From Burkholderiales bacterium (GTDB lineage: Bacteria > Pseudomonadota > Gammaproteobacteria > Burkholderiales > Nitrosomonadaceae), in assembly GCA_015075225.1 (NCBI GenBank), contig JABTUQ010000002.1, positions 124,001 to 188,000 of the forward strand: a DNA stretch of 64,000 nt, given 5' to 3'. Made by a program: the position numbers and the translations under genes. Of this stretch, positions 1 to 64,000 are shown piece after piece. The number at the start of each line of letters is the position of its first letter. Positions within the stretch are counted from its first letter, which is position 1. A model generated the notes under the pieces. It was not told where the DNA came from and ran no database searches. It was given only the letters and a program-made list of their open reading frames with translations.

Positions 1-49
1 GTTTGTGAGAAGTTGGGTGAATTATTTCTAACAATACGGTGCCGGGATA

Positions 50-983
50 TTATTTCAGCGCTTCAATTGTTTTGTAAAAAGAATCTGGATCAGTTAACGC
101 AATATTTTCAAGACTCTTATCAATGCGCCGGTTTAGGCCAGATAAAACCTTGCCCGGGCCACATTCCACAACATGCTTTACCCCCTGAGATGCGATGGCA
201 CGGATTGTTTCTGTCCAGCGAACGGGATTATAAAGCTGGCGCGCCAATATTTCCCGAATGGAAGTAGCCTCCGAATGCGACCCGACATCTGCGTTGTGTA
301 AAACAGGAACTTGTGGAGGTTGTAACTGGATTTCCTTTAACAATATAGCCAGTTTTTCTGCTGCGGGTTGCATAAGCGAACAGTGCGAGGGAATGCTCAT
401 TGGCAATATAACTGCCAGCTTTGCTCCTTTTGATTTTGCTAGCGTTACTGCCTGGGTGATCGCTTGAATGTGGCCAGCTATTACTACCTGGCCAGGCGCA
501 TTGAAGTTTGCCGGTTCAAGTGAAGTGCCGGGTGTCGCATGCATTACTTCAGTACACACAGAGGAAACCATATCATCATCCAGCCCGACAATGGCAGCCA
601 TACCTCCTGTTCCCTCTGGAACAGTGGCTTGCATTACTGTTGCGCGGTAACGTACCAGTTTCAGGGCGTCAGCAAAAGTGAGTGACTCGGCAGCTACCAA
701 TGCGGCATACTCACCAAGGCTATGCCCAGCCATAAAATACGGCCTGGTTCCACCAGCTTTGCCGCCACGCTCTGTCAATAGCCACAGTCAGCATTACGGG
801 CTGGGTATTGGTAGTGAGGTTTAGGCTATCTTCAGGTCCATTACTGGTTAAGGACCACAAATCCTGTTGCAGAATGTCCGATGCTTCGGTAAAGGTTTCT
901 CGTATCAATGAAAGTTCTGTGTAAGCACCCATCATGCCGACAGTTTGTGAACCCTGACCGGGGAAAACGAAAGCAATCTTCAT
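50..983 (-). pseudogene. fabD: fabD, malonyl-CoA:ACP transacylase, frameshifted
   Basis: FabD loads malonate onto acyl carrier protein for fatty-acid synthesis in the cytoplasm. The N-terminal part (from 983, starting MKIAFVFPGQGSQ) and the remainder (with the catalytic GHSLGEY serine motif) lie in different frames. Removing one A from the AAA run at 758-760 (minus strand) joins RAWRQ to AGGTRPYFMAGHS with the spacing seen in E. coli FabD. The segment just before the junction is also about two residues shorter than in E. coli. The gene follows fabH by 6 bp in the yceD-rpmF-plsX-fabH-fabD operon. FabD is normally essential, so this is either a sequencing error in a homopolymer or a decayed copy backed by another elsewhere. 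The identity of the gene is clear; its functional state is not. Confidence 0.85.
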
Positions 984-989
984 ATTTGT

Positions 990-1952
990 TTACCAACGTA
1001 CCAGAACAGATCCCCAGGTGAAACCACCTCCTACGCCTTCCAGTATGATGTGTTGGCCGGGTAGGATGCGCCCATCGCGCACCGCCTGATCAAGTGCCAG
1101 AGGAACAGATGCAGCTGAAGTATTGCCATGTTGTGAAACTGTTTTCACCACCTTTTCCTCAGGGATTCCCAGTTTTTTTGCTGTTGAAGTGATAATGCGG
1201 ATATTGGCTTGGTGTGGAATTAACCAGTCGATATCGGAGGCTTGTAGCTGATTTTCTTGCAAAGCTTCTAACACTGCCTCTTCCAGGACTTTGACAGCAA
1301 ATTTGAAAACCGTGCTTCCTTCCATGGTAACGAAAGGTGTGCCTTGTATTTTGCCGGAATGGATTGAAGCAGGAGCAGAGAGGACTTGATTGTAACTCCC
1401 ATCCGCATGCAAATGGGACGAAAGGATACCGGGTTTTTGATCGCGTGCAAGTACTACAGCTCCCGCACCATCGCCAAACAAAACGCAGGTAGTGCGATCG
1501 TTCCAGTCCATGATGCGTGAATAAACTTCTGTACCAACTACTAATGCATTACGGGCTTTCCCCGAGCTGACAAACATATCTGCTGTGGCCAGTGCGTAAA
1601 TAAATCCACTACAAACTGCCTGAATATCAAACGCTGGTCCACGGGATGTGCCTAGCTTGTTCTGCAAAATACAAGCCGTGCTAGGAAAAATCATATCTGG
1701 TGTTGTTGTTGCAACAATGATCAGATCAATATCCTTTGCCTGGAGGCCTGCAGCATCTATGGCATTTTGACTTGCTTTAAGAGCAAGGTCACTCGCCATC
1801 TGGCCTTCGGCAGCGATATGACGCTGTTCGATACCAGTACGGGTTCGTATCCATTCGTCGCTGGTATCAACCATTGACTCAAGATCCTGGTTGGTCAGGA
1901 TCTTTTCCGGTAGATAGCTACCGGTACCAATAATCCGTGAATACATGGTCAT
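990..1952 (-). CDS. fabH: 3-oxoacyl-ACP synthase III (KAS III)
   Basis: FabH starts fatty-acid chains by condensing acetyl-CoA with malonyl-ACP. The 320-residue product has the family length and begins almost like E. coli FabH ([10 protein letters not shown]). The catalytic triad is visible: Cys114 in QAVCSGF, His247 in IPHQAN and Asn277 in HGNTSA. The glycine-rich [10 protein letters not shown] end is typical. There are two candidate ATG starts two codons apart (1952 and 1946), and the second matches the usual family start. plsX ends 10 bp upstream and fabD begins 6 bp downstream, so it belongs to one operon. Confidence 0.97.
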
Positions 1953-1962
1953 GTTCAGCTAC

Positions 1963-2997
1963 TCATTCTACTGATGCCGGTTGTGCAATGTTTTGCTGCA
2001 ATGTTTCAATGTGTTCAACAATGTTCCGCAAAGTGCCGCCGCGAACTTCTTCCACGGCACGTTTGATGGCGCAACGGAATGCGTGGCTATCAGCTGATCC
2101 GTGACTTTTGATGACGACCCCTCGTAACCCGAGCAAGCTTGCTCCATTATATTGACGATGATCGACTCGTCTTCTAAAAGCGTTGATAACCGGTAATGCT
2201 ACAAGCCCTGCCAGTCTGGTGAACAGAGATTGTTTAAACTCCTCGCGCAGGTAGCTTGCCAGCATTTGGGCCAATCCTTCTGAAGTTTTAAGAGCAACAT
2301 TGCCAACAAAGCCGTCGCATACTACTACATTGGTCGTCCCGCGGTAAATATCATCACCTTCAATGTTGCCGTAAAAGTTCAAATCACTGGAACGGAACAG
2401 CTCGGCTGCTTGCTTGACTACATCATTACCCTTGATTTCTTCTTCACCGATGTTCAGCAACCCGATACTCGGATTGGGTTTGTTCTCGATTGATGCAACC
2501 AGGGCGGCTCCCATCATGCCAAATTGGAACAGATGTTCAGCCGTACAGTTAACGTTTGCTCCCAGATCCAGTACATAGGTATGCCCGGAAATTGTAGGAA
2601 GAATCACTGCCAGCGCAGGGCGATCTATCCCTGGGATGGTTTTAAGAACAAATCGCGATGTGGCAAGTAATGCACCCGTATTCCCCGCACTGATACATGC
2701 CTGGGCTTCACCTTTTTTGACCAGCTTGATCGCTACCCGCATGGAAGAGTCTTTCTTGTTGCGCAAAGCTATGGCAGGGTGTTCATCCATGCCTACCACT
2801 TCACTCGCCGGATGTAATCTGAGCCGAGGGTTGGGTGAAACCTTGAGTTTATCAAGCTCCTTGGTGACAATTTCGGGCTTGCCAACCAGAATGATGTTGG
2901 TTTCAGTATCGTGCTGTAAGTGTTCGACAGCGGATGGAACTGTAACATGCGGGCCGTGATCGCCACCCATGCAATCAATTGCTACCGTTATATTCAC
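1963..2997 (-). CDS. plsX: phosphate acyltransferase PlsX
   Basis: PlsX converts acyl-ACP to acyl-phosphate, the donor for the first acylation of glycerol-3-phosphate in phospholipid synthesis. The 344-residue protein opens with the family signature [11 protein letters not shown] and contains the conserved AGNTGALL stretch and the [15 protein letters not shown] motif near the C-terminus. It sits between rpmF and fabH, the classical proteobacterial order, and reads through to fabH with a 10-bp gap. It acts as a peripheral cytoplasmic enzyme. Confidence 0.97.
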
Positions 2998-3044
2998 TTG
3001 TCAGAATTTGGCAACAAGATCGGTTCAGTGAAAAAGAATTACGA

Positions 3045-3227
3045 TTATTCGTCGTTTTTGGTTTTAATTACTTTTTTACCACGATAAAAACCATTTGGGC
3101 TGATATGGTGCCTCAAATGAGTTTCTCCAGTAGTGGGTTCAATCGCAAGCGGTGGATTGGTTAGTGCATCGTGAGAACGGTGCATCCCGCGTTTTGAAGG
3201 AGATTTTTTATTTTGTTGTACAGCCAT
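3045..3227 (-). CDS. rpmF: 50S ribosomal protein L32
   Basis: L32 is a small basic protein of the large ribosomal subunit. The 60-residue product starts [20 protein letters not shown], which is diagnostic of L32. The usual proteobacterial C-terminal segment follows ([17 protein letters not shown]). It is located between yceD and plsX as in E. coli, where rpmF is co-transcribed with the fab genes. Confidence 0.97.
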
Positions 3228-3270
3228 ATGTTTAACTCCAGAGTAAAAACGATTCAGTGAATATCAAAAT

Positions 3271-3774
3271 TCAGTGTGGATGCTTCAGCGATGCCAATAT
3301 GGAAAAAGGATGTTTTTTTTCAATATCTTCGTGTGTTTCTGTTTCCGCTGAAATGTGGCATCCGGTATCTTCATGCCGGGGAGAAACCGGCAGGCTCAGG
3401 ATGGCTTCATCTTCTACCAGAGCCAGAATATCGAGCTCATTCGAGGCGTAAATTGCATCTACAAAAATATCCTCGTCGTACAGTGCCAATTCATCCTCGG
3501 TTCTGGCTAAAAGCAGTGTTGTTTTAACATCAAGTACATACCCGATTGTTTTTAGGCAACGCTGGCAACTTAAATCGAGCGTGGCGTTAACAGCTATTTC
3601 CAGCATTGGTCGGTTAAGGTCATCCAGCTGGCCGCTAATCTCGTAAGTCAATTCCCCCGTTGAGTCCAATAAATAGCTTCCAAGACGTTGCAGGTCATGC
3701 AAAGGGATACTTCCCCGAAGTGCTTTACCGTTTCGGATGAAATCCAGTGTATCTATAACGAGTTGGTCGGACAT
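3271..3774 (-). CDS. yceD: DUF177/YceD family protein
   Basis: YceD proteins are small conserved proteins almost always encoded directly before rpmF; a link to 23S rRNA accumulation is known for some homologues. The 167-residue product has the conserved CxxC pair (DLSCQRCLKTI, about residue 70) followed by the acidic C-terminal half ending in the typical EAILSLPVSPRH region. Its ATG is only about 10 bases from a good sigma-70-like promoter, and no Shine-Dalgarno is evident, so the leader would be very short. It is the first gene of the operon running to fabD. Confidence 0.9.
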   Translation of the reverse strand: MSDQLVIDTLDFIRNGKALRGSIPLHDLQRLGSYLLDSTGELTYEISGQLDDLNRPMLEIAVNATLDLSCQRCLKTIGYVLDVKTTLLLARTEDELALYDEDIFVDAIYASNELDILALVEDEAILSLPVSPRHEDTGCHISAETETHEDIEKKHPFSILASLKHPH

Positions 3775-3783
3775 AAGGCGCGC

Positions 3784-3812
3784 ATGTTATATTTTTTATA
3801 ACACGGTGTCAA
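3784..3812 (-). promoter_or_regulatory. sigma-70-like promoter of the yceD-rpmF-plsX-fabHD operon
   Basis: On the minus strand a perfect TTGACA (3807-3812) is followed after 17 bp by TAACAT (3784-3789). The predicted start lies only a few bases before the yceD ATG at 3774, which would give a nearly leaderless transcript. The assignment is from consensus matching only. Confidence 0.5.
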
Positions 3813-3842
3813 AATCACAAACCAGCATACTACTATAATATT

Positions 3843-4439
3843 TTGAAAAATCTTAGAAATTGCCCTCCGCTCGTGCTGGGTTCCAGCTCGATTTACCGAT
3901 GTGAATTGTTGCGCCGCCTGCAAATTCCCTTTGACACTGCCAGCCCGGCCGTGGATGAATCCGTTCTGCCTGGAGAAGCGCCTGAAGCGACAGCTTTGCG
4001 GCTGGCGAAGGAAAAGGCGCATGCAGTGGCAGAGCAGTTTCCCGATGCACTCATTATCGGGGCTGATCAGGTTGCAGCTTTGGGTGATATGCAGCTGGGC
4101 AAGCCACTGAATCATGCAAATGCTGTCCGGCAACTTCGTCTGATGAGCGGCAAGGAGGTTGTTTTTCATTCGGCGTTATGCCTGTTCAACAGTCGTACAT
4201 CCCGTCTGCAGACACGTGTTGTACCTTGTGCGGTGAAATATCGTGAACTGAGCGATAGCCAGATTGAATGCTATCTTGCCAGGGAGCAGCCTTATCATTG
4301 TGCCGGCAGTGCAAAAGCGGAAGGGTTGGGAATCGTGTTGATTGAGCGTATCACCGGGGAAGATCCCAATGCATTGATCGGATTGCCATTGATAGCATTG
4401 GTGGAGATGCTGGCGAAAGAAGGGGTAACGCTATTCTAG
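3843..4439 (+). CDS. yceF: Maf/YceF-type nucleotide pyrophosphatase
   Basis: Maf proteins hydrolyse non-canonical NTPs, and the YceF subgroup prefers 7-methyl-GTP. The 198-residue product has the N-terminal [10 protein letters not shown] motif, the VDES/EKA segment, the catalytic-region IIGADQVA and the YceF-like [13 protein letters not shown] block. The C-terminus [15 protein letters not shown] closely follows E. coli YceF. The only suitable start is TTG at 3843; no ATG precedes the conserved region. It is transcribed divergently from yceD. Confidence 0.9.
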
Positions 4440-4564
4440 CCCAGGATTTTTCCGATCCGGCTACCGGGTTGTTCCTTCGGCATTCCAGTCGGGTACGAAA
4501 TGGCGGAAATCTGTGTTTTCGTGATACATTGGCTGCAGTTCAATATGAGTATCAGCCGTTTTCA

Positions 4565-4936
4565 ATGAATAAACCTTCTGCAGTCAGACTGATTGTCCTG
4601 GCGTTTCTTGTCAGCATGTTGGCAAATACATTTGGATGGTCGTTCAACGGCAAGGTATTCGCACATGAACTGGCGCATCATCATTACAGGGAACTGTTTC
4701 TGATGTATCCGGATGCACATCTTGAGCTGCACCATGCACTTGACGGCAATGTCGATCTGGATGCCGCCACGCATTTATGCCTGCATGCCGCGGGTCAGTT
4801 CCACCCGTTTTATTTCTCGCCATCATTGCAGATCAATACTGCCGATACCAGGGAAATGTTGCTAGTCACGGTTGACAGCACTTTCCCGGAAACCATACCC
4901 AATCGTCTTTATCATCCTCCCCGGCTGCTTGCCTGA
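4565..4936 (+). CDS. His-rich exported protein upstream of czcCBA
   Basis: I do not recognise this family. From the ATG at 4565 the product is 123 residues with a hydrophobic N-terminal segment (RLIVLAFLVSMLANTF) that would act as signal peptide or membrane anchor. It then shows several histidine groups (HELAHHHY, HLELHHAL, THLCLHAAGQFHP) and one cysteine. Small His-rich periplasmic proteins beside czc operons (for example CzcI types) are known, so a metal-sensing or metal-buffering role is inferred from context and composition only. Upstream in-frame codons lack an ATG, so the longer reading frame from 4469 is unlikely. Confidence 0.55.
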   Translation: MNKPSAVRLIVLAFLVSMLANTFGWSFNGKVFAHELAHHHYRELFLMYPDAHLELHHALDGNVDLDAATHLCLHAAGQFHPFYFSPSLQINTADTREMLLVTVDSTFPETIPNRLYHPPRLLA

Positions 4937-5089
4937 CCGTTTTCTGGCTGGCTAATTACCCTTGTAAAGCTGGTCAATCGCCGGAAAGACATGTTGGTTC
5001 CGCATGAAAACGGATATTGACCTGGCGATCCGATTCATTTGCTGTGTGTATCAATCCATATTCACAGCACGATTTCGTTATCAATCATC

Positions 5090-6456
5090 ATGATGAAATA
5101 TCAGGTAATCAAAAAACAATTGGGTGTATTTCCCCCAGTACATGTGATGTTGTTTCTGGCATGCATAGTGACAGGAATGGCACATGCTGAGGTGGGCGCT
5201 GTGCAGGGTGGGGAAGGACAGCAGGCCAGCAATATCAGCGAAAAGGGTGATCTTGTCCTGGGACAGGTATTACAGCTGGTTTTGCAGAATAACCCCGAAC
5301 TGGCAGCCTTTTCCAGAGAGGTGGCCGCACAGGAGGGCTTGAAACTGCAGGCAGGCTTGTTCATCAACCCTGATTTCAGTATCGAGGCAGAAGATATCAA
5401 TTCTTCCAATAAAGCCATTCAAAATTTACGACTTTTCGCATCAGCCAGCTGATTGAGCTTGGTGGTAAGCGATCAGCCCGGATAAATGTAGCGACGCTGG
5501 GTCAGGAACAGGCGGATCAGGCGTATGCTGCCAAACGATTGGAGATCATCGCCCGCACAGCCAGTGCCTTTGTCGATGTACTGGAGAACCAGTCGCAGGT
5601 GAGTGTGCTGGAAGATACCCTGCATCTGGTCCGGACTGCGATGGAATCCGTAATCAAACGGGTTGATGCAGGAAAAGCGCCCCCCATGGAGGCGATTCGT
5701 TCGAAAGTCGCGTTATCTCACCGCAGTATCGAATTGGAACAGGCCCGGCGCAACCTGGCTGCTGCCAGAATGAGGCTCGGCTTGCTTTGGGGTGAGGCAG
5801 AACCTCGATTCGGCCAAGTGCTGGGGAGCTGGAATCGTTTGTCGAAATACCCGGATTTGATCTGCTGATAAACCGTCTTGAAGCTAATCCGCTTGTGTTG
5901 CAAAGCCTGAAAAATATTGCACAACGCGAGGCAATGGTTGAGCTGGAAAAGGCAAAAATTCCGGACATAACAGTTGGCGCAGGAGTTCGGCGTTATCTGG
6001 GAACGGATGACACTACTGCCGTGGTGGGCATGTCGATTCCCATTCCAATTTTTAACCGCAATCAGGGAAATGAACTGGAAGCCCGCCAGCGCCTGAACAA
6101 GGCAATGGATGAGCGGATGTCGGTCGAATTACAACTCAGAACCGAATTTACGCGTAACTACGAGAATCTGCTGGCAGCCCGGAATGAAATCAGGGTATTG
6201 CGACGAAGTGTTGCCAGGTGCGCAAAATGCCTTCGAAAATCACCAATCAGGGGGTACCAGCTGGGCAAAATTCAGTTTTCTGGAAATGCTGGATGCCCAG
6301 CGTGCCTTTTTTCAGAACCGTATTCTTTATGTGCGGGCGCTGGCCAATTATCAGCGCCTGGTCAATACAATCGAGCAACTGATTGCCGGGTCGCTGGCCG
6401 ATTCTGCCGGGGATTCCGCAAGACTTAACAATCAAGGGAAGGAGCATATTCAATGA
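5090..6456 (+). pseudogene. czcC: czcC-like outer-membrane efflux protein, multiple frameshifts
   Basis: CzcC is the TolC-like outer-membrane channel of tripartite Zn/Co/Cd efflux pumps. The protein can be reconstructed from pieces in three frames: a signal peptide and LVLQNNPEL (to about 5420), RISQLIELGGKRSAR onward, then LESFVEIPGFDLL onward, and finally FSFLEMLDAQRAFF. Indels are placed at 5421-5427 (one base lost), 5823-5826 (one G lost from a run), near 6204 (one base extra or two lost), and +1 in each of the runs at 6236-6239, 6250-6254 and 6267-6270. The stop overlaps the czcB start (ATGA). It may be decayed or may reflect poor sequence; see findings. Confidence 0.8.
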
Positions 6457-7949
6457 ACATGTCTGGGCGATTACCCGTCGTTGCGGTGATTCTGGCCGGA
6501 GTTTTACTGGGAACATGGCTGCTGACCCGGGATCAATCCGGATTGCCGGATGTCGTGGAGCCATTTTCCACTGCAAAAAAAGGAGATGTATCTGAACCCG
6601 TGACAGGCCCCAAAGGGGGAGAGCTATTCACGAAAGATGATCTGGGTCTGGAACTGACCATTCACGAAAGCGGTACATTTCCCCAGTTCAGAATCTATCC
6701 GTATCTGAAGAAACAACCCTTGTCACCGGCAGAAACGAATGTAACCGTGGCCCTGTCGCGCCTTGGCAGGTCGGCTGAACTATTTCACTTCCGGCCGGAG
6801 AGCGATTATCTGGTCAGTGATCAGGAAGTGGGAGAGCCGCATTCTTTCGAGCTGGTCATCGCCGCTGAATATCAGGGGAAAACCTATCGCTGGAATCACA
6901 GCCAGATCGAGGCGCGTGTGGAAATGTCTGATGCAACGATGCGAAGCAGCGGAATTGAACTGGCTACCGCCGGTCCGGCTGTGATCCGCTCGCAGATTAC
7001 CCTGCCGGGCGAGATCATCTTCAACGAGCATAATATTGTGCATGTCGTGCCCCGTTTACCTGGCATGGTGGTGTCGATTGAGCGCCATCATGGGCAGAAG
7101 GTGAAAAAAGGCGAAGTGCTTGCTGTTATGGAGAGTGCCATGTTGGCTGACCTGCGCAGTCAGTATTTGCTTGCTCTCCGGCGCCAGGTACTGGCGCAGA
7201 CGATCTACGATCGGGAGGAACAATTGTGGCAGGAGAAGATCACCGCCAGGCAAGATTACCTTACTGCCCAACAACAGCGGGAAGAAGCCAGTATTACAAC
7301 AAAACTGGCGGCTGAGCGCCTGCTGGCACTGGGTGTGCAGCCGGAATCTGGTTTGTCCAGGAAAAATCTGGCCCGTTATGAAATCCGTTCCCCAATTTCC
7401 GGGATTGTCATCGATAAAGCGATCGTTACCGGGGAGGCCGTCAAGGAGGATAAAACCGTATTTATCATTGCCGATATTTCCACGATCTGGGCGGCTGTCA
7501 GAATATTCCCTGGCAATCTGCACCAGGTTCATATCGGGCAGCGGGCAGTTATCCGGGCAAATGCCTATGATCTGACGCAGGAAGGCGAGGTGATTTATGT
7601 GACGACGTTGCTTGATGAGCAGACTCGCACCGCAGTTGCCCGGGTGCAGCTCGATAATCAGGATGAACAATGGCGTCCCGGCATGTTCGTCAAGGCCGAT
7701 TTGCTGACTGAAGCAGTTGAGGTTCCGGTGGCGGTGTCGCTGGAAGGAGTGCAGGCAATGGGAAATCAGTCGGTTGTATTTGGCCGGTATGGAGAGTATT
7801 TCGAAATGCGCCCACTCAAACTGGGGCGCAGTGATGACCAGATGGCCGAGGTGATCGACGGTTTGTCCGCAGGCGAAGATTACGCCGCGAGCAACAGCTT
7901 TGTCATCAAATCGGAACTGGGCAAGGCAGGAGCAGCGCATGATCACTGA
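6453..7949 (+). CDS. czcB: CzcB-like membrane fusion protein of RND metal efflux
   Basis: This periplasmic adaptor links the RND pump to the outer-membrane channel. The 498-residue product has an N-terminal membrane anchor (about 8-24) and an extra N-terminal periplasmic domain (about 50-150). Next come a lipoyl/hairpin domain beginning near GIELATAGPAVIRSQITLPGEI with PGMVVSIERHHGQKVKKGE, then beta-barrel and membrane-proximal parts, and a His-containing tail (AAHDH). A good AAGGAG Shine-Dalgarno lies about 9 bases before the ATG at 6453, and the start overlaps the czcC stop by four bases, so the two were translationally coupled. The reading frame is intact, unlike czcC. Confidence 0.92.
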   Translation: MNMSGRLPVVAVILAGVLLGTWLLTRDQSGLPDVVEPFSTAKKGDVSEPVTGPKGGELFTKDDLGLELTIHESGTFPQFRIYPYLKKQPLSPAETNVTVALSRLGRSAELFHFRPESDYLVSDQEVGEPHSFELVIAAEYQGKTYRWNHSQIEARVEMSDATMRSSGIELATAGPAVIRSQITLPGEIIFNEHNIVHVVPRLPGMVVSIERHHGQKVKKGEVLAVMESAMLADLRSQYLLALRRQVLAQTIYDREEQLWQEKITARQDYLTAQQQREEASITTKLAAERLLALGVQPESGLSRKNLARYEIRSPISGIVIDKAIVTGEAVKEDKTVFIIADISTIWAAVRIFPGNLHQVHIGQRAVIRANAYDLTQEGEVIYVTTLLDEQTRTAVARVQLDNQDEQWRPGMFVKADLLTEAVEVPVAVSLEGVQAMGNQSVVFGRYGEYFEMRPLKLGRSDDQMAEVIDGLSAGEDYAASNSFVIKSELGKAGAAHDH

Positions 7950-8005
7950 GAGCATGCCGGTTGTTTCGTTGCAATATCGTCTTGTTCCAGGTTTTGCAGG
8001 TCTGA

Positions 8006-11263
<3,258 letters not shown>

Positions 11264-11526
11264 GCGGAAATTCAACTGGGGTTGTTGAATGTAATGCGGA
11301 TGAATTGAGTATGTGGCGTTGTGGGTGAGTACAGTGGCCATTGTTTAGGAATGAATCAAAGTATGTCGATTTTTTTTACACTTGCATTGCTTGCGAGACT
11401 GCTGCTGCTGACAAAGTGTTTTATAGCCTTGTTTTTTATGGAATAAAAATATATTGCAGGGTCAGGCATGAAATGTGCATGTTGATCAGATAAGCGGATA
11501 GCACAAGCATAACTTTTTCAGGTTGC

Positions 11527-11532
11527 TATACT
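11527..11532 (+). promoter_or_regulatory. extended -10 promoter for the PqqD/HprK cassette
   Basis: In the 309-bp AT-rich gap after czcA, TATACT at 11527-11532 is preceded by TGC, giving an extended -10 element about 40 bases before the ATG at 11573. No convincing -35 box is present. A strong purine stretch (AAAAGGGG) lies just ahead of the ATG. Apart from a short inverted repeat right after czcA (TTCAAC/GTTGAA, no T-run) I see nothing else in this gap. Confidence 0.4.
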
Positions 11533-11572
11533 GCTACAACATTTTTCAGGATTGAGTTAAAAGGGGTTGAAC

Positions 11573-12007
11573 ATGTCTGAAAACGAAAAACAGAAACAGC
11601 CTGTTTCAAGTGAAACCAATCATCAACAGGTAGTCAATGCCACACAACCGGCGCGCAGGCGATTGCTGAAAAGTACGGTTGCCATCCCGGTCATTATGAC
11701 ACTGCATAGTGGTGCGGCACTGGCTCGGACGAGCAATTTGGTAGGAGCGATAACTGAAGCAAATCAGGCAGCTACTGTGACAAACGATCTGGGCGCGCCG
11801 CGAATTGTTTGTGTTAATCCAGGAGATGGACCTATAGAACCTGGTGGATCTACCTATGATCTAGGCCTTACGCCAACGGCAACTTTGGGAGAAGCATCAC
11901 AGGATTTGGAAATACAGGCCCAGAATTGCCAGGCGGGAGGTGGCATTTTAATTTCGGGAGGGGCTTTTTCCTCATTGCAAGGTAGAGGTTTTTTTGCTGA
12001 TCTTTAA
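11573..12007 (+). CDS. small Tat-type exported protein, candidate substrate of the HprK-related cassette
   Basis: I do not recognise a named family. The 144-residue product has a 27-residue polar N-region and a twin-arginine motif RRRLLKS. A hydrophobic core (VAIPVIMTLHSG) follows, with an AxA-type cleavage site after GAALA, so it is predicted to be exported folded by Tat or at least exported. The mature part (about 95 residues) has only two cysteines (in RIVCVNPGDG and QNCQAGGG) and a Gly/Ser-rich C-terminus (GGGILISGGAFSSLQGRG). It is the first gene of a tight cluster with a PqqD-like protein, an HPr-kinase-like kinase and a nucleotidyltransferase. Its role as the modified substrate is inference from position and size. 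The start is the ATG with AGGGG upstream. Confidence 0.75.
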   Translation: MSENEKQKQPVSSETNHQQVVNATQPARRRLLKSTVAIPVIMTLHSGAALARTSNLVGAITEANQAATVTNDLGAPRIVCVNPGDGPIEPGGSTYDLGLTPTATLGEASQDLEIQAQNCQAGGGILISGGAFSSLQGRGFFADL

Positions 12008-12031
12008 TACATAAGTAGATATTCAGATTTA

Positions 12032-12322
12032 ATGGAGTTTATTTGGCGTGTGAACTATTTTTCAGCACTGCGCGTAGAAAGTTTAGAAGGGGAGTTTATT
12101 GTATTTCAACGGGAAGCCGGGAAAACCCATTTTCTGAATGAAATAGGTTTGAAAATCCTCTCCATTCTTGATCAGTCACCCGCCACGCTCGACTCGCTTT
12201 GCCGGGAGTTGTCGGAATATTTTACATTGCCGCCTGATACGCATTTTTCTGCACAAATTAACAGAACATTACAGCGTTACGAGGCATTGGGTCTGGTTTC
12301 AAGAGTGAAAGAAAACGCGTGA
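12032..12322 (+). CDS. PqqD-like peptide-binding protein (HPr-rel-A system type)
   Basis: PqqD-type proteins bind leader peptides and present them to modifying enzymes in PQQ and RiPP pathways. The 96-residue product shows the fold's hallmarks: a beta-rich half (VESLEGEFIVFQREAGKTHFLNEIG), then a helix ILSILDQSP and the winged C-terminal part ending YEALGLVSRV. The tryptophan at residue 5 and the position of the motif resemble the small PqqD proteins that accompany HprK-related kinase A. The last codons overlap the kinase start (GTGA), so the two are translationally coupled. It lies 24 bp after the small exported protein. The family assignment is from recall of motifs, not a search. Confidence 0.8.
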   Translation: MEFIWRVNYFSALRVESLEGEFIVFQREAGKTHFLNEIGLKILSILDQSPATLDSLCRELSEYFTLPPDTHFSAQINRTLQRYEALGLVSRVKENA

Positions 12323-13227
12323 TTGTCGGGCAGTTGTCGCGTGATACGTTCCGCGCTTTGCTTGTCGGATCGGGTCTGCGTGTAAAGGCGGGGCCATTCA
12401 ACCTGTCCATTCGTACTCGGTTGCCTTATCTCGCTGATCAGCTTCACCGGATGTATGCCCATTATGCGCTGATGGATGAAGCCGAGATTGCCGAATTTCA
12501 CGTTCAAGTCATTTCAAAGCGTTCGATCAGGCGGCCATTTGCCCAGTTGATTCAGTTCGAGGTAGACGGTCGTTCTCCTTTCCCGCCTGTTCCAGCAGAA
12601 CAGGCACTGGCCACGCTGGAGTGGGGCATCAATCTGGCGATAGCGATGCGCATTAATCATCTGTTGCTGTTTCATTCTGCTGCCGTGGAGCGCAATGGCC
12701 ATGTGTTGTTGTTGCCAGCCTGGCCTGGTAGCGGCAAGACCACCTTGTGCACAGCGTTGATTCATCGTGGCTATCGCTTGTTTTCCGATGAATTTGGGTT
12801 GATGGATCCGCAATCAGGTAATTTTTTTCCACTGCCCCGGCTGATGCCGCTCAAGAATCAATCCATCAAGGTAATCCGTGATTACCTACCGGAAGCCGTG
12901 CTGGGGCCGGAAATACCTGGCACTCTCAAAGGTACGGTTGCACATGTACGACCACCGCAGGAAAGTATTGAGCGATCTGATGAATCGGCAAAAGCCCGCT
13001 GGATTGTTTTCCCGAAGTGGTCGGCCAATGCCAGTTTGCAGCTGGAACCCTTGCCGCAATCCGAGGCCTTTCTGTTACTTGCCAGTAATGCAGTCAACTA
13101 TGAGGTGCTCGGGGAAACTGCATTTGATGCGGTAACCAGTCTGGTTCGCAACTGTGAATGCCGCAAGCTGGTGTATTCCGGTTTCGATAGTGCGCTGGCA
13201 GCACTGGATGAACTGACCGATGACTGA
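12319..13227 (+). CDS. HprK-related kinase A
   Basis: The protein resembles the kinase domain of HPr(Ser) kinase/phosphorylase but has a different N-terminal region. The 302 residues contain HSAAVE (His119), a P-loop AWPGSGKTTL (134-143) and then HRGYRLFSDEFG, where Asp157 matches the catalytic acidic residue of HPrK (RGHxLVADD). Such kinases occur in lasso-peptide clusters, where they phosphorylate the peptide's C-terminal serine, and in the cassette with PqqD-like protein and nucleotidyltransferase. No HPr or PTS gene is nearby, so carbon regulation is not implied. It starts with GTG overlapping the PqqD gene and overlaps the next gene by 8 bp. The substrate is unknown; the neighbouring Tat-type protein is the obvious candidate. 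Confidence 0.85.
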   Translation: MIVGQLSRDTFRALLVGSGLRVKAGPFNLSIRTRLPYLADQLHRMYAHYALMDEAEIAEFHVQVISKRSIRRPFAQLIQFEVDGRSPFPPVPAEQALATLEWGINLAIAMRINHLLLFHSAAVERNGHVLLLPAWPGSGKTTLCTALIHRGYRLFSDEFGLMDPQSGNFFPLPRLMPLKNQSIKVIRDYLPEAVLGPEIPGTLKGTVAHVRPPQESIERSDESAKARWIVFPKWSANASLQLEPLPQSEAFLLLASNAVNYEVLGETAFDAVTSLVRNCECRKLVYSGFDSALAALDELTDD

Positions 13228-14332
13228 TTTCAGGGCAGATCATCACCGGTTATTGCTGGAAGCAATTATTCAGCCTACTTCCCTGACCGGGTACAGCAAT
13301 CCGCAATGGGAGTTGCTGTTGCGGTTGGCCAGGCGGGTGAAACTGCTTGGCTATCTTGCCGCCAGACTGGAAAAAGAGGAATTGCTGGATCGGATTCCGG
13401 TGCGGGCTGCTAATCTGCTGCGTTCCGCTTTGATTCAGGCAAGGAAACAGCAGCAATCAGTAGGCTGGGAATTGAACCGGGTGATGTGGGCGCTGGACGA
13501 TCCTGACCTGCCTATCATTGTGCTCAAGGGCATGGCTTACCTGTTGCAGGATCTGCCCAACGCGGCAGGGCGTATATTCGCCGATCTTGATTTGCTGGTG
13601 CCGAAGGAGAGTCTGGCCCGGATTGAAGCCAGTTTGCTGAAGAAAGGCTGGCAACACCACGCTCTGACTGATTATGACGAGCGTTACTACCGCGAGTGGA
13701 GTCATGAAATCCCTGCACTGGTGCACCCTGAGCGTGGTGTTGAAGTTGATGTTCACCATACGCTTTCGTCCCCACTGGGTAAGCTGAACATTGATCCCCT
13801 GCTGTTCCGGGAAGCGGCAGTCAAGGCAAAAGATACTGCGGTTTACGTGTTAAGCCCGGAAGATATGGTGCTGCACTGTGCGGTCAATCTGTTTCAGAAC
13901 AATGAGCTGGCCGATGATTTGCGGCATTTACTGGATTTTAACGAGATGCTGCTGTTTTTCAGCGATCAGCAGCCGGATTTTCAGCAGAAATTGATCGGCC
14001 GTGCCAACCAGCTCGGACTGGGAAATCCGCTGTTCTACAGTTTGTATTTCAGCCGCGTGCTGCTGCGATCGCCGATTTCGGTGCATCTGGAAAAACAGCT
14101 TGACCAGCAACCTGGCTGGATTGCACGGCGTGCCATGCATCATTGTGTACCGCTGGCACTGTTGCCGCAGCATCCCGACCATCCTTCCAGGAAAACGAAA
14201 TGCGCGCGAGTGTGGCTTTACTGGCGCAGCCACTGGCTGCGTATGCCGTTATACCGCCTGTTGCCGCATCTGGCCTATAAATTTTATCTGTCTGTGTTCC
14301 CAGGCAAAGCTAAAACTTCAAAGCAGAAATAA
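13220..14332 (+). CDS. nucleotidyltransferase family protein (NTP_transf_5-like)
   Basis: The protein belongs to the large nucleotidyltransferase superfamily found beside HprK-related kinases and in some lasso-peptide clusters. In 370 residues the catalytic core is visible as VLKGMAYL, GRIFADLDLLV (Asp122 and Asp124, the metal-binding pair) and GVEVDVHH (Asp177, the third carboxylate). A C-terminal mainly helical basic region ends in FPGKAKTSKQK. It overlaps the kinase gene by 8 bp and converges on mgtE with a 15-bp tail overlap. It probably transfers a nucleotide or processes a phosphorylated group on the cassette's substrate; that is inference. Confidence 0.82.
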   Translation: MTDFRADHHRLLLEAIIQPTSLTGYSNPQWELLLRLARRVKLLGYLAARLEKEELLDRIPVRAANLLRSALIQARKQQQSVGWELNRVMWALDDPDLPIIVLKGMAYLLQDLPNAAGRIFADLDLLVPKESLARIEASLLKKGWQHHALTDYDERYYREWSHEIPALVHPERGVEVDVHHTLSSPLGKLNIDPLLFREAAVKAKDTAVYVLSPEDMVLHCAVNLFQNNELADDLRHLLDFNEMLLFFSDQQPDFQQKLIGRANQLGLGNPLFYSLYFSRVLLRSPISVHLEKQLDQQPGWIARRAMHHCVPLALLPQHPDHPSRKTKCARVWLYWRSHWLRMPLYRLLPHLAYKFYLSVFPGKAKTSKQK

Positions 14333-15748
14333 CGTAGCCAGGCCCAGAAAGATAAAAAAACCGCCACTGTCAGTAACGGCGGTAATCAGGACGCTGGAGC
14401 CCAGTGCAGGGTCGCGTCCGAGTTTAATGCGTATCAACGGGATAAGTACGCCAACCAGTGCGGCCAGTAACAGATTCAGCATCATGGCCAGCGCAATGAC
14501 CAAACCCAGCTGCATGTCATGGTAGAGCGCATAAGTGAAGATTCCCACCACGCTTCCCCAGACAATACCGTTTACGATGCTGACACCGATTTCCTTGCTG
14601 ATCAGCTTGGAGGTGCTGTCCTTGTTCACCTGTCCCAACGCAATGGCGCGCACGATCATGGTGATGGTCTGATTGCCCGAGTTGCCGCCCACACCCGCCA
14701 CAATTGGCATTAGCGCCGCAAGAGCCACCAGTTTTTCGATGGATTCTTCAAATAGTCCGATAACGCGGGAAGCAATGAATGCTGTGACCAGGTTGATGGC
14801 TAGCCATGCCCAGCGGTTGCGCACACTTTTCCAGATGGGTGCAAACAGATCTTCTTCCTCACTTAAACCGGCCTGATTGCGCGCTTCAAGATCTGCTTTT
14901 TCGCGTATGAAATCGAGCGCGGCGTTGACCGTTACCCGGCCCAGCAATTTTCCATCTAGTGAGACGATGGGTGCGGTAACCAGATCATAACGTTCGAAAG
15001 CATGCGTGGCCTGTTCTGCTTTGTCATCCGGTTGAAACTTGACTGTATCGCGTGTCATCACTTCTGCCACTGTAGCTTCGGGGTCACTTACCAGCAGCTG
15101 GTTTAGCAGCAGAACCCCATGCAGCTGTTCATCACGATCAACTACAAATAACTGGTCGGTGTGATCCGGCAACTCACCAAGCCTGCGCAAATAGCGCAGC
15201 ACGACTTCAATACGCACATCTTCGCGCACAGTAATCACATCGAAATCCATTAACGCCCCTACCGCATCCTCTGAATAGGACATGGCGGCACGCAGTTGTT
15301 CGCGTTCTTCGGTAGGGAGCGACCGGAAAACATCTTCCATGACATCGAAGGGTAAATCCGGTGCCAGATCCGCAATTTCATCGGCATCGAGCTGCTCGGT
15401 TGCTGCGACCAGCTCCTCGCTGTCCATATCCTCGATCAGCGTTTGCCGGACGGCATCGGAAACCTCGAGCAATACCTCGCCATCCTGCTCGGCTTTGACC
15501 AATCCCCAGATAATCATCCGATCTTCCAGCGGCAGAGCCTCAAGGATATGAGCGATATCAGCAGGGTGGAGCTTATCCAGCGCCTGTTGCAGGCTGGAAA
15601 GATTCCGCTTTCGTATGATTGATTCGATCAGTTCCGGTTCTGGCGTATCCTGCAGACGGACAAAACCTTCCACCAGCTTGTATTTTTGCAGCAGGTAGAT
15701 AACTTTCTGCAGTTTTTCTTCCAGATTTTCGTGATTTTCTTCAGTCAT
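14318..15748 (-). CDS. mgtE: magnesium transporter MgtE
   Basis: MgtE is a Mg2+-gated Mg2+ channel of the inner membrane. The 476-residue product has the N-terminal superhelical domain (LDKLHPADIAHILEALP, about 40-130) and a tandem CBS domain pair (about 140-265). Five C-terminal transmembrane helices include the signature GVGGNSGNQTITMIVRAIALG and AVTDSGGFFIFLGLA. It is convergent with the nucleotidyltransferase gene, sharing 15 bp. No riboswitch-like leader is visible in the 168 bp between it and mtgA. Confidence 0.95.
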   Translation of the reverse strand: MTEENHENLEEKLQKVIYLLQKYKLVEGFVRLQDTPEPELIESIIRKRNLSSLQQALDKLHPADIAHILEALPLEDRMIIWGLVKAEQDGEVLLEVSDAVRQTLIEDMDSEELVAATEQLDADEIADLAPDLPFDVMEDVFRSLPTEEREQLRAAMSYSEDAVGALMDFDVITVREDVRIEVVLRYLRRLGELPDHTDQLFVVDRDEQLHGVLLLNQLLVSDPEATVAEVMTRDTVKFQPDDKAEQATHAFERYDLVTAPIVSLDGKLLGRVTVNAALDFIREKADLEARNQAGLSEEEDLFAPIWKSVRNRWAWLAINLVTAFIASRVIGLFEESIEKLVALAALMPIVAGVGGNSGNQTITMIVRAIALGQVNKDSTSKLISKEIGVSIVNGIVWGSVVGIFTYALYHDMQLGLVIALAMMLNLLLAALVGVLIPLIRIKLGRDPALGSSVLITAVTDSGGFFIFLGLATLFLL

Positions 15749-15916
15749 GGCCGGTCTGCTGTCCAGGTTGCGGGTTGGAAGGCATTATAGAAATGCGCGG
15801 TGATTACATTTTCTGCCAGAAAACTAGTGTGGAGAATACCAGTTGGCAAAAATGCGGAAAGAGAAGATTATAAAAAACTTTCGGCAAGAAAATGACAGTT
15901 TGGCGGTTCAGCCGGA

Positions 15917-16651
15917 TTACGGGATTTTTGCCGTGGGCAGGCGAGACAAAATAATGCCCGATTTTCTGAGCAGTTTCGGCTGTTTGCGATTGTTATCGTA
16001 AAAACGGGGATTGGGAATGATGGAAGCCAGCCAGGCCGCTTGTGAGGGCGTGAGCGATGAGGCCGGTATGCCAAAATAATGGCGGGCGGCAGCTTCTGCA
16101 CCGAAGATACCTTCACCCCATTCGATGACATTCAGATACATTTCCAGAATCCGCCGTTTTGTCAGGAATTTTTCCAGCATGAATGTGATGATGGTTTCCT
16201 GAAACTTGCGCCCTACTGTTTTTTCAGTGGACAGGAACAGATTTTTGGCGAGCTGCTGGCTAATGGTCGATCCACCGGCCGCCAGTTTCCGCTGTTGCAG
16301 ATTTTTTTTCCAGGCCGCTTCAATAGCTTTGTAATCGAATCCCTCGTGTTGCAGGAAGCGTGCATCCTCGGCGGCGACGACAGCGCGTTTGAGATGCACT
16401 GAGATCTGTTCGTACTTTACCCATTGCTGCTGCAGTTTCGCAGCAGGGTTCTGCTGGTGCATGATTTCCAGGCGATTTTGCATGAAAGCACTGCTGGCCG
16501 GATCATAGGTGCGCCAATAGACGATATGTAGTAGAAACCAGGCCTGGTAGAAAAATGCAGCGGCCAGGATCAGCAGTAATGGCCGCAGCAACCAGGTGCT
16601 GATCAGCCGGGGTCTGGATGAGGTGGCTGGCGAGGTTTGTGTCTGCTTCAC
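15917..16651 (-). CDS. mtgA: monofunctional peptidoglycan glycosyltransferase
   Basis: MtgA polymerises lipid II into glycan strands at the periplasmic face of the inner membrane. The 244-residue protein has one N-terminal membrane anchor (about 23-43) and the GT51 motifs: EDARFLQHEGFD (catalytic Glu95), GGSTISQQLAKN, RKFQET (second Glu at 152) and RRILEMYLNVIEWG. It starts with GTG at 16651, overlapping the aroE stop by four bases, so it is coupled to aroE. Confidence 0.95.
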   Translation of the reverse strand: MKQTQTSPATSSRPRLISTWLLRPLLLILAAAFFYQAWFLLHIVYWRTYDPASSAFMQNRLEIMHQQNPAAKLQQQWVKYEQISVHLKRAVVAAEDARFLQHEGFDYKAIEAAWKKNLQQRKLAAGGSTISQQLAKNLFLSTEKTVGRKFQETIITFMLEKFLTKRRILEMYLNVIEWGEGIFGAEAAARHYFGIPASSLTPSQAAWLASIIPNPRFYDNNRKQPKLLRKSGIILSRLPTAKIP

Positions 16652-17481
16652 GGGGCATGGCGGCGTAACTCATCCCGGAGTTGACTGATGACGATCCGGG
16701 TTTCAGGGCGGATGCCATGCCATAGCAGGAAGGATACTGCTGCCTGTTCCACCAGCATGCCGGCGCCATCGGCCAGATGTTCAACGCCTTCTGCCCTGGC
16801 TAATTCCAGAAACGGTGTCAATCGGCTGCTGTAGAGCATGTCGTAGGCCAGTGCTGTGCCGTGAAACAGATCCGGCGGGATGGGCGGGAGTTCGTTATGC
16901 AGACTGGCGGAAGTGGCATTGATGACAAGATCGAAACGCTGCCCGGCAAAATCCTGATATGACCCGGCGGCGATAGGGCCATGATTGGCAAATTGCTGTT
17001 GCAGTATTACGGCTTTTTCGGGTGTGCGATTGGCAATAGCCAGCAGGCAGGGTTGCTGCTGTAACAAGGGCAGGATGACGCCACTTGCGGCACCACCCGC
17101 ACCCATCAGCAGGATTTGCTTGCCCGCCAGCGGAAAATTCAGGTTGATTTCAATATCACGTACCAGCCCGACGCCATCAGTATTGTCGCCGAGTATTTCC
17201 TCTTCCGCTTCGAACCGGAAAGTATTGACGGCATGCGCAGCGCGGGCGCGATCAGTCAGCCGGGTGGCCAGTGCGTAAGCCTCGAATTTGAAAGGAACGG
17301 TGATGTTCATTCCCTTGCCGCCATTTTTCCGGAAATCCAGCACGGTTTGCCTGAACCCGTCCAGCGGTGCCAGCAGGGGGGTGTAGTGCATGATTCTTCC
17401 GGTTTGTTGTGCAAACCGGGCATGAATGAAGGGGGATTTGCTGTGTGTGACCGGGTTGCCGATAACTGCGTAGGTATCCAT
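16648..17481 (-). CDS. aroE: shikimate dehydrogenase
   Basis: AroE reduces 3-dehydroshikimate to shikimate with NADPH in aromatic amino-acid synthesis. From the ATG at 17481 the product is 277 residues, the normal length. It starts DTYAVIGNPVTHSKSP with the shikimate-binding serines 14 and 16, has NITVPFK with catalytic Lys65, Asp102 in DNTDG, and the NADP motif GAGGAA. The frame is open further upstream, but that region lacks family similarity. It lies between the TonB-like gene (28-bp gap) and mtgA. Confidence 0.96.
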   Translation of the reverse strand: MDTYAVIGNPVTHSKSPFIHARFAQQTGRIMHYTPLLAPLDGFRQTVLDFRKNGGKGMNITVPFKFEAYALATRLTDRARAAHAVNTFRFEAEEEILGDNTDGVGLVRDIEINLNFPLAGKQILLMGAGGAASGVILPLLQQQPCLLAIANRTPEKAVILQQQFANHGPIAAGSYQDFAGQRFDLVINATSASLHNELPPIPPDLFHGTALAYDMLYSSRLTPFLELARAEGVEHLADGAGMLVEQAAVSFLLWHGIRPETRIVISQLRDELRRHAP

Positions 17482-17509
17482 CCTGATTGTTTTCTGGTTG
17501 GCCGGGGGG

Positions 17510-18424
17510 TTATTCGCTCGACAGCTTGTCCGAGCGGGAAAATACCCAGGTGCGGGTGATATGCAGAATATCGGTATCGCGGCGAATATCGGGTGGAAAG
17601 GGGGCAAATCCGTTACGGGCAGCCAGCCGTACAATATGAATGGCTGCATCATCCAGTATCTGTACTCCTGAGGAGCGGTCGATACCGATGGATTCCAGGC
17701 TGCCGTCAGAGCGGATGCCGACAGTTAGTTGCAGGCTGCCATACAATTTCTGCTTTCTGGCTGCTTCCGGATAATTCAGGTTGCCGATCCGCTCGACCTT
17801 GAGCCGCCAGTCTTCCAGATAGCGGGCAAAGCGGTATTCCTTGGTGCGTGCTCCGATAAATTTCCGTTTGGGGCGCTTTTGATAGGCTTCATGATCTTTT
17901 GCGATTTGTGCTTCCAGACGCGCAATTTCAAGGCTGCGTTGCAGCAGATCACTGTAATTGTCAGGATTGGCAGTGGCGGCCTGGCTTGGTACGAGCTTGT
18001 TTTCTCCCGGCTTGGCTTGCGGTGGTGGCTGTACGACTTTGGGCTTGCTTTCGGCCGCAGTCAGCAGTTTCTTGACTTCCTGTTCCAGTTGTCTGGTTTT
18101 GTGGGTGGCTTCGGCCAGATTCGTCATGGGTTTTACACCAGGCAGCACCGGCAACGGTGTTTTGGCCCGGCGATCTTCTTCCACATTGCCACCGCCATCA
18201 AGATTGGCCTGAGCCAACGCCTTGGCATCTACAGGTTTGATCAGTGATTTGCTGTTGACCAGGATCACATCCATGGATTTGGTGACTTTGGTTGTCTTCG
18301 ATCCATGGTTGAGTGATACGCCGGCAATGACGGTGATATGCAATAACAGCGAGATCAGTAACGCTGGAAATATGCGATGACTGGATTGCATGGAAAAACC
18401 GGAGTTGGCTACGATATTTTGCAT
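17510..18424 (-). CDS. TonB-family periplasmic energy-coupling protein
   Basis: TonB-like proteins transmit inner-membrane proton motive force to outer-membrane receptors. The product (about 304 residues from ATG 18424) has an N-terminal membrane segment (IFPALLISLLLHITVIAGVSL), a long charged, proline-containing linker, and a C-terminal TonB domain (NLNYPEAARKQKLYGSLQLTVGIRSDG, then IDRSSGVQILDDAAI). It is not the short canonical TonB, and no exbB/exbD is adjacent; it resembles the stand-alone TonB C-terminal proteins common in betaproteobacteria. It begins 6 bp after the RNase II-like gene. Confidence 0.85.
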   Translation of the reverse strand: MQNIVANSGFSMQSSHRIFPALLISLLLHITVIAGVSLNHGSKTTKVTKSMDVILVNSKSLIKPVDAKALAQANLDGGGNVEEDRRAKTPLPVLPGVKPMTNLAEATHKTRQLEQEVKKLLTAAESKPKVVQPPPQAKPGENKLVPSQAATANPDNYSDLLQRSLEIARLEAQIAKDHEAYQKRPKRKFIGARTKEYRFARYLEDWRLKVERIGNLNYPEAARKQKLYGSLQLTVGIRSDGSLESIGIDRSSGVQILDDAAIHIVRLAARNGFAPFPPDIRRDTDILHITRTWVFSRSDKLSSE

Positions 18425-18430
18425 CAAACG

Positions 18431-20290
18431 TCAGCCTTCATATTTCCCGAGAAAGCTGGCACCAAGAGAACGATCGATCAGATCGATCTGCGAAATACCA
18501 AGGGTTATCAAAGTGCCGGGTGCCAGATCTGGCAGCGAGGGAACACGGACAACCAGCGGCATACGATCCAGTTTGACTATGTTTTCCTTGATGACAACAG
18601 CGCCGGAAGTGCTGATATTTTCCTGCAACAACCAGCGCAGACACCAGTAGCGTTCCATGCCGCGCTGAAATTCCGCGTAGGTGGCATACGCCATTTCAAA
18701 ATCGCGCATGGTGATCAGCAGAGTATCGTTTTCCCGGGTGTAGGGAGGAGGATGGCCCGATACCAGTGCGATCAGCTGGCGCTGGTTGATAAGATCGACA
18801 TATCGCCGCATGGGTGAGCTGCTCCAGGCATATTGCGCCACGCCCAAACCCTGATGTGGTGCGGGAGATAGACTCATTTTTACTTTGCCATTTCCCTGGC
18901 TGCGGTAAATTCCGGCAAATCCGGCTTCCGCTAGTTGTTTGCCCCATTCGGCATTGGCAAAAATCATTAGCTCCGATACAACTTTGTCGATAGGGGCTCC
19001 CCGGCGTCGCTCGTAAATGGCAACGCGATCCTGATTGATGACAAAACTGTAATCGGTTTTTTCGCTATTGGCCTCCTGATCCTTGCCGCGTGTCTTTTCC
19101 ATCTTGCAGGAAAAATTCCAGAGCAACCTCAATTCCTGGGCAAAGGGATAGTTTGTCAGATTCTCGCGTAGCGTTACTTCGTTAAATTGCTGTTCCAGCG
19201 TATCGAGACGCAAGTTGGTGGAAACTTCTATCGTTTCAATCCGGCTGAATGTACGGGTGACGGTGAAGTCATCCGCAACTTCCAGATAAAGCGAGAGTAC
19301 CGGGCGCCGGTGGGTTTCTCCCAGGGTAAAGTGCTGGATGATGCTTTCAGGAAGCATGGTGATTTTGCGACCAGGCAGATAAACCGTGGATAGCCGCTTT
19401 GCTGCCATTTTGTCAAGCAAGGAATCCGGCGTCACGCCCAGCGCGGGGGTGGCGATGTGTATGCCGATCCGGAAACTACCGAAAGACAGGGGGGTGACTG
19501 AAAAGGCATCGTCAATTTCGGTCGTGGTGGCATCATCGATGCTGAATGCCTTGACGTCCGCCTCTGGCAGATTATCCGGGTCCATGCGGTGAACATCGGC
19601 AGGAAGTGAATCTGTGCTGATTCCTTCTGGGAAATGCTCATGCAGAAACTGATTGAAATGGTAGTCGTGCGAGGAAGGAATGGCGCCGCATTGCTCCAGC
19701 AACTTGGGGGCACTTAGCCGGGTGGCATCACATGCTGCTTCCAGCGCTTTCCATTCGATCGTGTTCTTGTCCGGGTGGTATAACAGATCATCCAATATCG
19801 GCTGGAATGTTTCGGGCAGCTCGAATGATGTCAACTGCTGGACATAACCAGCCTGTTTTTCTTCGGCCAATCGTTTCTTTTCGCGACTGGCAAGAGCCGC
19901 CTTGAGGATTTCCGGTGGTGCCGCCTTGAAGCGGCCGACACCTCTTTTGTGAAAGTAGACCGGATTCTGGCTGAGTAGAATCAGGATAGCGGCAGTTTCG
20001 GCGGGATTGGGTGTGCGGCCGAAATAATCGTTTGCCAGTTCCTGTCCGCTGAATTCCCGGTTTTCTTCACAGCATTCCCACAGGAAATTGACATCAACAC
20101 CAGCCGCAATTTCCTGTGCTTGCTGCATGAATCCGTGAATGGGTGGATTTTCAAAGCGCAATAAAACCGATGCAGCCTTGATTTTTGAACGTTTTCCATG
20201 CGCCGCTTCAACTTGCAGGGAGGTGGTGTTGTCGGCCAGGACATTGCCGACCTTGAATGCGCCCGCTTCCTCGTAAAAAACGTTTACCAA
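18431..20290 (-). CDS. RNB-domain exoribonuclease (RNase II relative)
   Basis: The protein is a 3'-5' exoribonuclease-type enzyme. The central RNB domain is visible: AFSIDDATTTEIDDAFSV supplies the catalytic aspartates, and MLPESIIQHFTLGE and VSELMIFANAEWGKQLAEAG follow; RRYVDLINQRQL is the arginine-rich end. The N-terminal region is diverged from E. coli RNase II, and the C-terminal S1-like part is short. I prefer the TTG at 20290 (MVNVFYEEAGAFKVGNVL) because it matches the usual start and has a G-rich Shine-Dalgarno; the frame can be extended to a TTG at 20365. It is transcribed divergently from gltX and followed closely by the TonB-like gene. Confidence 0.9.
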   Translation of the reverse strand: MVNVFYEEAGAFKVGNVLADNTTSLQVEAAHGKRSKIKAASVLLRFENPPIHGFMQQAQEIAAGVDVNFLWECCEENREFSGQELANDYFGRTPNPAETAAILILLSQNPVYFHKRGVGRFKAAPPEILKAALASREKKRLAEEKQAGYVQQLTSFELPETFQPILDDLLYHPDKNTIEWKALEAACDATRLSAPKLLEQCGAIPSSHDYHFNQFLHEHFPEGISTDSLPADVHRMDPDNLPEADVKAFSIDDATTTEIDDAFSVTPLSFGSFRIGIHIATPALGVTPDSLLDKMAAKRLSTVYLPGRKITMLPESIIQHFTLGETHRRPVLSLYLEVADDFTVTRTFSRIETIEVSTNLRLDTLEQQFNEVTLRENLTNYPFAQELRLLWNFSCKMEKTRGKDQEANSEKTDYSFVINQDRVAIYERRRGAPIDKVVSELMIFANAEWGKQLAEAGFAGIYRSQGNGKVKMSLSPAPHQGLGVAQYAWSSSPMRRYVDLINQRQLIALVSGHPPPYTRENDTLLITMRDFEMAYATYAEFQRGMERYWCLRWLLQENISTSGAVVIKENIVKLDRMPLVVRVPSLPDLAPGTLITLGISQIDLIDRSLGASFLGKYEG

Positions 20291-20625
20291 CTCAACCCCC
20301 GGCCGCAGACCGGAAAAGCGAAAGAAAAAGCATGCTCTAATGTTATCCGATTCAACAAATGACAAATAATGGAGTAAACAAGCGGATTATGTCTGCTGGA
20401 TCGAAACCGGGGCAAACGCCAGAGGGTGTGCCATCCGGGGAGACAGGGAAACACGCCGTTCATGGTAACATAATGGCGTCATTAGCAAAAAAGAAGGGCT
20501 CGACAGGAGATGGTTTTCTGCCTGCTTTGTGACCCCTTTGTCTGGATAATTCTTGCCCGTATGTTTCAGCCGGGATGGCCGGGCAACAACCGCATATAAC
20601 AACATTCCAACTTTAATGTAATCAG
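20291..20625. other. divergent intergenic region between the RNB gene and gltX
   Basis: This 335-bp gap should hold the promoters of both flanking genes. I see no conserved small ORF, tRNA or terminator. An open frame on the minus strand here is merely the shadow of gltX extended upstream. No -35/-10 pair convincing enough to call was found. Confidence 0.5.
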
Positions 20626-22017
20626 ATGGTAAAGACACGTTTCGCCCCCAGCCCCACCGGTTATCTGCATATCGGTGGTGCGCGCACTGCTCTTTTCTCC
20701 TGGGCATTTGCCCGGAAACAGGGTGGAAAATTTGTTCTGAGAATCGAGGATACCGATCTTGAACGTTCAACCCAGCAATCCGTGCAGGCGATTCTCGATG
20801 GCATGGCCTGGCTGGGGCTGGATTATGACGAGGGGCCGTATTACCAGATGCAGCGATTGAATCGCTATCAGGAAGTGGCGGAGCACCTGCTTGCGCAGGG
20901 ACTGGCCTATCGTTGCTATGCCAGCAAGGAAGAGCTGGACGTGCTGCGCGAACAGCAGCGTCAGGCCGGATTGAAACCGCGTTACGACGGCCGCTGGCGT
21001 GACAGCAAACAGACGCCGCCCGCTGGTGTTCAGCCGGTGGTGCGCCTGAAAACACCTCTGGAAGGGATCGTGGTGTTCGATGATCTGGTCAAGGGCAAAA
21101 TCAGTGTGGCCAATCATGAACTGGATGACCTGGTGTTGCTGAGGAGTGACGGTACGCCCACTTATAATTTTGGTGTGGTACTTGATGATCTTGACATGGG
21201 CATCACGCACGTCATCCGGGGTGATGATCACGTCAATAACACGCCGCGCCAGATCAATATCCTCAAGGCGCTGGGTGCGTCTATCCCGCAATATGCCCAT
21301 GTGCCGATGATCCTGGGTGCGGATGGCGAACGGCTGTCCAAGCGGCACGGTGCGGTGTCAGTGATGCATTACCGCGATCAGGGTTATCTGCCGGAGGCGT
21401 TGATCAACTATCTGGCGCGGCTCGGGTGGTCGCATGGAGATGAGGAAATCTTCAGCCGGGAGCAATTGGTCGAGTGGTTTGATCTGGCGGCAATCAACCG
21501 CTCACCGGCAAAATTCAATCCGGAAAAACTCACCTGGCTGAACCAGCATTATCTGAAAGTGGCGGATGATGCACGTCTGGCAGAGCTGGTGACCCCTTTT
21601 CTGCAGGAAAGAGGCTATGGCCAGCCAACGGCGGGAAACCTGCCGGGAATTGCCGGTTTGTTGAAAGATCGGGTCAGCACGATTGAAGAACTGGCGGATG
21701 CCTCGGCCTATTTCTTCAAAACAATCGAACCGGCTGCGGCACTCAGGGAACAGTATTTCACTGCCGGCATCCGCCCGGCTCTGGAAGATCTGACCGGCCG
21801 ACTGACCGGGGTTGAGTGGAAGCGGGAAGCCATTCACCATGAGATCAAACAGACCGTTGCGTCGCACAGCCTGAAATTTCCCAATCTGGCAATGCCGTTG
21901 CGCGTCATGGTAACCGGGGAGGTGCAAACTCCGGCGATTGATGCCGTGCTGGAATTGCTCGGGAAAGAGGAAACGTTGCTGCGCTTGCGTGACCGCCTGA
22001 ACGATTTCCCAGGGTGA
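20626..22017 (+). CDS. gltX: glutamyl-tRNA synthetase
   Basis: GltX charges tRNA-Glu with glutamate. The 463-residue class I synthetase has the HIGG motif (15-18) in [21 protein letters not shown] and RLSKRHG (236-241), the KMSKS equivalent. The RIEDTD and [14 protein letters not shown] motifs and the anticodon-binding C-terminal helices are also present. It stands alone with its own upstream region; metH follows 55 bp later. Confidence 0.97.
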
Positions 22018-22072
22018 GATAGCGGTATCGTGGTGCGTTGTCCGTTCGAAATAATCTATTCAAAGACCTGTT

Positions 22073-25000
22073 ATGACTATGCATGAAAGAGCCGATTTGC
22101 TGAAACAGCTGCTTGCCGAGCGCATTCTGATGCTTGATGGCGCCATGGGTACGATGATCCAGAGCTACAAACTGGGTGAACAGGATTACCGGGGTGAGCG
22201 TTTCGCGGATTTCCCGCACGATCTCAGAGGTAACAACGATTTGCTTTGCCTGACCAAACCGGAGGTGATCCGCGCCATTCATCGCGCTTATCTCGAAGCA
22301 GGGTCGGACATCATCGAAACCAATACCTTCAACTCGAATGCGCCCTCGATGGCGGATTACCACATGCAGGATCTGGTGTACGAGCTGAATGTGGCTGGGG
22401 CGCGTCTGGCGCGCGAAGAAGCGCAGGCGATGGAAGCAAAACAACCCGGTAAGCCGCGTTTTGTTGCTGGTGTGATCGGCCCCACCACCAAAACAGCCTC
22501 GATTTCACCGGATGTCAATGATCCCGGGTTCCGTGCCATCACCTTCGATGGTCTGGTGGAAAGCTATACCGAGTCGGTACGCGGGCTGGTTGATGGGGGG
22601 GCGGATATTCTGCTGGTCGAAACCATTTTTGATACGTTGAATGCCAAGGCGGCTCTATTTGCCATCGACCAGTATTTCGAGACTCATGGCGTGCGCCTGC
22701 CGGTCATGATCTCGGTTACGATTACCGATGCTTCCGGGCGCAATCTTTCCGGACAAACTCCGGAAGCCTTCTGGAACTCGGTATGTCATGCCCGGCCTCT
22801 TTCAGTAGGAATCAACTGTGCGCTGGGTGCGGAACTGATGCGCCCCTATGTGGAAGAGCTTTCCAATGTGGCCGAAGTTTATACCAGCGCTCATCCCAAT
22901 GCCGGTCTGCCCAATCCGTTGGCTGAAACCGGCTATGATGAAACTCCCGAATACACCGCCCGCCTGATCAAGGATTTCGCACAATCAGGGTTTGTCAACA
23001 TTGTCGGGGGATGCTGTGGAACAACACCGAAACATATCGCAGCCATTGCTGAGGCAGTCAGCGGGATAGCGCCACGCAAACTGCCGGATATACCCAAGAA
23101 ATTGCGGCTATCCGGTCTTGAGCCGCTTAACATCGATGAACATTCCCTGTTCGTCAACGTGGGAGAACGCACTAACGTCACGGGCTCGAAGGCGTTTGCC
23201 CGGCTGATTCTCAATGGCAATTATGCCGAAGGGCTGGCGATTGCCCGTAGCCAGGTGGAAAACGGTGCGCAGATCATTGATATCAACATGGATGAGGCCA
23301 TGCTGGATTCACAGAAGGCGATGGTGACCTTTCTGAATCTGCTCGCTGCCGAACCGGATATCTGCAAGTTGCCATTCATGCTTGATTCCAGCAAATGGTC
23401 AGTGATCGAAGCCGGGTTGAAATGCGTGCAAGGCAAGGCGATCATCAACTCCATCAGCCTCAAGGAAGGCGAAGAGGAATTTTTGCATCACGCCAGACTG
23501 GCGCGCCGTTACGGCGCCGCTGTGATTGTCATGGCGTTCGATGAGACCGGCCAGGCGGATACACGGCAGCGCAAGGTGGAGATCTGTACACGCAGTTATC
23601 ACACTTTGGTGGAAAAAGTCGGTTTCCCGCCGGAAGATATTATTTTCGATCCGAATATCTTTGCCATTGCTACGGGAATCGAGGAACACAGCAACTACGC
23701 GGTGGATTTTATCGAAGCCATCCGCATCATCAGGCAGGCACTGCCTTACGCCAAGGTGAGCGGGGGGGTTTCCAACGTCTCCTTCTCGTTCCGTGGCAAT
23801 GAACCGATCCGCGAGGCGATTCATACCGCATTTCTGTATCACGCCGTGAAAGCCGGTATGACCATGGGGATCGTCAATGCAGGACAGCTGGGCGTTTATT
23901 CGGATATTCCACCCGATCTGCTGGAGCATGTCGAAGATGTGTTGCTCAACCGGCGACCAGATGCGACCGAGCGGCTGGTGGAGTTTGCCGAGCATTTCAA
24001 GGGTCAGAAAAAGGAGCAGGTGGAAGATCTCGCCTGGCGTGATGAACCGGTGCGTCAGCGTCTGATTCATGCGCTGGTCAGAGGAATTGATACCTACATT
24101 GTCGAGGATACCGAACTTGTCCGGCAGGAAATCGACAGCCAAGGAGGTAAGCCGATCGAGGTGATCGAAGGTCCTCTCATGGATGGCATGAATGTGGTGG
24201 GTGACCTGTTCGGCGCAGGCAAGATGTTTCTGCCGCAGGTGGTCAAATCGGCGCGAGTGATGAAGCAGGCGGTTGCCTATCTGCTGCCGTACATCGAGGC
24301 CGAGAAAAAGATTTCCGGAGACAATAAACCCAAGGGCAAACTGGTGATTGCCACCGTCAAGGGTGATGTGCACGACATTGGCAAAAATATCGTTTCCGTT
24401 GTGCTGCAGTGCAATAACTTTGAAGTCGTCAACATGGGTGTGATGGTGCCCAGTGCGCAGATTCTTGAAACAGCCCGGCGCGAGAACGCCGATATGATCG
24501 GTCTGTCCGGCCTGATTACGCCTTCGCTAGAAGAAATGGCGCATGTAGCTAAGGAAATGGAACGTGAGCAATTCACCATTCCCTTGCTGATAGGTGGCGC
24601 TACCACTTCGCGTGTGCATACATCCGTCAAGATTGCACCGCATTACAGCGGGGTGACCGTATGGGTGCCGGATGCCAGCCGGGCAGTCGGTGTGTGTACT
24701 AACCTGATGTCGCAGGATCAGCGTGATAGCTATATCGAGCAGGTCAAGGCCGAGCAGGAGAAGAATCGTATACAGCATAAAAACAAGAAGGGGCCTTCCA
24801 AGCTACTCACTTTCGAGGAAGCGCGGGCAAATGCATTCAAGACGGACTGGAGTAGCTATACGCCACCTACACCGGGTTTTCTGGGGTTGCGCACGCTCAA
24901 TAACTATCCGTTGGAGACACTGGTTCCGTATATTGACTGGACACCGTTCTTTCAGGCGTGGGAGCTGCACGGGCGTTATCCGGCAATTTTGCAGGATGAA

Positions 25001-25786
25001 CTCGTTGGCGAAGCGGCCAGTAACCTGTTCCGTGATGCGCAGGTCATGCTCAGGAAGATCATCGAGCAGAAATGGCTTGCAGCCAATGCTGTTATCGGCC
25101 TGTTCCCGGCCAATACTGTCAACGGGGATGACATCGAGATTTACGCTGATCGCAGCCGCAGCAAGGTGGTCATGACCTGGCATTCATTGCGCCAGCAGAC
25201 CGCCAAACCGGCTGGACGCCCCAATCTGGCTCTGGCCGATTTCATCGCGCCGCGTGAAACCGGGATAGATGACACCATCGGTTTATTTGCGGTGAGTTCC
25301 GGATTCGGTATTGACGAGCGTATACGTGCTTTTGAGGCGGCAAATGATGATTACAGCGCGATCATCCTGAAGGCGCTGGCGGATCGTCTGGCAGAGGCCT
25401 TTGCCGAGCACATGCATGCACGGGTACGGCGTGAATTCTGGGGGTATGTGAAAGATGAAAATCTGGGTAATGAACAGCTGATTGACGAGCAGTATCAGGG
25501 TATCCGCCCGGCTCCGGGGTATCCGGCCTGTCCTGACCATACTGAAAAAGGCCCGTTGTTTGCACTGCTAGAAGCAGAAAAACGCAGCGGAATCATCGTG
25601 ACAGAATCCTTCGCAATGGTGCCAACAGCGGCCGTATCCGGCTTCTACCTTGCCCACCCGGAATCCGATTATTTTGCCGTCGGAAAGATCGGCAAAGATC
25701 AGGTGGAAGATTACGCTCGCCGCAAGGGATGGACACTGGAGCAGGCGGAGCGCTGGCTTGCACCCATACTGGCGTATGAATCCTGA
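22073..25786 (+). CDS. metH: cobalamin-dependent methionine synthase
   Basis: MetH transfers a methyl group from methyltetrahydrofolate to homocysteine through cobalamin. The 1237-residue protein has all four modules. These are homocysteine binding ([12 protein letters not shown], zinc cysteines in GINCALG and GGCCGTT), pterin binding ([11 protein letters not shown] to about 650), and cobalamin binding with His767 in GDVHDIGKN. The reactivation domain ends near [11 protein letters not shown] and [16 protein letters not shown]. No cobalamin riboswitch is visible in the 55-bp gap after gltX. Confidence 0.97.
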
Positions 25787-26060
25787 TTATCCGGACAGAT
25801 CGGGGATGATCTGACTTTCTTCCACTGAGGCCGGGTGGACAGCGAAATCCTGCTTTCTCTCCCGAATCTGATGATGTTGGAAACAGTTTGCCCTGATGAT
25901 CCTGGCGGTATCCGGCAACAGGTTTTTGCCTGCTGGAATTTTTTAGAAATGGCTTGCAATCTCCCCCCGGAATCAGTGAAATTTTGCGATTATTATCGGC
26001 TGTGGATTGGTGGCCGATTTTTTTGTGCGTTTACTTTGACATTATTTACGGGGGTAGAAA

Positions 26061-27404
26061 ATGAAGTACGGCAGTATCGAGGAATTCAAGAGTTATGTAT
26101 CCGAGAGGAATCCAGGGCAACCCGAATTCCTGCAAGCTGTTTCGGAAGTCATTGAAAGTTTGTGGCCTTTTATTGTTGAACATCCTCGTTACGCTGAACA
26201 GGGTTTGCTGGACCGGCTGATCGAACCGGAGCGTATGATCATTTTCCGGGTCGCCTGGGCGGATGATCGTGGCGAGGTTAAGGTCAACCGGGGATACCGT
26301 ATTCAATACAATTCCGCGATCGGCCCCTACAAGGGCGGTACACGTTTTCATCCCTCAGTCAATCTTTCCATTCTCAAATTCCTGGCATTCGAACAGACAT
26401 TCAAGAATGCACTGACCACACTACCCATGGGTGGCGGTAAAGGAGGGTCTGATTTTGATCCCAAGGGCAAAAGCCCGGGCGAAATCATGCGCTTCTGCCA
26501 GGCGTATGCAGCAGAGCTGTTTCGCCATGTCGGCGCTGATACGGATGTTCCTGCCGGAGATATCGGGGTTGGCGGGCGGGAAGTCGGTTATATGGTTGGT
26601 ATGGTGAAAAAGCTGACCAATCGCTCGGATTGTGTTTTTACCGGTAAAGGGTTGTCCTTTGGTGGATCATTACTGCGGCCGGAGGCTACAGGTTACGGTC
26701 TGGTTTATTTTGTCGAGGAAATGTTGAACCATGCCGGCCGTTCGCTAAAAGATCTGCGGGTATCCGTGTCCGGCTCCGGGAATGTGGCGCAGTTCGCTAT
26801 AGATAAGGCTATGTCATTGGGCGCCAAGGTGATCACTGTTTCGGATTCAAGTGGCACAGTGGTGGATGAAGCCGGATTTACTCCGGAGAAACTGGCAGTA
26901 CTGGCTGAAGTCAAGAATCGTCTTTACGGACGGGTCAATGACTATGCCGAACGGGTGGGTGCCCAGTTTCTTCCGGGAGAAAAACCATGGCATGTGCCGG
27001 TGGATGTTGCCCTGCCTTGCGCTACCCAGAATGAATTGAATGATAATGATGCGGCTACGCTGATCAGGAATGGGGTGTACTGTGTGGCTGAGGGTGCCAA
27101 TATGCCGAGCACTGCGGGTGCTGTGGAACGGTTCCAGCACGCAAAAGTCCTGTTTGCCCCTGGCAAGGCGAGCAATGCCGGTGGTGTAGCTACTTCGGGC
27201 CTGGAAATGAGCCAGCAGGCAATGCGGCTTTCCTGGGCAAGCGGAGAAGTCGATATGCGGTTGCAGGAAATCATGCGTGCCATTCATCGTTCCTGTAGTG
27301 ACTATGGCAAGAAGAGCAATGGTACGGTCAACTATGTGGATGGCGCCAATATTGCCGGGTTTGTGAAAGTGGCCGAAGCCATGCTGGCACAAGGGGTCAT
27401 CTGA
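26061..27404 (+). CDS. gdhA: NADP-type glutamate dehydrogenase
   Basis: GdhA aminates 2-oxoglutarate to glutamate, assimilating ammonium. The 447-residue length and sequence match the hexameric, E. coli-like NADP-dependent class: GPYKGGTRFHPSVN, PMGGGKGGSDFDPKGKS with the catalytic lysine, DVPAGDIGVGGREVGYM and the nucleotide-binding SGSGNVAQ. It has a purine-rich ribosome site (ACGGGGGTAGAAA) before the ATG. The 274 bp upstream contain no other gene that I can support. Confidence 0.97.
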   Translation: MKYGSIEEFKSYVSERNPGQPEFLQAVSEVIESLWPFIVEHPRYAEQGLLDRLIEPERMIIFRVAWADDRGEVKVNRGYRIQYNSAIGPYKGGTRFHPSVNLSILKFLAFEQTFKNALTTLPMGGGKGGSDFDPKGKSPGEIMRFCQAYAAELFRHVGADTDVPAGDIGVGGREVGYMVGMVKKLTNRSDCVFTGKGLSFGGSLLRPEATGYGLVYFVEEMLNHAGRSLKDLRVSVSGSGNVAQFAIDKAMSLGAKVITVSDSSGTVVDEAGFTPEKLAVLAEVKNRLYGRVNDYAERVGAQFLPGEKPWHVPVDVALPCATQNELNDNDAATLIRNGVYCVAEGANMPSTAGAVERFQHAKVLFAPGKASNAGGVATSGLEMSQQAMRLSWASGEVDMRLQEIMRAIHRSCSDYGKKSNGTVNYVDGANIAGFVKVAEAMLAQGVI

Positions 27405-27575
27405 CGTAGCAAAAAAATACGGACTCCGGCGAAGGAAGTGAGTGATAACCCTTTTTATTGTGGCATGAATATGTTGTTTCTCCGGTAGGCTGGTCTGGTT
27501 GCTGGCCAGTTGCTGTGTGAACCGGCCAGCCGCGCAACCGGGTTTGATCATGGTATTGAATAAAATGGGTGGGTT

Positions 27576-29471
27576 ATGAGAAAGCTGTTCGCCGGATTGT
27601 TTCTTTTCTTCTGGGTGCCGCTGGTTGTGGCAAGCGGGGATGAGGATTATCTGGAAGTACGGGAAGCATTCCGGGTGGGGGATGCAGCCCGTGTAGCCGA
27701 ATACGTCCAGCGTATGAGGCATCATGTATTGTTGCCTTATGCCGAATATTTCCAGTTGCGTTTGTCGCTGACCACGGCTGATATAGCCTCGATCAGGGCT
27801 TTTTTGAAGCGTCATGATGGCAGTTCCGTGGCAGACAGATTGCGTGCCGACTGGCTGCAACTGCTCGGCAAGCGCCAGCAATGGACAATGTTTGCCGAGG
27901 AATATCCCAAACTGATTACCCCCGAGGAAAGCCTGCGGTGTTATGCATTACAACACCGGCTGGCAACCGGAGATAGGACAGCCAGCGCAGAAATCCGCAC
28001 ACTCTGGTTGACCGGGCGCGATATGCCAGCCAGCTGCGTGGCTGTCTTTGATGCATTGATCGGAAGCGGCGCTATTTCGACAGAAGATATTTGGGCCAGA
28101 ATCAGGCTGGCTTTCGAGGCTGGCAATACGGGTGTGGCCAGAAGTGTCAACAAATACCTGCCGCGCCAGCAGGCACTGGATGTACAGAAACTGGATGTGG
28201 TGATGAAAGATGCCAGGCGTTTCCTGGATCGGCCGGTATCCGTCCAGTCCCGTGCTGACCGGGAAATCGTGCTGTTTGCACTGTCGCGCTTGTTGCGCAG
28301 CGAAACCAACCAGGCACTTGTTCGCTGGCAGAAAATCCGGGAGCAGTTTCCTGCAGTAGATCAATCCTACTTTATGGGAAATCTCGCTTACTGGGCAGCA
28401 ATCAGGCAGGATTCACGGGCATTGGGCTGGTTCCTGGAGGCCGCACCTTACCCTTTGACTGAAGTTAAACATGCCTGGAAAGCACGCGTGGCGCTGCGTG
28501 AAGGCAATTGGCAGGTATTGCAGGACAGTATCAGCCAGATGCCTGCCACCATGCAGCAGGAGGATGTCTGGCGTTACTGGCGTGCACGTGCATTGAAGGC
28601 AGACAGAAAAAATACCGAAGCCAATACCTTGCTGGTTCCCCTGAGCCGTGAGCACAGTTTTTACGGGCAAATGGCACGAGAGGAGCTGGGTGAAATGCTT
28701 AGTGTGCCAGCTGCGGAATACCAGATCGGGCCGCAGGAAATCCGCGTGATGGAACAGAATCCGGGAATTCGCCGGGCGCTTGTATTGTATCGGCTGAATC
28801 AGCGAGTGGAGGCAAACCGCGAATGGGCCTGGACTGTGCAGCATTTCAGCGATGAACAATTGCTGGCAGCGTCCAGAGTGGCCCAGCGGTACGGTATTTA
28901 TGACCGGGCGATCAACACGGCCATAAGAACAGTTTCCCGCCACGATTTCAGCCTGCGCTATCTGGCACCTTACCGTGAGCAGATGCGTGCTGTTTTGCAG
29001 CAAAACCAGCTGGATGAAGCCTTTGTGTACGGATTGATACGGCAGGAGAGCCGCTTTATTGCGGACATCAAATCCGGTGCCGGGGCAGCCGGGCTGATGC
29101 AACTCATGCCTGCCACAGCCAAGTGGGTGGCTGGCAAACTGGGGGTGCAGGATTTTCGTTCCAGTCTGATTACCGACATCAATACCAATCTTCAGTTGGG
29201 CACCTACTATCTCAAGCACGTGCTGGATCAGCTGGATGATCAGCCGCTACTGGCTGCTGCTGCTTATAACGCCGGGCCCGGACGGGCAAGACAATGGAAG
29301 GATACCCGGCCGCTGGAGGGGGCAATTTATGCCGAAACTATCCCGTTTAACGAAACACGCGACTACGTCAAGGTGGTGCTGAGCAACTCCATGTATTACG
29401 CCAATAATTTCGGCCACAAAAACAAGCCTACGTTGAAACAGCGGCTTGGCACGGTGGCACCAAAGCGTTGA
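27576..29471 (+). CDS. slt: soluble lytic murein transglycosylase
   Basis: The enzyme cleaves peptidoglycan glycan strands in the periplasm with formation of anhydro-muropeptides. The 631-residue product has a signal peptide (LFAGLFLFFWVPLVVAS), a long alpha-helical superhelix (about 30-450) as in E. coli Slt70, and a C-terminal SLT domain. Glu491 in IRQESRF is the catalytic acid, followed by GAAGLMQLMPATA and AAYNAGPGRAR. cca follows after 10 bp. Confidence 0.94.
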   Translation: MRKLFAGLFLFFWVPLVVASGDEDYLEVREAFRVGDAARVAEYVQRMRHHVLLPYAEYFQLRLSLTTADIASIRAFLKRHDGSSVADRLRADWLQLLGKRQQWTMFAEEYPKLITPEESLRCYALQHRLATGDRTASAEIRTLWLTGRDMPASCVAVFDALIGSGAISTEDIWARIRLAFEAGNTGVARSVNKYLPRQQALDVQKLDVVMKDARRFLDRPVSVQSRADREIVLFALSRLLRSETNQALVRWQKIREQFPAVDQSYFMGNLAYWAAIRQDSRALGWFLEAAPYPLTEVKHAWKARVALREGNWQVLQDSISQMPATMQQEDVWRYWRARALKADRKNTEANTLLVPLSREHSFYGQMAREELGEMLSVPAAEYQIGPQEIRVMEQNPGIRRALVLYRLNQRVEANREWAWTVQHFSDEQLLAASRVAQRYGIYDRAINTAIRTVSRHDFSLRYLAPYREQMRAVLQQNQLDEAFVYGLIRQESRFIADIKSGAGAAGLMQLMPATAKWVAGKLGVQDFRSSLITDINTNLQLGTYYLKHVLDQLDDQPLLAAAAYNAGPGRARQWKDTRPLEGAIYAETIPFNETRDYVKVVLSNSMYYANNFGHKNKPTLKQRLGTVAPKR

Positions 29472-29481
29472 GATGCCGGAG

Positions 29482-30720
29482 ATGAAAATTTACCGGGTGG
29501 GTGGATCAGTGCGCGACGAGCTGCTCGGTCTGCCTGTCAAGGATCAGGATTATGTCGTGGTGGGAGCCAGTCCGGAAGAAATGGTGCAGCTGGGCTATCG
29601 CCCGGTGGGCAAGGATTTCCCGGTGTTTCTGCATCCCGAGACACACGAGCAATACGCATTGGCACGCACCGAACGGAAAGTGGCCCGGGGTTACAAGGGT
29701 TTCGAGGTGTATGCCGCGCCTGGCGTAACGCTGCAGGAAGATCTGGCGCGCCGCGATCTGACCATCAATGCCATGGCCAGGGATGAATCAGGCCAAATTG
29801 TTGATCCGTTTGGCGGCATTGCCGATTTGCAGGAGGGTATTCTGCGCCATATCGGCCCGGCATTTGTTGAAGATCCCGTCAGGGTATTGCGGGTGGCGCG
29901 TTTTGCAGCGCGTTTCGGTTTTCAGGTGGCGCCGGAAACCATGGCACTGATGAAAGAGATTGTGCATACCGGAGAAACCGATGCTTTAGTGCCGGAGCGG
30001 GTCTGGCAGGAAATCGCCCATGGCCTGATGGAGCAGCATCCCTCGCGCATGTTCCATATTTTGCGGGAATGCGGTGCACTCACCCGCATACTGCCCGAGC
30101 TGGATGCCTTGTTCGGTGTACCCCAGCCAACCCATGCCCACCCTGAGATCGATACCGGCGTGCATGTCATGATGGTTATTGATTATGCCGCGTCACAGCA
30201 CTTTCCGCTTGAAGTGCGTTTCGCCGCATTGACCCACGATCTGGGAAAGGGCACCACATCACCGGATGAATGGCCGCGCCACGTTGGCCACGAGGCGCGC
30301 AGTATGGAACTGGTGATGGGCCTGTGCGAACGTATCCGGGTTCCCCGGGAATCCCGGGATCTGGCGCTGCTGGTGGCGCGCTTTCATGGCGATGTTCACC
30401 GCGCGCTGGAATTACGCCCAGATACAATTGCCGATATGCTGCAGGCAACCGATGCCTATCGCAAGAAGGCGCGTTTCAACGATTTTCTGCAAGCCTGTGC
30501 CAGTGATTTTCATGGTCGCCCGGGATTTGCAGATCAACCCTATCCACAGGCAGAACATCTGGCCGGGGCGCTGGAAGCAGCCAGTAGTGTGGATGCTGGC
30601 GCTATTGCCATGCAGCTCGGTCAATCCCGTGCCGGAGATGCCAACCTGCCCATTCTGATCAATCGTCAGGTGTATACAGCACGGGTCGAACGGATCCGGT
30701 CTCTGCTTCAGCACCCGTAA
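29482..30720 (+). CDS. cca: multifunctional CCA-adding tRNA nucleotidyltransferase
   Basis: The enzyme adds or repairs the CCA end of tRNA and in this subgroup also carries an HD phosphohydrolase domain. The start at 29482 gives MKIYRVGGSVRDELLGLPVKD, collinear with E. coli Cca; another ATG lies three codons earlier. The nucleotidyltransferase core has GSVRDELLG and the DxD-type region, then RRDLTINAMA and EDPVRVLRVARFAARF, followed by THDLGKG of the HD domain. The last 62 bp overlap the end of the convergent ABC transporter gene. Confidence 0.95.
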   Translation: MKIYRVGGSVRDELLGLPVKDQDYVVVGASPEEMVQLGYRPVGKDFPVFLHPETHEQYALARTERKVARGYKGFEVYAAPGVTLQEDLARRDLTINAMARDESGQIVDPFGGIADLQEGILRHIGPAFVEDPVRVLRVARFAARFGFQVAPETMALMKEIVHTGETDALVPERVWQEIAHGLMEQHPSRMFHILRECGALTRILPELDALFGVPQPTHAHPEIDTGVHVMMVIDYAASQHFPLEVRFAALTHDLGKGTTSPDEWPRHVGHEARSMELVMGLCERIRVPRESRDLALLVARFHGDVHRALELRPDTIADMLQATDAYRKKARFNDFLQACASDFHGRPGFADQPYPQAEHLAGALEAASSVDAGAIAMQLGQSRAGDANLPILINRQVYTARVERIRSLLQHP

Positions 30721-32446
30721 TACCGCGTGCAGTGGATGTATGTTCCAGGGTGCGGCTGGCAGTATCCGGTAGCAGTTCAGCCTTGCCACCCGAGACAATA
30801 AACACCCGGCTTGCTGCGTTAATCACGGCCGGCTGATGAGAGACGGCGATGATGGTGAATTCCTTTGCCAGGTTTTGCAGTGTTGCGCAGATCATGCGCT
30901 CGCTTTCCGGGTCCAGCGCGCTGGTGGGTTCATCCAGCAACAACAGTTTGGGCTGGTGAGCCAGCGCCCGGGCAATGGCGATGCGCTGCCGCTGCCCGCC
31001 AGAAAGCATCCCCCCCCGTTCACCCACAACCGTATGCACGCCATCCGGGAACGAATTGACGAAATCCCATGCACCCGCCTGTTTGAGTGCGCGTTCCGCA
31101 TCCTCTGGGGTAATTGAGGGCTCGCCAACGAGGATATTGTTCAGGATGGTATCGTGCAGCAGAACGGTATCCTGGGAAACATAGCCGATCATGTGGCGCC
31201 AGCGACGCAAATCAATGTTATGCAGCGATACTCCGTCGATCAGGATTTCACCGGATTCCGGCTCGGCCAGCCCGCAGAGCAAATCCAGCATCGTGCTTTT
31301 GCCTGCGCCCGAGGAACCCATCAGCGCTGTGAACGAATGCACCGGAACTTCAATATTCAAATCAGTAAAAATTGCTTTCCGTCCGTAGCTGAAAGCAATA
31401 TGGTGCAGATTTACCCCCTGTTCCAGCGTTGGCATCAGGGTACCGGTCGATCTTTCCGCTTCCATACGTGCTTCATCCGCAGCATTGCGCAAGGCCCAGT
31501 AGGCGCTTTCTTGAGCCACCAGTTGCTGATAGCGGCGCTGCGTTTTGTTCAGCAACCCCAGAATCCGGGTTAGCAGGAACACCATGACCATGACTTCCGG
31601 CAAGGATAATTTCCAGACCACCAGCGCCAGATAAAGGCCGCTTGCGGTCAGAGCGGCGAGGATAGGTTCCTGCAGCGCCTGCAGGGCAGCCCGGTTGGTG
31701 ACTTCCTTGCGCGTGGCTTTCTCCAGCATCCGGGTTTGTTCGTGGAGTATGGCATCGGCTACGTTATCGCGTGCCATGGCTTTTAGCGATTTGACCGAGC
31801 TGAGCACATCGGACAGATAGGTCAGCAGATGGCGCAGTAAATGGGTTTGCTTGTTGCCCGCGCGTTTGGCTGCCCTGACCAGACGATTGAGTATCACGAA
31901 CAGGACAGTACCGATCAGCAGCGAGGCCAGCGTGGCTTCCCATGAAATGAACAAAGCTACGATGCTGCACACCAGTGCCTCGATTGCCAGTGCCAGCACA
32001 TTGACACTATGTTCAAACCCCATGGCGGCACGATAAGCTTCGGTGGCAACCGAGTTGGCCAGCGCTCCGGCAGGCTGGCGCAGATAGTATTGCCAGCGGC
32101 TGGCAAGCAGTGCCTTGATCAGATCCAGCCGCAGCGCAGTGGCAACATGGGCGACAGTATGACCCACCTGCTGATTGGTCAGCAGCAGGATGGCGCCCTT
32201 GAGGAACATGCCGCCGACGATCACCAGCAGAATCACCTCCAGTGTTGGCGAAAGCCCGGCCTGATGGAGCACATCGACTACCATCCTGCCCATTTTGGAA
32301 TCAATCGAATCGCCTACGGCAATAGACAGCAGCGGAAGCAGCGCAGTCAGGCTGAGCGCCTCGGCCGCACCCGCTAACAGCAGCGCAACCAGCACAAACG
32401 CACTGCGCTTTGGAAAAACCATGATGTAAGTAATCAGCGTGCGCAT
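30659..32446 (-). CDS. ABC exporter, fused permease and ATPase (MsbA-like)
   Basis: The protein is a half-transporter that would act as a homodimer in the inner membrane. Six transmembrane helices (about 10-300) are followed by an ATPase with Walker A GSSGAGKST, signature LSGGQRQRIAIARA and Walker B LLLLDEPTSALD. The substrate cannot be read from the sequence; relatives export lipids, polysaccharide or peptides. I prefer the ATG at 32446 (MRTLITYIMVFPKRS); the frame extends to a TTG at 32491. The 3' end overlaps cca by 62 bp tail to tail. The C-terminal 30 residues after the ATPase are of unknown role. Confidence 0.88.
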   Translation of the reverse strand: MRTLITYIMVFPKRSAFVLVALLLAGAAEALSLTALLPLLSIAVGDSIDSKMGRMVVDVLHQAGLSPTLEVILLVIVGGMFLKGAILLLTNQQVGHTVAHVATALRLDLIKALLASRWQYYLRQPAGALANSVATEAYRAAMGFEHSVNVLALAIEALVCSIVALFISWEATLASLLIGTVLFVILNRLVRAAKRAGNKQTHLLRHLLTYLSDVLSSVKSLKAMARDNVADAILHEQTRMLEKATRKEVTNRAALQALQEPILAALTASGLYLALVVWKLSLPEVMVMVFLLTRILGLLNKTQRRYQQLVAQESAYWALRNAADEARMEAERSTGTLMPTLEQGVNLHHIAFSYGRKAIFTDLNIEVPVHSFTALMGSSGAGKSTMLDLLCGLAEPESGEILIDGVSLHNIDLRRWRHMIGYVSQDTVLLHDTILNNILVGEPSITPEDAERALKQAGAWDFVNSFPDGVHTVVGERGGMLSGGQRQRIAIARALAHQPKLLLLDEPTSALDPESERMICATLQNLAKEFTIIAVSHQPAVINAASRVFIVSGGKAELLPDTASRTLEHTSTARGITGAEAETGSVRPVLYTPDD

Positions 32447-32566
32447 GGGAAATGGATGATGAATCGGGATTGGAAAAATGATGAAACGCAAGATGACACG
32501 GCAAAATCAGCGTGTAAGCAGTCTTTTTTATTGGAATTCGAACCGTGATTTGTCATAGCGGAGGGC

Positions 32567-33394
32567 TTACAGCTCAATTTTCCCCTCAAACACAGTTACA
32601 GCCGGGCCAGTCATCCAGACTGGCTGATGTTCTCCTTCCCAGCGGATACGAAGATAGCCGCCACGCATGGCGACTTGTACTTCTGAGTCGAGTAGGCCGC
32701 GCGCGATGCCACTGACGACCGCCGCGCAAGCGCCTGTTCCGCAAGCCAGTGTTTCGCCGGTTCCGCGTTCGAACACACGCAGCCGGATATGGGTACGGTC
32801 AATGATCTGCATAAAACCGGCATTGACCCGTTCGGGAAAAAGAGGGTGAGATTCAATGGCCGGACCTTCGGTTATAACAGGCGCCAGGTCAACGTCAGGT
32901 ACGATCTGCACCGCATGCGGGTTACCCATCGAGACCGCAAAGATCCCGATTTTCCGGCCATTTACGTTCAGCGGGTAGGTGAGGGCGCGTTCTTGTGCAA
33001 TAAAAGGAATTTCAGCCGGATCAAACCGGGGAATGCCCATATTAACGGTGACTTCGCCACTATCTTCAATGGTAGGGGTGATGATGCCGCATGCCGTTTC
33101 AACGCGGATGGTGTGTTTGCTGGTCAGGGCATGGTCATACACGAAACGGGCGAAGCAGCGGGCACCGTTGCCGCATTGTTCCACCTCGCCACCATCGGCA
33201 TTGAAAATACGATAACGGAAATCGCCACCTTCCCGGGGTGGTTCCACGATTAGCAGTTGGTCGAACCCAATGCCGAAATGACGATCTGCCAGCCGGCGGA
33301 TGGTGTCTGGATCAAGGGATACGGGCTGGTTGATGGCATCGATCACGATGAAATCGTTGCCCAGTCCATGCATTTTCGTGAATTTCAGTTTCAT
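32567..33394 (-). CDS. dapF: diaminopimelate epimerase
   Basis: DapF converts LL- to meso-diaminopimelate for lysine and peptidoglycan. The 275-residue product has the N-terminal [17 protein letters not shown] and the two catalytic cysteine motifs: EQCGNGARC (Cys74) and ACGTGACAA. Its length and order match the family. It starts with ATG; a 29-codon frame just upstream ends in TGATG overlapping the start but is too short to support as a gene. Confidence 0.97.
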
Positions 33395-33800
33395 CAGCAG
33401 TGTCTTTCAGTTTGGCCGGAGGTGTGTGCCTGTCCCGGATTACGGGATGACAACAGGGTTTGGATACCGGAAATAAATGTCATATTTTCCCGCTTGACCG
33501 GGATGGAACGCAACTCTACTATACCCGACTTGAAGTAGGTCAGAGCTTGGCCGTGGTGGTGCAGGGCGCGATTGCTTCTACTCCCGGCTGTCCATAAAAC
33601 GAGGATGGGGCAGGTTACAAAGGCAGCTTATGATGCGCGTGTTATCGTACTGCAATAAAACCTCTTCTGCATTTGCACCGATAAACTTGTTTGGCGGGGT
33701 AATATCCCCGGTTTCCCGATCATCATCCTGTTGCAATTTCCTGTCTGCTTCCTTCTCCGGGGAGTGCCCGAAACAATCTAAATTCAAGGATCATCGAACT
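33395..33800. other. divergent intergenic region between dapF and gspG
   Basis: This 406-bp gap separates dapF (minus) from the secretion cluster (plus). It contains a short palindrome, TCCCGGATTACGGGA, near 33437, with no adjacent T-run. The plus-strand frame that joins gspG from 33630 is Cys/Ser-rich and unlike the pseudopilin family, so I exclude it. An AAGGA ribosome site is present before the gspG ATG. No confident promoter hexamers were found. Confidence 0.45.
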
Positions 33801-34238
33801 ATGAAGCGTATATCAAATACCTGGTTGAGCGTGGCGCGCGAGCGTGGATTCACCTTGCTTGAATTGCTGGTCGTCATGGTGATCATTGGTCTGCTGGCGG
33901 CGTATGTCGGGCCCAAATATTTCTCGCAGGTGGGTAAATCCGAAGTCAAAATGGCGCAGGCGCAGATCGATTCTCTGGAGAAGGCACTGCATCAGTACCG
34001 GCTGGATGTTGGTGCCTATCCCACAACCGAACAGGGATTGAATGCGCTGCTTGTTGCTCCCGCTAACGAATCGAAGTGGCAGGGGCCGTATTTGAGCAAG
34101 CGCCTACCGGCTGATCCGTGGGGAAAGCCTTACCAGTACAAATATCCGGGTACACAAAGTGATTTTGATCTGTTTTCCTTCGGCAAAGATGGTCAGCCGG
34201 GAGGAAGTGGCGAGGATGCAGATATCACCAACTGGTAA
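33801..34238 (+). CDS. gspG: major pseudopilin GspG
   Basis: GspG forms the pseudopilus that works with the type II secretion motor. From the ATG at 33801 (AAGGA about 10 bases upstream) the product is 145 residues. The prepilin peptidase site is RERG/FTLLELLVVM, with Glu at +5 and the hydrophobic helix. The conserved C-terminus carries the calcium-site region (DPWGKPYQYKYPG, then FGKDGQPGGSGEDADITNW) that is diagnostic of GspG. It is the first gene of an 11-gene co-directional cluster. Confidence 0.95.
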   Translation: MKRISNTWLSVARERGFTLLELLVVMVIIGLLAAYVGPKYFSQVGKSEVKMAQAQIDSLEKALHQYRLDVGAYPTTEQGLNALLVAPANESKWQGPYLSKRLPADPWGKPYQYKYPGTQSDFDLFSFGKDGQPGGSGEDADITNW

Positions 34239-34256
34239 ACGTATCCAATATTGCTG

Positions 34257-35441
34257 ATGCGCTACACGGTAAGAGCCTTGCTATCCGGAAAGGGTACGGT
34301 GCTGCTTGAGCTTGAGGCAACCAGCGAGGCCGAGGTACGCAGTCAGATCAAGGCTCAGGGAGGCGTGGTGCTGAGCATCCGGCGGAATTTCTCCGGTTTT
34401 CTGCCCAGATCGCGCACCCGTTTTCCGCTTGCCAATTTTTCCCAGGAACTGCTCGCATTGCTGACCGCCGGTTTGAGTCTGGTGGAGGGGATTGAAACCC
34501 TGGCCGAAAAGGAAGAGGACAGTACAGTGCGCGAGCTGCTGCAGCAGATTCTGGTGCGGCTGCGTGAAGGCGTGACGTTCTCGCGTGCGCTGGAATCCTA
34601 TCCGCAGGCATTCCCACCGTTGTATGTGGCTACTATCCGCGCAAGCGAACAGACGGGAGATCTGGGCGAGGCGCTGACACGTTATCTCACCTACCAATCG
34701 CAAATGGATCTGGTGCGCAAGAAGCTGGTGGGTGCTTCCATCTATCCTGTTTTGCTGCTGGTGCTAGGTGGCCTGGTGGCCATCTTTTTGCTGGTTTTCG
34801 TGGTGCCCAAATTCAGCGCCATTTATGAAGACATGGGAGCGGATCTGCCCTGGATGTCGATGTTGCTGATCGAATGGGGACATCTGGTACAGAAAAACGG
34901 CTGGATGCTGGCAGTTGGTGCTGCAGGTGTCCTGTTTCTGTTTTTTTATATTCTATCGAAATCCGCTGTACGCGCGCGGTTGTTACAGATGATCTGGCGG
35001 ATTCCAGCGGTAGGGGAGCGCATGCGGGTGTATCAGCTGGCCCGTTTCTACAAAACGCTTGGCATGTTGCTGCGCGGCGGGATTCCCGTGACACAGGCGC
35101 TGGAAATGGTGAGCGATCTGCTGCAATCCCATTTTCGCCCCCGAGTCAGGGCGGCCGCTGCCCTGATTCGTGAAGGCAAGACTATTTCCAGTGCGATGCA
35201 GAGCGCAGAGCTGACTACTGCGGTGGGGAGTCGCATGCTGCGTGTGGGTGAGCGTACCGGGACGATGGGCGAGATGATGGAGCGTATCGGCAATTTTCAT
35301 GATGAGGAAATCAGCCGCTGGGTCGAGTGGACTACCAAACTGATTGAACCCCTGTTGATGGCGGTGATCGGGACGGTGATCGGCGGCATCATCATTCTCA
35401 TGTATCTGCCCATTTTCGAGCTGGCCGGGAGTATCAACTGA
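34257..35441 (+). CDS. gspF: GspF-like inner-membrane platform protein
   Basis: GspF/PilC proteins anchor the assembly ATPase and pseudopilus. From the ATG at 34257 the product is 394 residues. It has two T2SF domains (LANFSQELLALLTAGLSLVEGIETL near 60 and YQLARFYKTLGMLLRGGIPVTQALEM near 265) and three membrane helices around 165-185, 215-235 and 370-390. It ends one base into the gspE start (TGATG), so the two are coupled. Confidence 0.93.
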   Translation: MRYTVRALLSGKGTVLLELEATSEAEVRSQIKAQGGVVLSIRRNFSGFLPRSRTRFPLANFSQELLALLTAGLSLVEGIETLAEKEEDSTVRELLQQILVRLREGVTFSRALESYPQAFPPLYVATIRASEQTGDLGEALTRYLTYQSQMDLVRKKLVGASIYPVLLLVLGGLVAIFLLVFVVPKFSAIYEDMGADLPWMSMLLIEWGHLVQKNGWMLAVGAAGVLFLFFYILSKSAVRARLLQMIWRIPAVGERMRVYQLARFYKTLGMLLRGGIPVTQALEMVSDLLQSHFRPRVRAAAALIREGKTISSAMQSAELTTAVGSRMLRVGERTGTMGEMMERIGNFHDEEISRWVEWTTKLIEPLLMAVIGTVIGGIIILMYLPIFELAGSIN

Positions 35442-37132
35442 TGCAGATAAATGTTGCCTTGCCGGATAAACCGGTAATTGATCCGGCTATGCTTGGAGAA
35501 GCGCGCGAACAGGCCGCTATTCGCCGTACGTCGCTGATCAGGGTGCTGGAAGAAAACTGGCCGGGTACGCCAGGCGAGCTGGTGGCCGTATTGGGTGCGA
35601 TGTTGCGCATGCCGGTGCTGTCCATGCCGGATTTGCACGCGTTGCAGCCGGCTTTCGAGAGTTTGCCTTTCGCACTGGCTGCCAGACATGAGTGTGCATT
35701 GCTGCAAAAACCGGATCAATCGTATCTGCTGGCAGTAGGGGATCCTTTCCGGCCAGGGTTGCGTGACTGGGTGGAGGAATATGTGCCGGTGGGCGCATTA
35801 TGGCATCTGGTGCATCCGGCGGATCTGGCTGCCTTTTTCGTGCAGCAGGAACAGAATATGCGCGCGATGGACAATGTGCTGTCTTCCGCTCAGGAAAATC
35901 TGGCACAGACCGGCATCGAGGAGCTGTCGCTCAAGACGATTCATGAAGGCACCAGCCAGGTGGTGCGTCTGGTGCATTCCACCCTGTACGACGCGCACAA
36001 ATCCCAGGCGAGTGACATCCATCTGGAGACCACGCCGGGTGCCTTGTCCATCAAATACCGGATAGATGGTGTGCTGACCAGCATTGGCACAATGCAGGGG
36101 ATGGATCTCGCCGAGCAGGTCATTTCCCGGATCAAGGTCATGTCCGATCTGGATATTGCCGAGCGCCGTATTCCGCAGGACGGGCGTTTTAAGGTGTCCA
36201 TCCAGGGCAGGGAAATCGATTTCCGGGTGTCGGTCATGCCCAGCATTTTTGGTGAAGATGCGGTGTTGCGGATACTGGATCGTCAGGCACTGGCCGATCA
36301 TGTCGAAGGATTGACACTGAACCAGCTGGGATTCAATGCCACTGCCATTGCCAGTGTGCGCCGCCTCAGTTCCGAGCCTTATGGCATGTTGCTGGTGACC
36401 GGGCCAACCGGCAGCGGTAAGACAACCTCGCTGTATGCCGCCATTTCGGAAGTCAATCACGGTCATGACAAGATTATTACCATCGAGGATCCAATCGAAT
36501 ATCAGTTGCCGGGGGTGTTGCAGATACCGGTCAATGAAAAGAAGGGGCTAACTTTTGCGCGTGGTTTGCGTTCCATTTTGCGGCACGATCCCGACAAGAT
36601 TATGGTGGGTGAAATCCGGGATGCCGAAACTGCGCAGATCGCCATTCAGGCGGCGCTTACCGGGCATCTGGTGTTTACCACGGTACATGCCAACAATGTG
36701 TTTGATGTCATCGGCCGGTTTGCGCACATGGGAGTAGATCCCTACAGCTTTGTTTCAGCGTTGAACGGCATTGTGGCGCAGCGGCTGGTGCGTCTGTTGT
36801 GCCCGAATTGCAGGGTGGCAGAGCAGCCGGATCAGCAGTTGATCGAAGAATCGGGGATTACGCCGGATCAGGTGGCGCAGTTTGATTTTCATCACGCAAA
36901 AGGTTGTGGTCATTGCCGGGGCAGTGGTTATCGCGGGCGCAGTGCCATTGCCGAGATTTTGCTGTTGAATGATGAAATCCGCGAGCTGATCGTGGCCCAG
37001 GCGCCGATTCGCCGTATCAAGGAGGCCGCCCGGCTCAACGGCACCCGTTTTCTGCGCGAGGCAGCGCTGGATATGGTCAGAACCGGGCAAACCAGTTTAC
37101 AGGAGGCCAATCGTGTCACTGTTGTGGCGTGA
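35441..37132 (+). CDS. gspE: GspE-type secretion ATPase
   Basis: This is the cytoplasmic hexameric ATPase that powers pseudopilus assembly. The 563-residue product has an N-terminal domain diverged from canonical GspE, Walker A GPTGSGKT (321-328), the Asp box IITIEDPIEYQ, Walker B GEIRDAETA, the His box GHLVFTTVHANN, and a zinc tetracysteine module (CPNC, then GCGHC). The 3' end overlaps the next gene by 20 bp. Confidence 0.95.
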   Translation: MQINVALPDKPVIDPAMLGEAREQAAIRRTSLIRVLEENWPGTPGELVAVLGAMLRMPVLSMPDLHALQPAFESLPFALAARHECALLQKPDQSYLLAVGDPFRPGLRDWVEEYVPVGALWHLVHPADLAAFFVQQEQNMRAMDNVLSSAQENLAQTGIEELSLKTIHEGTSQVVRLVHSTLYDAHKSQASDIHLETTPGALSIKYRIDGVLTSIGTMQGMDLAEQVISRIKVMSDLDIAERRIPQDGRFKVSIQGREIDFRVSVMPSIFGEDAVLRILDRQALADHVEGLTLNQLGFNATAIASVRRLSSEPYGMLLVTGPTGSGKTTSLYAAISEVNHGHDKIITIEDPIEYQLPGVLQIPVNEKKGLTFARGLRSILRHDPDKIMVGEIRDAETAQIAIQAALTGHLVFTTVHANNVFDVIGRFAHMGVDPYSFVSALNGIVAQRLVRLLCPNCRVAEQPDQQLIEESGITPDQVAQFDFHHAKGCGHCRGSGYRGRSAIAEILLLNDEIRELIVAQAPIRRIKEAARLNGTRFLREAALDMVRTGQTSLQEANRVTVVA

Positions 37133-37964
37133 CCGGATGCAGGTGTTTCTGGGCGCTGACCAGGTAAATCTGGTGGGAATGACGCGTGGTATCAAACCAG
37201 TGCAGCGCTTCAGGCAATCGGATACTTGTGTTCAGGTAAATGATCCAAAACCGTGGAAGGCATCGCTGCAATGTCTGGAGTTGATGCTCGGGCAGGTGGA
37301 TGACGGTTTCAGGCGGGGTGCCAGGCTGCATGTCGCGCTTTCCAATCATTTCGTGCGTTATGGTGTCATTGCACCGCAGCCTTCCCTGTCGAATCCGGAA
37401 GAATTGATGGCCTATGCGGATTTCCAGATGCGCGAAATTTATGGTGAACGGGTGGATGACTGGGTGCTCAGCCTGAGTACCTGGGATCCTTGTGGCGGGG
37501 CGCTGTGCGCTGCCATTGCGCATGATCTGCAATCGGAGCTGGAATCGCTTGCCAGGCGATGCGGAACCCGGCTGGCGAGCATCGAGCCTTATCTGGCTGC
37601 GGCACTGGATCACTGGGCAAAACAGCTGACTGGAAGGCAGGTGTGGTTTGTGCTGGTGGAGCCGGGACGCTTCTGTCTGGTTTCGTTGCAGGATGGTATC
37701 TGGCGTGGCGTACGCAATCAGAGAATTGTGGAAAATCTGCAGGAAGAACTGCTGTCGGCACTGGAGCAGGAATCGGTGATTTCAGGTGTAAATCAGCCGA
37801 CAGGACAAGTATATGTGTTTGCTCCGGAGTATTCCGGTCAATGGCCGGGGCGCGATTCTCGCTGGCAATTTGTGCGTTTGCCGGATCATGCCCGTTCTGC
37901 CCCAGCGCATTTTCCCTGGGTAAAGGGTACAAGCAATCTGAATGACAGGCAGGATCATGCGTAG
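37113..37964 (+). CDS. MshI/PilM-like assembly protein
   Basis: The product (283 residues) looks like the cytoplasmic actin-like partner of PilN in pilus and MSHA systems. It has a soluble, mixed composition with segments such as VHVALSNHF-type strand LHVALSNHFVRYGV and VWFVLVEPGRFCLVSLQDG, but no membrane helix. The start is GTG at 37113 inside gspE, preceded by an excellent AGGAGG. By order it occupies the GspL-cytoplasmic/PilM slot before a PilN-like gene. Motif evidence is weak and the call leans on synteny. Confidence 0.6.
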   Translation: MSLLWRDRMQVFLGADQVNLVGMTRGIKPVQRFRQSDTCVQVNDPKPWKASLQCLELMLGQVDDGFRRGARLHVALSNHFVRYGVIAPQPSLSNPEELMAYADFQMREIYGERVDDWVLSLSTWDPCGGALCAAIAHDLQSELESLARRCGTRLASIEPYLAAALDHWAKQLTGRQVWFVLVEPGRFCLVSLQDGIWRGVRNQRIVENLQEELLSALEQESVISGVNQPTGQVYVFAPEYSGQWPGRDSRWQFVRLPDHARSAPAHFPWVKGTSNLNDRQDHA

Positions 37965-38493
37965 CCTGAAACTGAATTTTCCCTATCGCAGACAGCAAAT
38001 TCCCCTGGTGGACTATCTGCTGCTGTTTCTGGGAGGCGTGCTGCTGGTGGGGGCAGTGTTGCTGCTCAGGCAGACCATGACGAAAATCACTTACTGGGAG
38101 GCACGCGAGGCGCGCATTACCCAGCAGCAGAAACATTACCGGCAACCCAGAACCCCAGTGGCGCGCATCAACAAGGCCACGGAGCAGGAACTCAGGCAGG
38201 TGGATGGCATTTTGCGCCAGCTCAATCTGCCCTGGGAAGGATTGTTTGATTCGCTGGAAATGGCTGCCAGCAGGGAAATTGCACTGTTGTCGCTGCAACC
38301 CAGTGTTTCCGGGCAAACCCTGCGTATCACCGGCGAAGCGCGGGATCTTGCTGCGCTGGTGGAATATGTGCAGGCACTCGAACGGGAACCAGTACTGAAA
38401 AATGCGCATCTGGCCAGTTACAAGACTCGCCAGGATCATCCACTCCATCCCGTCACTTTTTCAATTATCGCAACGTGGCACGAATCACACTAG
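37957..38493 (+). CDS. PilN-like inner-membrane assembly protein
   Basis: The protein is a bitopic inner-membrane component of the secretion alignment complex. From the ATG at 37957 it has a short basic N-terminus (MRSLKLNFPYRRQQ), one transmembrane helix (VDYLLLFLGGVLLVGAVLLL), a helical stalk and a ferredoxin-like periplasmic domain ending in LLSLQPSVSGQTLRITGEA. An in-frame ATG at 37942 is the alternative start. It overlaps the MshI/PilM-like gene by 8 bp and the next gene by 19 bp. Confidence 0.7.
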   Translation: MRSLKLNFPYRRQQIPLVDYLLLFLGGVLLVGAVLLLRQTMTKITYWEAREARITQQQKHYRQPRTPVARINKATEQELRQVDGILRQLNLPWEGLFDSLEMAASREIALLSLQPSVSGQTLRITGEARDLAALVEYVQALEREPVLKNAHLASYKTRQDHPLHPVTFSIIATWHESH

Positions 38494-39029
38494 AACCCTG
38501 GCTGATCAGGGCACGCTGGCACGTTACCCGTCTGGGCACTGCCGGAAAAATAGGCGTCGGGCTGCTTGTGCTGACGCTGGTGTTTTTCATGGCGGCAGTG
38601 TTGCCACAGAAGCAGGCTCTGGTTGCACTGAAAAACAGGGTAGAAGCCATGCAACAGGCACAGCCCGATTTGGCCGGACAGGCAAAGCTGACCAACAATC
38701 AGGCGTTGCAGGTTTTTTATGAATTTCTGCCGCATAGTGATTCCTCACCTTACTGGATCAGCGAAATTGACCGCATTGCCAGGGAAAGTGGAGTGGAGCT
38801 GAATAGCAGCGATTACCGGTTGATGGCGGAAAAAGATTCGAAACTGGTACGTTATGAAATCCAGCTTCCCTTGCGCGGGACCTATCCCCAGATACGTGCA
38901 TTTATTGCGGAAGCCTTGCAGGCCATACCATCGCTGGTACTGGCAGACATTGCCCTCAAGCGTGAAACCATACAGGCTGGCAGAGTGGAAGCCCGCCTGA
39001 ATCTGTATCTTTATCTGAATGATTACTGA
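38475..39029 (+). CDS. PilO/GspM-like inner-membrane assembly protein
   Basis: The 184-residue product has one membrane helix (IGVGLLVLTLVFFMAAVL, about 26-43), a coiled-coil-like stretch (KQALVALKNRVEAMQQAQ) and a ferredoxin-like domain (YEIQLPLRGTYPQIRAFIAEAL, with PLRGxYPQIR typical of PilO/GspM-type proteins). It begins with GTG at 38475 within the preceding gene. It would pair with the PilN-like protein. The 87 bp after it hold only a 26-codon frame that I do not call. Confidence 0.7.
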   Translation: MARITLEPWLIRARWHVTRLGTAGKIGVGLLVLTLVFFMAAVLPQKQALVALKNRVEAMQQAQPDLAGQAKLTNNQALQVFYEFLPHSDSSPYWISEIDRIARESGVELNSSDYRLMAEKDSKLVRYEIQLPLRGTYPQIRAFIAEALQAIPSLVLADIALKRETIQAGRVEARLNLYLYLNDY

Positions 39030-39116
39030 CGCGTTGCTGGAAAATGACTATGGTACCCATCCGCGAGGGAGCGTGGCGCTTGCTCCGACAGGTGTGCGGC
39101 AGTGGTTGGAACAGCC

Positions 39117-39692
39117 ATGAATAACGGATTTTTGCGGAAATTGATCATTTGGGGCGCCCTGGCGGCTACTGTGCTGGCTGCATTGCTGATTGAAGATGAG
39201 ACCGGCTCGCTGGAGGACGATGTGGTGCAGGCAGTGCAACCGGCATCGGGTACTTCCACAGGCAGGCGTGATGCCGGACAAGCGCGGCAAGCGGGAGAGA
39301 CATTGCCGGTTGACCGGCTGGGAAAACGCACGTTCAGTGCCAAGGCGGATGATATCTTCGCCGTGATGTCCTGGCAGCCAAAGCGGAATATATCCGCCGA
39401 GGCGGATGAACCGGTTTTTTTGCCGAAACAGGAGATTATCAGGCGGCCACCACCTCCTTCGGCGCCACCATTGCAGTTTGAATATCTGGGGCGCGTGGTT
39501 TCAGAAGGTAGGACCCGGGTATTTCTTGCGCAGGCAGACCAGAATTTTGTAGCTGGTGTGGGGGAGCGGATCAATGATGAATACCGGGTTTACCGGATCC
39601 GGGAAGATGCAATTGAGCTGACTTATCTACCGCTGGGTATCAGACAAACCTTACCTATTGATTACCAAACCTATCCGGGAAAGATGGAATGA
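39117..39692 (+). CDS. GspC/PilP-like periplasmic connector
   Basis: The product (191 residues from ATG 39117) has an N-terminal membrane anchor (LIIWGALAATVLAALLI) and a proline-rich linker (IIRRPPPPSAPPLQF). A C-terminal HR/PilP-like domain follows (FEYLGRVVSEGRTRVFLAQ, then VAGVGERINDEYRVYRI). Such proteins bridge the inner-membrane complex and the secretin. Its stop overlaps the secretin start by 4 bp, in keeping with that partnership. Confidence 0.7.
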   Translation: MNNGFLRKLIIWGALAATVLAALLIEDETGSLEDDVVQAVQPASGTSTGRRDAGQARQAGETLPVDRLGKRTFSAKADDIFAVMSWQPKRNISAEADEPVFLPKQEIIRRPPPPSAPPLQFEYLGRVVSEGRTRVFLAQADQNFVAGVGERINDEYRVYRIREDAIELTYLPLGIRQTLPIDYQTYPGKME

Positions 39693-41974
39693 ATACAGGG
39701 AAAAAAATCTTTTTGCTGCTGTTGTTTGCATTGGTAGCAGGTTGTGCAACGCAGATGACGCGAAATCCATCCTTTCTGGAAGGAAAAAAACTGATTGCGG
39801 AAGGAAAGCTGGAGGAGGGTCTGGGCAAGTTGGAACAGGCCGCCCGCGAGGAACCGGACAACAGGGAAGTGGGTGCGACTCTGGCAAGGGAGCGTGACAC
39901 CATTATTGGCCAGGTTTTGTTCGAGGCGGATAATGCCCGGCTGGCAGGTAATCTGGATCAGGCGGATCAGAATTACCAGCGTGTGCTTGACATCAGTGCC
40001 AATAATGAACGCGCCAGAGAAGGGCTGAATGCCGTTGAACTGGAAAGGCGTCATATTGCAATGGTTAACCGGGCAAAAGAGGCGCTGGCACATAACAATG
40101 TGGATGAGGCGGAAAAAATCGTGAGAGGTGTGCTGGCGGATAATCCGATGCAATCCGAGGCAAGGCTGATGATCAAGGCGCTTAGCGAACGTATTGCGCG
40201 GGCAGAGACCAGCGAACTGTCGCTGATATCCGAATTCAGGAAGCCGATCACTATGGAATTTCGCGATACTCCGCTGAAAACCATGTTTGAGCTGATTTCG
40301 CGCACGGCCGGGATCAATTTTGTATTTGATCGCAATGTGCAGCAGGAATCCACTGCTTCCATCTTCGTGCGGGACAATTCGATCGAGGATGTGCTGAAGC
40401 TGATGCTGCTGACCAATCAGCTGGCGTATAAAGTACTCAACAGCAATACGCTGCTGATTTATCCGGATACACCGGCCAAACAGAAGGATTATCAGGAACT
40501 GGTCGTGCGCAGCTTTCATGTGGCCAATACCGATGTCAAACAGATGGTGGCCATGATTCGCGGACTGGTCAAGGCGCGCGACGTTTATGTCAACGAGAAA
40601 CTCAACCTGTTTGTGATACGGGATACGCTGGAAATGATCCGGCTGGTGGAGCGCCTGGTTGCCATCAATGATTTTCCTGATCCGGAAGTGATGCTGGATG
40701 TGGTGGTACTGGAGGTGAAACGCGATAGCACACTGGATCTTGGGCCTAATATGCCGAATTCGGTGACTTTCAGTGCTGTTCCTGGTATCGGGGCTCCAGC
40801 GCAGACGGCGGCCGATTCCATAGTCAAGATGAGCATGATCAAGAACACAGGGTTCGAGGGGTTGCGCAGCTTTACCATCAGCAACCAGGCCAGAATTGAT
40901 TTCGGTAGAACGCTGACCAACGCGGATGTACTGGCCAATCCTCGCATTCGTGTCAAAAGCCGGGAGAAGGCCAAGATTCACATCGGCAACAAGGAGCCAG
41001 TGTTTACCGTAACAAATACTGCCAATGTTGGATCAGCTGCTTCAGCAACCTATATTGATGTTGGTTTGAAATTCGAAGTAGAGCCGGTGGTTAGAACCAA
41101 TAACGAGGTTACACTGAAAGCATTGCTGGAAGTCAGTAGCAATCTGGGCGAAAAACGATCCGGAAGTGGGGAAAACGCAGCTACGGCCATCGTTATCGGC
41201 ACGCGTACAGCAGAGACTGTGCTGGAGTTGCGCAACGGAGAAACGCAGGTGCTGGCCGGATTGATTCAGGATGATCTGAGCAGAGTGAAGTCGGGTATTG
41301 CAGGATTGACCGATATACCGGTACTGGGCGATATTTTTTCCAAGCAGGTGAGAAAACATAATAAAACCGAAATTATTTTGCTGATTACCCCGCATATCAT
41401 CCGCAATGTTATCCAGCCCAATCACTTTGAAAGCGAGTTTTATTCGGGCACGGCCAGTGCCGCCGGGAAATTGCCGGTCACTATCCGCAAGACGGCTCCG
41501 CAATCGCTGGCAATGGAATCTTCGGGCAGAGCCCCATCCCATGGGTATGCGTCATTTGAACAATCGGGCGGAATGCCTGGTATCTCACCCGACTTGTTTG
41601 GGGAAGCCATTGCCCAGGCGCGGGATGCCGCTTCCTCGTTAACGCTGCGAGCTCCGGAAAATGTGGTGAAGGGGCGGGAGTTCACGGCTACTGTCAGGCT
41701 GGTGACTCAAAACCCCCAGTTATCCGGTGAGTTCAATCTGACTTATGATCCGGAGGCACTGGAATTGATGGATGGAGGGGAGAAATCCGGAATGCGCAGC
41801 CTGAAACTGGGACGGGATCAACCGACTGGAATGACATCCGTGCTGCGTTTCAAGGCTGTTGGCACAAACGAGTCGTCCACTGAAATTGCTTTGCAGGGAC
41901 TACAAGTGCGGGACGAGACCGGGCAGTCGGTCGAGGTGAATTTGCCGCCACCTGCGAGTATCAGGGTTCAATAA
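39689..41974 (+). CDS. gspD: secretin lipoprotein with TPR and cohesin-like domains
   Basis: This is the outer-membrane channel of the secretion system. The 761-residue product has a lipoprotein signal (LLLLFALVAGC) and TPR-like repeats (about 28-150). Secretin N domains follow (ITMEFRDTPLKTMFELISRTAG; VRSFHVANTDVKQMVAMI), then the beta-barrel core to about residue 570, including VLAGLIQDD and LLITPHIIRN. After a linker rich in Ser/Pro/Gly comes a C-terminal cohesin-like beta domain (about 645-761, LRAPENVVKGREFTATVRL). The TPR plus cohesin architecture differs from classical GspD and recalls MshL-like secretins. Confidence 0.9.
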   Translation: MNTGKKIFLLLLFALVAGCATQMTRNPSFLEGKKLIAEGKLEEGLGKLEQAAREEPDNREVGATLARERDTIIGQVLFEADNARLAGNLDQADQNYQRVLDISANNERAREGLNAVELERRHIAMVNRAKEALAHNNVDEAEKIVRGVLADNPMQSEARLMIKALSERIARAETSELSLISEFRKPITMEFRDTPLKTMFELISRTAGINFVFDRNVQQESTASIFVRDNSIEDVLKLMLLTNQLAYKVLNSNTLLIYPDTPAKQKDYQELVVRSFHVANTDVKQMVAMIRGLVKARDVYVNEKLNLFVIRDTLEMIRLVERLVAINDFPDPEVMLDVVVLEVKRDSTLDLGPNMPNSVTFSAVPGIGAPAQTAADSIVKMSMIKNTGFEGLRSFTISNQARIDFGRTLTNADVLANPRIRVKSREKAKIHIGNKEPVFTVTNTANVGSAASATYIDVGLKFEVEPVVRTNNEVTLKALLEVSSNLGEKRSGSGENAATAIVIGTRTAETVLELRNGETQVLAGLIQDDLSRVKSGIAGLTDIPVLGDIFSKQVRKHNKTEIILLITPHIIRNVIQPNHFESEFYSGTASAAGKLPVTIRKTAPQSLAMESSGRAPSHGYASFEQSGGMPGISPDLFGEAIAQARDAASSLTLRAPENVVKGREFTATVRLVTQNPQLSGEFNLTYDPEALELMDGGEKSGMRSLKLGRDQPTGMTSVLRFKAVGTNESSTEIALQGLQVRDETGQSVEVNLPPPASIRVQ

Positions 41975-42002
41975 TGATTGCATCCGGTTCTTTTTGAAGG
42001 GT

Positions 42003-42485
42003 ATGTCGCCAACGGGATCTTGCCGGGGATTTACCCTGATCGAGCTGATGATGGTTGTGGCCATCATGGGAATTCTGGCTTCTGCTGCGATGCCGCTGGG
42101 CGAAATGGTGGTCAGGCGTGAAAAAGAGCGGGAATTGCGCACGGCGTTACGCCAGATCCGCGCAGCCATTGATGTGTACAAACAGGCTGCGGATGATGGA
42201 AAAATCGAGAAGAAAGCAGATGAGACAGGCTATCCTCGCCGGCTGGAAGATCTGGATCTGGGCTTGGATAATGTAAAAGATCCGGACAAGAAGAAAATTT
42301 TTTTTATGCGCCGTTTGCCGCGCGATCCGATGTTTGCGGATCCTGACGTGCCAGCAGCCGAAACCTGGGGCAAGCGCAGTTATGCCAGTGCACCCGATAG
42401 CCCTGAAGAAGGGGATGATGTTTACGATGTATATTCCCTTTCAGAAAAAGTGGGCCTGAACGGGATTCCTTATAATCAGTGGTAA
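42003..42485 (+). CDS. GspG-like pseudopilin 2
   Basis: The product (160 residues from ATG 42003, with AAGG just upstream) has a prepilin cleavage site SCRG/FTLIELMMVV with Glu at +5. Its globular part resembles GspG: LPRDPMFADPD, AETWGKRSY, DVYDVYSLSE and a terminal NQW. It follows the secretin by 28 bp and precedes another pseudopilin by 3 bp. Confidence 0.85.
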   Translation: MSPTGSCRGFTLIELMMVVAIMGILASAAMPLGEMVVRREKERELRTALRQIRAAIDVYKQAADDGKIEKKADETGYPRRLEDLDLGLDNVKDPDKKKIFFMRRLPRDPMFADPDVPAAETWGKRSYASAPDSPEEGDDVYDVYSLSEKVGLNGIPYNQW

Positions 42486-42488
42486 AAC

Positions 42489-42905
42489 TTGTTGATCAGA
42501 TTGTTATCAGACCGGCTAGAGCGATCCCGCAACAGCTTGCGTAAAAAAGGATTTACGCTGGTGGAGTTGCTGGTAGTGATGGCCATTATTGCGATTCTTC
42601 TCACGATCGTTTCGCCACGATATTTCAATTCAGTTGATCGCGCCAAGGAAACAGTGCTCAAGCAAAATCTCGTCATTTTGCGTGATGCCATCGACAAATA
42701 CTTTGTTGACAAGGGTAAATATCCAGCCGATCTGCATCAGCTGGTCGAGGATCGGTACATTCGGGCCGTGCCTGTTGATCCGATTACAGAAGACGATGTC
42801 TGGGTGGAAGTGCCGCCACCCGATCCCGAAATGGAGGGCGTGTTTGATGTGCATACCATTTCCGACCGGCAGGCGCTGGATGGTACGTTTTACGAAAAAT
42901 GGTGA
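42489..42905 (+). CDS. GspG-like pseudopilin 3
   Basis: The 138-residue product carries the prepilin motif KKG/FTLVELLVVMAII with Glu at +5, a conserved helix and a short globular domain (AVPVDPITEDDVWVEV, GVFDVHTISD, ending EKW). No ATG is available at the N-terminus, so TTG at 42489 or 42492 is used. It overlaps the next gene by 7 bp. Confidence 0.85.
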   Translation: MLIRLLSDRLERSRNSLRKKGFTLVELLVVMAIIAILLTIVSPRYFNSVDRAKETVLKQNLVILRDAIDKYFVDKGKYPADLHQLVEDRYIRAVPVDPITEDDVWVEVPPPDPEMEGVFDVHTISDRQALDGTFYEKW

Positions 42906-43561
42906 CAATGTCATGCTGGAGGAACCGGGGATATATTTATATCTGGATGCTGTTTGCTGTTATGCTTGCGGGCGTGATGCTGGCAGCCGCCGGAGTAGTC
43001 TGGCAGACGGAAGCCAGGCGGGAAAAGGAACAGGAATTGTTATTTGTAGGTGATCAGTTCCGCCGTGCAATCGAATCCTATTACAACGCTTCCCAGACTG
43101 TGGCGGGAGCAGGGGTTAGCCGCTACCCGACCTCGCTTGAGCAGCTGCTGAAGGACGAACGTTCCCTGGCTGTAAAGCGGCATCTCAGAAAAATGTATCT
43201 GGATCCGATGACCAACAGTCGCGACTGGGGAGTGGTCAGGCAGCAGGATGGTGGAATTACCGGCATTTACAGTATTTCAACGAATGAACCAGTCAAGCGC
43301 GCCAATTTTCCACCCGATTATGCTGCTTTTGAAAAAGCTGAAAATTATCAGGGCTGGAAATTTACCCATGTGGTGGGTGCTGCCGGAGGGCAGGGTGGGC
43401 AGATGGCAGAAGGCCAGGGAAATTTTCCGGGAAACACTATGGTGCCGGGATTGCCGGGAAATGGATTGAATCCGTTTCCACAACATCCTTCTGCGCCGGG
43501 CATGAATCCTTCTCTGCAATCTCCTGTGGTTTCGCCATCAATCGGTAATGATGCATTTTAA
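42899..43561 (+). CDS. pseudopilin-like protein lacking Glu+5, Gly/Pro-rich tail
   Basis: The 220-residue product keeps a basic leader (CWRNRG) followed by a hydrophobic helix (YIYIWMLFAVMLAGVMLAAAGVVW) but has Tyr instead of Phe at +1 and no glutamate at +5. The globular part repeats the family pattern: TSLEQLLKDE, MYLDPMTNSRDWGVV, GIYSIST. The last 50 residues are rich in Gly, Pro, Asn and Gln. Lack of Glu+5 is typical of the GspK-like tip subunit, so it may cap the pseudopilus. That is inference. Confidence 0.7.
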   Translation: MVTMSCWRNRGYIYIWMLFAVMLAGVMLAAAGVVWQTEARREKEQELLFVGDQFRRAIESYYNASQTVAGAGVSRYPTSLEQLLKDERSLAVKRHLRKMYLDPMTNSRDWGVVRQQDGGITGIYSISTNEPVKRANFPPDYAAFEKAENYQGWKFTHVVGAAGGQGGQMAEGQGNFPGNTMVPGLPGNGLNPFPQHPSAPGMNPSLQSPVVSPSIGNDAF

Positions 43562-43691
43562 GGAATTGTTGTTGGCAAGCTGATGAAAGAAAAATATTGA
43601 AACAGGCGGATATGCCGTAATCAGTGCAAGAACCGGGTGGGTTGTTTGCAAGTCTTAGCGTGAATAAAAGGTTGTCGAAGGCCGATACGAA

Positions 43692-45395
43692 ATGAAAGTA
43701 ATTTTGACGATACAGTTAGCATTGTTGTTGAGCATGGTGGGGTGTACCCAGCTTCCCAAAACCGGGGATAACCCGGGTTCCGGGGCATCCGGTAGTGCAG
43801 CGCCGGTCACGGAATTGACTGCGGATTCCTTTTTTGATTTTCTGGTGGGCGAAACGGCATTGCAGCGCAATCAGCCAGATGTAGCCGTGGAGAGCTTCAT
43901 CCGGCTAGCGAGGGAAACGCGCAACCCGAGATTTGCAGAGCATGCTACTGATGTGGCATTGCAGGCGCGCCGTTTTGGAGAAGCACAGGAAGCTATTGAT
44001 TTATGGGTCACACTGGAACCAGATTCCATGCAGGCGCGTCAAGCAGCGGTTGCACTGTTTGTGGCCAATGGCCAGCTCGAAAATGTGCGCCCGCACGTTG
44101 AGCAACTGCTGAGATTGGAACCAGAAACAGTCGATAAAGCGTTCATGCAGATCAACAAGCTGTTATCCAATCACCCGGACAGGGAAGCTGTGCTGAAACT
44201 GGTGCGGCAACTTGCGTCCGCTTATCCTGATTTACCGGAAGCACATTTTGCCGTATCCCAGGCTGCCTGGTCTGCCAATGAATTCAAATCTGCTTCGGAA
44301 GCCATGAATCAGGCACTTAAGCTACGGCCAGAATGGGAAATGGCAGCTGTTCATCAGGGACAGATTTTGCAAAAAATAGACAAGAACAAGGCTCTGTCTT
44401 TTTATGATCAATTTCTTGAACAATTTCCAAGGGCCAATGATATGCGGATTGCTTATATCCGCATGCTCATGGAGGAAAAGGAATTTGATCGCGGTCGCGA
44501 GCAATTCCAGAAACTGGAACTGGCTAACCCCTCCAATGCCGATATTGCACTGGCAATCGGCCTTTTATCTGCTGAACTGAATGATCTGCAAAGCGCGGAA
44601 AAATATTTCAAACGTGCCCTGCAACTTGGATTTGAGGATGCCAGCACGGTTTACTTCAATCTGGGGCGTGTTCATGAAATCGCGCAGCACGATGCGGAAG
44701 CGATGGAAGCCTATCGTAAAGTAACTGGCGGAGAACGCTTTATTTTTTCCAGGGTGCGTTATGCTTTTCTGCTTGCCAAGCGGGATGGTGTGGCGGCTGC
44801 CAGAAAATATCTGAAAACAGTCCGGGTTGAAAACCAGCAGCAGCGTACACAGTTGCTGATCACGGAATCACAACTTCTTCGGGATAATAATGATTTTCGT
44901 GGTGCATACGATTTGCTGGATGCTTACCTCAGGAAACATCCGGATCAGATCGAATTACTATATGACCGCGCATTGATGGCTGACAAGATTGGTCGGCTAG
45001 ATGTGCTAGAACGGGATTTGCGCAAACTGATCGAGCTGAGACCAGATAATGCCCACGCCTATAACGCTTTGGGTTATAGCTTGGCTGAGCGCGGTTTGCA
45101 GCTGCCAGAAGCACTGTCGCTAATCCGGAAAGCCATTGAGCTGTCTCCGGATGATCCCTTCATCATGGATAGCCTGGGCTGGGTTTATTACCGCATGGGC
45201 GACCTGAAAAAAGGCGTGAAATACTTGAAACAGGCCTTTGATGTACGATCTGACCCGGAAATCGCAGCGCACTACGGAGAATTGCTCTGGATGAACGGTG
45301 CAAAGGAAGATGCCAAAAAAATCTGGCAATCGGCACTGGAAGAACATCCAGAGAATGAAATGCTGCTGGAAACCGTCAAGCGATTCCGGAAGTAA
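43692..45395 (+). CDS. TPR-repeat lipoprotein
   Basis: The 567-residue product starts with a lipoprotein signal (LALLLSMVGC) and consists almost wholly of tetratricopeptide repeats. Recognisable ones include NADIALAIGLLSAELNDLQSAEKYFKRAL, NAHAYNALGY, and FIMDSLGWVYYRMGDLKKGVKYLKQA near the C-terminus. It is probably tethered to the outer membrane as a scaffold. In many betaproteobacteria a protein of this type precedes lolB; here lolB is absent. It lies 130 bp after the last pseudopilin gene and may be separately transcribed. Confidence 0.85.
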   Translation: MKVILTIQLALLLSMVGCTQLPKTGDNPGSGASGSAAPVTELTADSFFDFLVGETALQRNQPDVAVESFIRLARETRNPRFAEHATDVALQARRFGEAQEAIDLWVTLEPDSMQARQAAVALFVANGQLENVRPHVEQLLRLEPETVDKAFMQINKLLSNHPDREAVLKLVRQLASAYPDLPEAHFAVSQAAWSANEFKSASEAMNQALKLRPEWEMAAVHQGQILQKIDKNKALSFYDQFLEQFPRANDMRIAYIRMLMEEKEFDRGREQFQKLELANPSNADIALAIGLLSAELNDLQSAEKYFKRALQLGFEDASTVYFNLGRVHEIAQHDAEAMEAYRKVTGGERFIFSRVRYAFLLAKRDGVAAARKYLKTVRVENQQQRTQLLITESQLLRDNNDFRGAYDLLDAYLRKHPDQIELLYDRALMADKIGRLDVLERDLRKLIELRPDNAHAYNALGYSLAERGLQLPEALSLIRKAIELSPDDPFIMDSLGWVYYRMGDLKKGVKYLKQAFDVRSDPEIAAHYGELLWMNGAKEDAKKIWQSALEEHPENEMLLETVKRFRK

Positions 45396-45801
45396 ATAAT
45401 GATATTTTTCCGGAGCTGGAGAACCTCTGATTAAACTTTGCATGGCCGCACATCGTGTTCTCCGGATGAATGCAAGGTGAGCGAGGCAGCGAATAGTTGG
45501 ACCCCTTCACAACAAGATCAACGCCGCGTTCATCTGCAAAATCACTGCCCTAAAGGGCTGCGAAAAATCATGCTCTCGCTATGTTACGCTTCTTGCGGTC
45601 ATCATGATTTCTCCTGCAATGTGGCTCATGAAAGGCTTGATCATAGGCTCTCTGGAGCCTATGGCCTGGATCAGGCTATAAAAAATCTTTCCAGGGTTTG
45701 ACCTGACCAGTCTGCGCAAACAAGAGTTGTTTCTACAACATGCGTTGCTTGATCCTGCCGCGTCTTATTAGTTCATCCTGTGTAATTTCCAGCGCTGGTG
45801 G
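45396..45801. other. convergent intergenic region with possible element end and gene relics
   Basis: Just after the TPR gene stop, TAAATAATG suggests a coupled start (MIFFRSW) that is cut off within 11 codons at GAACCTCTGATTAA. Ten bases there (GAACCTCTGA) match the terminal inverted repeat of the 140-bp element found at 57 and 58.6 kb. Downstream, an 87-codon frame (45438-45701) has no family features. A short frame ending near 45771 (LRKQELFLQHALLDPAASY) looks like the C-terminus of a lost protein. No matching right-hand end was found, so a whole element cannot be drawn. Confidence 0.35.
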
Positions 45802-46746
45802 TTACTCAATTCCTGCTTCATGTGCCTGCTGATCGGCGTGATAGCTTGAACGTACCATTGGCCCGCAAGCGGCATTACTGAATCCCAGATTTGTGGCAAT
45901 GCGTTCAAACGTTTTGAAATCTTCAGGGGAAACATAGCGCGTAACAGGGTGGTGACCCTTGCTAGGTTGCAGGTACTGGCCAATGGTCAGCATTTCAACC
46001 TGATGCGCGCGCAAATCACGCATGACTTCGATAATTTCCTCATCGGTTTCGCCTAACCCCAGCATCAGACCGGATTTGGTCGGAATGTGAGCGAAGGCAG
46101 CCTTGAAATCCCTGAGCAATTGCAGTGAGTGCGCATAGTCTGCGCCGGGTCGGCATTGCTTGTATAACCGTGGCACTGTCTCCAGGTTATGATTCATCAC
46201 ATCGGGTGGGCTGGCAGATAGTTTTTCCAGTGCAATTTCCAGTCTGCCACGAAAATCAGGGACAAGAATCTCGATCCGGGTTTGTGGAGATTGAGTGCGA
46301 ATTGCGCGGATACAGTCGGCAAAGTGTTGTGCGCCACCATCTCTGAGATCATCACGATCCACGCTGGTGATAACAACATAATTGAGTTTGAGTGCCGCAA
46401 TCGAGTTTGCCAGATGCATTGGTTCGTCCGGATCGGGAGCGTGGGGGCGGCCATGTGCTACATCACAAAACGGGCAACGTCTGGTGCATAAATCACCGAG
46501 TATCATGAATGTGGCTGTGCCACGACCGAAACATTCTCCGATATTCGGGCAGGAAGCTTCCTCGCAGACGGTATGCAATTTATTTTCGCGCAGCAGGCGT
46601 TTGACTTCCTGATACCGCTGGCTATTGGGTGAACGGACACGAATCCAGGACGGTTTGCGTAACAGCTGGCCAGATTGTTCCAGATCAATTTTGACCGGGT
46701 TGCGTGCCGTTTTGACAGCGCCTCGTTGGTGGGTATCAGCGGTCAT
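45802..46746 (-). CDS. lipA: lipoyl synthase
   Basis: LipA is a radical-SAM enzyme that inserts two sulfurs into protein-bound octanoate. The 314-residue product has both cluster motifs: [12 protein letters not shown] (auxiliary 4Fe-4S) and [10 protein letters not shown] (radical-SAM CxxxCxxC). It also has the terminal RSSYHA serine region. It is immediately downstream of lipB, with a 9-bp gap. Confidence 0.97.
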
Positions 46747-46755
46747 GGGTAGTGG

Positions 46756-47443
46756 CTATCCTTTGTTTTGAGTATTCATGAGTCGGGCAATAAAACACTG
46801 TGCTAGCCTGGCAGCAAGCACCTCTTTGCTGTCGGTGATGCCAAGATCTTTTGCCTGCGTTACGCGCAGGCCACGATAACCGCAGGGGTTGATCGCCAAG
46901 AAGGGTGCAAGATCCATGTCGGCATTGAAGGCTATTCCGTGATAACAGGCGCCGCGCCGGATTTTGAGTCCCAGGGAGGCGATTTTGGCGCCATCTGCAT
47001 AGACGCCGGGCGCATCCTCACTGCCTTGCGCTGCTACATTATATTCACCGAGCAAGTCTATCACGGCCCCTTCCATTTTTCTGACCAGTTGTCTGATGGT
47101 CAATTGCCAACGGTGCAAATCGAGTAACAGATAGAGGATGATTTGTCCTGGTCCGTGATAGGTGATTTGCCCCCCCCGGTCGGTTTTGATAACCGGATAT
47201 GATTGGGAAAAAGGAGGTGTTCCGGCAATTTCCTGGGTGTAAACGGGCGAGTGTAGCAGCAGGCGGGTGTTCCAGCAGCCAGATTTCATCCGGCGTTTCT
47301 CGGGTACGCTGTGCAGTGAAATCCTTCATGGCTTGCCAGGCGACAAGATATCCGGTCATGCCCTTGTTCTTTATGGTTACAGTGAATGCATTGCCCGCGG
47401 CCTGGTTTGTACCCAGCTTGTGTGGAGGTTGAGCAGGTGTCAA
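46756..47443 (-). pseudogene. lipB: lipB, octanoyltransferase, frameshifted by a 16-bp duplication
   Basis: LipB moves octanoate from ACP to lipoyl domains. The N-terminal part (from a TTG at 47443, through YLVAWQAMKDFTAQR and PDEIWLLEHPP) and the rest (PVYTQ, KTDRGGQITYHGPGQ, DGAKIASLG and the catalytic cysteine in INPCGY) are in different frames. Between them lies an imperfect 16-bp tandem repeat (47247-47278). Removing one unit restores LLEHPPVYTQ exactly as in the family. Unless frameshifting or an internal start rescues it, no full LipB is made, and protein lipoylation would need another route such as LplA. The other genes of the cluster are intact. Confidence 0.85.
47247..47278 (-). repeat. 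imperfect 16-bp tandem duplication within lipB
   Basis: Plus-strand units GCGAGTGTAGCAGCAG (47247-47262) and GCGGGTGTTCCAGCAG (47263-47278) match at 13 of 16 positions. The extra unit adds 16 bp, shifting the frame by one. The three differences suggest an old event or further change after duplication. Confidence 0.8.
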
Positions 47444-47464
47444 GTTCGTCGAGGTTTCGGTGCT

Positions 47465-47728
47465 TTAAAGCAGCATGGTGACCATCGGATGAGCATGCAG
47501 TGCCTGGTAGATGGAATCCAGCTGCGTGCGGGAAGTTGCCTGGATGGTGCAGGTAAGGCTCAGATAGGTTCCGCTTTTACTGGCACGTACCTCGATGGTG
47601 GTATCGTCGAAATCGGGCGCATGCATTTTGACAATGGCCAGAATGGATTGAGTAAAACCCTGCTGGGATTTTCCCATGATTTTTATCGGAAAATCACAAG
47701 GGTATTCAATAAGGGATTCTTCAGTCAT
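47465..47728 (-). CDS. ybeD: DUF493/YbeD family protein
   Basis: This is a small ACT-like-fold protein of unknown function that is conserved between D,D-carboxypeptidase and lipB genes in proteobacteria. The 87-residue product has the family's start (IEYPCDFPIKIMGKS) and middle (KSGTYLSLTCTIQATSRTQLDSIYQALHAHP). It lies 12 bp after the aminotransferase gene and 21 bp before lipB. Confidence 0.92.
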   Translation of the reverse strand: MTEESLIEYPCDFPIKIMGKSQQGFTQSILAIVKMHAPDFDDTTIEVRASKSGTYLSLTCTIQATSRTQLDSIYQALHAHPMVTMLL

Positions 47729-47740
47729 GGATCTGTATGT

Positions 47741-48601
47741 TCAATGCGGGACATGTGCGCGCATTACTTCCTGTTTGTACGCCTGATAAAGCTGGTTGAG
47801 CTGATGGAATACCGGACCCGGGGCACCGTTGTTGCCAACGGGTTGACCATCCAGCCGCGTAATCGGCAGCACTTCCTTGGTGGAAGAAGTCAGCATGATT
47901 TCCTGTGCTGTGCGCAATTCTGATTCGGAGACATCCCTGACAGCGTGGGGAACACCATGCGCTTTGGCCAGTTCCAGTACGACATCATAGGTAATGCCCG
48001 GCAAAATACGGTGATCCTTGGGGGGGGTTAGCAACAGGTTGTCTTTTACAACAAAAATGTTACTGGCCGCACCTTCGGTCAACAGTCCGTCGCGTAGCAG
48101 GATGGTTTCGGTGGCCTGTTCATCCACAGCAAGCTGGCGCAACAGGATATTGGGCAATAGCGAGATAGCCTTGATATCACAGCGACCCCAGCGATTGTCT
48201 CTGGCGGTGATGGCTGGGACACCGGAAACAAGCAACTCCCCAGGGGGTGTCAGCAGCGGGTTGCTCATCATAAAGACGGTGGGCGTTGCCGCACGGGGAA
48301 AGGCATGGTCACGTTTTGCCACGCCACGGGTGATATGCAGATAAAGATACTGATCCTCGCCTTCATTCAGCTCGATGATACGCTCAATCAAATCGGCCCA
48401 CTCTGCTTCAGTATGTGGATTCTGCAGGCGTATACCGTCCAGACTGTGCTGCAAACGGGATAGGTGTTCACTCAGCCGGAATGGTTTGCGCGAATAAACC
48501 GGTATGACTTCATAAACACCATCACCAAAAATGAAGCCTCTATCCAGAACGGGAACAGTAGCCTGTTCCATTGGTAGAAATTTGCCATTAAGGTAAATCA
48601 T
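47741..48601 (-). CDS. dat: D-amino acid aminotransferase (class IV PLP)
   Basis: The enzyme interconverts D-alanine and D-glutamate through PLP. The 286-residue product begins MIYLNGKFLPMEQATVPVLDRGF, characteristic of the DAAT group of class IV transaminases. The PLP lysine is in CDIKAISLLPN and the cofactor phosphate-binding region is LLTEGAASNIF; STKEVLPI follows near the C-terminus. Its position beside a D,D-carboxypeptidase gene fits a role in D-alanine metabolism. A branched-chain transaminase is the main alternative, less likely from the N-terminus. Confidence 0.88.
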   Translation of the reverse strand: MIYLNGKFLPMEQATVPVLDRGFIFGDGVYEVIPVYSRKPFRLSEHLSRLQHSLDGIRLQNPHTEAEWADLIERIIELNEGEDQYLYLHITRGVAKRDHAFPRAATPTVFMMSNPLLTPPGELLVSGVPAITARDNRWGRCDIKAISLLPNILLRQLAVDEQATETILLRDGLLTEGAASNIFVVKDNLLLTPPKDHRILPGITYDVVLELAKAHGVPHAVRDVSESELRTAQEIMLTSSTKEVLPITRLDGQPVGNNGAPGPVFHQLNQLYQAYKQEVMRAHVPH

Positions 48602-48623
48602 GCTTGTTCTTTATTATCCGGGG

Positions 48624-49745
48624 TTAATTGAACAACATTTTCAGATTATCCCAGGAGCGCCCAAAGAAACTGGCGGTGTCCACCGTTTCCAGAGCAATCA
48701 AGGGATAAGTAGCTATTTCCTGCCCATCCAGAATAAATTTCACCATTCCCACTTCCTGGCCCTGATCAATCGGTGCGATGAGTGGTTGACGGTATTCCAT
48801 CCTGGCTTTTAATCCTTCCACCTTGCCTTTGGGGAGTGAAAAATAGATATCCCGGTCAAAACCAACCTTGAGTTTGTTTTGGGCCCCTTTCCAGATTTGC
48901 ACATTGGCCACGGCCTGATCTTTTTTATAGGGATGAGCTGTATCGAAAAACTGGAATCCGTAATTTAGCAGGCGCTGGCTCTCTATGCTGCGCGCGTTGG
49001 GTGAAGCGGTGCCCATGACTACAGAAATCAGGCGCCGCTGATCACGCTTGGCCGAAGTAACCAGACAATATCCGGCAGCTTCTGTCCAGCCTGTTTTCAT
49101 CCCATCAACATTGGGATCTATCCACAGCAGACGATTACGGTTTTGCTGAGTGATATTGTTGTATTTGTATTCGCGCAAGGAATAAAACGGGTAGTGCTCT
49201 GGAAATTCTCGGATGATGGCAGCTGCCAGCAATGCCAGATCATGTGCGGTACTGTAGTGGTCAGGGTGAGTCAGACCGGTTGAATTCATGAAATGCGTGT
49301 TATGCATACCCAGCCGTTTTGCGTCCTCATTCATCATGTGCACAAACAGATCCTCGGAACCGGCGATCAGTTCAGCCAGTGCAACACAGGCATCATTACC
49401 TGATTGTACGATTACACCGTGAATCAGCTCATCAACAGTTACCGGCTTGTTTGGCTCGATGAACATGCGTGACCCCACCATACGCCAGGCTCGGCTGGAT
49501 ACAGGCACAACCTGATCCATCTTGATACGATCCTGTTTCAAGGCGGAAAAAACGACGTAAGCTGTCATCAGCTTGGTGAGTGAGGCTGGGTCCAATCGTT
49601 CATGAGGATTGGAACTGGCAAGCGTCTGGCCACTGTGGAAATCGACCAAAATAAAAGACTTGGCAGCAACGGTCAGTTCCGGCTGCTGTGACCATGCCGG
49701 GAAAACCGCTGCCAACAAAAACAGTGAAAGGATGAGCTGTTTCAT
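48624..49745 (-). CDS. dacA: D-alanyl-D-alanine carboxypeptidase (PBP5/6 type)
   Basis: The enzyme trims the terminal D-Ala of peptidoglycan stem peptides in the periplasm. From the ATG at 49745 the product is 373 residues with a signal peptide ending near FPAWS. The penicillin-binding triads are SLTK (Ser55 to Lys58), SGN (115-117) and KTG (217-219). A C-terminal beta domain and a weak amphipathic tail (FFGRSWDNLKMLF) match PBP5/6. It heads the dac-dat-ybeD-lipB-lipA order. Confidence 0.95.
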   Translation of the reverse strand: MKQLILSLFLLAAVFPAWSQQPELTVAAKSFILVDFHSGQTLASSNPHERLDPASLTKLMTAYVVFSALKQDRIKMDQVVPVSSRAWRMVGSRMFIEPNKPVTVDELIHGVIVQSGNDACVALAELIAGSEDLFVHMMNEDAKRLGMHNTHFMNSTGLTHPDHYSTAHDLALLAAAIIREFPEHYPFYSLREYKYNNITQQNRNRLLWIDPNVDGMKTGWTEAAGYCLVTSAKRDQRRLISVVMGTASPNARSIESQRLLNYGFQFFDTAHPYKKDQAVANVQIWKGAQNKLKVGFDRDIYFSLPKGKVEGLKARMEYRQPLIAPIDQGQEVGMVKFILDGQEIATYPLIALETVDTASFFGRSWDNLKMLFN

Positions 49746-49819
49746 GAAATTCTGCAAAAGCCTAATTATAACCTGCGACATATATTACCAGCTCATTTTC
49801 AATGTTCCAGGCCAGGCTG

Positions 49820-51661
49820 CTAGCGGCCAGTGGCATAAAGTTTCTCGATATCAATTTGATTGCGCTCATAAATCTTCTTTCGCTTCAGCTTGAGAGTGGG
49901 AGTGAGCATTTCGTTCTCCACCGTCCATGGATCGGAAATCAGCAATGCACGATGAATTTTGGCATAACCTGGAAATTCGCTGATCTGCCGTGCAATTTTT
50001 TCCAGCACGATTTCTTCTGCATATTCATCGCAGGCCAGTGCATCAGGATCATTCTTGGCATTGCAATGAGTAGCAATCATTTCCCAGCCGCGTTTTCCCG
50101 GAACCACCAAGGCACTTAGATAGGAACGGCCTTCACCAATCACCATAACCTGTTCGAAGATCGGATCGCGCAAAATGGCGGCTTCCATGTCCGCTGGGGG
50201 GATTTTTTCCCCGGTGGAAGTAACGATGATGTCTTTCAGTCGGCCAGTGATGGTGATTCTTCCCTGTGCATCGATATGGGCGGTATCGCCGGAATTGAGC
50301 CATCCATCCGGGGATAAAATAGCGCGGGTAGCTTCCGGGTTGTTCCAGTAGCCCAGCATCACATTGGGCCCGTGAATCAGCAGAGCATTTTGTTCCCCCA
50401 GCCTGACTTCCACACCCGGAATGGGCTGGCCGACACTTGCCGGGAGATTGTCATCCAGCCGGTTGGCGCTGACGACCGGGCTGGTTTCAGTCAGGCCGTA
50501 ACCCTGCAGGATGGGGAGCCCCAGGCCAATGAAAACACGCGATACATCTGGTGATAATGCGGCACCGCCACTCATCACCTGCCACAAACGTCCTCCCAGT
50601 TTTGCCATGACCTTGCTGGCCACCAGCCGGTCGAGCAGAGGCCATAGCAGGAACGAAAGCTGCCAGCCGATCCGCTTTTGTCGGTATTCAAACCGGCTGT
50701 AACCCACACCGACCGCCAGCTGAAACAGCCATCTGGAAACGGCCGGGCCTTCTGCCAGTTTGGCCTGTATTCCTGTGTGAATTTTTTCGTAAATGCGCGG
50801 AACTGAAATCAGGATGGTTGGCCGGATAATCAGAAGATCTTCCGGTAACTGCCGGGAGGAGCGAGCATAAGCGATCGTGGCGCCGCACAGCATGGGGACG
50901 TAATAGCCGGCTGTGCGTTCGAAGGTATGGGATAACGGCAGAAAAGACAGCAGAATGTCATCCGGGGTGACAGTAACGATTCGGGCGCAGCCGTAAGCAT
51001 TGGATAAAATGTTGTGATGGCTGAGCATGACACCCTTGGGCCGTCCGGTTGTTCCTGACGTGTAAACAATGGTGGCCAGTGAATGAGGGTCGTTTTCTGC
51101 AAGGGGAATATCTTCCGGGGTTTCCGGTAGCCAATCCTGCAGAGCGATGCCCCGTTCATCGTTTACCTGGTTTATATCTTTGGTGGCGGCATTTAGAATG
51201 ACGATGCATTTCAGCTGCCGGAGCCGGGCTGCGGCTTCACGCATTTCTTCCCACTGCGTCAGATTTTCCAGTAGTAACAGACGAGCACCTGCGTTATCCA
51301 GACACCAGGCAGCATTTTCTGCCCGATCTTCGGTATAAAGTGGCACCACCACCAGACCCAGACCGAGTGCCGCCTGCTCAAACATGACCCACTGCGGGCA
51401 ATTGCGCACCATGATGCCCACCCGATCGCCAGGAGCAAGATTTTCGCGGGAAAGTGCCGTCTGCCAGAGTTTGACAGCGCTGGCCATGTCGTCCCATGTG
51501 TAATCCCGCCATTTTTCCTGATCGACATCGTAGTCCCGATAGGCTACGGCAGCAGGCGAGCACCGTACCCGCTCCCTGAACAGTCCATCAAGTGTCCGGA
51601 CCGCTTCCAGTGGGATCACCTCCGTATTCCGGGCTGGTGCGAAATCCGTTGATTGATTCAT
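49820..51661 (-). CDS. fadD: long-chain acyl-CoA synthetase (AMP-binding)
   Basis: The enzyme activates fatty acids to acyl-CoA through an acyl-adenylate. The 613-residue product has the P-loop-like IVYTSGTTGRPKGVMLSHHN, the QGYGLTETSPV motif, the hinge GWLNSGDTAHIDAQGRITITGRLKD and the catalytic-lysine-region TGEKIPP. Its closest architecture is the FAA1/FadD15-like class rather than E. coli FadD. Its start overlaps the fadE-like gene stop by 4 bp, so the pair is coupled. Confidence 0.9.
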   Translation of the reverse strand: MNQSTDFAPARNTEVIPLEAVRTLDGLFRERVRCSPAAVAYRDYDVDQEKWRDYTWDDMASAVKLWQTALSRENLAPGDRVGIMVRNCPQWVMFEQAALGLGLVVVPLYTEDRAENAAWCLDNAGARLLLLENLTQWEEMREAAARLRQLKCIVILNAATKDINQVNDERGIALQDWLPETPEDIPLAENDPHSLATIVYTSGTTGRPKGVMLSHHNILSNAYGCARIVTVTPDDILLSFLPLSHTFERTAGYYVPMLCGATIAYARSSRQLPEDLLIIRPTILISVPRIYEKIHTGIQAKLAEGPAVSRWLFQLAVGVGYSRFEYRQKRIGWQLSFLLWPLLDRLVASKVMAKLGGRLWQVMSGGAALSPDVSRVFIGLGLPILQGYGLTETSPVVSANRLDDNLPASVGQPIPGVEVRLGEQNALLIHGPNVMLGYWNNPEATRAILSPDGWLNSGDTAHIDAQGRITITGRLKDIIVTSTGEKIPPADMEAAILRDPIFEQVMVIGEGRSYLSALVVPGKRGWEMIATHCNAKNDPDALACDEYAEEIVLEKIARQISEFPGYAKIHRALLISDPWTVENEMLTPTLKLKRKKIYERNQIDIEKLYATGR

Positions 51662-53991
51662 GCCGCTGTCTCTCCATATTGACTGCTGGCTTGGCGAAAA
51701 TCAGGCGAAAAATCATCCACCATGATGACCCGGCGCCGCAGAGTTTTCATCTGTTCGAGCAATTCCGCTTCACGGCTGGTGATAATGCCCAGTGCCAATG
51801 CCTGACTGATCAGTCCGTTTTCATGGGAGGAGAGGGTTTTATCCCTGACCGCCTGCCGTAACCGAGCCTCAACAGGTTCGCAGGCAATGGCGCAGCTCAG
51901 GGCTTTTTCAAGCAAAGCCAGCGGATCATTTTCCTCTTTGGGTAGATAAATTCCTGCTGTCAGGCGATCGCGCACCTCACCGGGGGTCAGAATGAGTCGT
52001 GCCACCTCGTGTGAAAGTGAATCGGCGGGAGGCAGGCAACGCATGCCCAGTGGAAAGATGATGCAGCGCAGCAATCCGCGCATCATCCTGTTTACGGGGA
52101 AGTTGAGCAGAAATTCGTGGAGCGCCTGCTGAGTACGATAAAGCGCGTCCTGCATCGACCAGTGCAGCAAGGGCAGATCGGCTGCAGGGCGGCTATCATC
52201 CTCAAAGCGTTTGAGAGTGGCCGAACACAGATACATCATGCTGAGTATGTCTCCCAGGCGGGCAGAAAGGCGCTCTCGCCGCTTGAGTGACCCCCCCAGC
52301 TTCAGCATGGCGACATCCGTCAGCAGTGCAAAAGAAGCGGAAAAGCGTGTCAACTGCTGGTAGTAATGGATTGTCTCGCTGGCTGCGTTTTGCGGTACAT
52401 TCCTGACCAGCCGTGAACTGAATCCATAGATCAGGCTGCCAAGCGCATTGCCAAGCGTAAATTTGCTGTGTGCAGCCAGCGCTTCATCAAATGCCTGCAG
52501 CCCGCGTTCCTGATTCCGATCCCAGGCAGCATTGATTTCCCGCAGGGTGAAAGGATGGGCACGGATAGCACCCTGCCCGAAGATAATCATGTTGCGCGTC
52601 AGGATATTGGCGCCTTCTACCGTGATACCCACCGGAGTTTGCTGGTAGGTGCGCGCCAGATAGTTGGAAGGTCCGAGACAGATACCCTTGCCGCCGTGAA
52701 TATCCATGGCGTCGTTGATGATCTGGCGGCTGCGCTCGGTCAGATGATATTTGACGATGGCGGAAATGACAGAAGGCTGTTCACCCAGATCCACCGCGCC
52801 GGCAGTCATGACACGCGCAGCATCCATCATGTAGGTATTGCCAGCAATACGGGCGAGTGCTTCTTCCACACCCTCGAAATAACCCACTGGTGATTTGAAC
52901 TGCACACGCACCCGGCCATAGGCTCCGCTGCTCCAGGCAGACAATTTGGCTGCGCCTACGCTGGTGGCCGGCAGCGAAATTGACCGACCGACGGAGAGGC
53001 TGTTCATCAACATGCGCCAGCCTTGGCCCACCTTGTCCTGTCCGCCAATTACCCAGTCCATGGGGATGAAGACATCCTTGCCGGAATTGGGCCCATTCTG
53101 GAAAACGCCATTTAGCGGATAATGTCTGCGGCCGATCTGAATGCCGTGGGTATTGGTCGGGATCAATGCGAGCGTAATACCGATTTCTTTCTCACTGCCA
53201 AGTAATCCGTCTGGGTCATATAACCTGAAGGCCAGCCCCAGCAAGGTGGCAACCGGTCCCAGCGTGATGTAGCGTTTCTCCCAGTTGAGGCGGATACCGA
53301 GTACATCGGGGTGGCCATCGAACACGCCGCGGCAGACAATACCTGTATCGGGAATCGATCCCGCGTCCGAACCCGCATCGGGTCCAGTCAGTGCAAAACA
53401 GGGAATCTCGGTTCCATTGGCCAGCCGTGGCAGGTAGTAATTTTTTTGTTCTTCCGTTCCGTATTGCAGCAGCAGCTCGGCCGGACCAAGCGAATTGGGT
53501 ACCATCACGGTAACAGCGGCCGTATTGCTGCGTGAGCCGATTTTCATGACCACTTCCGAATGGGCCAGCGCGGAAAAGCCAAGCCCGCCATATTCCTTGG
53601 GAATGATCAGTGAAAAAAAACGGTTTTCCCGGATGAACTGCCAGACATGCGGAGGCAGATCATGGCGTTCGTGAGTGATATGCCATTCATCGAGCATGGC
53701 GCATAACTGTTCGACCGGGCCATCGAGAAAGGCTTGTTCTTCCGAAGTCAGGGTAGGTTTGGGGTAGGCAAGCAGCTGATCCCAGTCCGGCTTGCCGCTG
53801 AACAGCGCGCCTTCCCACCACACGCTGCCGGCATTGAGCGCTTCCTGCTCGGTTTGCGAGATTTGGGGCAACAATCTGCGAAAAATCTTCAGAACAAGGT
53901 TGGAGACGATATTGAGGCGCAGAAATGGTACCGCGAACAAGGCGGTCACAATAACCAGCAGTGCAAGCAGCACAAGCAGGAATTCAAACAT
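51658..53991 (-). CDS. fadE: FadE-type acyl-CoA dehydrogenase
   Basis: The enzyme catalyses the first oxidation step of acyl-CoA using FAD. The 777-residue length, N-terminal membrane segment (LLVLLALLVIVTALFAVPFL) and large C-terminal extension are specific to the FadE family. The dehydrogenase core includes PKEYGGLGFSALAHSEV, CFALTGPDAGSDAGS, and a GVTVEGANILTRNMIIFGQGA-like stretch. It is co-transcribed with the acyl-CoA synthetase gene. No thiolase or multifunctional FadB gene is in the window. Confidence 0.93.
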   Translation of the reverse strand: MFEFLLVLLALLVIVTALFAVPFLRLNIVSNLVLKIFRRLLPQISQTEQEALNAGSVWWEGALFSGKPDWDQLLAYPKPTLTSEEQAFLDGPVEQLCAMLDEWHITHERHDLPPHVWQFIRENRFFSLIIPKEYGGLGFSALAHSEVVMKIGSRSNTAAVTVMVPNSLGPAELLLQYGTEEQKNYYLPRLANGTEIPCFALTGPDAGSDAGSIPDTGIVCRGVFDGHPDVLGIRLNWEKRYITLGPVATLLGLAFRLYDPDGLLGSEKEIGITLALIPTNTHGIQIGRRHYPLNGVFQNGPNSGKDVFIPMDWVIGGQDKVGQGWRMLMNSLSVGRSISLPATSVGAAKLSAWSSGAYGRVRVQFKSPVGYFEGVEEALARIAGNTYMMDAARVMTAGAVDLGEQPSVISAIVKYHLTERSRQIINDAMDIHGGKGICLGPSNYLARTYQQTPVGITVEGANILTRNMIIFGQGAIRAHPFTLREINAAWDRNQERGLQAFDEALAAHSKFTLGNALGSLIYGFSSRLVRNVPQNAASETIHYYQQLTRFSASFALLTDVAMLKLGGSLKRRERLSARLGDILSMMYLCSATLKRFEDDSRPAADLPLLHWSMQDALYRTQQALHEFLLNFPVNRMMRGLLRCIIFPLGMRCLPPADSLSHEVARLILTPGEVRDRLTAGIYLPKEENDPLALLEKALSCAIACEPVEARLRQAVRDKTLSSHENGLISQALALGIITSREAELLEQMKTLRRRVIMVDDFSPDFRQASSQYGETAA

Positions 53992-54099
53992 GGCTTCTCC
54001 CGGGTTTTTATAAGTTGTTGAACGTTACACTACCGGAGAATGAGCTGCTGTCAAGCTTTGTGTGTATCCGGAATTACAGGAAATCATCCCTTCATAAAA

Positions 54100-54123
54100 C
54101 ACCCGGCTGCACGCAACCGGGTG
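54100..54123 (-). terminator. stem-loop after doxX
   Basis: CACCCGG (54100-54106) pairs with CCGGGTG (54117-54123) around a 10-base loop. On the minus strand the stem is followed by GTTTTAT, a modest T-tract. It lies just past the doxX stop, beside a second palindrome, ATCACGGAATCCGTGAT. Confidence 0.5.
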
Positions 54124-54151
54124 AATCACCATCACGGAATCCGTGATTTCA

Positions 54152-54532
54152 TCAGGATCGGGCGCGGCGGCTATCCAGGCTGTAACCACCTGCACCATGT
54201 ACTGCCAGTAAAATGAAGCCGCCCGTAATGGCTATGTTTTTCATGAACATGATCATTTGTGTCTGATCGGCAAGGTTTTTGTGAAAAATGAACGCAGCAG
54301 CCAGTGTGAATGCAGCCAGTGCGATCGATGCCAGCCGGGTTTGCCAGCCGGCAATAATCGCCAGGCCGCCGCCAACCTCCAGTGCAATTACCAGCGGCAA
54401 CAGCGTGCCCGGTACACCCATTGCTTCCATATAACCTTGCGTTCCTGCATAGCTGTCGATTTTGGAAATACCTGCCAGCAGGAAGATTTGCCCCAGAAAC
54501 AGCCGCGCCACGAATTGACTGATTTTTTCCAT
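54152..54532 (-). CDS. DoxX family membrane protein
   Basis: The 126-residue product has four membrane helices and the DoxX opening ARLFLGQIFLLAGISKI, with GWQTRLASIALAAFTL and MIMFMKNIAITGGFILL further on. DoxX-type proteins are linked to redox stress and thiosulfate or quinone reactions in some organisms, but the reaction here is unknown. It follows the pirin gene by 27 bp and is divergent from the LysR gene, a common trio. Confidence 0.9.
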   Translation of the reverse strand: MEKISQFVARLFLGQIFLLAGISKIDSYAGTQGYMEAMGVPGTLLPLVIALEVGGGLAIIAGWQTRLASIALAAFTLAAAFIFHKNLADQTQMIMFMKNIAITGGFILLAVHGAGGYSLDSRRARS

Positions 54533-54559
54533 TTTTATCTCCTTGTAATGAATGATTTT

Positions 54560-55426
54560 TTACTGACTCCGTTTGACCCATGCCCGGTCACGCACGAACT
54601 GGTTGGATTGAAAATCCTTCAATGCCTGGTCGATCTGTTCGCGGGTATTCATGACAAAAGGCCCATGCTGCACGATCGGTTCATGCAATGGCTTGCCACT
54701 GACCACGATAAAACGTGCACCTTCCTTTCCTGCGGCAAAATCAAAAGCATCATCGCCTCTACCAGCAGCAACCAGGGAATGTAGCGGGACATCCTGTCCG
54801 TTAAATTGCCCGTTTCCCTCGAATACATAGATGAAATTCGTATTCTGCGCTGGCAGCCGGTGTTGAAAATGCCGCCCGGGTTGTAACTGCACATCGAGAT
54901 AAGTTACTTGCGTCAGGTCATCCCGGATTGGCGCAACGGTATCGCCGAAACAACCAATCAACACTTTCAGCTGGTAATCCTCCGTTTTAATTACAGGAAA
55001 AGCGGCAGCGGGAAATTCCTGATATTCCGGGTGATCCATTTTGTTGGCTACCGGCAGGTTGATCCACAGTTGAAATCCGCGCAGCAAGCCATCTGCCTGT
55101 TTCGGCATTTCCGAATGGATTACGCCGCTGGCTGCTTTCATCCACTGCGCTGAGCCCGGACCGAGATCGCCGGTATTGCCCATACTGTCCTGATGCTGCA
55201 TGTGACCATCCAGCATGTAGGTAAAGGTGACGAACCCCCGGTGCGGATGCGGCGGGAAACCGGCAATGTAATCATCCGGATGATCGCTGCCGATGTGATC
55301 CAGCAACAGGAAAGGGTCGTAATTGCGCAGCGCCGCTGTGCCGATCGTGCGGTGCACAATTACGCCAGCACCTTCGGGCACTGCCATAGCTGAAATGATT
55401 CGTGCAGCATTTGTTGATGTATTCAT
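54560..55426 (-). CDS. pirin family protein
   Basis: Pirins are bicupin metalloproteins; several act as quercetin dioxygenases or redox-sensitive regulators. The 288-residue product has the N-terminal cupin metal motif PPHPHRGFVTFTYMLDG and VIHSEMP, giving three histidines and one glutamate. The C-terminal cupin includes NFIYVFEGNG. It is first in a two-gene operon with doxX. Confidence 0.93.
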   Translation of the reverse strand: MNTSTNAARIISAMAVPEGAGVIVHRTIGTAALRNYDPFLLLDHIGSDHPDDYIAGFPPHPHRGFVTFTYMLDGHMQHQDSMGNTGDLGPGSAQWMKAASGVIHSEMPKQADGLLRGFQLWINLPVANKMDHPEYQEFPAAAFPVIKTEDYQLKVLIGCFGDTVAPIRDDLTQVTYLDVQLQPGRHFQHRLPAQNTNFIYVFEGNGQFNGQDVPLHSLVAAGRGDDAFDFAAGKEGARFIVVSGKPLHEPIVQHGPFVMNTREQIDQALKDFQSNQFVRDRAWVKRSQ

Positions 55427-55524
55427 CGTTTCCTCCTTTTCTGTGATGCGCTGACAAGTCTCGCTTACACCAGAGCCATTATCATTGTTGTTGATGATGG
55501 AATAAATGGTGTTTAATGCAAATT

Positions 55525-55547
55525 ATTGTTCTTGTATTGATGACAAT
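55525..55547. promoter_or_regulatory. candidate LysR binding site
   Basis: ATTGT (55525-55529) and ACAAT (55543-55547) form an inverted repeat with 13 bases between, which fits the T-N11-A pattern of LysR regulators. It lies 11 bases before the lysR start in the divergent 132-bp gap, suggesting autoregulation and control of pirin-doxX. This is inference from symmetry only. Confidence 0.4.
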
Positions 55548-55558
55548 CAGAAGATTCC

Positions 55559-56482
55559 ATGGATCGATTTGAAAATATGAATGCATTCGTGCGCATCGTG
55601 GAAGCGGGTAGCATCAGTGCTGCTGCGGATCGTATGGACGTGGCCAAATCCGTTGTCAGCCGGCGTTTGAAAGAGCTGGAAGAACATCTGGGAGTTGAAT
55701 TGTTTCATCGCACCACGCGGCAGATGAATCTCACCGACAGTGGGCGTGTTTTTTATCAGCAATCCGTGCGCATCCTTGCAGATATTCTCGAAGCCGAGCA
55801 TGCCACATCGCAATTTCATGGCACCTTGAAAGGTAATTTGAAGGTGGCGGTTCCGCACAGTTTCGGCTTGATGCATCTGGGTCCGGCCATTACTGAATTT
55901 CTTCAGACGCATCCGGATATTGAATTCGATCTGGATTTCGACGATCGGCAGGTCGACTTGTTGGCGGAAGGATTTGATCTCGCCATTCGTATCGCCAGCT
56001 TGCCCGATTCCAGCCTGATTGCACGCCGTCTTGCACCGATCCAGGCCGTTATGTGCGCCAGCCCGGCTTATCTTGAGCGTATGGGCACCCCGCAAATCCT
56101 GGAAGAACTCTCCGAGCACCGTTGTCTGGTCTATAACCTGGTCAGTCATAGTGATCATTGGCAGATTTATGATGCCGCAGGAGAATTGATCAAAACCCGG
56201 ATCACTCCCTGTTTGAGGGCCAGCAATGGCGAATTTTTGCGGGATGCCGCCGTTGATGGTCTGGGTATCGTGTTGTTGCCCGCTTTTATCGTTTACCGGG
56301 AACTTGAGCGCGGTGCATTGACTCCGCTATTGACCAGGTACCATTACGGCCAGTTGGCTGCTTATGCCATTTACCCGCAAACCCGTCATCTTTCCCAGCG
56401 GGTTCGAGTATTTGTCGATTTTTTAAGCCAGCGGTTTGAAGGAATGCCTTATTGGGAGGCGTGTCTGCTTCGCCAGAAATAA
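55559..56482 (+). CDS. LysR-family transcriptional regulator
   Basis: The 307-residue product has the N-terminal winged helix (MDRFENMNAFVRIVEAGSIS, then VSRRLKELEEHLGVELFHRTTRQ). The effector domain belongs to the CrgA/DsdC-like LysR group (FDLAIRIASLPDSSLIARRL). It is divergent from the pirin-doxX pair, which is a frequently seen arrangement, so those genes are its likely targets. Confidence 0.93.
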   Translation: MDRFENMNAFVRIVEAGSISAAADRMDVAKSVVSRRLKELEEHLGVELFHRTTRQMNLTDSGRVFYQQSVRILADILEAEHATSQFHGTLKGNLKVAVPHSFGLMHLGPAITEFLQTHPDIEFDLDFDDRQVDLLAEGFDLAIRIASLPDSSLIARRLAPIQAVMCASPAYLERMGTPQILEELSEHRCLVYNLVSHSDHWQIYDAAGELIKTRITPCLRASNGEFLRDAAVDGLGIVLLPAFIVYRELERGALTPLLTRYHYGQLAAYAIYPQTRHLSQRVRVFVDFLSQRFEGMPYWEACLLRQK

Positions 56483-56520
56483 TCTGCTACTTTATCCGGC
56501 TTTTTTGCTGATTGACGAAT

Positions 56521-57075
56521 TCAGCGAGGCTGGATCCGGTCACCTCTGCCGGATCCGGTTGCTGTTTTAATGATGTACGCGCAATAGGCAGCCAGATTCA
56601 GGTTTTTCAGCATGCGTGCATCTGTTTCGGCCAGCAGACGGGGTGTTGACATGTCAATGCCCTGGATCTGGGCAAGGCCGGTAATCCCTGGTCGCACATC
56701 AAATACATGGCGTGCCTCGCGCTCGGCGATCAACGCTTGCTGGTTGAACAAACAGGGCCGTGGCCCAACCAGACTCATCTCGCCCTTGAGAACATTCCAC
56801 AGCTGGGGCAGCTCATCCAGCTTGGAACGACGTAGAAAACGTCCCATTCTGGTCACGGCTGCCGGATTGGCCAAATGCGTAGCCACCGACTGCGTGTCCG
56901 GCCGCATGGTGCGGAACTTCACCAGTGTGAAAGGATGCTTAAATCTTCCCACACGCACTTGCCTGAACAAGGGTGCGCCTGTATCAAACAGTCCGATCAG
57001 AAACAGAACCACCATCAGAGGGAGGGCAAGCAGTAGCCCGATACCTGCCAACACTATATCCAGCATGCGCAACAT
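56521..57075 (-). CDS. bacterial sugar transferase (undecaprenyl-phosphate type)
   Basis: The enzyme transfers a sugar-1-phosphate to undecaprenyl phosphate to start exopolysaccharide or O-antigen units. The 184-residue product has one membrane hairpin (IGLLLALPLMVVLFLIGLF) and the catalytic core FTLVKFRTMRPD, RRSKLDELPQLWNVLKGEMS and VGPRPCL. I choose the ATG at 57075, which has AAAGGA upstream. The frame stays open through the 140-bp element, whose own ATG (MTTQVVFQR) could add 16 residues. It was originally coupled to the epimerase gene. Confidence 0.88.
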   Translation of the reverse strand: MLRMLDIVLAGIGLLLALPLMVVLFLIGLFDTGAPLFRQVRVGRFKHPFTLVKFRTMRPDTQSVATHLANPAAVTRMGRFLRRSKLDELPQLWNVLKGEMSLVGPRPCLFNQQALIAEREARHVFDVRPGITGLAQIQGIDMSTPRLLAETDARMLKNLNLAAYCAYIIKTATGSGRGDRIQPR

Positions 57076-57092
57076 GACTAATTTTCCTTTAG

Positions 57093-57232
57093 AAAGCCTT
57101 TGAAAAACGACCTGCGTTGTCATTTTTGTGTTAAAAATCGGCTCAAAATGCTCATTTATTACGGATAAACTCCGCTTTTTCTCTGATTTTTTCCTTGAAC
57201 TGACTGCCTTGCTAACGTTTTTCAGAGGTTTC
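57093..57232 (-). mobile_element. 140-bp MITE-like element, copy 1
   Basis: The element lies between the epimerase and sugar-transferase genes and is flanked by TTAG on both sides (57089-57092 and 57233-57236). Read on the minus strand it starts GAAACCTCTGAAAAAC and ends with a degenerate inverted copy of that sequence. It is the same length as copy 2 and differs at about 15 of 140 positions without indels. It has no room for a transposase. It supplies the present stop codon of the epimerase gene. Confidence 0.85.
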
Positions 57233-58160
57233 TTAGCTTGTGATACCACTGCGCCGTCAGCGCCAAACCTGCCTGCATGCTCCACGGTGGTTGCCAATCC
57301 AGCGCGTGCTGTATGGGCGTACCATCGACCGCCAGTGATCCAGTCAGACGTGCTACAGCGGCTTGCCTGCCCGAGATGCTTCCCACCCATTTGATCCAGG
57401 AGACAGGCACAGGTACAAGTAGTGGTTTGCGATCCAGCGCGGCAGCTATCCGGCGGAGTAGCTCGGGCGTGGAAACATCCTCGCCATCGCTCAGCATGAA
57501 TGTCTTTCCAGCAGCGCCAGGGTGGGACAAACATAGCCGGATGGCATCTACCAGATTGCCCAGATAAATCAGACTGCGCCGGTTATGAATCGCCCCCAGA
57601 GGCAGCGGCATTCCTCGATCCATCGCCTGCAACAGCCGGAAGAAATTACCCTTCACACCAGGCCCATACACCAGTGGCGGGCGCAGAATGACTACTTCCA
57701 TCCCGGTTTCAGCTGATATTTGCCAAAGCGATTGCTCAGCCTCCCATTTCGAAATGGCATAGGCATCATCCGGCACAGCCAGATCATCTGTCTGATAGCG
57801 CTCATCTTGACCTTCGCCCAGCACTTTCACCGTGCTGACGAAAACAAATCGCCTGACACCTTTTGCTGCGCATTCCCGCGCCAGATGAATGGTTCCCAGC
57901 GTGTTCACCTGATAGCATGAATCAGCTGTTTCCGATCCTTTTTCGCCGGATGATAACTGGCCAGCCAGATGGACTACGCTATTGACATCCGCAGTAAGCG
58001 CCGTGCTCCAGTCCGTTTTTTCATTCACATCACCCACTGAAACTTCCTGGGGATTGGTGGATGCGCGCACCGCACGAACGACCCGGAAACCGGTTTCTTC
58101 CAGCATTGGGCATAACATCTGGCCAACAAAACCATTTGCACCTGTAACAAGTACATTCAA
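57222..58160 (-). CDS. NAD-dependent sugar epimerase/dehydratase
   Basis: This extended short-chain dehydrogenase modifies nucleotide sugars. The 312-residue product has the Rossmann motif VTGANGFVGQML near the N-terminus and the YAISK catalytic pair. HLAGQLSSGEKG is also present, with a C-terminal half typical of UDP-glucose 4-epimerase relatives. The exact sugar is not predictable. The last three codons and stop come from the inserted 140-bp element. Without the insertion the frame would read HKLKEN and stop two bases before the sugar-transferase ATG, so the two genes formed a coupled pair. Confidence 0.88.
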   Translation of the reverse strand: MNVLVTGANGFVGQMLCPMLEETGFRVVRAVRASTNPQEVSVGDVNEKTDWSTALTADVNSVVHLAGQLSSGEKGSETADSCYQVNTLGTIHLARECAAKGVRRFVFVSTVKVLGEGQDERYQTDDLAVPDDAYAISKWEAEQSLWQISAETGMEVVILRPPLVYGPGVKGNFFRLLQAMDRGMPLPLGAIHNRRSLIYLGNLVDAIRLCLSHPGAAGKTFMLSDGEDVSTPELLRRIAAALDRKPLLVPVPVSWIKWVGSISGRQAAVARLTGSLAVDGTPIQHALDWQPPWSMQAGLALTAQWYHKLRNL

Positions 58161-58537
58161 CGTTAATTACTCCATCAGCAAAAGTTTCTGGCGGGCGCCT
58201 CGAATTACCCGCGATGTTCAATTGTTCTGGCTTTCTGGTTACCGGACGATGCCTCCGCCCAAATCAGATACAGGTTGCTCCTTTCCAGGAATCTACTGCC
58301 TTTCGGGCAGAATTCCTCCTGTCTGGAAGTACGCCAGCCGCTCCAGATTGTAGCAAGCCACCATCATCGCCATTACAAAGTTAGTATCTGCTGGTCGTGT
58401 TCATGATCAAACGGGTTTTTTCAGGCGGTAAAGTGATCTTGTAACCTGTTTCACAGCCATTTCGCGCCTCTGATGAATGATTTGGGTTAAATTCTTTCAG
58501 GGAAAACGCTTTATCTGCCTGACATTTACTGGATGAC
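58161..58537. other. relic-rich intergenic region
   Basis: This 377-bp gap between the epimerase and ggt contains a transposase-like C-terminal remnant (58293-58400, minus strand). A 52-codon minus-strand frame (58381-58539) is of no recognisable family. The rest carries no gene that I can support. The region, together with the two 140-bp elements, marks a place of repeated insertion. Confidence 0.45.
58293..58400 (-). pseudogene. transposase C-terminal remnant
   Basis: A 35-codon minus-strand frame ends NFVMAMMVACYNLERLAYFQ then TGGILPERQ and stop. The NFVMAMMVACYNLxRL pattern resembles the C-termini of DDE transposases. It is cut off upstream by an in-frame stop, with no catalytic motifs left. 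The IS family cannot be assigned from this piece. Confidence 0.45.
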
Positions 58538-60482
58538 ATGAAACTGAAAACAGGAAATCTATCTTTGGAACCTCTGAAAAACGTCAGTGAGGCAGTCAAT
58601 TCAAGGAAAAAATCGGAGAAAAAACGGAGTTTATCCGTAATAAATGAGCATTTTGAGCCAATTTTTAACGCAAAAATGACAACGCAGGTAGCTTTTCAGA
58701 GGTTCCCTTTGTTCGTTCGCGCTTTCTTTTTGCTGGCAAGTAACCTGTTTCTGATCCTGCTGGCGGCCTGCAATACAGTTCCCGCTGTTCAGCAGGCAAA
58801 TATCCCGCCGGTATCACCGCCTGCTGTGGTGGCTGCCACAGCCTACGATTGGGATATGGATATATTCCATCCTGTTGTGGCGCGTCATGGCATGGTGGCA
58901 ACCGAACAAAAACTGGCTTCAAAAATCGGTCTGGAGGTGCTCAAGGCTGGTGGCAATGCGATTGATGCTGCTGTCGCCATTGGTTTTGGCCTGGCAGTGG
59001 CGTTACCCAACGCGGGCAACATTGGCGGAGGTGGTTTCATGCTGGTTTATGATGCCAGAACCGGGCGCACAACTGCGCTTGATTTCCGCGAAATGGCGCC
59101 GGCAGCTGCCACTCGCGATATGTATCTGGATGCGGCGAAAAATGTGATTGAAGGCCAATCGCTTTACAGTCACGCTGCTGTTGGTGTTCCGGGCACTGTG
59201 GCTGGACTGGCGCATGCCCTGGAGCGATGGGGTTCCATGCCTCTGGCAGAAGTCATGCAACCGGCAATCATGTTGGCGCAAAAAGGCTATATGGTCAGTG
59301 AAACCCTTGCTAAAGGCTTGCGATACGCTGCGGATAACATGAAAAAATGGTCGGCGACCCGGGCAATCTTCTGGAAAAATGGCGCTCCTCTGAAAGCCGG
59401 TGACAGGTTGGTACAGAAAGATCTGGCCGAAACATTGCAATTGATAGCACGCGATGGCGCCAGGGCATTTTATGAGGGAGAGCTTGCGCACAAAATTGCT
59501 GCCGACATGGCCAGTAACGGCGGCCGGATAACGCTTGAGGATCTCAAAAACTATCGGGTGATCGAGCGAGAGCCGGTGCGCGGCACCTATCGCGGTTACG
59601 AGATTGTCACCATGCCGCTTCCTTCCTCGGGTGGCATTCATCTGGTGCAAATACTCAATATGATGGAACGCTGGCCACTCAGGGATTGGGGGCATAACAG
59701 CGCTTTGACTATCCATCACATGACTGAGGCCATGAAACTGGCTTACGCGGATCGCTCCCGATATCCGGGAGATCCGGATTTCATCAAAATCCCGCTTGCC
59801 GGTCTGATCAGCAAATCCTATGCCGAGGCGCTGGCATTACAGATTGACCCGGATCACGCCCGCTCTGCTGATGACATCAAGCCCGGCCAGCCGCAATCAC
59901 ATGAAAGCAACCAAACCACTCATTTCTCGGTGGTGGATTCGGTTGGCAACATGGTTGCCGCCACCTACACGCTCAACACCAATTTTGGCAGTGGCATTGT
60001 TGTACCGGGCACAGGCGTCGTGCTCAATAACGAAATGGATGATTTTTCGGTTAAACCCGGCGTACCCAATGTCTACGGCGTCATTGGCGGTGATGCCAAT
60101 GCCATTGAAGCGGGCAAGCGGCCGCTTTCATCCATGACACCCACGTTTGTTTTCAAGGATGGCAAACCGAGACTGGTGACAGGCAGTCCTGGCGGGCCGC
60201 GCATTATTACCACGGTTTTGCAGCAAATCGTGAACAGTATCGATTTTGCTATGAACCCGGCTGAAGCAGCATCGGCTGCCCGGTTTCATCATCAGTGGAC
60301 ACCGGATGAATTGCGGATGGAAAAAGGCTTCTCACCCGATACCATGCGTCTTTTGCGGGAAAAGGGCCATCACATCGTGATCAAAGCTACCATGGGTCGT
60401 ACCCAGACCATCCAGGTGCACAATGATGAACCAGGGCTATTCCGATCCACGCAATCCGGATGGAGAAACCATGGGATTTTAA
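58538..60482 (+). CDS. ggt: gamma-glutamyltransferase lipoprotein with in-frame MITE insertion; C-terminal frameshift
   Basis: GGT hydrolyses or transfers the gamma-glutamyl group of glutathione in the periplasm. The conserved parts match E. coli GGT: VARHGMVATEQ, GGNAIDAAVA, GNIGGGGFM, the nucleophile in SNQTTHFSVVD (Thr460 of the long form), NNEMDDFSVKPGVPN, GSPGGPRIIT. The N-terminus begins MKLKTGNLSL, is interrupted by 48 codons from the 140-bp element plus its 4-bp duplication, and continues FVRAFFLLASNLFLILLAAC, a lipoprotein signal. An extra C at 60431-60432 shifts the last 16 codons. Without it the protein ends SDPRNPDGETMGF at 60482; as written it runs to 60565 with an unrelated tail overlapping the next gene. 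Confidence 0.88.
58567..58706 (+). mobile_element. 140-bp MITE-like element, copy 2, inside ggt
   Basis: The element has perfect 14-bp terminal inverted repeats, GGAACCTCTGAAAA and TTTTCAGAGGTTCC, and is flanked by CTTT at 58563-58566 and 58707-58710. It is open in the ggt frame, encoding a basic segment (SRKKSEKKRSLSVINEHFEP). Insertion plus duplication is 144 bp, exactly 48 codons. Copy 1 lies 1.3 kb away in opposite orientation. Confidence 0.9.
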
Positions 60483-60537
60483 TTTTTGTTTGCCGGCCTG
60501 GCTGCAGGATGTGCAGGTGGCGTGCCGCTGGTGTTTA

Positions 60538-60954
60538 TCAGAGCCAGCGTCTGACTCTGGTTTGATAGTCCCGGTAGGGTTCCCCGAATCGGGCTTCGAG
60601 GTGAGCTTCTTCATGGCGGATGACGCCGTAGCGCAGCATTACCCAGATCAACGGTGAAAAGAGCAGTGGCCACCAGGTTGATAACAACATCGAGGTGCCG
60701 GTGAAAATCAGCCAGTCTCCCAGATAAATCGGGTTGCGGCTGTAGTGGAACGGCCCGGTGGTGCACAGGCTGGAGGCGGCTTTGTAGGGATTGACGGTGG
60801 TTCGGTGGTACCAGAACGTAATGGCAGTCCATACCATCAGTACCAGTCCTGTGATGATGCCCAGCCAGCCCAGTACCAGTGAGGCTGCGCCCAGTTCAGT
60901 GTAGCGGCTGGAGGTTGCGATCAATCCACCAGCCGGCAAGGATGGCTGCAGCAT
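60538..60954 (-). CDS. isoprenylcysteine carboxyl methyltransferase-like membrane protein
   Basis: The 138-residue product has three to four membrane helices and the C-terminal motif of the ICMT/PEMT-like family: GPFHYSRNPIYLGDWLI, then RHEEAHLEARFGEPYRDYQTRVRRWL. These enzymes methylate small molecules or lipids with SAM, and the bacterial substrates are mostly unknown. It converges with ggt. The overlap with the aberrant ggt tail disappears if the ggt frameshift is corrected. Confidence 0.88.
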   Translation of the reverse strand: MLQPSLPAGGLIATSSRYTELGAASLVLGWLGIITGLVLMVWTAITFWYHRTTVNPYKAASSLCTTGPFHYSRNPIYLGDWLIFTGTSMLLSTWWPLLFSPLIWVMLRYGVIRHEEAHLEARFGEPYRDYQTRVRRWL

Positions 60955-61304
60955 AGGGAGCAGGTGGAAGAATCAGTGTCCGTGGGCGGTGAATGTTGTG
61001 GTTCATGGTCTTTCATAATATTTCCGTGATGGAAGCAGCATACCGGATATGGAAATTTACTCAAACGTAAAGCGATGGCAAAACGCTCGTTTTAGGTGCA
61101 AAGATCACGATTACTTGATAGAATGTAGCCGGTTTGTATAACCAAGGTCGGCGGGAGGGTTAAGGTGCCGGCCAGTAATCTGCCGATGATTGGAGACGGT
61201 TTTTCAGGAAGCCGGGGAAAAATGATCAGGGGACAGGTTACAGGGAGGCCTGAGGGATTATCAGGTAATAGATTTTGTTTTGGGAAATTTGAAGAGGAGT
61301 GCAA
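60955..61304. other. intergenic region and leader of the small exported protein gene
   Basis: This 350-bp gap holds the promoter at 61116-61143 and then about 155 bases of leader. The leader includes a possible hairpin near 61147 (GGTCGGC with GCCGGCC) and an excellent GAGGAG ribosome site at 61293. No further gene is visible. The ICMT-like gene starts at its left edge, so its promoter should lie here on the minus strand too. Confidence 0.45.
61116..61143 (+). promoter_or_regulatory. sigma-70-like promoter of the small exported protein gene
   Basis: TTGATA (61116-61121) and TATAAC (61138-61143) are separated by 16 bp, a good consensus match. It is upstream of the gene at 61305, with a leader of about 155 bases. 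Confidence 0.5.
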
Positions 61305-61580
61305 ATGAACAAGGTGATCGTCGCAGCTTTCGTTTCTGCTTTTGTACTGGGTTCCACAGCAACGTATGCCAGTGGAAACCTGGAGTCTTCCCTGGTACAT
61401 ATCAGTGCCAAGGATATGCTTGACCATCTGGCTTGCAAAGATAAAAAACCAACTGACGTGGTTAAAAGCCATACTGAAGTCGAAAACGGAAAAATCGTCC
61501 GGGTGAAGTGCGGCGATGTTGAAGCTACCATTCAGAAAGCAAGAGAAAAATCGGGTGACGCCTGGAAAGGTGGTTATTAA
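61305..61580 (+). CDS. small exported two-cysteine protein
   Basis: I do not recognise the family with certainty. The 91-residue product has a signal peptide (MNKVIVAAFVSAFVLGSTATYA) and a mature part of about 70 residues. That part has two cysteines (HLACKDKKP and VRVKCGDVE), many lysines and a C-terminal GDAWKGGY. The size, two cysteines and HLACKD stretch recall HdeA-type acid chaperones, a tentative comparison. GAGGAG lies six bases before the ATG. It stands alone with its own promoter and terminator, so it is probably strongly expressed as a monocistron. Confidence 0.75.
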   Translation: MNKVIVAAFVSAFVLGSTATYASGNLESSLVHISAKDMLDHLACKDKKPTDVVKSHTEVENGKIVRVKCGDVEATIQKAREKSGDAWKGGY

Positions 61581-61595
61581 TCCGCTGTTCTCATT

Positions 61596-61627
61596 AAAAA
61601 AGGCCTGTTCAGCAGGCCTTTTTTTTT
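61596..61627 (+). terminator. rho-independent terminator
   Basis: AAAAAAGGCCTG (61596-61607) pairs with CAGGCCTTTTTT (61613-61624) around the loop TTCAG, followed by more T residues. It lies 16 bases after the stop of the small exported protein gene. It is the clearest terminator in the window. Confidence 0.9.
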
Positions 61628-61731
61628 CGTTCTCAATCTTGTAATTCCACCATGGCAGAAAATGATTCTGCATGCTTCCAGTTCCGGTTTTTAGCCGGAA
61701 ATCATAGAAATTTCCTGATTTTTCCGGATAA

Positions 61732-63990
61732 ATGAGGTTGTGGCGCTGGCGGTTTGCTCTTGCCGTGCTGATTGGCTTGCTGGGGGGCGCTGTATATCTA
61801 TCACCGCAGGGCACGGCCATTGAGGAGCAATTTGGTCTTTACTGGCTGTTTCATCTGCGCGGAGAAAAGACAGCTCCTGCCGATGTTGTTGTCGTGGCGA
61901 TCGATCAGGCTTCTGCCACACACCTGGAGCTGCCGCTCAAACCTTCGCTCTGGCCACGCATGCTACACGCCCATCTGGTTGACAGCTTGGTGCAAACCGG
62001 GGCAAAGACAGTGGCGTTCGATCTGGTATTCGACAGGCCCGGCAGCAATGTTCATCACGACCAGCAATTTGCTACGGCACTGGAACGTGCTGGGAATGTG
62101 ATACTGGTGGAAAGGCTGGATTTCGAGGAAACCCGGTTTTCATCGGAACAATCTCCTGGCGCAGCGCCAAACAGTATCCTGCGGGAATACACAGGGAATA
62201 TTTTGCCGGTCATTGGCAATGCTGCGCGTGCCCATGCACCTTTCCCGCTGCAAAAATCTTCCTGGGTGAGTTATTACTGGACGTTCAGGCCCGGTGGCGG
62301 TGACAGACCTACACTACCATCGCTGTTGCTGCAACTGGCGTCCGCTGATATGTATGCTCATTTCCGCGATCTGCTGGCCAGTGTCGATTCTGGTTTGATC
62401 AGGTTGCTTCCTGCAGAGATGAATACGGCCGATGTCGAGGATCTGGCACTTGATTTGCGCAATTTATTCATGCAGCGGCCTGATCTGGCTGAGCAGCTGC
62501 AGCAAAAATTTCGGGGAATGCATCTGGATGCCGTGCAACAGCGCATTATCCGTGCACTGATCGATCTTTATGGCGGCAGTGAGGTGCGCTATCTGAATTT
62601 TTACGGCCCGCCGCGCACGATTAGAACCCTGCCTTATCATCTGTTGCTGGAGGAAGATGGGGGTGAGCTGGATCTGGCAGGAAAAATCGTGTTTGTCGGT
62701 TTTTCAGCGGAAACGGTTTCAGGCCAGGACCGGGTCAGGGACGATTACCAGACGGTGTTTTCCCTGCCGGATGGATTGACACTCAGCGGGGTGGAAATTG
62801 CAGCCACCGCCATGGCTAATTTGCTGGAAGGAGAATCAATCCGCCCGGTATCGCCGGTGAACGGTGCAGCCATTCTGTTACTGCTGGGAGTGGGTGTCTG
62901 TCTGCTGTGTTTTGTGATTCCGGCCAACACGACTTTGGTGCATGCGCTGGGGATGGCGCTGGCAGGTATCCTGGCGATTGGTGCTTATGGCTATGCCAGC
63001 ATCACCCTGTTCGGGCAACAGCAACTGTGGCTTCCCCTGGCTATTCCATTGATGGTGCAATTGCCTGCGGGAATCATCGGCATTGTTACGCTGCTGTATG
63101 TCGAGGCGGATCTGGAACGCAGGCGGATCAAAGCGCTATTTGGCGGTCACCGGCCAGAGCCGGTGGTGCGGGATATGGTGCGGAGCGCCGGGCCGGTACA
63201 TACGGAAGGGCAGCTGGTTTACGGAGCTTGTCTGGCGACGGATGCGGAAAAATATACTTCGCTTGCTGAAACTATGGACCCGCGCCAGCTTGCTGCACTC
63301 ATGCATGTCTATTACGAATGCCTGTTTGAACCAGTTGAGCGTTATCAGGGCAAGGTATCCGATGTGATTGGCGATGCCATGCTGGCCATCTGGGCGGCGG
63401 GTTCTGCTGATCCGCTTTTGCGCGAGCGGGCGTGTTTGGCTTGCCTGGACATGGTTCATGCAGTGGAGCGCTTCAATCTGGGCAGGCACGATCGCCCGCC
63501 GCTTCCTACCCGGCTCGGGCTGCATTTTGGTGAAATGGTGCTGGGTAACATCGGTGCGCGGCAGCATTATGAGTATCGTGCAGTGGGCGATATCGTCAAT
63601 ACGGCCAACCGCATTCAGGGGGTCAATAAATACCTGGGCACGCGGCTGCTGGTATCGGAAGAAGTGATCAAGGGACTGGAGAATCTGCTGTTGCGCCCAC
63701 TTGGACGGTTTTGCTACCAGGAAAATCACAGCCAGTCACACTGTTTGAGCTGGTTTCCCGTCAGGAGTAACAGCCATGCCGTGCAAAGGCAGCTTTGTGC
63801 CGCGTATACGCAGGCTTTGCGTGTTTATCAGACGGGTGATCAGGTAGGGGCATTGCGCCAGTTTGCCATGGTTCATCAACACTTCCCCGAAGATGGCCCT
63901 ACCCGGTTCATGCTTGCCTATTGCCGGGAATCCAGGGCTTTTTCTGTGCGGGAGACAGGGGGGCTGGTTATCTCTATGCAATCGAAATAG
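61732..63990 (+). CDS. CHASE2-domain class III adenylate/guanylate cyclase
   Basis: The protein is a membrane-bound receptor cyclase. The 752-residue product has an N-terminal membrane helix (about 7-24), a large periplasmic CHASE2 domain (VVVVAIDQASATHLEL to GKIVFVGFSAETVSGQD, about 30-365), and three membrane helices (about 380-460). The cytoplasmic class III catalytic domain carries the metal aspartates in ATDAEKYTS and SDVIGDAMLAIW and the AVGDIVNTANRIQG motif. A TPR-like tail follows. Between 63712 and 63768 about 19 codons are in the wrong frame: adding one T at 63709-63712 and removing T 63768 gives FLLPGKSQPVTLFELVSRQE, the normal end of the cyclase domain. The start is ATG 61732 with a weak ribosome site. 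Confidence 0.9.
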   Translation: MRLWRWRFALAVLIGLLGGAVYLSPQGTAIEEQFGLYWLFHLRGEKTAPADVVVVAIDQASATHLELPLKPSLWPRMLHAHLVDSLVQTGAKTVAFDLVFDRPGSNVHHDQQFATALERAGNVILVERLDFEETRFSSEQSPGAAPNSILREYTGNILPVIGNAARAHAPFPLQKSSWVSYYWTFRPGGGDRPTLPSLLLQLASADMYAHFRDLLASVDSGLIRLLPAEMNTADVEDLALDLRNLFMQRPDLAEQLQQKFRGMHLDAVQQRIIRALIDLYGGSEVRYLNFYGPPRTIRTLPYHLLLEEDGGELDLAGKIVFVGFSAETVSGQDRVRDDYQTVFSLPDGLTLSGVEIAATAMANLLEGESIRPVSPVNGAAILLLLGVGVCLLCFVIPANTTLVHALGMALAGILAIGAYGYASITLFGQQQLWLPLAIPLMVQLPAGIIGIVTLLYVEADLERRRIKALFGGHRPEPVVRDMVRSAGPVHTEGQLVYGACLATDAEKYTSLAETMDPRQLAALMHVYYECLFEPVERYQGKVSDVIGDAMLAIWAAGSADPLLRERACLACLDMVHAVERFNLGRHDRPPLPTRLGLHFGEMVLGNIGARQHYEYRAVGDIVNTANRIQGVNKYLGTRLLVSEEVIKGLENLLLRPLGRFCYQENHSQSHCLSWFPVRSNSHAVQRQLCAAYTQALRVYQTGDQVGALRQFAMVHQHFPEDGPTRFMLAYCRESRAFSVRETGGLVISMQSK

Positions 63991-64000
63991 CATCTGGCTC

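Follow-up and report, generated by a model that had tools for sequence, protein, structure and literature searches.

A MITE-type element with a conserved folded core most likely separates the Shine-Dalgarno sequence from the TTG start codon of a gamma-glutamyltransferase gene in a Nitrosomonadaceae genome

The window analyzed here is a stretch of 64,000 nucleotides of contig JABTUQ010000002.1 from a Burkholderiales bacterium of the Nitrosomonadaceae. The host genome (G000) comprises 2,483,958 bases in 19 contigs and is 95.5% complete. Two matches to the ammonia mono-oxygenase (AMO) family were found in it, compared with none in 14 control genomes, and by these matches G000 looks like an ammonia oxidizer, presumably a Nitrosomonas. 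The window contains the gene ggt, a MITE-type element at its 5' end and a second copy of the same element nearby. The features, in window positions, are as follows.

58709..60565, + strand: ggt, encoding a gamma-glutamyltransferase that carries a lipoprotein-type signal; its 3' end departs from the reading frame of the orthologues
58709..58711, + strand: TTG, most likely the native start codon of ggt, as judged from three same-genus orthologues
58552..58555, + strand: displaced native Shine-Dalgarno (SD)-like AGGA, 9 nt before TTG in the empty site and now 153 nt away
58538..58540, + strand: upstream in-frame ATG, the start assumed in the original prediction; upstream of the native SD
58567..58706, + strand: MITE-type element of 140 bp, oriented like ggt; at least 92 copies called in G000
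58563..58566, + strand: left target site duplication (TSD) CTTT, deviating from the family consensus YTAR
58707..58710, + strand: right TSD CTTT, the last TT forming positions 1 and 2 of the start codon
58567..58580, + strand: left terminal inverted repeat (TIR) GGAACCTCTGAAAA, 14/14 complementary
58693..58706, + strand: right TIR, containing CAGAGG, exact complement of the left TIR
58608..58617, + strand: left arm of the inner stem, a covarying helix; 8/10 positions paired in the ggt copy
58657..58666, + strand: inner stem, right arm of the covarying helix
58630..58634, + strand: small core hairpin, left arm, with covariation
58640..58644, + strand: small core hairpin, right arm, with covariation
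58699..58702, + strand: SD-like GAGG contributed by the right TIR, 6 nt before TTG; duplex energy -7.0 kcal/mol
57093..57232, - strand: second copy, at the 3' end of an epimerase-like gene (57222-58160, - strand); TSD TTAG at 57089-57092 and 57233-57236

The original prediction of a MITE-type insertion with target duplication at ggt was borne out, as the 140-bp element has perfect 14-bp TIRs and CTTT on both sides. It differs from the family consensus at 9 of 140 positions, and its own ATG lies at 58676. The TIR of the second copy supplies the present stop codon of the epimerase-like gene and separates this gene from the following sugar transferase gene. The epimerase-like gene lies between the two copies, which are oppositely oriented.

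In order to locate the native start of ggt, orthologues were sought in 45 other same-genus genomes (36 + 9) out of 84. Close orthologues were present in only three of the 45, namely L112 (G020, 83%), L113 (G001, 80%) and L222 (G105, 75%), and the remaining matches in these genomes showed 37-44% identity. In all three orthologues, GGAGG or AGGAG precedes, by 7-8 nt, a TTG that aligns with TTG 58709-58711. In L113, the frame is closed by a TAA six codons ahead of this TTG, and neither ATG, GTG nor TTG occurs between them; hence, the L113 TTG must be the start. L112 and L222 have upstream in-frame start codons, ATGs among them, that lack the support seen for the TTG; in G020 and G105, the TTG is therefore not the sole candidate start but the likely one. 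The signal peptide up to the lipobox cysteine is 21 residues long in all three orthologues, and the same length results from TTG 58709 (LFVRAFFLLASNLFLILLAAC). The comparison with related strains for an empty site, which had been proposed along with the prediction, gave a consistent picture: the ggt flanks without the element align with the three orthologues. Since the SD and TTG positions of the orthologues and their 21-residue signal peptides match, the insertion is placed between the SD and the start codon. Thus, the 140-bp element most likely separates the native SD from the native TTG of ggt and does not lie within the protein. The insertion had been assigned to the N-region of the signal peptide, a placement contradicted by the most likely native start at 58709, to the right of the insert. 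The lipoprotein signal proposed to be rejoined upon removal of the element is present, with 21 residues to the cysteine; the segment MKLKTGNLSL, taken as its N-region, instead spans the native SD, because the 21-residue signal begins at TTG.

The strength of the old and new SD was estimated as the best duplex with the canonical 16S tail, for which we assumed the commonly used sequence. The duplex energy was -4.6 kcal/mol for the empty site and -7.0 kcal/mol for the present site, compared with -10.1, -8.8 and -8.5 kcal/mol for the orthologues. As references, 300 random positions had a mean of -4.3 kcal/mol, with the best tenth below -7.3 kcal/mol, and 33 called genes had a median of -5.8 kcal/mol. 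The empty-site SD is close to the random mean, and the new SD does not exceed the best tenth of random positions. These calculated energies mark the empty-site SD as weak and the new one as middling. The element itself folded with a z-score of -3.5, and none of 200 shuffled sequences folded as well. The unpaired probability of the new SD was 0.009 and 0.015 in modelled transcripts with both TIRs and 0.053 and 0.026 in those without the left TIR. The AGGA of the empty site also had a low unpaired probability (0.138). As the new SD was paired even without the left TIR, the TIR stem is not the sole structure hiding it; the SD in the right TIR is predicted to be mostly base-paired, its burial not being due to the TIR stem alone. 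A pattern scan of 58200-58760 revealed no sigma-70-type promoter.

Alternatively, ggt might be decaying, with the insertion at its start merely tolerated and the SD-like sequence of the TIR an unused coincidence. The 3' end of ggt (60380-60565) is out of frame relative to the orthologues, and the C-terminal SDPRNPDG kept by those compared is readable here in another frame. In addition, the displaced SD is weaker than those of the orthologues, and private codon changes on the window branch were 10 nonsynonymous to 22 synonymous versus 9:60 on the two sister branches pooled (p = 0.053). However, the L222 branch shows an equal ratio (23:51), and the rest of the ORF is undamaged, its 562 shared codons showing mainly synonymous changes. 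Decay is a serious contender, if not the favored one.

The element at ggt belongs to a numerous family. With one mismatch or none, the 14-mer of the TIR occurred 65 + 65 times in the 2.48-Mb host genome, while its reversed control did not occur. A profile derived from 30 copies was applied to host-genome stretches around 100 of the 130 TIR sites, and at least 92 copies were called, 80 of them full length and mostly about 140 bp; the 12 partial copies were excluded from full-copy counts. A longer class of about 200 bp carries an extra stretch inside the same ends (e.g., L170, L171, L194, L212). Identical 4-bp flanks were found for 30 of 71 copies with unshifted ends (mean of 5.8 and maximum of 15 in 2000 shuffles), and 49 of the 71 had YTAR on one or both sides, the ggt copy itself having CTTT. 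Thus, the family is short, lacks a transposase gene and has TIRs, TSDs and many dispersed copies, as is typical of MITEs.

According to our own gene caller, the 80 full copies comprised 53 intergenic ones, 15 at stop codons, 11 in coding sequences (CDS) and one at a start, the ggt copy being counted in the CDS group only via the call of ATG 58538. Insertions at YTAR sites avoided CDS (6/53, versus 94/150 YTAR sites in the window), and any preference for stop codons was marginal (p = 0.048). Some of the 15 copies overlapping a stop codon duplicate it, and in two relatives 5 of 20 sampled copies (L252, L253, L260, L262, L266) also overlapped a stop codon. For no other host copy, and for none of the 20 copies sampled from G063 and G020, was a start codon called at SD distance from a TIR; the one other host copy classed at a start (C3:10306) has uncertain ends.

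A candidate source of the transposase was found among insertion sequences (IS) of the genus. An IS5-group IS has a TIR like GGAANCTCTGAA and YTAR flanks, as does the element, both ends being found for L226 and L228 and one end for L225. The L226 transposase, a DDE enzyme, matches NF033581 (349 bits) and PF01609/PF05598, i.e., the IS5 family, and a transposase of this kind occurred in 17 of 85 genus genomes, including G000 (E-value threshold of 1e-20). The host genome contains one degraded IS5-group copy (L149/L224) with the end GGAACCTCTGAATA and the flank CTAA. The element TIR agrees with L149 at 13/14 positions at one end and with L225, the G020 copy, at 12/12 positions at one end; the second ends of L149 and L225 were sought and not found. 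The element differs from this IS group in lacking a transposase, and only its outermost 12-13 bp or so are shared with the IS copies. Nevertheless, the TIR and target likeness suggests that the element is probably mobilized in trans by an IS5-group transposase. Two other candidates were discarded: L139 (TIR GGCACCTCTAAAAA) was dropped in favor of L149/L225, and an IS lying beside MITEs, which we take to be IS427-like, proved at L137 to be a different IS inserted into a MITE end. This IS, with a transposase in two frames, was observed inside or beside MITEs at L137, L136, L138 and L140, at L137 as if the MITE end were a favored target.

When the window copy was used as query, matches were obtained in 70 of 85 genus genomes, including G000. 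Among the matches listed, those outside G000, G063, G064, G020 and G013 mostly covered positions 9-132 only; thus, the core is shared and the ends are not. A common other end type in the genus is CAGGCCGTTGAAAAAC, also at YTAR-like sites. From 65 copies, 62 of them distinct (alignment A1), a covariance model was built, which matched 100 of 274 genomes of the class, representing 85 of 222 genera and including G000 (E-value threshold of 1e-4, the E-values being rough); two same-order genomes listed had no match to the model. Of 29 new class loci, 27, i.e., 27 genomes in 24 genera, were found again and read, and L375 and L378 were dropped because nhmmer did not find them again. The core reads CAAGGC-AAAAnnnnGCGAAAAAGCGnAGTTTACnnnnnGTAAATGAGCATTTTGAGCnnnnTTTTAACGC. 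By eye, the ends of the 27 loci were CAGGCTGTTGA-like in 12 cases, window-like (GGAACC or GGAGCC, then TCTGA) in two and of other types in 13, for example CTACTGTGTCACAAAG, GAGCGCTTTGCACGAA and GAGGCTGTCCGAGA. The two ends of a locus matched each other at 14 or more of 18 positions in 25 of the 27 loci, compared with 1 of 1550 shuffled trials; the exceptions were L391 (13/18) and L395 (11/18). As read from these alignments, this is an element family in which a putatively folded core is kept and the terminal repeats are of several unlike types.

Related elements were also found on plasmids of P. veronii and Halomonas; a plasmid of Candidatus Fukatsuia matched 41% of the query. A 43-base core pattern was present in three IMG/VR contigs. 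In an IMG/VR contig (L399:574-760), an intact core is accompanied by an end, GGCACCTCTAAAAACG, that is similar to the TIR of the IS5-like L139. Two element queries gave no blastn match in phage or in 5,426 E. coli genomes. Rfam gave no match for the window copy (E-value up to 1), six loci (gathering score) or seven class loci (E-value up to 0.1).

The core was then analyzed for compensatory base changes, which exceeded those of the controls, as expected for a structured RNA. In A1, 94.0% of the inner-stem cells were paired, compared with 85.3% in shuffles and up to 58.2% in slid controls, and 8 of 10 pairs were changed on both sides (shuffled mean of 3.7). A second alignment (A2) comprised 31 sequences, i.e., the 27 class loci, the window copy, a same-genus copy of the other end type and the plasmid copies from P. 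veronii and Halomonas. It was produced by MAFFT without structure, although loci found with the model lean towards the model. In A2, the inner stem was paired in 96.4% of cells (71.6% in shuffles), and in 70 cells both sides had changed (versus 16.3 in shuffles and at most 16 in slid controls), all 31 inner stems being distinct. The small hairpin was paired in 99.4% of cells, with 13 cells changed on both sides (1.6 in shuffles); the observed number of pairs changed on both sides was reached by 22 of 500 shuffles. The inner stem of A2 contained 17 GU, 2 AC and 9 other mismatches (p = 0.0007, a value weakened by the cells being non-independent events). In A1 plus 30 more copies, the GU:AC ratio was less sharp, with 60:34 in the stem versus 92:96 in the TIR (p = 0.022). 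Judged against shuffles, the sense core folded better than the antisense core in 25 of the 31 sequences. The covarying stem and the GU:AC ratio of 17:2 point to an RNA-like fold of one strand, the strand co-linear with ggt.

The orientation of the element was scored where both flanking called genes lay within 300 bp and were co-directional. In the host genome, 20 copies were sense and 4 antisense (p = 0.0015). A test set in advance on other same-genus copies (75 sites from 80 stretches, consisting of full elements with 400-bp flanks and distinct flanks) yielded 15 sense versus 6 antisense (two-sided p = 0.078), and G063 and G020 yielded 4 versus 2. In other genera, no bias was seen, with 9:7 among the 27 loci, for which the gene caller was trained on the ggt window. 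No called gene pair lay within 300 bp at 37 of the 75 same-genus sites and 9 of the 27 class loci. Thus, the sense bias was clear in the host genome, suggestive in the genus and not seen outside it.

Instead of acting as RNA, the conserved core may be a DNA feature such as a cruciform or a palindromic protein site used in transposition. The core lies inside a transposon-like element, the TIRs of which must co-vary for transposase reasons, and the orientation bias is absent in other genera. On the other hand, pairing is kept while the stem sequence changes from one sequence to the next, and the sense core outfolds the antisense core. The excess of GU over AC is not given by a duplex DNA site, although a folded single DNA strand would also fit. 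A DNA function of the core is thus somewhat unlikely, and an RNA-like fold remains the preferred reading.

It had also been proposed that the element adds 48 Lys/Arg-rich residues to the signal N-region of the enzyme, with translation starting from ATG 58538 or from ATG 58676. Element plus duplication (140 + 4 = 144 nt, i.e., 48 codons) is indeed stop-free in the frame of a 675-aa ORF (58538-60565), exactly as predicted. The open frame, however, is that of the element family: only one of the six frames of the consensus is open, the same one as in the ggt ORF, and among 55 of the 80 full copies (those of 136-143 bp) 19 were open in it, compared with 2 to 6 in the other five frames. The stop-free frame at ggt needs no selection, since it belongs to the family. 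With an open frame in just 19 of the 55 copies, selection for an open reading frame in the element was rejected. The SD of ATG 58538 is weak (-3.6 kcal/mol), and in-frame ATGs also occur upstream in L112 and L222, but ATG 58676 has no SD at all (+0.9 kcal/mol), which argues against translation from the element. As the strong SDs of the three orthologues precede a TTG downstream of the insert, L113 precludes any upstream ATG, GTG or TTG start and the 21-aa signal peptides agree, the addition of 48 residues is improbable. An assembly artefact, conceivable for a draft genome of 19 contigs, is highly improbable, since the copies have their own flanks and sequences and the ggt copy deviates from the consensus.

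Among known elements, the ERIC elements of enterobacteria are short folded imperfect palindromes that are mostly intergenic. They are enterobacterial, whereas the E. coli genomes contained no match to the two element queries, and we know of no ERIC elements with several terminal repeat types around one core. By ends and target, the nearest described element that was met is MITEPsy1 of Pseudomonas syringae, a 100-nt element with the 18-nt TIR GGAAGGTCTGAAAAAGCC for which transposition was shown (PMC3189936). Like the family described here, it is short, lacks a coding gene, has a TIR with TCTGAAAAA and a 4-nt duplication at CTAG or YTAA, and its terminal repeats resemble those of the IS5-family ISPsy2 (PMC3189936). 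It differs in length (100 nt versus about 140 bp), and the parts of that report consulted, compared here by ends and target only, describe no covarying core (PMC3189936). Rickettsia palindromic elements are likewise about 150 bp long, each with an open frame, and insert into genes in frame; according to a review, nearly half lie inside ORFs, compared with 11 of 80 here (PMC10969869). Frequent in-frame insertion into ORFs, as in the Rickettsia type, was not found among the 80 full copies. A literature search returned no description of the element family, and the core strings occurred in no paper searched.

Taken together, the following explanation is favored, with a probability of roughly 0.7. 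A non-autonomous element some 140 bp long, which an IS5-group transposase probably mobilizes in trans and which carries a folded core found class-wide, inserted between the SD and the TTG start codon of ggt. Its sense strand would fold as RNA within a read-through transcript, and the right TIR would give ggt a new, mostly paired SD. Translation would then start from the old TTG at a reduced rate, or mainly upon opening of the fold, and the lipoprotein N-terminus would be unchanged.

The feature at ggt is real, and its notable part is the element itself more than the effect on ggt. More tentatively, the family may represent a class-wide mobile RNA, with a core of about 70 nt in more than a third of the sampled genomes, that swaps TIR sets and IS vehicles and acts at ggt as a movable translation switch; this broader view is less likely than not. 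If it is true, the SD of ggt was taken away and replaced by one within the element stem. The ggt case is also a warning for annotation, as the longest ORF adds a false extension of 57 residues and conceals the TTG start. Bacterial MITEs are usually defined by their ends, while the core may be anything. A kept core makes it testable whether the element is a working RNA, an aid to transposition or a device that lowers the harm to neighboring genes.
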